From: a virus
Reading direction: 5' to 3' (one strand)
DNA: 29,055 nucleotides
IMG/VR virus record: IMGVR_UViG_3300047994_000026
Span: 1 to 29,055 of that record
The notes under the pieces are model-generated. The model saw nothing but the letters and a program-made list of their open reading frames with translations. It ran no database searches and had not been told where the DNA came from. Both the position numbers and the translations under genes were made by a program. Positions 1-29,055 of the stretch are shown here, piece after piece. Every line of letters starts with the position of its first letter. Positions within the stretch are counted from its first letter, which is position 1.

Positions 1-581
1 CCGGCTTGCACTGTCGCCCCGTAGAGGATGCCCGTCACGTTTAGCGGCCCGTCGACAGTGTTCGATGGCGCCTCGATCGTAATGGCATCCGGCGCGACGA
101 TCGAAATCCCGTCAGCGCTGAATCGTAGATACTTTGTCGGGGCGGATACGTTCAAGATGCTGTCGATATAAACGCCGTCCGCGAAATCAAACCGGCGATT
201 GCTCGCCGGGTTGGCTTGCCCTTTGGCGGCTTTGACAGCGGTGATGTCGCGCGAACAAAAACCCACGAGTCCGATGTCGCCCGCTTGCGGGTCGAGGATC
301 ACGCCAAACGCGCCGCTTTGCTTTCGGCAATAGGGGATATCGTAGATCTCGCCGTGTTGTACCGCGGTCCCGGCGCCGGTCATCAGGTTCACGAGCACCT
401 TCGCCGTTACGGTGCCCGCGGGCTCGACGCCGCCATCGTTCGAGCACGAGATCACTTGCACGATCGAGAGCGTCTGAATCTTCGCGAGGGCGCTAAGAAT
501 CTGAAGCTGAATCGAATTGTAGTCCCCATTATCCGAGTTTGAATCGGCGAGACCGAAGACCGAGTTTGCGGGCGTGCTCAC
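1..581 (-). CDS. Baseplate spike protein, gp138 N-terminal-like (3' end off window)
   Basis: Translation on the minus strand from a GTG at 581-579 gives about 193 residues and runs off the left edge with no stop. The GTG overlaps the TGA of the hub gene (GTGA), which fixes the start by translational coupling. The middle reads ...NPASNRRFDFADGVYI..., resembling the N-terminal (OB-fold) domain of the gp138/gpV-type central spike family. After it comes a beta-rich repeat-like segment (ISIVAPDAITIEAPS) expected of a spike stem. Such proteins sit under the hub and pierce the outer membrane. Family assignment is by recalled resemblance; the missing C-terminus would carry the tip. Its place directly after plug and hub genes supports the call. 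Confidence 0.7.
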   Translation of the reverse strand, partial: MSTPANSVFGLADSNSDNGDYNSIQLQILSALAKIQTLSIVQVISCSNDGGVEPAGTVTAKVLVNLMTGAGTAVQHGEIYDIPYCRKQSGAFGVILDPQAGDIGLVGFCSRDITAVKAAKGQANPASNRRFDFADGVYIDSILNVSAPTKYLRFSADGISIVAPDAITIEAPSNTVDGPLNVTGILYGATVQA

Positions 582-1540
582 GTGGATGGTGCCAGGTCGA
601 CGACTTCGGGCGGATAGAGAAGCATGTCGCTAAACCATGCGCCGTTCGGCGTGAGGCTTTCAAGCGTGTTCGTGATCGCACTCACGCACCAGTTACCATT
701 CGCTCCGGAGTTATATGTTTCCGGCGCATTGTTCGCGAGCGTGACCGCATCGCTACCCGTGATAGTAATCGGGCTCTTGATATGGAACGCCGGATTGTAC
801 AGCGAGCGCACGAGGATCATGCCGTTCGCTTGCGGGACCGGGTAGCCCACGAGACCGGAGCTAGGCGACAGCGTGAACGGCGTCGACTTGTCGGCTTGGC
901 CTTTCGGTGTGACGACCATAACTGCATTCGTATTGTCCGGCACGACATCGAGGTTAAAATCATTGCACGCCTTTCGCACGTTCTCTAGCGGGGCGAACGG
1001 AAAATAGGTCGCGCCGCTCGTCACGCCGGTCACGCCTGCGTTAACGTACGCTTGCCCGGTCTTCGCGATCAGCACCGACATAATTGTATCGATCGATGTC
1101 GAGCCCGGAAAGCTCGAAGGCGCGCTCGGATTCAATTGATCGTAGCCGCCGAATACGCTCGTCACCACAAGAGGCACATCCGGCGCGGCCGTGAAATCCG
1201 GCGCGGCCGTGTAAATGTTGCCCGTGTAGGCTGCCGTCCATCCCGTACCCGAATTGGCTTCGACGAGCACGGTATTCGGTAGGTATCCCGTGCGACCGAG
1301 AATCATCGTCTGAACCGCGAGCGCGGACATATCGACGAGCTTCATGCCGTATATTTTGATAACCGCTTGCTGCCACGCGGGAAGGCCCGCGCCTTGTACG
1401 ATCACGGACATCCGGAGGCCCGTTAGCTGCAATACGTTTGCCGGTACGCCGCCCACCCCCGCGCCAGGAAATTGCGCCCCGTTGCCGGACAGCGTGAACG
1501 TCACGCGAAGCTGCTTATTCGTGAAGCTAGAGGCTGGCAA
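578..1540 (-). CDS. Baseplate hub protein (putative)
   Basis: About 320 aa lying between the plug gene and the spike gene, the position of the gp27-like hub in contractile-tail baseplates. The N-terminus (SFTNKQLRVTFTLS) resembles the equivalent protein of Bcep781-like phages, and the chain looks globular with no membrane segment. There is no ATG. A TTG at 1555 lacks a ribosome site, whereas the TTG at 1540 has GAGG nine bases upstream, so I chose 1540. Either start overlaps the plug gene's end (stop at 1527). The hub would hold the tube end and the spike trimer. Function rests mainly on gene order, so it is moderately sure. Confidence 0.6.
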   Translation of the reverse strand: MPASSFTNKQLRVTFTLSGNGAQFPGAGVGGVPANVLQLTGLRMSVIVQGAGLPAWQQAVIKIYGMKLVDMSALAVQTMILGRTGYLPNTVLVEANSGTGWTAAYTGNIYTAAPDFTAAPDVPLVVTSVFGGYDQLNPSAPSSFPGSTSIDTIMSVLIAKTGQAYVNAGVTGVTSGATYFPFAPLENVRKACNDFNLDVVPDNTNAVMVVTPKGQADKSTPFTLSPSSGLVGYPVPQANGMILVRSLYNPAFHIKSPITITGSDAVTLANNAPETYNSGANGNWCVSAITNTLESLTPNGAWFSDMLLYPPEVVDLAPST

Positions 1541-1886
1541 GGTCGGATGCCTCAAGATAAACGAGAACGAACTGAGTGCCGAGCCCCTTATAGTACGGCG
1601 GCGCTCCCGTGAATGTGGGGGCGCCGGTCCCGGTCACGTCGATAAAGATCAGGTCGCCGACGAATCCGAGATATTTGCGATCGAGCAAAAGCCGCGTGCG
1701 ATCGAGACATCGTACGCCCGTCAAGACCGGCGTCCCGTTCAGCGTCATATCGAGGAACAGACCGGCCGCGACGCCGTACTCGTCTACGATCGGCGTCTTC
1801 TGATACAAGCTCAAGAAGACCTGTTGACCGTTGAGCCCGACCTGTAGAGTCTGCGAAGGGTTGGCGCTTAAGGGGATAACTTGCAT
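1527..1886 (-). CDS. Baseplate plug-like protein (DUF6983 type)
   Basis: 119 aa, ATG start, 3 bases after the preceding stop. The sequence opens MQVIPLSANPSQTLQVGLNGQQ and contains GLFLDMTLNGTPVLTGV and a downstream basic RLLLDRKYLGFVGDLIFID strand. This is the pattern of the small single-domain beta protein annotated as the baseplate plug in cyanophage-like and Mu-like contractile tails. It would close the tube at the baseplate centre next to the hub. The assignment combines recalled family pattern with position just before the hub gene. No catalytic motif is seen. Confidence 0.6.
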   Translation of the reverse strand: MQVIPLSANPSQTLQVGLNGQQVFLSLYQKTPIVDEYGVAAGLFLDMTLNGTPVLTGVRCLDRTRLLLDRKYLGFVGDLIFIDVTGTGAPTFTGAPPYYKGLGTQFVLVYLEASDLASL

Positions 1887-1889
1887 CGC

Positions 1890-2645
1890 TTAGCCGTCCA
1901 CGAAATCAACGGGCGGCGTTATCGCCTGGATCACTTGCGTCTGGATCTGTGAGCTTGCGGGCTGAGCTTGAACGTTCCCAAGGTTCGCCACGGGGACCGC
2001 GCTCGGGACGGAGCTATTCGCAGTGCTCGGCGCATTCGTCGAGCTATACTGCGCTTGTACTTCGCTGATCTGAACGAAGAAAAGCTCTACGTCAAAATAG
2101 CCCGCATTCTGCGGCCCGCGGCGTGCGAGTTCCGCTCGCGTGCAATTGCAACCGATGTACGTCTTTTCCGGCGTGCGGATGTTGAATAGATCGAGCGATG
2201 CTACGACGGCGTCGATCTGTTGCAAAAACTGTGTGCGCTGTTCCAACGTTCCGCCTTTCGTCAGCGTGACCGAGCACTCGAACGTAACAAAGACCTTTTT
2301 GTAGCTCGCAAAAGCGCCCTGTTGTACTGGGTAATTGCTAACTCGATATTCTTGCCTCCATCCGAAATCCATCACGGAATCAGCGTCGACGACTTGCACG
2401 GCCGCGGCGCCCGCGGTCGAGTCGGGTTGCGAGAACACGCCCCATATCGGCGCGGCCGTCACGGATTGCGCAATTGCCTCCGCGCTCCCTTCGGTCTCGA
2501 TCGTGGGCGCGGGGTCGGGCGGGTACAAAAGCGAGCGCGCCATCTGCGGCACGCCGGGGAGGTTTGGCACGTTCGGGAACGCGGGCAATGCCACGGTGAT
2601 CGCGAGGCCGATGCCGTTGCCCTGCGCGATCAATTGCGCGCTCAT
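1890..2645 (-). CDS. Baseplate/tail structural protein
   Basis: 251 aa, ATG start whose ATGA overlaps the tape-measure stop, so the two are translationally coupled. The N-terminal third is proline rich (LPAFPNVPNLPGVPQMARSL). The middle (about residues 95-190) reads as a compact beta domain (WRQEYRVSNYPVQQGAFASYKKV, then ...YFDVELFFVQIS), and the last 50 residues are low-complexity Ser/Ala/Pro/Gln. Comparable proteins follow the tape measure in other myoviruses and are listed as baseplate or tail-tip adaptor proteins. I do not recognise a named domain; role is inferred from position. Confidence 0.5.
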   Translation of the reverse strand: MSAQLIAQGNGIGLAITVALPAFPNVPNLPGVPQMARSLLYPPDPAPTIETEGSAEAIAQSVTAAPIWGVFSQPDSTAGAAAVQVVDADSVMDFGWRQEYRVSNYPVQQGAFASYKKVFVTFECSVTLTKGGTLEQRTQFLQQIDAVVASLDLFNIRTPEKTYIGCNCTRAELARRGPQNAGYFDVELFFVQISEVQAQYSSTNAPSTANSSVPSAVPVANLGNVQAQPASSQIQTQVIQAITPPVDFVDG

Positions 2646-4306
2646 GTCGCCCCCGTGTTTGCTTGGGCAACGGTGAGCTTACGCGTGATCGCGGCCGGTA
2701 CTTGCTCAGCCACGGCCGCGGGGTCCGCGCTCGCCGAATGAACGTTCATTTCGGTAATCGTCACCGTGGTCGTGTTGCCCGTGGGAGCGGCGGCGGTCGT
2801 CGATCCTGGCGCCCCTGGCGCGGCCGGAGAGGGCTCTGCGCCCGCTTTCGTCGTCACTGACGGGGTAGCGCCCGCGGGCGTTTTGGCGAGTTGTGCGTCG
2901 GTCACGCCAGCCTCTTGCGCGACCATCGCCGACATAATCGCCGGAAGGTCCGCTTCGGTGAACGTCGCGTTCCGGTCTCTGCCCGTGGTCTTTTCCACAC
3001 GGGCGATATATGCCGCGGTTGCGTAGGGGTCTTTCGTCGCGTCGGTTCCCTCGTAGGCGTTGATCAGCTTCGTGATCGTGTTGTCCCCTTTGGCAAACTT
3101 GCGCGCGACGTTATCCATCATGGCTTGAATGCCTTCCTCCATCGTCGCGAAAATGCGGAAGCCTTGGGCGTCGTGCGCCTGGCTCCCAACCGCTTTGACA
3201 TTGCCAGGGTTGTTATTGCGGGAGCTATGCGCGTTCGGCTTCAGCGCCTTTACACGCGTGAACGCGTCAGCGACCGAGAGCCCGGCTTGATCTTCCGTAC
3301 TCGTAAACGCGCTGATCAACGCATCCCCGGCGCGGACGTTGAGATCCCATGCTTTCTTAGCGATTTTCTCGCCCCATTGCGCATACAGATCGCCGATCCC
3401 TAAAATCGAGTTCCCGGCCGCTTGATTCGCGCCGACGAGATCGCCCTTCGCAAGTAGCGTGACGGCGTGCAAGGCGTCTTTCGTCGCAGGCGTCACCTTT
3501 TGTAATATCTGATTGCCGACATTGTCGACCGCTTGACCTACTTCGTCCCATCCTTTCTTAAGGTCTTTGGCGGCATCAGTCGAGGCTTTGGTCGAGGCGT
3601 TCCATTCCTTCGCGGTCTGAAGATCCTTGTCGCGGATGTCCTGCGCTTCGAGCAAGCGGTTTATGACACCTTCGGGAAGCCCGGCGTCTTGGAACATCTT
3701 CGCGCGAACGAATTTATCCATCCCTTCGGTCTTCTTGCCGAGATCGTCGAGCACGGCGCCGAAGTCGCGGAGCTTGCCCTTGTTATCTTCCCACGCGACG
3801 CCTTTCATGTTGAGCAATTGCAACAGAGGCCCGATGTTGCCTTTCGTGCGTTTCGTGGCGATCTCGCCCGATAGCTGCGCGAACGCCTGCGTCGCGTCGG
3901 TCGCTTTGCCGCCCGCTAGCTCGACCGCTTTACCGTAGATATTTAGCGACTCGACTGATTGCCCGATGCGCTCGGCGTTGTACCCTAAAGCCGCCTGCGA
4001 CGCGTTCAGTTCGCCCAAAAACTTGACGCCGCCGCTCAGCGTCTCGAAGCCGAGAAACGCGCCGATCAACGTGCGCCCTAGCGTTGCAATCGAGCCCGTC
4101 GTCGCGTCGAATAGTTTCTTCTGATCCTGCGCGGCTTGCTTTGTGCGGCGCTCGCGCTCGCGCTGCTCGGCGTCGTTCTTCTTGTTGACCGTCTCGCGCT
4201 TTTTCTGCCCCTGCGCGTTCAGATCCTCGACGTCTTTCCATTGCCGCTTGTAGGGCGTGGCGTCGAGGGTAAGCTGTGCGACGAGGGCGTCTACGATCGT
4301 GGGCAT
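2642..4306 (-). CDS. Tail tape measure protein with muramidase-like domain
   Basis: 554 aa. Residues 20-75 are charged and helical (coiled-coil-like), 75-95 hydrophobic (LIGAFLGF), and 100-350 mostly helical, as in tape measures. Residues about 362-470 change character: SSRNNNPGNVKAVG, then FRIFATMEEGIQAMMDN, DNTITKLINAYEG and a final Ala-rich helix. This matches the structural-lysozyme type domain in which NPGN and an F.TMEEG strand recur. Residues 470-540 are Pro/Ala/Thr rich. The protein sets tail length; at about 1.5 A per residue it would give a tail near 80 nm, an estimate only. ATG at 4306 follows immediately on the chaperone -1-frame stop at 4307. Confidence 0.8.
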   Translation of the reverse strand: MPTIVDALVAQLTLDATPYKRQWKDVEDLNAQGQKKRETVNKKNDAEQRERERRTKQAAQDQKKLFDATTGSIATLGRTLIGAFLGFETLSGGVKFLGELNASQAALGYNAERIGQSVESLNIYGKAVELAGGKATDATQAFAQLSGEIATKRTKGNIGPLLQLLNMKGVAWEDNKGKLRDFGAVLDDLGKKTEGMDKFVRAKMFQDAGLPEGVINRLLEAQDIRDKDLQTAKEWNASTKASTDAAKDLKKGWDEVGQAVDNVGNQILQKVTPATKDALHAVTLLAKGDLVGANQAAGNSILGIGDLYAQWGEKIAKKAWDLNVRAGDALISAFTSTEDQAGLSVADAFTRVKALKPNAHSSRNNNPGNVKAVGSQAHDAQGFRIFATMEEGIQAMMDNVARKFAKGDNTITKLINAYEGTDATKDPYATAAYIARVEKTTGRDRNATFTEADLPAIMSAMVAQEAGVTDAQLAKTPAGATPSVTTKAGAEPSPAAPGAPGSTTAAAPTGNTTTVTITEMNVHSASADPAAVAEQVPAAITRKLTVAQANTGAT

Positions 4307-4540
4307 TTACTTCGCGGGCTCCGTGGCTTTTCGTCGGTTGTACGCATCCACGCCGATAACCTCCGCGAGATCGAAGGCGTCCTTCACGCCATATACCGAC
4401 TGTAGCTCATACAGCGTGGCAAGCCCCGATGAGACAATCATACCGCACAAGGGCGGCAAATTCACGTAGTCGATTAGCCCGCGGGCGCGGGAGGCGAAGA
4501 CGGGCTCGCTTCCGTAGTCAGGTCGCCCGCGGGCAAGGTA
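4307..4540 (-). CDS. Tail assembly chaperone, -1 frameshift extension
   Basis: An open -1 frame continues the chaperone gene past its own stop. Read from the slippery site it gives 77 residues (YLARGRPDYGSEPVFASR..., then LIDYVNLPPLCGMIV and a helical tail ending RRKATEPAK), stopping at 4307, directly against the tape-measure ATG at 4306. It has no good start codon or ribosome site of its own. The long form made by frameshifting would be about 215 aa (138 + 77), like the lambda gpG/gpGT pair that recruits tape-measure protein and tube subunits. It codes for amino acids in a region that otherwise looks empty. Confidence 0.7.
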   Translation of the reverse strand, partial: YLARGRPDYGSEPVFASRARGLIDYVNLPPLCGMIVSSGLATLYELQSVYGVKDAFDLAEVIGVDAYNRRKATEPAK

Positions 4541-4953
4541 AAACCCGTGTGTAGCTCGAACTGTTCGCGGTACAGCGTGAGAAACGTCCCGATTTCCTCG
4601 ACCTGGCAGTTCGGGCCGGGCTTGATCGGCACCGTAGGAAATTTCGGGTTATCGGGTTGGGCGGCGTATGAAACGAGCGACAGAAGCTCGGCGAGAAGGG
4701 GCGCGACGTCTTCGTAGCGGGCCTGTAGGAGCCCTTCGAAGGCGTACCCGGCCAATGTAGCCCACCCACCCGCCAAAGCCGCGGAGGATAGCTGTACGCC
4801 CGCCCTGGAAAGCGCCAGGCAAGCGCGCAGCGCCCAATCTTGCCCGGCGTAGGCGTCCATCTCTCGAAGGATAAAAGTCTTTCCATTGTCGCGCTCGCCC
4901 AATGTGTCGGAGCGCGTTCCGGGAATCGTAACGTTCTTAGTACGGCGTGCCAT
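4474..4953 (-). CDS. Tail assembly chaperone, short (0-frame) form
   Basis: 159 aa, ATG with GGGAG upstream. Starts MARRTKNVTIPGTRSDTLGERDNGKTFILREMDAYAGQDWALR, an arrangement (beta N-terminus, then helical acidic-aromatic segment) typical of the proteins encoded just before the tape measure in contractile and lambda-like tails. The end (TEASPSSPPAPAG) is low complexity, as expected where ribosomes normally terminate. It probably coats the tape measure during tail assembly and is absent from the virion. Placement between the tube gene and the tape measure, plus the frameshift signal inside it, makes the call firm despite weak sequence identity. Confidence 0.75.
   Translation of the reverse strand: MARRTKNVTIPGTRSDTLGERDNGKTFILREMDAYAGQDWALRACLALSRAGVQLSSAALAGGWATLAGYAFEGLLQARYEDVAPLLAELLSLVSYAAQPDNPKFPTVPIKPGPNCQVEEIGTFLTLYREQFELHTGFTLPAGDLTTEASPSSPPAPAG
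4540..4546 (-). promoter_or_regulatory. Programmed -1 ribosomal frameshift site GGGTTTT
   Basis: On the minus strand the 0 frame reads ACG GGT TTT ACC, so the heptamer G GGT TTT fits the X XXY YYZ slippery rule exactly. Slipping back one base leads into the open -1 frame ending at 4307. Position within the last quarter of the chaperone gene is where such sites occur in phages. I did not identify a downstream stimulatory pseudoknot. Confidence 0.7.
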
Positions 4954-4984
4954 TTGCGTGCGGCTCCCGTTGATTGTGGAAGGG

Positions 4985-5413
4985 TTAGATCGCGGAGACT
5001 TGCACCGACTCTAAGGTGATCTCGAAAGTCTGCCCCTCGAAGACCTTTTTCGCGTCGGGAACTTGCTTGTATCGAGTCAGCGAACCGTTATTCAGGGTCC
5101 ACGCCTTCCCAAGCGACGGCGACATGATCGAGCCCTGACACGTCAGATCATCGCGCACGGCGGCGAGCGCTGCGTTCCAAGTGTCGAAGATGTCGACCGA
5201 AGGCGAGTCGGGCATCAAGTGAACCATGATCTTTGTCATAAACGGCGTATAGCCGGAAGTCTTGCGCCCGTCGACGCCCATGCGCGCCTCGACCGGCGTG
5301 ACGTCTTCGGAACCGAAAGCGTCGTCGACCATGAAGCCCTGGATAATGACCGGCCCCGCATACACGCCGGGAATCGTGAGTGTAAATTCGCTGTTCGCGC
5401 TCGTGATGGACAT
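4985..5413 (-). CDS. Tail tube protein (DUF3277 type)
   Basis: 142 aa, ATG, GGAG eleven bases upstream. Placed right after the sheath gene, the usual sheath-tube order of contractile tails. The sequence is beta-rich (SEFTLTIPGVYAGPVIIQGFMVDDAFGSE, SGYTPFMTKIMVHLMPDSPS, FEGQTFEITLESVQVSAI) and resembles DUF3277 tube proteins. It would polymerise into the inner tube through which DNA passes, inside the sheath. No signal or membrane segment. Confidence 0.75.
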   Translation of the reverse strand: MSITSANSEFTLTIPGVYAGPVIIQGFMVDDAFGSEDVTPVEARMGVDGRKTSGYTPFMTKIMVHLMPDSPSVDIFDTWNAALAAVRDDLTCQGSIMSPSLGKAWTLNNGSLTRYKQVPDAKKVFEGQTFEITLESVQVSAI

Positions 5414-5428
5414 TTCTTAGAAGCTCCG

Positions 5429-7147
5429 TTATTGAACGTCGACCGACGACATATTGATCTGTTGAATCTTGCCGCCGTCCGTGTACCAGAAATTGATCAC
5501 GGGCGAGCCGCGCTGTCCGCGCACAACCGAGCCCGGGTCGAGGATCTGTAGATACCATCCCGTGTTCTGCAAGGTCGCCGCGGCATTCGCGTCGCCGGTC
5601 TGCGCGATCAGCGTCGCCGCCTGCGCGCCGGACAGCGTCACACCCGGCACGATCGAGCCGAAGCTGATCGCCGCAGCGATCGGCGTGGACAGCGCCGAGC
5701 GGATCAGATTGTAGCCACGGGGCACATACGGAACCGCGGGCGTGTTCGTCAAGAGTTCAATTAGCGCAAGCTGAAAGGATGCGTTCAGCGCGATCTGTTC
5801 GACGTAGGTATCCGCCCACGCGAACGGTCCGGCGATCTGGCCGTTCGCCAGGAATGTGGACTGCTGATTCGCCGTCGCGATCGAGCTGTAGCAGCTATAA
5901 CCGTTGCCGATCAAATTCTGATAGACGGTCTGATTCGTGATCTGCGCCGCGAGCCCGGCCTGATTGCGGAACTCGAAATCGGTCGCGCCGTCTTGCTGCG
6001 CGAAATTGAGCGACGCCGTGATCGACGTCGCGAACGCCGCGATCTCGCCGCCCGTCGTGTCGTAAATAACCATCGTGCCGGAGTAGCCCGCGGCTTTGGC
6101 AATCGCGCCGAACGATCCGGTCGCATTGGTCGTCAGCGCCGTAACGTCCGTGTCTTGGCATACGTAGAGATAGCGATTCTTCTGCCCCACATTCCAGATC
6201 GCGAACGCCTCCTTGTTCGAGAGCGTCTGTTCGGTGACGGTCATGAACGTCGCGAAGTTCTGCGTCAGGCCGACGACCGTGTTCATGATCGAGGCGGGCG
6301 TCTGAGCGGCCGCGCCCGCGGAGATTACGGCGCCGGTTGCCGCCGTCAAGTTGAGCCCGGTCGTAAGGCTATCCGTGCTCGGGAAGCCGACCGACGAGTT
6401 CACGCCGGTAGACGGTGAGGAAATCTGAAACGCGGCAAGCTGCGCGTTATAGGTGCAAGTTCCGGTCCCGGCCACGCTGATCGCGCCAGATGCGACCGTG
6501 CCCGTTGTGGAAACGTTCACCGTGCCTGTACCCGACTCGACCGTGTACGTTCCGAACGAAGTGATCGTCGATCCCGCCTCAACGGCGCCCGCGAGCACCG
6601 CGCCGACGTAAAGCTGTCCGCTCGCGGTCGCGCTGATCGTGACCACGCCGCCTGTCTGCGAGCCCGTGCCGCTGAACACAGCGGTCGAGGATTGCAGCGC
6701 GGTTGTGATGGCGGTCGCCGCTTGGCTGAAGCTCGACGCGCTCGACAAGTTGATCGCCGCGGCGGTCTGCGTCACGCCGTCGATATTGATCGTGAATCCG
6801 GTATCAGAAAGCGCTTGCAGTTCGGCAAGCGTGAGGCCCGCGACCGATGCGCCGAGCACATAGCCGCCGACTGCGGCCGTGTTGTACTGAACGAAATAGA
6901 GCGTCCCCGGCAAGCTCGTGCAATTCGTGTATCCGCCGAAGTAGACTTCGGCGAGCGTCGCTTCCGGCGAGTCGGCGCCGAAATAGGCGGCGACGGATGC
7001 GTAGCTTGCGAACGCCTTCGCGACGCCAACCGGAACCGACGCGTTCGAGGTGAGATAGACCGAATTTAGAGACAGGGGATTGCCACCCGCGGACAAAACG
7101 CCGGGGATAACGTTTGCAAATTGGCTTGCCGGTATGGATGCGGTCAT
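5429..7147 (-). CDS. Tail sheath-like protein (DUF3383 type)
   Basis: 572 aa, ATG. Opens MTASIPASQFANVIPGVLSAGGNPLSLNSVYLTS and ends PVINFWYTDGGKIQQINMSS, both features of DUF3383-type sheath proteins in Bcep781-like phages. The middle (about residues 166-226) holds an extra Gly/Thr/Val-rich beta module (GGVVTISATASGQLYVGAV...) that resembles the modules in the cement protein at 11251. The sheath contracts to drive the tube through the cell envelope and is the direct evidence for a myovirus. Its 70-base upstream gap (7148-7217) is longer than its neighbours' and may carry a promoter. Large size versus the neighbouring tube gene is normal. Confidence 0.8.
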   Translation of the reverse strand: MTASIPASQFANVIPGVLSAGGNPLSLNSVYLTSNASVPVGVAKAFASYASVAAYFGADSPEATLAEVYFGGYTNCTSLPGTLYFVQYNTAAVGGYVLGASVAGLTLAELQALSDTGFTINIDGVTQTAAAINLSSASSFSQAATAITTALQSSTAVFSGTGSQTGGVVTISATASGQLYVGAVLAGAVEAGSTITSFGTYTVESGTGTVNVSTTGTVASGAISVAGTGTCTYNAQLAAFQISSPSTGVNSSVGFPSTDSLTTGLNLTAATGAVISAGAAAQTPASIMNTVVGLTQNFATFMTVTEQTLSNKEAFAIWNVGQKNRYLYVCQDTDVTALTTNATGSFGAIAKAAGYSGTMVIYDTTGGEIAAFATSITASLNFAQQDGATDFEFRNQAGLAAQITNQTVYQNLIGNGYSCYSSIATANQQSTFLANGQIAGPFAWADTYVEQIALNASFQLALIELLTNTPAVPYVPRGYNLIRSALSTPIAAAISFGSIVPGVTLSGAQAATLIAQTGDANAAATLQNTGWYLQILDPGSVVRGQRGSPVINFWYTDGGKIQQINMSSVDVQ

Positions 7148-7182
7148 GTGGTCGTGTTCCCGTTAGGACGTAGCTAGACTGT

Positions 7183-7212
7183 ATGGTAAGGCGCCAGGGG
7201 CGGCGTATTCAA
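7183..7212 (-). promoter_or_regulatory. Candidate promoter upstream of sheath gene
   Basis: On the minus strand TTGAAT (7212-7207), an 18-base spacer and TACCAT (7188-7183) lie in the 70-base gap before the sheath. Four of six bases match in each hexamer. Most neighbouring genes overlap or sit within 20 bases of each other, so an internal promoter here is plausible but weak. It begins with GGGGTTGAA, the same start as the element before the protease gene (13568-13573). Confidence 0.3.
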
Positions 7213-7217
7213 CCCCA

Positions 7218-7802
7218 TCACGAGACGGGCGGCGCGAAGCCCCCGCCTGGTAGGGCATCGGTGATTGCGACGGGTCCGAGCGTGTCGGCGAACTGCGCCG
7301 GGACACTTACGAGCGGGTTGTATTGGAGCACCGCTTCGAGCATCCACCGCTGTTCATACTGATCCTCGACGTCGTCGAGGGGCGCCATGATCGGCGGATT
7401 CGTGTACAAGGGCGACGCGACCGGCGCGAGCGCAACACATGTCGCATTGTCGCGCCATAGCGTCTCGACGATCGAGCACCAATCGAACGCCGTACCCACG
7501 GAGTTCCCTGCGGTCGAGCCCGAGTAGAAATCTAGCTGAATCGTCACTTTGAAATGCGCTTCTTGCGTGATCTGCGTCGGGTCGGCATCGACCGATTCCC
7601 AAGTGTCTATATTCGTGATGATCCGCTCGCGGCGGACCATCGTCATCGCCACGAAGCCCGGCGTCGGCGGAGGCATGACGCCGCGATTCGGGATTCCCTG
7701 GATAACGCAGTTCGAGGGGAGGCCCGTGCATGTAACTAGCCACGGTTGAAGCACCGCGAATAGTTGCTCTTGCGTGATCGAGGTGATGTAGTTTGCGGTC
7801 AT
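7218..7802 (-). CDS. Tail terminator/neck protein (gp12-like, LIC_12616 type)
   Basis: 194 aa, ATG at 7802. Its features include SITQEQLFAVLQPWL near the N-terminus, a central FKVTIQLDFYSGSTAGNS and ...RWMLEAVLQYNPLVSV near the end. This pattern resembles the phage neck terminator family (LIC_12616-like) that caps the tail tube and joins it to the head. Position agrees: it follows the gp10-like and the frameshifted neck genes and precedes the sheath. Family name is from memory; moderately sure. Confidence 0.6.
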   Translation of the reverse strand: MTANYITSITQEQLFAVLQPWLVTCTGLPSNCVIQGIPNRGVMPPPTPGFVAMTMVRRERIITNIDTWESVDADPTQITQEAHFKVTIQLDFYSGSTAGNSVGTAFDWCSIVETLWRDNATCVALAPVASPLYTNPPIMAPLDDVEDQYEQRWMLEAVLQYNPLVSVPAQFADTLGPVAITDALPGGGFAPPVS

Positions 7803-7813
7803 CGCGTCCGGGC

Positions 7814-8205
7814 CTATGTCGGGTTGTTCGGGTCAAGCTGGCGCGAGACGATCACGCGGCACCAGCCCGTTTGCCAAGTCTCCGGAACCGCGCGTTCGTC
7901 TCGGTCGGGTCCGCGAACTGCAAGAGATCGCCGCCCGTCTGTTGAGCCCGAATGACGCCTGCGATGTTGCCATAGAGGTGAACCGAACGATAAACGCCTT
8001 GTTCTTGTAGGAACGCGTACCGGCGAAGGTCTTGCCCGCCTACGGGCTGAACTTGACCTTGCACAATGACGGCCGCGGCATAGCTCGGGGACATTTTGCC
8101 CGTGCCGCTCACCGTCACGCCGGTTGCTTGCAGCCAAACGATCGGAATGTCCGAGTTCACCGACGTAACCGCGCCGCGCACGATGCCGTGAAGATTCAGG
8201 TTCAT
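7814..8205 (-). pseudogene. Head-tail neck protein with apparent -1 frameshift
   Basis: From ATG 8205 (ATGA coupled to the upstream gene) the frame gives 117 aa: MNLNLHGIVRGAVTSVN, ...GQVQPVGGQDLR..., GVYRSVHLYGNIAG. It then ends at 7852 with an odd tail (FRRLGKRAGAA). In the -1 frame the same region reads VPETWQTGWCRVIVSRQLDPNNPT and stops at 7814, 11 bases before the next gene. As I recall, related phages end this protein with an ETW..W..V motif, so the other frame is the natural C-terminus. The shift lies near 7885-7900. I see no slippery heptamer, so a small deletion or a sequencing error is likelier than programmed frameshifting. It probably encoded a roughly 130-aa neck component. Confidence 0.6.
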
Positions 8206-8663
8206 TTCGCGTCTACCCGATAGTCGACCGACCTTTGCATGACGCCGGTATCGATCAAACCCTTGTTAAACCCTTTCTTATCGACGGTTCGCTTCGCATT
8301 GTCCGCAGGCCAGTCTTTTATAGCTCGAATGAAACGATCGCGCAGCGCTTCACCGATCAGGCGCAGCGATGCGGGGACGTCGTAGTTCGTCGCTTGCACG
8401 AGCGTCGATACGCGGTCTCCCATCGTGGGCGCGAGGTCCCGAATCGTATTGCGCATGAACGGTCGCGCCGGGGCGCGCGACGTACCGAACTCATTCCAGA
8501 ACGCGACGGTCGCGACCTTCAGCGACTTCCCTTTCGCGTTCACGGGATAGTCTTTATCTTCGAGGAATCCCACGGAGACAGAGCCACCCTTCCCGATCTT
8601 ATCGCCGATCTGTTTTAGCGCTCGGTCAAGATTCGCGCTCTTGATAGTGAGCTTTTGCGCCAC
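8202..8663 (-). CDS. HK97 gp10-like neck/tail completion protein
   Basis: 153 aa starting at GTG 8663, four bases after the preceding stop (8668-8670). An upstream in-frame ATG exists at 8801 but lies inside the preceding gene, so the GTG is preferred. The core reads ALKQIGDKIGKGGSVSVGFLEDKDYP, then VATVAFWNEFGTSRAPARPFMRNTIRD. The EFGT...PARPFMR motif is the hallmark of the HK97 gp10/tail completion family, which seals the connector to the tail. Overlaps the next gene by ATGA. Confidence 0.75.
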   Translation of the reverse strand: MAQKLTIKSANLDRALKQIGDKIGKGGSVSVGFLEDKDYPVNAKGKSLKVATVAFWNEFGTSRAPARPFMRNTIRDLAPTMGDRVSTLVQATNYDVPASLRLIGEALRDRFIRAIKDWPADNAKRTVDKKGFNKGLIDTGVMQRSVDYRVDAK

Positions 8664-8667
8664 GCGA

Positions 8668-9171
8668 TCACGCCCATCCGCCGTTATCCCAACCCGGCCC
8701 GAAGCCGATGTCGTACGGACCGAGCCCGTTCTGATTGCACGGGGCGGGAACGTAGTGCATGGTCCGCACGGCCGCGGTGATCGCCCAAAACTGCGCCCCA
8801 TATTTTGTCTGGTTATACCATCCGGCCTCGATCGTGGTCGGCATTTCGGCGGAGACCGAGACGCTACCTTCGCCCGCAGAGCTCACGCGGCCGACGATGC
8901 CGGGCGGTTGATTATTGTTCGCGCCGCACGGCGTAAACAATAGGCTGATATGAGCGGTCAACAAATACAGAAGCGACTGTCGGACGTTGGGATCGAATAC
9001 CGCGGAACCGCAACAGTTCGAGAGATTCAACGTCGCGAGATTAAAATTCGTCGCCAGGGTGCCGCTTGCCGCCGTCGAGAACTCGGGGTAAATGCCGATG
9101 AACTCGTCGAGATCAAAGACGACGACGCCGGGAGTAATGGGCGACGACGGCGGGCAAGCGGCAATGGTCAT
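8668..9171 (-). CDS. Head-tail connector (DUF4054 type)
   Basis: 167 aa, ATG, 3 bases after the previous stop. The segment FDLDEFIGIYPEFS at residues about 19-32 and LLTAHISLLFTPCG further on match the DUF4054 family, small helical adaptor proteins bound to the portal ring. Gene order (cement, small protein, DUF4054, gp10-like) is as in related phages. The Gly/Asn/Trp-rich C-terminus (GPYDIGFGPGWDNGGWA) is unusual and probably flexible. Confidence 0.65.
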   Translation of the reverse strand: MTIAACPPSSPITPGVVVFDLDEFIGIYPEFSTAASGTLATNFNLATLNLSNCCGSAVFDPNVRQSLLYLLTAHISLLFTPCGANNNQPPGIVGRVSSAGEGSVSVSAEMPTTIEAGWYNQTKYGAQFWAITAAVRTMHYVPAPCNQNGLGPYDIGFGPGWDNGGWA

Positions 9172-9174
9172 AGG

Positions 9175-9615
9175 TTACGCTCGAACGCCGAGCGCCGCGA
9201 GGTGCTTCTTATCGACCTCGATACCGCGCTGAAAACGCGCGTCGTTCGTGTTCGTCGGGTCGATCGGTTCGAGTCCGCTCTTGATCTCGGCGACTCGATC
9301 CTTCGCTTCCGACTTGTAGGCGGCTTCATTGGCGACCATGAACACCGCGCCATCCTTGACGAACTTCAAGCCCTTGTTGCGCTTGAACCATTCGGTCGCG
9401 AAAGCCTCATCGACTTCAGTCACGGCGAACGCGTGCTCCGCGGGGTTGCTCCGCGCGATCCGCGCCTCGTTCGCGCCAGCGATACGAACGCGCTTATCGG
9501 AGACCGGCGCGGGGATTAGGGACGTCTTCATTTCGGGCGGCTCGATCAGCTCCATGATGAAACCGAGCGGGAGCTTACAACCGATGAAGACAGTTTTTGT
9601 CGATGCGTTTGACAT
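9175..9615 (-). CDS. Conserved phage structural-region protein
   Basis: 146 aa from ATG 9615, with AGAGG ten bases upstream; an earlier in-frame start would overlap the cement gene and lacks a ribosome site. It reads KTVFIGCKLPLGFIMELIEPPEMKT, then HAFAVTEVDEAFATEWFKRNKG and, near the end, GLEPIDPTNTNDARFQRGIE. This is a recurring, functionally unnamed family next to the capsid gene in many tailed phages. It has no enzyme motif. Likely a minor head or head-completion component; function unknown. Confidence 0.55.
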   Translation of the reverse strand: MSNASTKTVFIGCKLPLGFIMELIEPPEMKTSLIPAPVSDKRVRIAGANEARIARSNPAEHAFAVTEVDEAFATEWFKRNKGLKFVKDGAVFMVANEAAYKSEAKDRVAEIKSGLEPIDPTNTNDARFQRGIEVDKKHLAALGVRA

Positions 9616-9626
9616 GCGGTAAACCT

Positions 9627-10112
9627 CTAGCTGATGAATTGATAAGGCGAAATAACACCGAGACAGTTCGGCCGTACGTTTTGGCATGTGATCCAGTTCG
9701 TTTGAATCAAGCCGCCCGTCTGTGAGGCGTAGACGATCCCGGTCGCAGGATCAATATACACCGTCGACCGGGTCGATGCACCTTGAGGGAAGCGAACGTA
9801 GAAGTCGCCCGACGTATACAGCGTGCAAGGCTTGCCCGCGCGCAGCATACGCACGGGCGGGCCGGGCGGATTCGGTTGTAAGTATGTCAGCGGCCAAAGC
9901 CCGAAGCGCGGTTGTACGAGGCCGAATCGCCCGCCAGCAATTTGCGCATTCGAGACTTCGCCCGTGATGGGGTCGGACCACGCGAAACGCCCTACCGCGA
10001 TGTCAGAGGCGCCGACGACAGTGCTCGGCGCGAGGGTAAAGACAGGATTTCGAGACGCGAAGGCGCCCTCGTAGATGCCGAACGGTGCCCGGCAAGCGAG
10101 GGCGCTTTGCAC
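9627..10112 (-). CDS. Head cement/decoration protein (second copy)
   Basis: 161 aa, GTG start four bases past the capsid stop. Blocks shared with the 11251-12204 cement protein: FAS.NP, FAW.DP.TG..SN, then GDFY..F..GAS....VY.DP.TG. Because they appear in the same order, this gene and that one are diverged paralogues flanking the capsid gene. Such gp24-like proteins clamp adjacent capsomers on the head surface. It lacks the long Gly/Thr-rich modules of the larger copy. Confidence 0.65.
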   Translation of the reverse strand: MQSALACRAPFGIYEGAFASRNPVFTLAPSTVVGASDIAVGRFAWSDPITGEVSNAQIAGGRFGLVQPRFGLWPLTYLQPNPPGPPVRMLRAGKPCTLYTSGDFYVRFPQGASTRSTVYIDPATGIVYASQTGGLIQTNWITCQNVRPNCLGVISPYQFIS

Positions 10113-10116
10113 GGTA

Positions 10117-11211
10117 CTAGCCGAGCATCGACACGATCAAGAACGGACGGTAGATGATCGTCCCGTACCCGCCGCTCGATCGCTTTTGCTTCCACGAAGA
10201 CGATTCCGTAACCATGTTGTGCGCCATCAGCTTCGAACTGAAGGCACACTCAGCGGTCTTCTGGCCTTCGAGGCTCTCGCAGATCAGTTGCACGAGTTGC
10301 CCCTGCGTGGTGCTGTACTGGACAGCCTTCTCGATACGGATGTTCGGGAAGTTCTCCTTCAGCAACACTTCGACGGAGTTCGTATTGTACTGAGTGATTT
10401 GCTTGAGGGCGACGGCGTTCGTCGGGCTCAACGCGAGCACCATATTCGTGTCTTCCGTGACCACGCCGTTCGATTGCGCCTGAAGCTGGATAAACATCCG
10501 GACGATGTCCTGATAGATCGTGTACGCGGTCGCGCTCGAAGACGTCAACCAGGAATAGGTCGGCGTGATCGGGGCGGGCAGCGCGGGATCGTTCAAGAGC
10601 CCGTAGTTTTCCAGGTTTGCGACGCCGTAGAAATAGACGTCGTTAAGCTGTTTCATGAGCGTCCGCGCGTTCGCGTCCTGTTGCTGAGTCGCCCAATCGA
10701 GCTTTGCGAGACCCGCGATTTCGAGTTCGCGCTGTCCGTACTGCAAGAAGGCTTGGAACACGAAGTTCTGACGCGAGGGGAAGTTCACGTTTGCATTGCT
10801 GATGCCGCTGTTGCTGTAGTCCCCATAAGCGGCAGTCGCGCCGACCGCTTCGGCCGTGATGAACTGCGCCGTCTCAGTAACCCAAGTGCCCTTCTGCGTC
10901 TCGCCCACGATCTGAGCGGCGACCATCGGCGACACAAGGACCTGGATAACCTTCGGGTCGAGGAAGTTCGCGAGGTAGCTCGGAACGGCCGCGTTCTGGA
11001 TCGTGACGAGTTCGCTCTGAGCATCCATTGCGCGCATTGCGCGCTCGAAATGTTTCAGGTCGACGCCCGGCTTGAGCCAACGCATTTGACCGAGAGAGCT
11101 ATCGAAGACGATGCCCTTTTCTTCCGCAAGCTGTTGGATAAGCTGCGGACCGGCGCCCGCGAGGATCGCTTCGCCGAGTGCCTTTGCATCAAACGCTAGA
11201 CCGTTACGCAT
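10117..11211 (-). CDS. Major capsid protein (DUF2184 type)
   Basis: 364 aa, ATG, AGGAAA nine bases upstream. Starts MRNGLAFDAKALGEAILAGAG and includes HFERAMRAMDAQSELVTIQNAAVPSYLANFLDPKVIQVLVSPMVAAQIVGE, followed by KGTWVTETAQFITAEA and ...SGISNANVNFPSRQNFVFQAFLQYGQRELEIAGLAKLDWATQQQDANARTLMKQLN. The pattern resembles DUF2184 capsid proteins of the HK97 fold. Location between head protease/cement and connector genes fits. It forms the icosahedral shell; N-terminal residues are probably cleaved by the upstream protease during maturation (inferred). Confidence 0.85.
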   Translation of the reverse strand: MRNGLAFDAKALGEAILAGAGPQLIQQLAEEKGIVFDSSLGQMRWLKPGVDLKHFERAMRAMDAQSELVTIQNAAVPSYLANFLDPKVIQVLVSPMVAAQIVGETQKGTWVTETAQFITAEAVGATAAYGDYSNSGISNANVNFPSRQNFVFQAFLQYGQRELEIAGLAKLDWATQQQDANARTLMKQLNDVYFYGVANLENYGLLNDPALPAPITPTYSWLTSSSATAYTIYQDIVRMFIQLQAQSNGVVTEDTNMVLALSPTNAVALKQITQYNTNSVEVLLKENFPNIRIEKAVQYSTTQGQLVQLICESLEGQKTAECAFSSKLMAHNMVTESSSWKQKRSSGGYGTIIYRPFLIVSMLG

Positions 11212-11250
11212 GTGTGTTTTCCTGATTCCTGTCCGTTAAACCGTTGAAAC

Positions 11251-12204
11251 CTAGCCGACCGGCAACGATGTGATCACGCCGACCTGGCCTTGGGCGCCCT
11301 TGATCGTCGTGCTCGACACAGTGCCCGTGTACGAGACCTGATACGTTCCGTCTCCGCCCGCCGTGCCGGTCAATTGCGAGAGAATCTGCGTCGTCGCCGG
11401 GATGCCGGTCCCGGTGATCCAGTCGCCGACAGCGATCGCACCGGAGCCCACGGCCGAAACCGTCAGGACGCCCGCCTGCCCGGTCGCATCCGGAGCGATC
11501 GAACCAGTCGCCGAGAAACCGGCGTCGACCGCCGAACCGACCGTGAACTGAGTCGCCTGCGGTCCGTAAGTCGTCACCGTGCCCGAAGAAACGGCCGGGA
11601 TCGTGGTCCCGTTCACGTTCGCCAGGTTATAGGTGCCGTCGCCGCCCGTGCCCGACCCTTCGCTGGCGATGTAGGTGCCTTCCGGCAGACCCGCGATCGT
11701 CACAAGCTGGCCGACTGCCAGCGTACCGGAGGCGACCGCCGTGACTGTCATCACGCCGCCCGCGGCGATCGACGCCGTGACGGACGAGCCTGCCACGGCC
11801 GGGGCGCCCGCCGTGGCGGCGCCGGTCACGGGGTCGGCGTAAACCGTCTCCCCGACCGTGGCGCCGCCAAGGAACAGCGCGTAGAAGTCGCCGTAGGACA
11901 TGCCCGTAACCATGTTGCCCGGCACGACTTCGAGGGTCGCGATTCCAAGGAACTGAGTGATCAGCCCCTGATTCTCGCGATGCACGAAGCCCAAGAAGGC
12001 GTTCGGCTTGTAGTAATTCGACGCGATGCCCGTGGTCGGATCGAACCACGCGAAGGCGGCGACGGTCGTGCCCGCGGCCGGAGCAACGAACTGTCCGGGG
12101 CCTGCAATGACGGAGCCGCGAGGATTCGTGGACGCGAAATCGCCGGGGACCGCGATCGGAAGCTCGTTATTGACGAAGCTCTGAAAACCTGTACGAAGGG
12201 GCAT
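11251..12204 (-). CDS. Head cement/decoration protein with two beta modules
   Basis: 317 aa, ATG, AGGAAC upstream. Residues 1-130 resemble gp24-type cement proteins (FASTNPRG, FAWFDPTTGIASN, GDFYALFLGGATVGETVYADPVTG). Residues 143-211 and 232-302 are two copies of a beta module with shared pattern (V.TV.AV.SG...VG, then TG..GGDGTY). A third, less regular relative sits in the sheath. The core would stabilise the capsid lattice; the modules would project outward and may bind surfaces. Ends ...VGVITSLPVG. Confidence 0.7.
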   Translation of the reverse strand: MPLRTGFQSFVNNELPIAVPGDFASTNPRGSVIAGPGQFVAPAAGTTVAAFAWFDPTTGIASNYYKPNAFLGFVHRENQGLITQFLGIATLEVVPGNMVTGMSYGDFYALFLGGATVGETVYADPVTGAATAGAPAVAGSSVTASIAAGGVMTVTAVASGTLAVGQLVTIAGLPEGTYIASEGSGTGGDGTYNLANVNGTTIPAVSSGTVTTYGPQATQFTVGSAVDAGFSATGSIAPDATGQAGVLTVSAVGSGAIAVGDWITGTGIPATTQILSQLTGTAGGDGTYQVSYTGTVSSTTIKGAQGQVGVITSLPVG

Positions 12205-12219
12205 GTGTGCTGTTCCTGT

Positions 12220-13536
12220 TTACTTACGGCCGAAGATGGAGTCGATCGTGTGCTCGGACTGCGGAGCCGCATCGAGCGCCACGGTTGCGCCCTTACGAGC
12301 GCGGATTTCTGCGGAGACGATCGCGGGCAACGCAGAGGCGTGGACGCCTTTGTGCGCGACCTTTACCTGATCAAGCGCGAAACGATAGACCGCTTCGGCG
12401 GAATCCATCGCGACGGTGATCGGACCGACTAGGGCGGCGACATCGCGCTTCGCCTGTTCGCGAGCTTCGACGCGGGCGACCGCTTCGTCGCTGGCACGCT
12501 TCACGGCGAGATCGAGTTCGCTCTTGCTCACGGAGTCTGAAGCCTTGTCGTCTTTCTTCGGCTCCGGCTCGTCGGAATCCTTCGCCTTGTCCTTCGCCTT
12601 GTCCTTGCCCATCTTGCGATCGGCGGCGCGAGCATCACGAGCCGCCTTGCGAGCGTCGCGGGCCTTCTTGCGATCACCGCGAGCGACTTCGTCTTTCTCC
12701 ATTTCATCCATTGCTTCCTCGCGGGCGTCGCAGGCTTCCTCGCGGGCATCCATTGCCGCCTCGCGGTCTTCGTCGTAAGCCTCCGGCATGTCTTCGTCTT
12801 TCGCCTTGTCGAGCGCGAGATCGATCTTCGTCTTCTGCGCCTCGTCGAGCGCGAGAACGGTCGAGAGAGCGGCGAGGATTGCGGGGAACTTATAAGCCAT
12901 TTTAGATAGTCCTATGGGCTGATGATCGTTTACAAATACGTCCGGGCCTGCGCGCCCTTCGCGCACTAGCGCGACATGGTTTCCGATAATATCTCGCATC
13001 ACGCCGTCGTATTCAACCCCATCCGGAGAGACGCCCGGCGTCATGTCCGCCCGGTATCGGTAGGAGCTTGAAAGCTGCGCCGTTTGCTTCGCCAGGATTG
13101 CGTCGATCGCGCGCTGATCGTGAACGGTGAGCGACGTTTTCAAGTACGGATGCTCGAAACGAACATCGGAGCCTAAAGAGCCGACCCAATGCTCGCGCTG
13201 TACGTCCGTCGCGTCGACGGGGACATGCGTATCGAGCAATTGCAGGCGCGCGAAAGATGCCGCGCCCTTCGCGAGTTCGGCTGGATCGCGATAGAGGTTA
13301 TAAACCTTATCCGGGTCGAGACCGAGCGCTTCCGAATCGGGAATCTCGCGGCCGTAATACGGATTGACCGTCGCCTTCGAGATATTCGTCACAGCGATAT
13401 GAAGGCGCTGATCTTTGTCGTACGTCCGAACCGAAGCACGATCGGCGGCGAGAACTCGCAATGTATTGAGTTCGCGCGTAAGTCGCGGGCGCGGAGCACG
13501 ATCGAAGGCGAGGCGAAGTTCAGACCGTAGGGACAT
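12220..13536 (-). CDS. Head maturation protease (DUF2213 type) with scaffold-like tail
   Basis: 438 aa. Residues 1-210 resemble DUF2213 proteins (KDQRLHIAVTNISKATVNPYYGREIP, ARLQLLDTHVPVDATD, LSSSYRYRADMTPGVS, VALVREGRAG), known or predicted prohead proteases with a serine-protease-like domain. Residues about 250-345 are a highly charged Lys/Glu/Asp/Arg tract (REEACDAREEAMDEMEK, KAKDKAKDSDEPEPKKD), suited to a scaffold that is cleaved and removed. A helical C-terminal domain follows. It would cut capsid and scaffold in the prohead. The ATG at 13536 has no ribosome site but lies seven bases past a -10-like GATACT. Confidence 0.75.
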   Translation of the reverse strand: MSLRSELRLAFDRAPRPRLTRELNTLRVLAADRASVRTYDKDQRLHIAVTNISKATVNPYYGREIPDSEALGLDPDKVYNLYRDPAELAKGAASFARLQLLDTHVPVDATDVQREHWVGSLGSDVRFEHPYLKTSLTVHDQRAIDAILAKQTAQLSSSYRYRADMTPGVSPDGVEYDGVMRDIIGNHVALVREGRAGPDVFVNDHQPIGLSKMAYKFPAILAALSTVLALDEAQKTKIDLALDKAKDEDMPEAYDEDREAAMDAREEACDAREEAMDEMEKDEVARGDRKKARDARKAARDARAADRKMGKDKAKDKAKDSDEPEPKKDDKASDSVSKSELDLAVKRASDEAVARVEAREQAKRDVAALVGPITVAMDSAEAVYRFALDQVKVAHKGVHASALPAIVSAEIRARKGATVALDAAPQSEHTIDSIFGRK

Positions 13537-13543
13537 AACCGAG

Positions 13544-13573
13544 AGTATCGCCCGGCCACGCCCCTGCGTTCAA
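13544..13573 (-). promoter_or_regulatory. Candidate promoter before head protease gene
   Basis: Minus strand TTGAAC (13573-13568), 18-base spacer, GATACT (13549-13544), each four of six to consensus. It would start RNA near 13537, at the ATG of the next gene, so the transcript would be nearly leaderless. The gap is 41 bases. Suggestive only. Confidence 0.3.
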
Positions 13574-13577
13574 CCCC

Positions 13578-14093
13578 TTACCGGATGACGGTACGCGCCG
13601 CCAGGTCTTTGCGGTACTCGTCCGCGGGCGTGTCCATACCGCGCGACGATCCGCCGTGTGGAAGCGCGGAAGGCTCGCTCGGCGGAGCGGGCGGCGCCGG
13701 GAGACGCGCGCCCGGCGCGAGCGGAGCGCCGCCGTATACCTCGTGAAGCTCTTGAGACAAGGCGAGCGCCCGCCACGCGAGGGCGTTCGCTTCAGTTAGG
13801 ATCATTTCGACGAGCGTCGCGCGATCCTCGTCGCAGAGCGCTATATGCGGAATCTGTAACGAGTCGATGTACCGCTTAATATCGCCGATGTCGACGGTGT
13901 GCCTGATGATGCAATCCGCGTGATCGCCCGACTTGCCGCGCGCATGGTGCATCGGCTCGCCGGGGTTGTGCTTATCGTTCCCCAGCTTCGAGTGTTTCGC
14001 TACGCCCGCGAGCGCGGCCGGGAAGTACGCGACGGCGCCAGAATAAAGCGGGTACTCTTTGCGCTCGGCGCTGTCGGTCGGTAGTGTCAACAT
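13578..14093 (-). CDS. dATP/dGTP diphosphohydrolase, DUF5664 (MazZ-like)
   Basis: 171 aa. ATG at 14093 overlaps the upstream TAA (TAATG). The core reads ERKEYPLYSGAVAYFPAALAGVAKHSKLGNDKHNPGEPMHHARGKSGDHADCIIRHTVDIGD, the typical DUF5664 domain (dATP/dGTP diphosphohydrolase N-terminal), found in MazG-type all-helical NTP pyrophosphatases. Residues 116-171 are Pro/Gly rich and probably linker. A hydrolase acting on dATP/dGTP would shift the deoxynucleotide pool. In some phages MazZ accompanies PurZ and 2-aminoadenine (Z) DNA; PurZ is not in this window. Function is from family memory. Confidence 0.65.
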   Translation of the reverse strand: MLTLPTDSAERKEYPLYSGAVAYFPAALAGVAKHSKLGNDKHNPGEPMHHARGKSGDHADCIIRHTVDIGDIKRYIDSLQIPHIALCDEDRATLVEMILTEANALAWRALALSQELHEVYGGAPLAPGARLPAPPAPPSEPSALPHGGSSRGMDTPADEYRKDLAARTVIR

Positions 14094-14527
14094 TATGCCG
14101 CCTCCGCGATGACGCGAGCGTGTAGGATCGCCGAAACGGTAAGGCGATGCGTCTGGAACGTCGCGCCGCCCGACGCGTAAATGAAAAATCGGAACTTCGG
14201 ATGTAACAAGCCGACCGTCGCTTCGAGACGCGCACCGCGGGATTGCTCCCAACCCGATAGAAAAACTATTCCCTCGATGCCTCCATCGGCGATCAGTTTG
14301 ACGTCGCGCGCGAGGAAATCTCCCCAAGTCTTTGCTCCGTCCTTTGTGCCCGTGCCGGGCGCACCGTCCGGCGATGCGAGCGCGGCACCTTTGTCTTCCT
14401 CGTCGTCGATTTCGGCCGGGCTCACAACGTCCCAACCACGTGCGCGGAGATCCGCGGCCGCGGCAAAGAATGCTGGGAAATTGAATTGCGGTAGGCCCGA
14501 CATAGGCCCCGCGAGATATATCTTCAT
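14093..14527 (-). CDS. DUF4406 nucleoside 2-deoxyribosyltransferase-like protein
   Basis: 144 aa, ATG. Begins MKIYLAGPMSGLPQFNFPAFFAAAADLRARGWDVVSP and contains KTWGDFLARDVKLIADGGIEGIVFLSGWEQSRGARLEATVGLL. These are the GPM.G, D..L and G.E.S.GA..E motifs of DUF4406, a fold related to nucleoside 2-deoxyribosyltransferases that handle modified or free nucleotides. Its overlap with the MazZ-like gene downstream and proximity to the A1-like gene point to a nucleotide-metabolism cassette. A Gly/Asp-rich insert near residues 44-63 looks like a loop. Substrate is unknown. Confidence 0.7.
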   Translation of the reverse strand: MKIYLAGPMSGLPQFNFPAFFAAAADLRARGWDVVSPAEIDDEEDKGAALASPDGAPGTGTKDGAKTWGDFLARDVKLIADGGIEGIVFLSGWEQSRGARLEATVGLLHPKFRFFIYASGGATFQTHRLTVSAILHARVIAEAA

Positions 14528-14558
14528 TGCGTGCGGTCTCCGTGTTGCGTGCGGAAAA

Positions 14559-16037
14559 TCAAGCCTTATACGCGCCCTCGATGTACCTCACGATCTGGCG
14601 CTTAGAATCCCATTGCGTGAGAACGTCGGCGTTCGTCCATCCGTTCAGCCCGTGATTGTATTCGAGGCGTAGCCGCGTCTTTGTACCGGCGCCATAGTTT
14701 CCCTCGTAGATATAATCCGTGTGGCGATGAAACGTCACCGACTTATCGCCCATGTGCGCGAAGCTCTTAGCCGAGCCCTTGGCGCCGTTCGCGCCGATAT
14801 CCCCGTGTAGCCCGTGCTCGATGCCGCCAGGCGCGAAACTCTCGTCGAGGTCGAGAAGACGAATGTTCTTTTGCATCCCGTACTTCGTGAACCAATAATG
14901 AAGCGGGTCGGGGTACTCGGCGCCCTTCGGCGTCATCTTCGCGTGCCGACGCATATGAAGCGCCGTCTCTAGCCCGAACTCCGAGTTCTCGTGATCCGTG
15001 CGCCAGTTGAAATCGCGCGCGAGCCACCGACGCAGCATGTCGTTATGATTCGAGGCTTGTACGACGAGCGTCGACTTCGGGAAATCATGCGCAAGCTGAT
15101 TCGTCCAATTGATCGCGCGCTTCACTTCGAGCTTGATATCGCTGCGCCCGGCGTCATGCTTTGCCGCACCGATAAAGGGATCGTCGCGGTGATGCGGGTT
15201 TACCGCGTAGCTATCGAGAAGATCGGGCAACACGATCGCGCCGGGACTGACGTCGATAATAAGCTGTTTTGTCGCTTCCATCACGACCGGGTCGATGTAA
15301 TCGACATGGATATCGCCGCAACCGAGCGCGAGCGCGGGCGGCGCTTTGCCTACCTTGCCGTTCGGATAGTAGACGAGACCGAGCACGCCATCGGTTGCGC
15401 TGTTGTGCGTCTTCGAGTAGTGGAATTGCCGGATGTGGAACTTGTCGCCGTCCACATCGAGCAAGAGCGCGGACAAGGAATGGTGGAACTCGCTAACCTT
15501 GCCGAGTTTTGCAAGCGTGTAGTTCTCGACGGTACACGCGCCGGTCGTCGTCAAGAGCTTGCCCATTTTCCCGGACGGGACCGGCACGATACGCGAAGCC
15601 AGCTTCGTGTGACCGTAGATCGCCGAAGCCGCGCCGGATACTGCGTCGAAGCCCGACAGCGGTTGCGCCGCGGTCGGTTGCGTCGGGATGTCCGCGAACA
15701 GCGTTAAGTTCTTGTTGATATCCAAACGCCGCGACCAAAGGAACGGGCCTACCTCTTTTGCCCAGTGCTCCGCGTTGTTCTGAGACCCCGACCATACCGA
15801 CGTCGGATTCTTATAGCGCAGCGGGATTACGAAAATTTCTCGTTTTTCCCGCTTTGCTTTGTTGCGAAGGATTTGCCAGAACTCCGGATGGACCGGCGTC
15901 GCGTTCTGCGCAGCGACCACGATCGCGCGTCGCCAGTTCGGCGGCAAAGCGCGATGGAAATCGATCGTGATCTGTGACGCCTCCGCAAACGGATTCGTTA
16001 GCTTGCGGAGTTCGCTCAGTGTGCCGGAGTTCTTCAT
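14559..16037 (-). CDS. T5 A1-like metallophosphoesterase (putative DNase/DNA transfer)
   Basis: 492 aa, ATG with AGAGGG nine bases upstream. The N-terminal third is alpha/beta (ATPVHPEFWQILRNKAKREKREIFVIPLRYKNPTSVWS). The catalytic part carries the metal-binding motifs of calcineurin-like phosphoesterases in order: GDIHVD (241-246), PDLLD (271-275), SNHND (329-333), EHGLHGD (407-413) and HRHTD (437-441). The IPLRYKNPTS segment is also typical of phage T5 A1 and its relatives. T5 A1 is needed for host DNA degradation and completing DNA entry. Located in a structural operon, it may be packaged or expressed late; substrate is inferred. Confidence 0.65.
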   Translation of the reverse strand: MKNSGTLSELRKLTNPFAEASQITIDFHRALPPNWRRAIVVAAQNATPVHPEFWQILRNKAKREKREIFVIPLRYKNPTSVWSGSQNNAEHWAKEVGPFLWSRRLDINKNLTLFADIPTQPTAAQPLSGFDAVSGAASAIYGHTKLASRIVPVPSGKMGKLLTTTGACTVENYTLAKLGKVSEFHHSLSALLLDVDGDKFHIRQFHYSKTHNSATDGVLGLVYYPNGKVGKAPPALALGCGDIHVDYIDPVVMEATKQLIIDVSPGAIVLPDLLDSYAVNPHHRDDPFIGAAKHDAGRSDIKLEVKRAINWTNQLAHDFPKSTLVVQASNHNDMLRRWLARDFNWRTDHENSEFGLETALHMRRHAKMTPKGAEYPDPLHYWFTKYGMQKNIRLLDLDESFAPGGIEHGLHGDIGANGAKGSAKSFAHMGDKSVTFHRHTDYIYEGNYGAGTKTRLRLEYNHGLNGWTNADVLTQWDSKRQIVRYIEGAYKA

Positions 16038-16049
16038 TGCTAGGCCCTC

Positions 16050-16388
16050 TTAGACGGTGACATCGCGCGCGAGCGCTCTGCGAATTTGCTCTTGCTCTTT
16101 CCGGATAATTGTCGCGTCGGCCGGATTCGGGAACCATACCTGGTAGGCTTTGTTTCCGGCGCCGACTTCGTTCACGGCGACGACATGCTTCGTATATTCA
16201 GCTTTGACGAGCTTCAGATGGATCTGATTTACACCAGCTTCGCGCATAAATTGCTGTTCTTTCATGTAGTGAACTCCGCGCGCCTTCAGCGTGGCGAATT
16301 GCTTCGCGATCTTGCTGCGTGCGATCACGCGCGGGTCGGAGGTAGCGCGAAGCGCGTCAAGCGTAACGGTTGATTTCTTCTTGCTCAT
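16050..16388 (-). CDS. Small basic hypothetical protein
   Basis: 112 aa, ATG coupled (ATGA) to the HslV-like gene's stop. Very basic (MSKKKSTVTL..., RKEQEQIRRALARDVTV). Residues 22-62 look helical (VIARSKIAKQFATLKARGVHYMKEQQFMREAG) and could form a winged-helix or helical DNA-binding unit, but I cannot name a family. It lies between the HslV-like and A1-like genes and is probably cotranscribed with them. Function unknown. Confidence 0.6.
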   Translation of the reverse strand: MSKKKSTVTLDALRATSDPRVIARSKIAKQFATLKARGVHYMKEQQFMREAGVNQIHLKLVKAEYTKHVVAVNEVGAGNKAYQVWFPNPADATIIRKEQEQIRRALARDVTV

Positions 16389-16846
16389 GGTGCGGCCTTT
16401 CCTTTTGTGAGTGACATCGAAACAATGCGCCCGCCCGTATAATGATCTCGGCGGGCGGCGAAGCGTACCGCTTGGACCGCGTTTTTTCCGCAGTCCATCG
16501 CGGTCATTGCGTGCCCGGCGCCGGAGCCGATCGCGTAATAGGGCTCGTCGACTTCGATCGGCCGACAGTAGCGATTCGCCTCGCTAAGATGCTTGCCGTC
16601 CCACACGAGAACAGCAAAGTTATCATCTGCCATTTCGGTGAGGATCTTGTACAAGTCGGCGTTTGAGGTGCCGTACCAGTCGACGAACAGCATAGCCGCA
16701 TGTGCGTCGCCCGCAATGCCCAGTAGAAATTCGCGCTTCCCGACCGTCTTGCGGAACAGCTTCGGGCCGCGAGTGATCCCGAAACTCTCATGCGAGTAGC
16801 GGGAATCCGACGCAAGAATCCCATCCTTAAAAGCGATTGTCGTCAT
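16385..16846 (-). CDS. HslV/proteasome-like Ntn hydrolase
   Basis: 153 aa. ATG at 16846 overlaps the previous stop (TAATG). It opens MTTIAFKDGILASDSR, as HslV opens MTTI...GGDG, so Met removal would leave Thr1. An Asp (ASD) aligns near HslV Asp17 and Lys28 (GPKLF) lines up with HslV Lys33. LLGIAGDAHAAMLFVDWYG and YYAIGSGAGHAMTAMDCGKNAVQAVRFAARRD fit the later GIAG and SGSG blocks. These support a proteasome-fold Ntn hydrolase; catalysis is unproven. Such proteins occur in phage head modules and could process prohead or host proteins. Translated right after the 33-aa membrane peptide. Confidence 0.65.
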   Translation of the reverse strand: MTTIAFKDGILASDSRYSHESFGITRGPKLFRKTVGKREFLLGIAGDAHAAMLFVDWYGTSNADLYKILTEMADDNFAVLVWDGKHLSEANRYCRPIEVDEPYYAIGSGAGHAMTAMDCGKNAVQAVRFAARRDHYTGGRIVSMSLTKGKAAP

Positions 16847-16947
16847 TACGGCGCCGCCGTGAGGTGCGCGACCAATACGGCACAGCTTAAGACGCACAAC
16901 ATATAGATCATCAAAACGGCGATAAAAACAGCGCTAGCCTTTTGCAT
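16846..16947 (-). CDS. Small membrane peptide (33 aa)
   Basis: Reads MQKASAVFIAVLMIYMLCVLSC... then AVLVAHLTAAP, nearly all hydrophobic, so one membrane helix (residues 6-27). Starts one base after the Mu F-like stop with GAGG about seven bases upstream. Its TAA overlaps the next ATG. This packing makes it likely a real gene rather than noise. Role unknown: possibly a holin-like or head-associated peptide. Confidence 0.5.
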   Translation of the reverse strand: MQKASAVFIAVLMIYMLCVLSCAVLVAHLTAAP

Positions 16948-16948
16948 T

Positions 16949-17773
16949 TTAATCCTCGAATCCCGGTATGATCGCGCGTGAGGTACATCGGCAGTTAATT
17001 AACTGCCCTGGAAGAACGAACTCTTTCTCGTCGCTGTCCCACATACCCTTGTTGAGATCGTACATCTTGCCGTTCATGGCAACGTGCGTCGGCCGCGGCT
17101 CCTTGCCTGCGCTCGAATGTTGCCAGATCGCTTGCTTGATTCCTAACTGTTGGCGGCGTGTGTTCTCGATCGTGGCAGTTGCCTTCGCGTTCTGATCGCG
17201 GGCGATCAGCGCCGCGCGCTTCACACTGACGCCGTATGTCTTGTGCAAATTCTTCGAGAGCGTAGACATTTTCCCGCCCGCGCGTACGCTCGTCCACACG
17301 GCCGTCTGTACGTCTCGATGATATTCTTCCGAGATCGACCGGATAAGATTGATATTCTCGGCGATCACGCTCTTGTATGCTTCGAGGGCGTGCTTTGTCG
17401 GCTGAAATTTGATCGTAAACCCGGCTCTCTTAAGCGCGGCTTCCATCGATGCCTGCGTCGCGCTGAAAGACTTCGCCGCAAACCGGCGCGACAGGTCGAG
17501 CGAGAGCTTATCGAATCGCAAGGTCCATTTCTTCGACCATGCCTTTAACACGCGGTCGATGTTCGAGACGGGGCTTTTCGCGTCAGCCGCTAGCCCCTCG
17601 ATCGGCGTCTCGTTCAGCGCCTCGCCAAGTCGAGCGCAGATGTCCAGATGCATCGCGCCGAGTAGATCATCGATCTGCCGCTGATACCACGAGCGCACGC
17701 CCGCGTTCGGAGACGTCGCCGAGACGACGACAGGCTTACGCGTGGGCGCGGTTAACGGGCGCTTTACCGGCAC
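16949..17773 (-). CDS. Head morphogenesis protein (Mu F-like)
   Basis: 274 aa from GTG 17773, with GGAG upstream; overlaps the small ORF before it by 10 bases. The C-terminal half matches the Mu gpF-like/SPP1 gp7 minor head domain: AALIARDQNAKATATIENTRRQQLGI, WQHSSAGKEPRPTHVAMNGKMYDL, and the final LPGQLINCRCTSRAIIP, with conserved CRC. The N-terminal half is helical and basic. Such proteins act inside the prohead and leave with the DNA. Follows the portal gene as in related phages. Confidence 0.75.
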   Translation of the reverse strand: MPVKRPLTAPTRKPVVVSATSPNAGVRSWYQRQIDDLLGAMHLDICARLGEALNETPIEGLAADAKSPVSNIDRVLKAWSKKWTLRFDKLSLDLSRRFAAKSFSATQASMEAALKRAGFTIKFQPTKHALEAYKSVIAENINLIRSISEEYHRDVQTAVWTSVRAGGKMSTLSKNLHKTYGVSVKRAALIARDQNAKATATIENTRRQQLGIKQAIWQHSSAGKEPRPTHVAMNGKMYDLNKGMWDSDEKEFVLPGQLINCRCTSRAIIPGFED

Positions 17774-17952
17774 GGCGGAGGACTCCTACGCTTGCGATCG
17801 TTCTGTGCCGCAAGATACCCGGCCCGCCACGCTGCGGCGTGGGACATCCGGCGCGCGGTAAAGGCGTCGGGATGCTCGTTAAAGTAACGCTCTACGCGCG
17901 CTTGAGCGTACAAAAAGCCGCGATGGATCAGTGTCGGTGTGCGCCGAGTCAT
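17764..17952 (-). CDS. Small basic hypothetical protein
   Basis: 62 aa, ATG with AAGGTG at about six bases. Sequence contains FTARRMSHAAAWRAGYLAAQNDRKR, a basic alpha-helical stretch with the A.RAGY.A form seen in ribosome-modulation-factor-like proteins. That resemblance is weak and may be coincidence. Overlaps the Mu F-like start, indicating coupled translation. Function not known. Confidence 0.45.
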   Translation of the reverse strand: MTRRTPTLIHRGFLYAQARVERYFNEHPDAFTARRMSHAAAWRAGYLAAQNDRKRRSPPPCR

Positions 17953-17987
17953 GTCATCACCTTATGCGATATCGCCGATCGAGTCAA

Positions 17988-19607
17988 TTACTCGTCTTTA
18001 CCCTCGTCGTCGTCAGTTCCGCCCGGAACTTCCGGAGGCGTGCGAAGCTCTCCTGTTTCGGGGTCGACGACGTTCGGGTCGGTCGGCGGTTCCGGCGCAT
18101 CACCTTGCAGATGCGAGAGCCCGCTGTCGGGGTCCATGCGCAACGCCTCGCGCGCCTCGTCTTGATCGATGACGTTTTTATCGATCAGCCCCGTCAGCAA
18201 GTCGGCGTTTGCCTTGCGCGTGTCGGCGACTTCCTTGCGCGTGGTCTCGACAAGCTCGACAAATTCGTAGCTAAGATCCTCGTCGATCGAGCCGAACTCG
18301 CTTAGTTGAATGATATCGAACATGACATCGAGGCCCGGTTCGATGTGATTCTCTTGCAGCGCTCCGATCATTTCGTGAAAGACTGTAATCTCGCCCTCGC
18401 TTGATGCGTTCAGGCCGGACGGAGTAATGCCAGTCAGCTTCACGAGCGGGATACGCGCGGGCGCCGCCATGTGCTCTTGCGCCTGCGCCTGAAGCTCTGA
18501 GAGCCCGCCGAGCGGCACCGCTACCTGATCCATTTCTTCGCTATTCTTGTCGATCAGCATGAGCCCCTGATTGTCACGCGTTGCCGTGAACAGCTTCGCG
18601 CGATTCATGAGCCCCTGACCGTCGATCGTCTTTCCTTGCAAGATCGTCGAGAGATTCGATTTCAGGATCATTGTCGAAAAGTTATTAATCAAGCGATTCA
18701 CGCCGTCGACCGTCTTCAGCCATCGCAAGACGTAGGGCTCGCATAACTGACTGAGCGAGACACCGCCGAAGTTGTAGGCAGGCTTCAAGATGTCCGGCAC
18801 GGGATTCGAGATCACCGTAATCAATCGCGTATGGTGGATGCGCTTACCTAGCGCGAACCAAGCGATCGGCCGATAGAAGTCCTGCGCGGTCGGGTCGATC
18901 GAGTTATACGATAGCGGCGTAGTCCATATCGGCTCAATCACCTTGAAGCCTTTCAGCGATCCCTTCTTGATTGTCTCCGGCGAGATTATGAGCGGCTGAG
19001 CTTTCACAAGGTCGTTTTCAGCACCGTCAATGTCGATGTAAATCTGTGCGCGACCGAAAAATAGATCTATCTGCAACGCCTTCCGCCAGGTCTGCCGAAC
19101 GTCGAATCGCTTAAAGGCTTGCTCTAGCTTCTTGAGTTTGTCCGCGGCTTTTGGGTCTTTCGACTTCGATACGAACTTGATAAACTTGCGTGTCATTTCC
19201 TCGCTGATCGTCGCCGCGGGCGCGCGATACTCGGAGCGCTGAGCAAGCTCGGAGAGGTATGCATAGCCGGGGAATCCGAGCCCGCCCATTTGCCCGTTCA
19301 GCCACGAATACCAATTCGCGCCCGTGTTCGGCAAGCTATCCATCGCTTGATACGGCGGCAAGAAGTCGGCGTAGCGCTGATCGTCCATCGCAAGTTGCTT
19401 GCGTGACGGCAGAACGCCCGGAGGCGGCTTATACGGGGCGATCTCTCGATGCACGACCCTTTGACCGCTCGGGAACGTCGCGAGCACCATATCAGCCACA
19501 CGGAGCGTCAGGGCTTCGGCCGTGGGCGCGGGCTTGGCGGCGACGGGGCGCCGGGCGGCTTTCTTCGGAGTCTTCGCGGGAGCTTTCGCGGGAGTCTTGC
19601 GCTTCAT
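17988..19607 (-). CDS. Portal protein (DUF1073 type)
   Basis: 539 aa. ATG at 19607 overlaps the zinc-ribbon stop (ATGA) and has GAGGAA upstream, so I prefer it over a longer frame. It begins with a Lys/Ala/Pro-rich tail (KRKTPAKAPAKTPKKAARR). Then MDDQRYADFLPPYQAMDSLPN, ISEEMTRKFIKFVSK, GRAQIYIDID and FGGVSLSQLCEPYVLRWLKTVDGVNRLI match DUF1073 portals. The portal is the ring through which DNA is packaged and ejected. The charged acidic end (GGTDDDEGKDE) is usual. The C-terminal part (KNVIDQDEAREALRMDP) matches the family stem. Confidence 0.85.
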   Translation of the reverse strand: MKRKTPAKAPAKTPKKAARRPVAAKPAPTAEALTLRVADMVLATFPSGQRVVHREIAPYKPPPGVLPSRKQLAMDDQRYADFLPPYQAMDSLPNTGANWYSWLNGQMGGLGFPGYAYLSELAQRSEYRAPAATISEEMTRKFIKFVSKSKDPKAADKLKKLEQAFKRFDVRQTWRKALQIDLFFGRAQIYIDIDGAENDLVKAQPLIISPETIKKGSLKGFKVIEPIWTTPLSYNSIDPTAQDFYRPIAWFALGKRIHHTRLITVISNPVPDILKPAYNFGGVSLSQLCEPYVLRWLKTVDGVNRLINNFSTMILKSNLSTILQGKTIDGQGLMNRAKLFTATRDNQGLMLIDKNSEEMDQVAVPLGGLSELQAQAQEHMAAPARIPLVKLTGITPSGLNASSEGEITVFHEMIGALQENHIEPGLDVMFDIIQLSEFGSIDEDLSYEFVELVETTRKEVADTRKANADLLTGLIDKNVIDQDEAREALRMDPDSGLSHLQGDAPEPPTDPNVVDPETGELRTPPEVPGGTDDDEGKDE

Positions 19608-19738
19608 GGTTTCCTCGTGGGTTGCGGCGGCTTCGGCCGCTGCGTCGGATCGATCAGATTCTTGCCGCACCGATAACACGACTTATAAACGGTCGAGGTG
19701 TTCAGCGCCTGGCAATGTGGACAAGTGACATTGCTCAT
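19604..19738 (-). CDS. Small zinc-ribbon protein
   Basis: 44 aa: MSNVTCPHCQALNTSTVYKSCYRCGKNLIDP, then a Pro/Lys-rich tail. Two CxxC pairs (C6..C9, C21..C24) form a zinc ribbon. ATG at 19738 overlaps the HTH stop (ATGA), and its own stop overlaps the portal ATG, giving a coupled trio HTH-ribbon-portal. The longer in-frame start at 19825 lacks support. Function unknown; such ribbons can bind nucleic acid or protein. Confidence 0.6.
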   Translation of the reverse strand: MSNVTCPHCQALNTSTVYKSCYRCGKNLIDPTQRPKPPQPTRKP

Positions 19739-19920
19739 TTCGCGAGACTCTCGGCGCGGATCTTCGCAACATGGCGGATCAGATTGCGGCGGCTGATGCT
19801 GTACCGCTTCGCGACCTTCGCCCATGATTCGATGTAAGCGCGGCGCTGAAGCTGGCGCACGATCTCGCGATGTAGCGCGGGCGTCAGTTTGGAATCGGTC
19901 GTGTGCTTAATCCGTGGCAT
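19735..19920 (-). CDS. Small helix-turn-helix protein
   Basis: 61 aa, ATG; its first 14 bases overlap the terL end. Basic throughout (IVRQLQRRAYIESWAKVAKRYSISRRNLIRHVAKIRAE). AKVAKRYSISRRNLIRHV fits an HTH: helix, turn with YSIS, recognition helix. Position after TerL is uncommon for a small terminase, and a more likely TerS lies at 25837, so it may be a regulator or DNA-binding packaging helper. Confidence 0.55.
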   Translation of the reverse strand: MPRIKHTTDSKLTPALHREIVRQLQRRAYIESWAKVAKRYSISRRNLIRHVAKIRAESLAK

Positions 19921-21640
19921 TGCTGAATAGCTCCAAAATAGAGTCGTCTATGACCATGTGCGGGCGACTGTAAGGGAATAACATCATAACGGCGTCGGCG
20001 TTATTCGGTGAAGCGACATCGTCGGGCGTCTTATCGATCATCATCTTACCCGCCTTCGACCATGTCCATACGGGTTGCGATAGCTCCGACGTCGTCTTCG
20101 AGAGTTCCGGCAGATTTGGATCGATCGAGATAATTTCGCTCGGATCGAACGCCGGTAGCGGCCGGTCCGCCTCGCGCAGCGCTACAAGCTCCCATGTCAA
20201 GCGGAACCGCTGGCGGAGCGCCCACCAGGATTGCGCTTTCATGTTCTCGAAAAAATCCTTGTTCGTGCGGTCTGTGCCGGGGCAGATATTCTCCGGGTCT
20301 TCGACCGCCGCGGAGCCGCGGAACATATTCGCGACGATCGGCGGCAAGCCCTTTGCTTCGCGTTCTTCGTTAATCTTCATGGCGTCGCCGCGCACGCCCG
20401 CGCCCATGCCGTCGCCGTCGTAATCAAACGATTTCACATCGCGCGCGTCACACTCGCGGAACACTCTCTCGACACTCTTAAAGATCGTCGAGTTCGTGCC
20501 CTTCCAGGATTCGATGTGGCGAAGCTCGACGCCATAGCCGAACGCGAGACAGTTCGCATCCGCGCCACGATCCGCGACGTCGTACGAGATCCGGCGCTCG
20601 CCCGTCACCTCGATACCGAGCTTCGCCGCCGCGCCAATCGCCGCCTTCACCCATTCTTGCGGGATGATCACGCCCTCGACAGACGCCATAAAATCGCATT
20701 CGTACTCTTGCGCCCACACGACGGGGTCGGTTTTCAGCTTCTTCTGTGCGAACCAACCGTGTAGAACGAACTGTTCGCGCCCTTCGCCGTCGATGATCTT
20801 GTACGTCTTGCGCGGATCATTGAAGTAATGGAAATCGAACCGCGTGATCTTGCCGCCGCGGGCGCGCTCGGCGAAGACGTTCGCGAGACCTTGCACCGTG
20901 GACATTTCGATTCGGCAATCGGTGTTAGCGACGAGGTTCGAGTCGACTAGCTTCGGATGCTCGACGACCGCGAACTCGTCGACGAAATACATCGTCTTAC
21001 GACCGCCGCGGCCGATGTTATCGCCGCAATCGCCCGTGATACTTGAGTTCGTCTCCGGAAAGAATAATTGCATGTCTTGTGAGTGCGTCTTGTTCTTGAC
21101 GTTCCACCCGGCCTTGAACTCGCGCGGTAGATACTCGATGAACTTGCGCCCCTTGTAGAACAGCGCATCGCTATTGTTTCCGTCGTCGACTTTATCCTTC
21201 GTCGCGCTACCGAAGCCGAACGTCAGATCCTCGTTTAGCAGGCATTTCGAGGTGCAATACGCCATTGCCAGCCACGAGGCGCCGCAGTCGCGCGACTTCA
21301 CGAGAATGCCGTCATCTTTCAGCGCGAGGCGATCTTCTAGCCAATTCAAAAAGTCGCGCTGTAGAGGGAACAGGATAAACGGCATTTGCAACGGGCGCCC
21401 CGTGCCTGCATTGCGCGGGTCGTATGTCACGCCCCAATCATTGATGAAGTCGGCGATGTTATCGCGGTAATACGCGCGAGCGAGCGCAACGCGGTCGGGA
21501 TGCTCGCGCATCCATAGGAGCTTGCGCACGCGACGGCGCCATATCGCGTCATAGTCGGGCTTCAACCAATCGAAGGAGTCCAAGGGCTCGCCGAACATCA
21601 AGATCGGAGGGGGCGGAATTATGGTATATCCGGGGTCCAT
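19907..21640 (-). CDS. terL: Terminase large subunit
   Basis: 577 aa, ATG at 21640. ATPase part: deviant Walker A KSRDCGASWL (115-124), Walker B MYFVDEFA (217-224), and coupling region GMSTVQG-like STVQG (247-251). Nuclease part, RNase H-like: YDVADRGAD (353-361), FDYDGDGMG (406-413) and PNNADAVMM (545-553), all acidic metal ligands. It cuts and pumps concatemeric DNA into the prohead via the portal. Starts the leftward head-tail operon. No clear ribosome site precedes the ATG; an alternative start at M15 is possible. The 87-base gap to the divergent plus-strand gene must hold its promoter. Confidence 0.9.
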   Translation of the reverse strand: MDPGYTIIPPPPILMFGEPLDSFDWLKPDYDAIWRRRVRKLLWMREHPDRVALARAYYRDNIADFINDWGVTYDPRNAGTGRPLQMPFILFPLQRDFLNWLEDRLALKDDGILVKSRDCGASWLAMAYCTSKCLLNEDLTFGFGSATKDKVDDGNNSDALFYKGRKFIEYLPREFKAGWNVKNKTHSQDMQLFFPETNSSITGDCGDNIGRGGRKTMYFVDEFAVVEHPKLVDSNLVANTDCRIEMSTVQGLANVFAERARGGKITRFDFHYFNDPRKTYKIIDGEGREQFVLHGWFAQKKLKTDPVVWAQEYECDFMASVEGVIIPQEWVKAAIGAAAKLGIEVTGERRISYDVADRGADANCLAFGYGVELRHIESWKGTNSTIFKSVERVFRECDARDVKSFDYDGDGMGAGVRGDAMKINEEREAKGLPPIVANMFRGSAAVEDPENICPGTDRTNKDFFENMKAQSWWALRQRFRLTWELVALREADRPLPAFDPSEIISIDPNLPELSKTTSELSQPVWTWSKAGKMMIDKTPDDVASPNNADAVMMLFPYSRPHMVIDDSILELFSNATD

Positions 21641-21649
21641 ATCGCAAAC

Positions 21650-21692
21650 TGTGACATAGTTCGCATCTAAGCCGCAACCCCTGATTTAAGAT
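21650..21692 (+). promoter_or_regulatory. CRP-like site and -10 element before plus-strand block
   Basis: TGTGA-CATAGT-TCGCA (21650-21665, centre 21657.5) fits CRP-family sites (TGTGA-N6-TCACA) with one mismatch in the second half. TAAGAT (21687-21692) begins 29.5 bases past the centre, the spacing of a class II CRP promoter (centre at -41.5). Predicted start near 21699, leaving a leader with GACGAGG before the ATG at 21728. See also the sites at 23224 and 28527. Confidence 0.4.
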
Positions 21693-21727
21693 CGCTACAC
21701 CATAAACAAGAGACGAGGTTCACGACA

Positions 21728-22057
21728 ATGGCAAAGAAAACTCTACTGGTTCGCACTCCCTACGGCGACTTTACCCGCACGACGAACACCGCCTATACGC
21801 ATGTGGTCGTCGCGGTTCCGGCGAGCCGTTGCGGCAAAACGTTCGAGAGCGCCGCGGATCTCGCCGCCAAGCTCACCGCGGAAGGCAACCATAAAAGCGG
21901 TGTGATGGCGCGCGTTCTGAAGGATCGCGGCTATATCGTCTCGTGGCATAGCACCGCGGCCGCGGCGCTGCGTGCCGCCGACGCAGGCAATAGCGCGTAT
22001 TTCAGCACGAAGCCCGGCCAGGTTTTCGCGGTCGCCCGCGAGCTTGAGGCACTGTGA
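21728..22057 (+). CDS. Hypothetical protein
   Basis: 109 aa, ATG with GAGG nine to ten bases upstream. The sequence (MAKKTLLVRTPYGDFTRTTNTAYTHVVVAVP..., then KTFESAADLAAKLTAEGNHKSGVMARVLKDRGYIVSWHSTAAAALRAAD) looks like a small alpha/beta fold: a beta N-terminus, a helical middle, no membrane part and no metal motif. First gene of the plus-strand block and coupled to the next (ATGA-type GTGA). Function not recognised. Confidence 0.55.
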   Translation: MAKKTLLVRTPYGDFTRTTNTAYTHVVVAVPASRCGKTFESAADLAAKLTAEGNHKSGVMARVLKDRGYIVSWHSTAAAALRAADAGNSAYFSTKPGQVFAVARELEAL

Positions 22058-22611
22058 TATATAACGATCCCCGCTACGCGCCCGTCGAGGGCGCGCTTCC
22101 GACGACGTTGCCGCCCCTGACGATGGCGAACGCGCTACCGGCTTACCTGCGCATCGTGCGGCGCTTTGGCGCGACGAAAGACATTCCTGTAGGCGTGCTC
22201 GAAGCGCGGGCCGGGCGTCCGATCACCTCGAACCGCAAGCGCGCCCGGCGCGTGTGGGCGTCCACAAAGCCGACGACCGGCCATTATCGCGGATGGGGAC
22301 GCCTGATTCACGACGCGTCTCACTACATTTTCGAGCGCCGTCATCCGAACGCCCGGCCGCACGACGGCGGACACGCAACCCTAGAGCGGGAGATCGCTCA
22401 ATGGGTCGTCGAGCGCGGTCTGATCGGCATCTATTCGCGCCCTCCGGAGCCGAAACGCCGCCCCTCGTACGCCGAGCGCATCGATCACAATCGCGCGCTG
22501 ATGGCGAAATGGGAGCGCAAGGCGAAGCGGGCGGCGACGGCGCTGCGCAAGCTACAGGCCCGCGTACGGATGCTCGAACGCCTGGCAAAACACGAAGACG
22601 CGAAAGTGTGA
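22054..22611 (+). CDS. Hypothetical protein with HDxxH metal-like motif
   Basis: 185 aa from GTG 22054 (overlaps previous stop). Residues 76-125 read GHYRGWGRLIHDASHYIFERRHPNARPHDGGHATLEREIAQWVVERGLI: H77, H86-D87-H90, H97, H103, H107 and E111 could ligate a metal. Residues 134-182 are strongly basic and probably helical (AKWERKAKRAATALRKLQARVRMLERLAK). The histidine spacing suggests a metal-dependent hydrolase or structural site, but no family is named. Similar proteins may exist in other phages. Confidence 0.55.
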   Translation: MIYNDPRYAPVEGALPTTLPPLTMANALPAYLRIVRRFGATKDIPVGVLEARAGRPITSNRKRARRVWASTKPTTGHYRGWGRLIHDASHYIFERRHPNARPHDGGHATLEREIAQWVVERGLIGIYSRPPEPKRRPSYAERIDHNRALMAKWERKAKRAATALRKLQARVRMLERLAKHEDAKV

Positions 22612-22681
22612 CGCGGTCGGCATCCCCGGCCACGGGGGTCGATCAGGATAGCCGTACAGTAACTAACCGGAGCAAGCGAAT

Positions 22682-23023
22682 ATGGACCTTCAATTGGCAG
22701 ACACCGAAGACGGATACGCGCAGAAGATCGTCGACAGCGGCCGCGAATCGTTCGGCGTGATGGATTCCAAGTCGCGCGAGATCGGCGCCTATTGGGCGAT
22801 CTACGCGACCATCATGGTAGAGCACACCGACCGCTTCGCCGGGCGCCATTCGGGCAAGGTCTTCGCGGCCGGTCCGGGCACCTACTACGAAGCAATCATG
22901 GGGCAATTACGCGACGACATGCGCTTCCTCGCGGCTAGCCACAAATACTTCCGCACGCTCGACGAGGCTCGCGCGCATTGCGAAGCCTACGTCGCCCGCA
23001 AGCGGGATCAGGCGAAGCGGTAG
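22682..23023 (+). CDS. Hypothetical protein
   Basis: 113 aa, ATG, CCGGAGC upstream at about nine bases. The sequence (LADTEDGYAQKIVDSGRESFGVMDSKSREIGAYWAIYATIMVEHTDRFAGRHSGKVFAAGPGTYYEAIMGQLRDDMRF) is compact and mixed alpha/beta with aromatic residues, ending in a charged helix. A candidate weak CRP-like half-site lies 75 bases upstream (22607-22622). I do not recognise a family. The gene is followed by a 62-aa gene. Confidence 0.5.
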   Translation: MDLQLADTEDGYAQKIVDSGRESFGVMDSKSREIGAYWAIYATIMVEHTDRFAGRHSGKVFAAGPGTYYEAIMGQLRDDMRFLAASHKYFRTLDEARAHCEAYVARKRDQAKR

Positions 23024-23039
23024 CGCGCGAGGTGACGCC

Positions 23040-23228
23040 GTGAACATCAGGGGCGTGCCGAGTAACGAAATGATCGCGGAAGCGGTAGCGCGCAAGGTAT
23101 TTGCGCAGCGCGGCAACCATTCCGAAGCGCATCTGAGCGAGGCTGAACTAGCCGGATGTCTACAAGCCGCGCTCGACCTTCGCGACCGTTTAACGGCCGA
23201 CATCATACGCGCTCGCACGGAACTGTGA
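23040..23228 (+). CDS. Hypothetical small helical protein
   Basis: 62 aa from GTG. Reads NIRGVPSNEMIAEAVARKVFAQRGNHSEAHLSEAELAGCLQAALDLRDRLTADIIRARTEL, mostly alpha-helical. Its stop TGA is also the start of the CRP-like palindrome at 23224, so the last codons carry the regulatory site of the next gene. Function unknown. Confidence 0.5.
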   Translation: MNIRGVPSNEMIAEAVARKVFAQRGNHSEAHLSEAELAGCLQAALDLRDRLTADIIRARTEL

Positions 23229-23266
23229 CGTATGTCACCGACTGTGATAGTCTGCGGGACGATACT
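23224..23266 (+). promoter_or_regulatory. CRP-like site and -10 element before zinc-finger gene
   Basis: TGTGACGTATGTCACC (23224-23239) is TGTGA-N6-TCACC, centre 23231.5. GATACT (23261-23266) starts 29.5 bases downstream, class II CRP spacing. The predicted start (about 23273) is at the ATG of the next gene, which has no ribosome site, so a leaderless message is possible. A GTGAC-N4-GTCAC inverted repeat is also inside. Confidence 0.45.
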
Positions 23267-23272
23267 AGACCC

Positions 23273-23473
23273 ATGAAATACATCGTCATCCGCAACAAGA
23301 AGACCGACGCGCTCACGATGCACAGCGTAGATTGCTCGATCGTGAAGGCTCATTTTGGGCCGCGCGTCTCGCACGAGGCGATTAACGCCTTCGGCTCCGG
23401 CACGCACGCCGAAGCCCTCGAAGCGGTAGAGTTCATCGGTAGAAACACGAAGGTCTGCAAATGCGCAAAGTAA
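23273..23473 (+). CDS. Small Ada-like metal-binding protein
   Basis: 66 aa. Has MHSVDCSIVK (H17, C21), a helical EAINAFGSGTHAEALEAVEFIG, and the end NTKVCKCAK (C62, C64). The pattern H-x3-C, then a short helix and C-x-C, resembles the metal-binding domain of Ada-type proteins and nuclease tails. No ribosome site before the ATG. It may bind DNA or a protein; standalone use is unusual. Confidence 0.5.
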   Translation: MKYIVIRNKKTDALTMHSVDCSIVKAHFGPRVSHEAINAFGSGTHAEALEAVEFIGRNTKVCKCAK

Positions 23474-23643
23474 TCGACAAAATCCTGGCGATCCTCCGCT
23501 CTACGCAAGGCGTCGTAGATCACAGCGCCGTCGCCAAGCTCCACGAGCTAGCCGAATGGCGCGCGAACAAGGTGCTAGACGAATACGCCGACGCGCTCGC
23601 CCGCGATGTGTGCGCCCGTACCCATGATGGGGCAGCGCCATGA
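23461..23643 (+). CDS. Hypothetical small protein
   Basis: 60 aa: MRKVIDKILAILRSTQGVVDHSAVAKLHELAEWRANKVLDEYADALARD..., almost wholly helical. ATG lies 13 bases inside the end of the previous gene, in another frame, and the stop overlaps the next ATG. Coupled position supports it. Function unknown. Confidence 0.45.
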   Translation: MRKVIDKILAILRSTQGVVDHSAVAKLHELAEWRANKVLDEYADALARDVCARTHDGAAP

Positions 23644-24029
23644 TCCGGCGCTCGATCGCATGGCGGCTAGAGGCGCAGCGCGATGAATGGAAAGCGGTAG
23701 CACTCGCGCAAGCGCAAACGCTCGAAGAATTACGGAGGAAACTGCGCATCGAGACCGCGGTCTTGCACGACCAGCGGGACCAAACGTGCCGAGCCGCCGA
23801 GCAACGCGACCGGCTACAGGCTCGCGTGGACAATCTTCAGATTGTCCGAGACGAAGCCCTCCGCCGCGAGCGCACGCTAGGCGATGGCAACGTTTACCTT
23901 GCCGCGCAGTTGAAAGACGCGCAGATCGTCATCAAGACGCTACGCGGTGCGCTCGAACGGGCGACGCGGGCGCTCTCGGACCGAGACATGAAAGCTGCGC
24001 CCTCGCGTGGCGGAATCGGTGACGTATGA
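23640..24029 (+). CDS. Coiled-coil hypothetical protein
   Basis: 129 aa, start overlaps previous stop. Highly charged heptad-like sequence (EWKAVALAQAQTLEELRRKLRIETAVLHDQRDQTCRAAEQRDRLQARVDNLQIVRDEALRRERTLGDGN, QIVIKTLRGALERATRALSDRD) forms a long coiled coil over residues 8-115. No membrane segment. Overlaps the next gene by ATGA. Might be a structural linker or lysis-regulating helper; unproven. Confidence 0.5.
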   Translation: MIRRSIAWRLEAQRDEWKAVALAQAQTLEELRRKLRIETAVLHDQRDQTCRAAEQRDRLQARVDNLQIVRDEALRRERTLGDGNVYLAAQLKDAQIVIKTLRGALERATRALSDRDMKAAPSRGGIGDV

Positions 24030-24166
24030 GCCGCCATATCGTTCGCAAGTACCCCGGTTGCCATACGGCGTGCATCGTCGTCGTCTGCATGGGGTTGGCA
24101 TTTTCCGTCGCCTATACGCAGTTCGAGGGCTACACGCAGGTCAAGGAGGCAGGAGTCAAGCCATGA
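24026..24166 (+). CDS. Small single-span membrane protein, copy 1
   Basis: 46 aa: N-terminal RHIVRKYPGCHTAC, a hydrophobic VVVCMGLAFSVA, then YTQFEGYTQVKEAGVKP. The tail (YTQFE...GVKP) recurs in the next protein, so the two are paralogues of a duplicated membrane-anchor gene. Its stop overlaps the next ATG. Function unknown; a membrane-anchored lysis or superinfection factor is possible. Confidence 0.5.
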   Translation: MSRHIVRKYPGCHTACIVVVCMGLAFSVAYTQFEGYTQVKEAGVKP

Positions 24167-24220
24167 AGAACGCATTATGGTGGGTGGCCGATACCTTGGT
24201 GTCCGCTGTCGTGATCGTCG
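24152..24220 (+). repeat. 69-bp direct repeat, copy A
   Basis: Identical to 24307-24375 (from GGAGTCAAGCC through ATCGTCG). Includes the start codon and first 19 codons of the 24163 gene. The copies are 155 bases apart, so this is a recent tandem duplication. Confidence 0.9.
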
Positions 24221-24321
24221 TCTGCATAGGGCTGGTATTTTTCGTCGCCTACACGCAGTTCGAGGACTACCAGCAGCTCAAGGCCTACACGCAGTCCGAG
24301 GCGACGGGAGTCAAGCCATGA
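24163..24321 (+). CDS. Small single-span membrane protein, copy 2
   Basis: 52 aa: MKNALWWVADTLVSAVVIVVCIGLVFFVAYTQFE, then DYQQLKAYTQSEATGVKP. N-terminal half is one membrane helix; the tail is helical and exposed. Its first 19 codons are repeated exactly at 24318. The end (GVKP, stop overlapping the next ATG) recurs in the previous gene. Role unknown. Confidence 0.55.
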   Translation: MKNALWWVADTLVSAVVIVVCIGLVFFVAYTQFEDYQQLKAYTQSEATGVKP

Positions 24322-24375
24322 AGAACGCATTATGGTGGGTGGCCGATACCTTGGTGTCCGCTGTCGTGATCGTCG
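24307..24375 (+). repeat. 69-bp direct repeat, copy B
   Basis: Second exact copy of the 69-bp repeat. Past it, bases diverge (GACCGC against GTCTGC), marking the recombination junction inside the next gene. Confidence 0.9.
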
Positions 24376-24809
24376 ACCGCGTAACAGGGATCTCGATATC
24401 GGGCCGCGATGGCTCTACCGTCATGCCGTCGGGTGATGCCGTAGCGCTCTGCAAGGCACTATGCGAGAGCGATCGGTTGGCGCTTACCGTCGCCGGTCCT
24501 AACGCACGCATCCCGCGCGACAGCAATCTCTACGGTCTCATCAGCGACCATGTGAACGAGGTGACGCGTGACGCGATAGAGATCGCCCGTAAGGCTAAGC
24601 TCCCGCCGAGCCCGGATCTGTTCGGGCGCGTTACCTGGTGCGGTGAGACGGTCAACGTTGCGGATCTGATCGCGCACGCGCAGCAAGTGATCACCGCCTG
24701 GCGCAACCGCGGCGGCTACGATTACAGTAGCTTGGCGGGCATGACGGATGCGATCTGTCGGCTAGAACAGGCGATCCCAAGGTTTGTTAAACGGGAGGCG
24801 CAGCGATGA
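24318..24809 (+). CDS. Chimeric protein: duplicated membrane N-terminus fused to unrelated domain
   Basis: 163 aa. Residues 1-19 copy the preceding gene (MKNALWWVADTLVSAVVIV), after which DRVTGISISGRDGSTVMPSGDAVALCK... continues to a long soluble part (about 140 aa) with LIAHAQQVITAWRNRGGYDYSS. The fusion removed half the membrane helix, so insertion is doubtful. The soluble part is not recognised; it may have had its own start before the duplication. Ends with FVKREAQR; stop overlaps the next ATG. Confidence 0.5.
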   Translation: MKNALWWVADTLVSAVVIVDRVTGISISGRDGSTVMPSGDAVALCKALCESDRLALTVAGPNARIPRDSNLYGLISDHVNEVTRDAIEIARKAKLPPSPDLFGRVTWCGETVNVADLIAHAQQVITAWRNRGGYDYSSLAGMTDAICRLEQAIPRFVKREAQR

Positions 24810-24949
24810 AACGCCTAGCGCTGTTCGTCGTCGATTTCTTCGGCGTACTGCTAGCGGTGCTGCTAGGCATCGGCGCCGTGCTCGTGGGCTTCGTGGTGCT
24901 GATCACGCTCGGTGCAATCTCGCGCTACCTTATGGGGCCGCATCCGTGA
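24806..24949 (+). CDS. Small hydrophobic membrane protein
   Basis: 47 aa: MKRLALFVVDFFGVLLAVLLGIGAVLVGFVVLITLGAISRYLMGPHP. Hydrophobic over residues 4-40, enough for one long or two short membrane segments. Starts on the preceding stop (ATGA), GGGAGG upstream. It is the last gene of the plus-strand block; its 3' end overlaps the convergent gene at 24930. Holin-like in length and hydrophobicity, but unproven. Confidence 0.5.
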   Translation: MKRLALFVVDFFGVLLAVLLGIGAVLVGFVVLITLGAISRYLMGPHP

Positions 24950-25310
24950 GGTAGTGGGCGGCGCCGAGCGTACGCAAGGCGTCGCAAGCTCGCTTGATAT
25001 CGCACGCGATCGCTAGCTCGCAATGGTCTTTCTCGATCGCGTTTAGCATCGCATTTAGCGACCGTGCCCACGCGGGCGGATCAGCCTCGCGCATCGCCAG
25101 CCCGCAGAACGAGCTTATCGTCACGCCGTACTGGCGCCAGGCAATGCCCGCCGCGAACAGGTCGACGCAGCGCGCGACCGCTACCGCATACGCCTTGTTG
25201 TACGAGATCAACGTCGGCGGCATCACCGTGCCCGCGGCTTCGGCGGCGCGTAGAGCTTGAACGTTCGCGTCCGGAACGGGCGTGGCTGGCGGAGGCGTCT
25301 CGGTGTTCAT
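24930..25310 (-). CDS. Hypothetical protein
   Basis: 126 aa from ATG 25310 (ATGA overlap with the previous stop); a start at 25322 is also possible. N-terminus is Pro/Thr rich, followed by helical segments (VQALRAAEAAG, AYAVAVARCVDLFAAG, FCGLAMREADPPAWARSLNAMLNAIEKDHCELAIACDIKRACDALRTLG) with cysteines. Last gene of the terS operon. Function unknown. Confidence 0.5.
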   Translation of the reverse strand: MNTETPPPATPVPDANVQALRAAEAAGTVMPPTLISYNKAYAVAVARCVDLFAAGIAWRQYGVTISSFCGLAMREADPPAWARSLNAMLNAIEKDHCELAIACDIKRACDALRTLGAAHYLTDAAP

Positions 25311-25531
25311 GGTGACAGGCATCCCCGTGTAGCGTCGGCGAACAGGCGCGCAGCGTCGAGCGTGCTCAGCGTGATCGAAGCGACGCGGCCGTAGGGCTCT
25401 GACTCGGTCGCAGCGTTGCGCACGGTGATCGTTACGACGCCGTCGGTGCGGTTGATCGACAGATAGCCGGGATAGACGCCGCCGACTTTCGTGAAAGCTG
25501 CAAGGTTACGTAACACGCCGCGGACGCTCAT
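25307..25531 (-). CDS. Hypothetical small protein
   Basis: 74 aa. Contains LSINRTDGVVTITVRNAATESEP, a beta-hairpin-like segment, then SITLSTLDAARLFADATRG. ATG overlaps the previous stop. No recognised family. Confidence 0.45.
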   Translation of the reverse strand: MSVRGVLRNLAAFTKVGGVYPGYLSINRTDGVVTITVRNAATESEPYGRVASITLSTLDAARLFADATRGCLSP

Positions 25532-25809
25532 GTTCCGCCAGGCCCGAAGCGCTTTCGATCGTTTGTGTTGACCGTCGTTTGACCTACGGGCGGGATCAGG
25601 TAGCGAAGCTCAGTCGTCGTCGCGTTCAGTACGGGCTTAGCGACCGCACCATCGAACGCGGGCACCGTGGTCGGACGTTGCACGCGCGGATCGTCCTGGC
25701 CGGGCTTGACCGCGGGCGCCGTAGGCTTGATCGAGGGCGCGGCCGTCACCGTGGGTGCTTCGTGTGCGGGGTCGCTGTCGTCTGGTTTCGCATTAAGGCT
25801 CATGTGCAT
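25528..25809 (-). CDS. Proline-rich hypothetical protein
   Basis: 93 aa, ATG with GGAGAGC close upstream; a second ATG at 25803 is an alternative. Mostly disordered: PTVTAAPSIKPTAPAVKPGQDDP, ending LIPPVGQTTVNTNDRKRFGPGGT. Probably a flexible linker-like protein. Follows terS by 27 bases. Confidence 0.45.
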   Translation of the reverse strand: MHMSLNAKPDDSDPAHEAPTVTAAPSIKPTAPAVKPGQDDPRVQRPTTVPAFDGAVAKPVLNATTTELRYLIPPVGQTTVNTNDRKRFGPGGT

Positions 25810-25836
25810 TGCTCTCCGTGGGTTATCCGCTATAGG

Positions 25837-26754
25837 CTAGCCGCCGATCTCTTGAATCCATCGTTTCCGAATTTCCTCGCCGCTCATCGTGCCGAGGCGC
25901 TCGCGCAGGGCGTGCGCAGCCGCCATAGAGCCCGCGGCGGCGCCCGCGGCCGCTCCCCTGGCGACAGAGGCGGCATCGTCTCCAAAGGCGCCAGCGGCCC
26001 GTAGGAGGCGCTCTTTCGCCTTGTCGATGTCGTGCGTCAGCACCTCGACGCCGAATTTCGTTTCCTTCATGCCCTTGTACGCCGCCGCGGCCGGGCCTTC
26101 GAGCGTCCGGGTATCCGCGAACACCGTCCGCTGTTCTCCGTGCCCGTGGCATTTGCGGCACGAGGGCACGGGCGGCAGATTCGGCGTGTAGCCATAGCCG
26201 CCCTCGTCGGAAAGCTCTTTAGGCGCCTTCTGCAAGATGGCGGCATCGTCGAGGGCCTTCGCGTACGCTTCCTCGAACTCATCCTCGTCGATCCATTGGT
26301 AGCGGTGATTCCGGCCGTAACAATGGCGGCACGCCTGGTGCTCGTATCGGACGAGATCCTGAATCTCCCGGTAGCCTTCGATCACCGCCATATCATGCGC
26401 CAGGATCGCAGCGGTATCGATCACCACGCGCTGAGCGGATGCCGTCTCTAGCGCTCGAATATACGCGCGAACTTCGGGCCGGTTCGAGACTTGCGACGCC
26501 GCTGTATAGATCGACATTTCCGTAGCGCCGCCTTTCATCCCGGCCACGCTCTCGCGATACGCGCGGGCCTTGTTGCGATAAAGAACATAAAGCTCGGCGA
26601 ACTTCGCATGGTGCGCCTTGCAACGTGCGCGCGTAGCGGCAACGTCGGACAGCGCAACGTCGACCGCGCCCGACCCTGTTCCGCCCACGGTAACGGCGGC
26701 GTCCGATCGGGGCGCGGCGGCGTCACCCTCAGCCTTTTTGACTACGTCGTACAT
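25837..26754 (-). CDS. terS: Terminase small subunit (zinc-containing)
   Basis: 305 aa, ATG. Residues 42-110 (KAHHAKFAELYVLYRNKARAYRESVAG, SIYTAASQVSNRPEVRAYIRALE) fit the HTH DNA-binding part of Terminase_2-type small subunits. Residues 140-153 (QACRHCYGRNHRYQW) and 198-206 (SCRKCHGHG) carry CxxC motifs as in TerS proteins of related phages, likely one zinc site. The C-terminus is a helical Ala/Gly tract (VARGAAAGAAAGSMAAAHALRE). It would recognise the pac/cos site and present DNA to TerL. Encoded over 4 kb from terL, which is unusual. Confidence 0.75.
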   Translation of the reverse strand: MYDVVKKAEGDAAAPRSDAAVTVGGTGSGAVDVALSDVAATRARCKAHHAKFAELYVLYRNKARAYRESVAGMKGGATEMSIYTAASQVSNRPEVRAYIRALETASAQRVVIDTAAILAHDMAVIEGYREIQDLVRYEHQACRHCYGRNHRYQWIDEDEFEEAYAKALDDAAILQKAPKELSDEGGYGYTPNLPPVPSCRKCHGHGEQRTVFADTRTLEGPAAAAYKGMKETKFGVEVLTHDIDKAKERLLRAAGAFGDDAASVARGAAAGAAAGSMAAAHALRERLGTMSGEEIRKRWIQEIGG

Positions 26755-26854
26755 GCGCCTAGCCTACCGTAACCCTACGCCACGGCAACCCCACGGCAAA
26801 ACCCGCTAGAACACACTAGCAGCGAATGGTTCTTATGTGTGTTTCACATAGACG

Positions 26855-26887
26855 TGCAACATGCAAGCTGCAACATGCACCTTGTAA
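26855..26887 (+). repeat. TGCAACATGCA direct repeats and CACCTTG element
   Basis: TGCAACATGCA occurs at 26855-26865 and 26869-26879, period 14, and GCACCTTGTAA follows at 26877-26887. Related words (CGCACCTTGCAA) occur twice after the zinc-finger gene (27465, 27506). Iteron-like spacing suggests protein-binding sites. Confidence 0.6.
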
Positions 26888-26921
26888 ATTATCCCTCTCG
26901 CGCGCGTATCTCTAATGCCAG

Positions 26922-27000
26922 TTTTGTTGAAGTTTTTGTGTGTGATATAAGGTATCATATGGATTGGTATGTTAATGCACACACAAAAACTTCAACAAAA
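26922..27000 (+). repeat. 23-bp perfect inverted repeat
   Basis: Left arm 26922-26944 (TTTTGTTGAAG...GTGTGTG) is the exact reverse complement of right arm 26978-27000, with a 33-base spacer that holds its own palindrome TGATA-TAAGG-TATCA (26943-26957). The right arm ends one base before GGAG (27002-27005), the ribosome site of the 27014 gene. No T-run follows, so it is not a plain terminator. Confidence 0.95.
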
Positions 27001-27013
27001 TGGAGAGTAGAGT

Positions 27014-27388
27014 ATGGAATTTGAAATCATCAGTCGACGCGCAGCGGCCGATAGCGGGAAGAGATTCTTCTACACGGGCAATCCTTGCAAGCGCGGGCAC
27101 CTTGCGCAGCGCTACACCATTAACGGTTGCTGTACCGCTTGCCAGAACATCAGCTTCAAGCCGCGGCAGAATCCAATAACCAAAGACTTAACATCGTTCG
27201 TCCCCTCGAAGCTATGGGCGCCCAAGAGCTACGGCCGCGACGACTTGATTAGGCTGCGCCACTACTTGCAAAGCTGTATCTACGCCCACGCTAAGGCGAA
27301 GGGCGCCCTCACGCCTCAAATGGTCGTCGCTTGGAACATGCACGAGGAACGCAAGCCGCAAGTCGACGACCCGAACGAGGTGCCCTAG
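27014..27388 (+). CDS. Small zinc-finger DNA-binding-like protein
   Basis: 124 aa, ATG with GGAG eight bases upstream. N-terminus EIISRRAAADSGKRFFYTGNPCKRGHLAQRYTINGCCTACQN carries C25-x3-H29 and C39/C40-x2-C43, a zinc motif (YTGNPC.RGH...R.t.ng.C..C) common at the start of phage HNH-type and regulatory proteins. No HNH catalytic His-Asn-His is visible in the remaining 80 residues, so a nuclease is not supported. The rest is helical with KSYGRDDLIRLRHYLQSCIYAHAKAKG. It is flanked on both sides by short repeats and palindromes, so it may bind them. Confidence 0.55.
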   Translation: MEFEIISRRAAADSGKRFFYTGNPCKRGHLAQRYTINGCCTACQNISFKPRQNPITKDLTSFVPSKLWAPKSYGRDDLIRLRHYLQSCIYAHAKAKGALTPQMVVAWNMHEERKPQVDDPNEVP

Positions 27389-27540
27389 CAAGTTGCAAGT
27401 TGCGTCTATCAACATTAAGCGATTGTAATGTTTTACGTACGCTAACGCACCGAAGGCGCAACGCCGCACCTTGCAAGCTCCGTGCACGTTGTACAAGAGG
27501 CATTTCGCACCTTGCAACGTGCAACTAAGGAGAATCTGAC
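27389..27540 (+). promoter_or_regulatory. Repeat-rich leader of the 254-aa gene
   Basis: 152 bases. Contains tandem CAAGTTG (27390-27403), a -35/-10 pair TTGCGT-18-TGTAAT (27400-27429; -10 matches five of six), CGCACCTTGCAA twice (27465, 27506), and a 9-bp inverted repeat TGCACGTTG/CAACGTGCA (27483-27491/27515-27523) ending four bases before AAGGAG. Possible transcript start about 27436. The hairpin next to the ribosome site suggests translational control. Confidence 0.45.
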
Positions 27541-28305
27541 ATGGCTACGAAATCGAAAACTTCTACCCGCAACACCTCGACGCGCGTTCCACCGTCGAGC
27601 CCTTACGCCCTCACCGAAGCACAAGTCGAGGCGCTCGCCCACGAACACGCTAGCGCATCGGGCGTGACCGCAAGAGCGGGGCTCACCTATCTGCGCGTGC
27701 TCGTTTACGACGTTCAGAGTGTGCTCGGTCGACCGGGCGGACCCGGGCGCCCTCGTGGAAAGCCGCCCGCGCCCGATGCGCAGCTAGAGGCGCTCGAACA
27801 CACGAGCGAGCGATTCTATGCGGCTGTGCTGCGAGGCGTCACGGTGCCAGAGATCGCCCCGGACGAGAGCACGCCCATCGACGAGCAACGTCGGCGAGCG
27901 TTCGAGCGAAATCGGCGTTCGGCGTTTGCTCGGACGGCAAAGAGCACGCTCGCAGCCTACGCCCGGCACGGCGGCGACATACGCGCCCTCGATCCGGAAA
28001 CCGTAACGCGAGATCCTCTGAACGCGAGCGTCCGGCAGATGACCGGGCGGAGCGAGGCGGCGTATCAAATCGACCGGCATCGGAACGCCATCATAAGGCT
28101 AGCCACGAGGCACGCCCGCGACGATGTCGAAGCGGCGAGGCAAGAGCTTACCGGGGCAATAGCGGCGCTCTCAGAGGCGCTGGCGGCGATTGATGGCGTG
28201 ACCACGGACGAGCGGCCCGACTTGACGCCCGCCGAGCGCCAAACGATCACGAGCATCCTAGCCGGACGTCCGGCTCACCTTCGGATGGCCGGGGCTCGTA
28301 CATGA
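27541..28305 (+). CDS. Hypothetical 254-aa protein with AT-hook-like segment
   Basis: 254 aa, ATG with AAGGAG eight bases upstream. N-terminus Ser/Thr/Arg rich, then a helical domain with LRVLVYDVQSVLG, followed by GRPGGPGRPRGKPPAPDA (about residues 62-80), an AT-hook-like basic linker (GRPRGKP). The middle is charged and helical (RRRAFERNRRSAFARTAKSTLAAYARHGGDI), the end helical. The hook-like motif and repeat-rich leader hint at DNA binding, but no family is recognised. Stop overlaps the next ATG. Confidence 0.5.
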   Translation: MATKSKTSTRNTSTRVPPSSPYALTEAQVEALAHEHASASGVTARAGLTYLRVLVYDVQSVLGRPGGPGRPRGKPPAPDAQLEALEHTSERFYAAVLRGVTVPEIAPDESTPIDEQRRRAFERNRRSAFARTAKSTLAAYARHGGDIRALDPETVTRDPLNASVRQMTGRSEAAYQIDRHRNAIIRLATRHARDDVEAARQELTGAIAALSEALAAIDGVTTDERPDLTPAERQTITSILAGRPAHLRMAGART

Positions 28306-28523
28306 CCGCGGCGATGTTAACAGTTCGTGAGCGCTCGTGCCTGTTGCGGGCCGCTCACGAACACCTCGATCAGCTTCACGAGCAGTACGAGTCGGCGCTG
28401 AACAAGGGCATGGACGCGCGGGCTCACCTCGTCAGGAACGAGATCGGGTGTCTGACGGCCGCAACCGCATGGCTATGGCGCCAGGCGGCGAGCGATGATG
28501 TAGCGTGGCTCCCGCCGCGCTGA
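28302..28523 (+). CDS. Hypothetical helical protein
   Basis: 73 aa: MTAAMLTVRERSCLLRAAHEHLDQLHEQYESALNKGMDARAHLVRNEIGCLTAATAWLWRQA..., an all-helical small protein. ATG overlaps the previous stop (ATGA). Function unknown. Confidence 0.5.
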   Translation: MTAAMLTVRERSCLLRAAHEHLDQLHEQYESALNKGMDARAHLVRNEIGCLTAATAWLWRQAASDDVAWLPPR

Positions 28524-28526
28524 TAA

Positions 28527-28570
28527 TGTGACGGGCGTCACGGTTGGGCGCCCGTCACCTCTTGTAATAT
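28527..28570 (+). promoter_or_regulatory. CRP-like site, stem-loop and -10 element
   Basis: TGTGACGGGCGTCACG (28527-28542) is TGTGA-N6-TCACG, centre 28534.5. TAATAT (28565-28570; extended by TTG before it) starts 30.5 bases downstream, again class II CRP spacing. An overlapping 10-bp inverted repeat GTGACGGGCG/CGCCCGTCAC (28528-28537/28549-28558) could be an operator or stem, but no T-run follows. Predicted start about 28577 for the gene at 28602. Confidence 0.45.
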
Positions 28571-28601
28571 GCTCCGTGTCACCTATACCGGAGTAAATCA
28601 C

Positions 28602-28841
28602 ATGAACCGATGTCGATTCTGCAAAAACGACAGCCAAAGCCAATTGGTTAAATACGAAGTTCGCCATTACGCACACGCTAAATGTCTAATAGAAGCAAAA
28701 GGCGCAGCGGCATTCGATTATTTTACCGCTTGGCAATTGGAAGCCCAATTTCCCTACATGCCGGTTGTTAAAGCCGGACTGGTAGAGGAGTTCCATAACG
28801 CGTTGGACGCCGCACGGGCACGGACGCCGTATGGGCTTTAA
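28602..28841 (+). CDS. Small treble-clef/zinc-finger protein
   Basis: 79 aa, ATG 28602 with GGAG nine bases upstream; earlier in-frame start lacks this. N-terminus MNRCRFCKNDSQSQLVKYEVRHYAHAKCLIE has C4-x2-C7 and H25-x2-C28, a compact zinc finger. The rest (AAAFDYFTAWQLEAQFPYMPVVKAGLVEEFHNALDAARA) is helical. Probably a DNA- or protein-binding accessory gene; function unknown. Confidence 0.55.
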   Translation: MNRCRFCKNDSQSQLVKYEVRHYAHAKCLIEAKGAAAFDYFTAWQLEAQFPYMPVVKAGLVEEFHNALDAARARTPYGL

Positions 28842-28992
28842 TCCACGAGATCCCCGGCCGCGCGAGTTAGATGCTCACGCAGCCCTCGCACAGCGCGCGG
28901 CCGAACGGTCACGCTCTGACATCACGCAACCGAAAGGGACAGAGAAGCCTCTCCGGTTTGCCCCCACTAAACCCAAGGGGTCGAAAAAATGA
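28831..28992 (+). CDS. Small basic hypothetical protein
   Basis: 53 aa: MGFNPRDPRPRELDAHAALAQRAAERSRSDITQPKGTEKPLRFAPTKPKGSKK, highly basic, no hydrophobic part. Starts 11 bases inside the previous gene and overlaps the next ATG (ATGA). Coupling supports it though the ribosome site is weak. Confidence 0.45.
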   Translation: MGFNPRDPRPRELDAHAALAQRAAERSRSDITQPKGTEKPLRFAPTKPKGSKK

Positions 28993-29055
28993 CACATCCG
29001 CATCTTCGATACGTCCCCGCGCAAGCCACTGACACGAGCGGCCGCGGGATTCTCG
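28989..29055 (+). CDS. Hypothetical protein (5' part only)
   Basis: ATG at 28989 overlaps the previous TGA; only MTHPHLRYVPAQATDTSGRGIL is visible before the window ends. Too short to assign. Confidence 0.4.
   Translation, partial: MTHPHLRYVPAQATDTSGRGIL

Follow-up and report, generated by a model that had tools for sequence, protein, structure and literature searches.

What is a long and perfect inverted repeat doing in the gap between the gene for a terminase small subunit (terS) and the gene for a zinc-finger protein in a viral genome? The repeat lies near the right end of the window, the term used here for the whole 29,055-nucleotide stretch of DNA that was analysed, which is a virus record in its own right. 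Its left arm (TTTTGTTGAAGTTTTTGTGTGTG, positions 26922 to 26944 on the plus strand) is complementary at 23 of 23 positions to its right arm (26978 to 27000, minus strand), which is the exact reverse complement. The arms are separated by an AT-rich spacer of 33 nucleotides (26945 to 26977, 27% GC) that places the dyad centre at about 26961, some 53 nucleotides upstream of the zinc-finger start codon. Imperfect pairing continues outward (CTCTA with TAGAG, and CCA with TGG) to give an extended dyad at 26910 to 27012. The initial annotation had described the arms and spacer correctly, together with a TGATA...TATCA palindrome in the spacer, whose first TG we place inside the left arm, and a right arm ending one base short of the Shine-Dalgarno-like GGAG of the gene that starts at 27014: position 27001 is a T and GGAG occupies 27002 to 27005 on the plus strand. 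The AT-rich character that it reported for the flanks in a GC-rich genome is also real, since GC content falls to 46% at 26800 to 27199 compared with 54-68% in the surroundings.

The window repeat is beyond chance. The two arms are the only copies of the arm sequence in the window at up to three mismatches, and no such match arose in any of 100 dinucleotide shuffles. The folds of the repeat lie 9 to 10 standard deviations below those of shuffled sequences, both as RNA (-52.8 kcal/mol, z = -9.4) and as DNA (z = -9.8), and no site in the window is comparable: the repeat has the top stem score of 24, the maximum among 433 other 260-nucleotide tiles being 15.5. Several standard identities were rejected. 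An intrinsic terminator requires a GC-rich stem followed by a T-run; there is no T-run beside the repeat on either strand and a scan for terminator-like sites found none there, in agreement with the earlier view that this is not an ordinary terminator. An insertion element or MITE does not fit flanks (GCCAG and TGGAG) that are not direct repeats, a single copy in the window, and paired arms that are absent from the viral and genome collections searched. A protelomerase resolution site needs a palindrome that is continuous through its centre, and the 33-nucleotide spacer lacks full symmetry there.

The genes on either side are divergent. On the left, terS (25837 to 26754, minus strand) is transcribed away from the repeat; it matches phrog_51 (E 7.5e-9), its match to Pfam Terminase_2 is just under the family cut-off, and the genes for TerL, the portal and a DNA transfer protein lie to its left on the same strand. 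On the right, the plus-strand gene at 27014 to 27388 encodes a 124-amino-acid protein of phrog_1081 (E 2.7e-14). The label 'zinc finger' denotes the residues C25, H29, C40 and C43 (C-x3-H, C-x2-C), which are invariant among relatives, with no named Pfam family behind it. The fold model of the protein is weak (mean pLDDT 69) and has no structural match, and it is from the finger that we infer a possible capacity for DNA binding. Comparison with relatives suggests that the stand-alone gene may represent the DNA-binding part of HNH-type enzymes; in L109, L126 and L179, HNH endonucleases carry two or three copies of this finger on their N-terminal side. The next gene of the rightward operon (27541 to 28305) encodes a 254-amino-acid protein, for which relatives (39-43%) occur in L013/L045 and L049. 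The terS side of the intergenic region carries two direct copies of TGCAACATGCA (26855 to 26879, plus strand), and TGCAAC/TTGCAAG repeats are clustered both there and at 27391 to 27525, between the zinc-finger gene and the gene at 27541. Repeats of the TGCAA type are also clustered in the matching intergenic regions of L043 (14 in a single 200-nucleotide bin) and L036 (11); together with the AT-rich spacer they are the observations that bear on a possible replication origin.

The sequence of the arms has no following outside the window. The exact arm was found in one other viral contig only, as a lone AT-rich half whose partner arm is absent and which looks like a chance match, and the paired arms were not found in the viral contigs or genome collections searched; the exact arm was accordingly rejected as a conserved motif. 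The region has no DNA similarity to cultured phages or plasmids, and single-sequence searches with the zinc-finger protein and the 27541 protein returned no relatives. The closest relative by TerL (L010, 33,551 bases, 73%) is missing its copy of the repeat region because its contig stops inside terS, about 40 codons from the C-terminus. A prophage search of 399 genomes from the order of a Sulfuritalea metagenome-assembled genome recovered relatives of terS, none with an adjacent zinc-finger gene, and the literature, searched in full text among open-licence articles, yielded no account of a comparable repeat next to terS.

It is the symmetry, and not the sequence, that recurs. Relatives were reached through homologues of TerL and the portal and their neighbours, and then through an alignment of zinc-finger proteins. 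Counting the window, 17 distinct viral contigs have terS facing away from a phrog_1081-type zinc-finger gene (CxxxH..CxxC), and at ten of these 17 pairs the 260 nucleotides upstream of the zinc-finger gene contain a long inverted repeat that is significant, with 18-70 paired bases and z from 4.5 to 43; a stem at z >= 4 is absent from the other seven. The ten repeats occupy the same place with unrelated sequences, and the arms of different phages do not align. Their paired bases number 70 in L162, 47-50 in L047, 44 in L035, 36 in both L036 and L125, 32 in the window (outer part included), 23 in L049, 22 in L043, 19 in L061 and 18 in L092. Their dyad centres lie about 50-110 nucleotides upstream of the start codon, with the exception of L047 (about -173), and their spacers are AT-rich although the phages are GC-rich. 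In a contig-wide scan the top inverted repeat was the one at this locus in nine of the 17 contigs (the window, L047, L036, L125, L162, L035, L049, L148 and L078). Repeats were far rarer in the controls: 4/48 zinc-finger genes without an adjacent terS, several of them N-terminal domains of HNH endonucleases (Fisher 7e-5 against 10/17), and 0/18 terS genes without a zinc-finger gene (Fisher 1e-4). Both Fisher values are descriptive, the z >= 4 threshold having been set after the first scores were seen.

The terS-only control counts repeats within 260 nucleotides, and strong ones lie slightly further out in two cultured phages. The record of Burkholderia phage BcepC6B begins with an inverted repeat (L193, positions 1 to 98; 47-nucleotide arms, loop of 4, z 12.3) between the DNA polymerase gene and a small gene that precedes terS, while in Acinetobacter phage 4316 a repeat whose arms consist of direct GTGACGTTA repeats (L195, 2140 to 2241, z 8.0) lies upstream of the small gene preceding terS. 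Other repeats were noticed in passing. L054 has two strong inverted repeats close together (102 to 180 and 224 to 333), near the contig end and some 1.7 kb ahead of a terS-like gene; L185 has an inverted repeat built from ATACCCC units (z about 8) within 260 nucleotides upstream of the zinc-finger gene at 3001, which is short, stands alone and has no terS; and the long inverted repeats that stop exactly at the contig ends of L082 (7139 to 7258), L084 (11149 to 11263) and L097 (9325 to 9371) are in all likelihood artefacts of fold-back during assembly.

Loci without a long stem are not featureless. Shorter inverted or repeated sites are present in the same interval in L070 (TGAGAACCGTG/CACGGTTCTCA) and L142 (AACCCGTAACCG/CGGTTACGGGTT), and that interval holds seven copies of ATTATGATA in L148 and CCCGCAC repeats in L096. 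An iteron array, taken as at least three copies of an arm motif, was rejected as the general form, exceeding shuffled sequence only in L148 and marginally in L146. The comparison supports the existence of an element, functional or recurrently regenerated, that is tied to the terS/zinc-finger gene pair. Since distant relatives keep inverted repeats at the same spot in wholly different letters, it also suggests that the symmetry itself, probably as a control site that is read in DNA, either matters there or keeps being regenerated. The initial annotation had looked to conservation of the arms in close relatives for a verdict on function, and the outcome is divided: their sequence is not kept but their symmetry is, at ten of the 17 pairs.

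Our preferred reading, held tentatively, is that the arms may be paired, phage-specific DNA operators in a divergent terS/zinc-finger control region. The inverted arms would flank an AT-rich stretch from which the zinc-finger operon is transcribed rightward and, perhaps, terS leftward. Both arms would be occupied by one DNA-binding protein that the phage encodes, the simplest candidates being the neighbouring zinc-finger protein, acting on its own gene, and TerS, and a single factor would thereby control both directions. Promoters, binding protein and regulatory effect are all putative. The divergent layout expected of an operator pair is common to the 17 contigs, with nearness to promoters presumed, and a promoter would be expected just where the dyad centres lie. 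The clearest promoter-like sites among the long-repeat loci are those of L035 (TTGATA-N17-TATAAA), L047 (TTGACC-N18-TACTAT, with an extended -10) and L162 (TAGACA-N17-TATTAT); in each the -10 is inside the right arm or beyond it, so that the arms flank or overlap the site. The concentration of repeats at this gene pair (10/17 against 4/48 and 0/18), their rank as the strongest inverted repeat at nine loci, stem mismatches that favour neither RNA strand and the shorter sites at loci without a long stem also speak for operators. Against them, the 23-70 matched bases far exceed what a dimeric operator needs, arm sequence differs even between the fairly close relatives L162 and L132, seven pairs are without a z >= 4 stem, and the weak fold model of the zinc-finger protein gives no structural match. 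Promoter scores at most loci, the window among them, are no better than those of shuffled sequence, the scan having used a generic sigma-70-type matrix for E. coli promoters that may not suit the hosts of these phages. In the window the candidate is an extended -10 at the start of the spacer (TG-A-TATAAG, TGATATAAG, 26943 to 26951, plus strand) with a score of 7.8 against a shuffle mean of 8.0; TTGTTG lies in the left arm 16 nucleotides upstream of this TATAAG. The interpretation in the initial annotation, which offered an operator, a translation-control hairpin, a replication origin or a pac/cos-type site, is supported in part.

Three other explanations deserve consideration. The dyad might be read as RNA, the zinc-finger mRNA folding into a leader hairpin that serves as an RNase III processing site or as a translation-control stem at the ribosome-binding site. 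The right arm comes within about 20 nucleotides of the start codon in the window, L035, L162, L125, L049 and L043, the RNA fold of the window repeat is highly stable (z -9.4), RNase III-type recognition would allow the sequence to diverge, and part of GGAG is predicted to be unpaired when the left arm is present and paired when it is not. However, selection for a hairpin in plus-strand RNA should leave mostly G.U mismatches in the stems and selection on the other strand mostly A.C, and the 44 mismatches at the ten loci comprise 8 G.T, 9 A.C and 27 others. Neither RNA strand is favoured, a pattern expected from DNA symmetry or from inverted duplication, and the lack of G.U bias speaks for symmetry in the DNA and not for an RNA hairpin. 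In addition, L035, L162 and L047 have their highest-scoring promoter-like sites inside or after the right arm (which in L047 stops 82 nucleotides before the start codon), so the left arm would go untranscribed and fall outside the zinc-finger mRNA. Rfam has no family for the region at gathering score, giving only the sub-threshold microRNA matches that are usual for any long hairpin. The translation-control hairpin put forward at the outset is weakened by these results, and we regard an RNA role as improbable. A structured leader shared by both divergent transcripts, in the manner of put or nut sites, was rejected as well, the outward arm RNAs being no more structured than shuffled ones.

More plausible than an RNA role, but still a minority possibility, is a DNA structure, cruciform or single-strand hairpins, that acts as a replication origin or pac site and is recognised by shape, with TerS, the zinc-finger protein or the replication machinery as the proposed recognisers. 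Such a cis element would be a long cruciform-capable repeat, conserved in place and free in sequence, through which the zinc-finger protein or TerS would start packaging or replication, or would switch early and late transcription. Symmetry kept at the DNA level without sequence is what this predicts, and the AT-rich spacer, the TGCAA-type repeats alongside (window, L043 and L036), the adjoining terS and the strong repeats upstream of the small pre-terS gene in BcepC6B and Acinetobacter phage 4316, whose terS is related, are all in its favour. It must be set against this that seven of the 17 pairs have no long stem, that most other phages of this terS family (0/18; Parlo, Stean, LASTA, F116) have none near terS, and that no initiator gene was identified beside the repeat. 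The repeat is also internal to the contig in the window, L043, L049, L061, L092 and L125, which speaks against a fixed genome end and disfavours the cos variant of the pac/cos-type site that had been suggested. Doubtful, and a little less probable than a shape-read structure, is a purely mutational origin. A short pre-existing dyad would prompt template switching, by which one arm is rewritten as an inverted copy of the other, and long perfect arms would arise and decay repeatedly; the long stem would then have no function of its own, though its short core could still serve as an operator. That inverted repeats can be generated and homogenised by template switching is established (PMC8794818, PMC8604942). 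L162 and L132, whose terS sequences are 81% identical, match mainly in the right arm and the outer ends; the left side of L132 keeps the outer part only, and in L162 the two arms are almost perfectly inverse to each other. Long arms thus appear to be quickly gained or lost, the right arm being shared by descent, as if the left arm of L162 were a freshly inverted copy or that of L132 had decayed. A similar case for homology between the left arms of L047 and L043, convincing by eye, was rejected, its score not exceeding the shuffle maximum. Mutation alone leaves unexplained why long repeats concentrate at this gene pair and hardly occur elsewhere in the contigs, unless a functional core seeds them.

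The operator dyad remains our first choice among these readings, and the data may best be described in two layers: a dyad is maintained at this position by some means, and mutation may then extend its arms and make them more perfect. Functional sites are usually detected through sequence conservation. An alignment would not reveal the repeat beside terS, even though divergent phages carry one at the same gene pair. Selection on the symmetry would point to a control site next to the packaging genes that is read as a structure or co-evolves rapidly, and would offer a possible role for the widespread phage zinc-finger family phrog_1081. If mutational homogenisation alone is at work, the locus would be a natural case of template switching rebuilding long palindromes at one place in phage genomes.

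Comparison with known systems places the element close to several classes. In switches of the lambda or P2 type, inverted operators occur as pairs in the divergent control region of the phage, and the repeat shares with these systems inverted sites between two divergent operons, close to start sites; it differs in having 18-70 matched bases, an arm sequence that is different in every phage, and terS and a zinc-finger gene as neighbours in place of repressor genes. Packaging sites of the pac and cos types lie near terS and have recognition sequences that differ between phages, and the repeat has both the place beside terS and the variation from phage to phage. Long dyads are not, to our knowledge, a recognised feature of pac, and the repeat is unlike cos in lying inside contigs with no fixed end. 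The early mRNAs of T7-type phages have leader hairpins that are processed by RNase III; here too a long stem immediately precedes a ribosome-binding site, but the stems have no G.U tolerance, and in some relatives the left arm lies upstream of the best promoter-like sites. Long perfect palindromes are found in the mitochondria of Nematomorpha (PMC6649704), and with these and with template-switched repeats the phage element has in common long, near-perfect arms that are more alike within a genome than to those of relatives. The published cases concern RNA genes, yeast coding sequence and mitochondrial coding genes (PMC8794818, PMC8604942, PMC6649704), whereas the phage repeat is intergenic and belongs to one gene pair.
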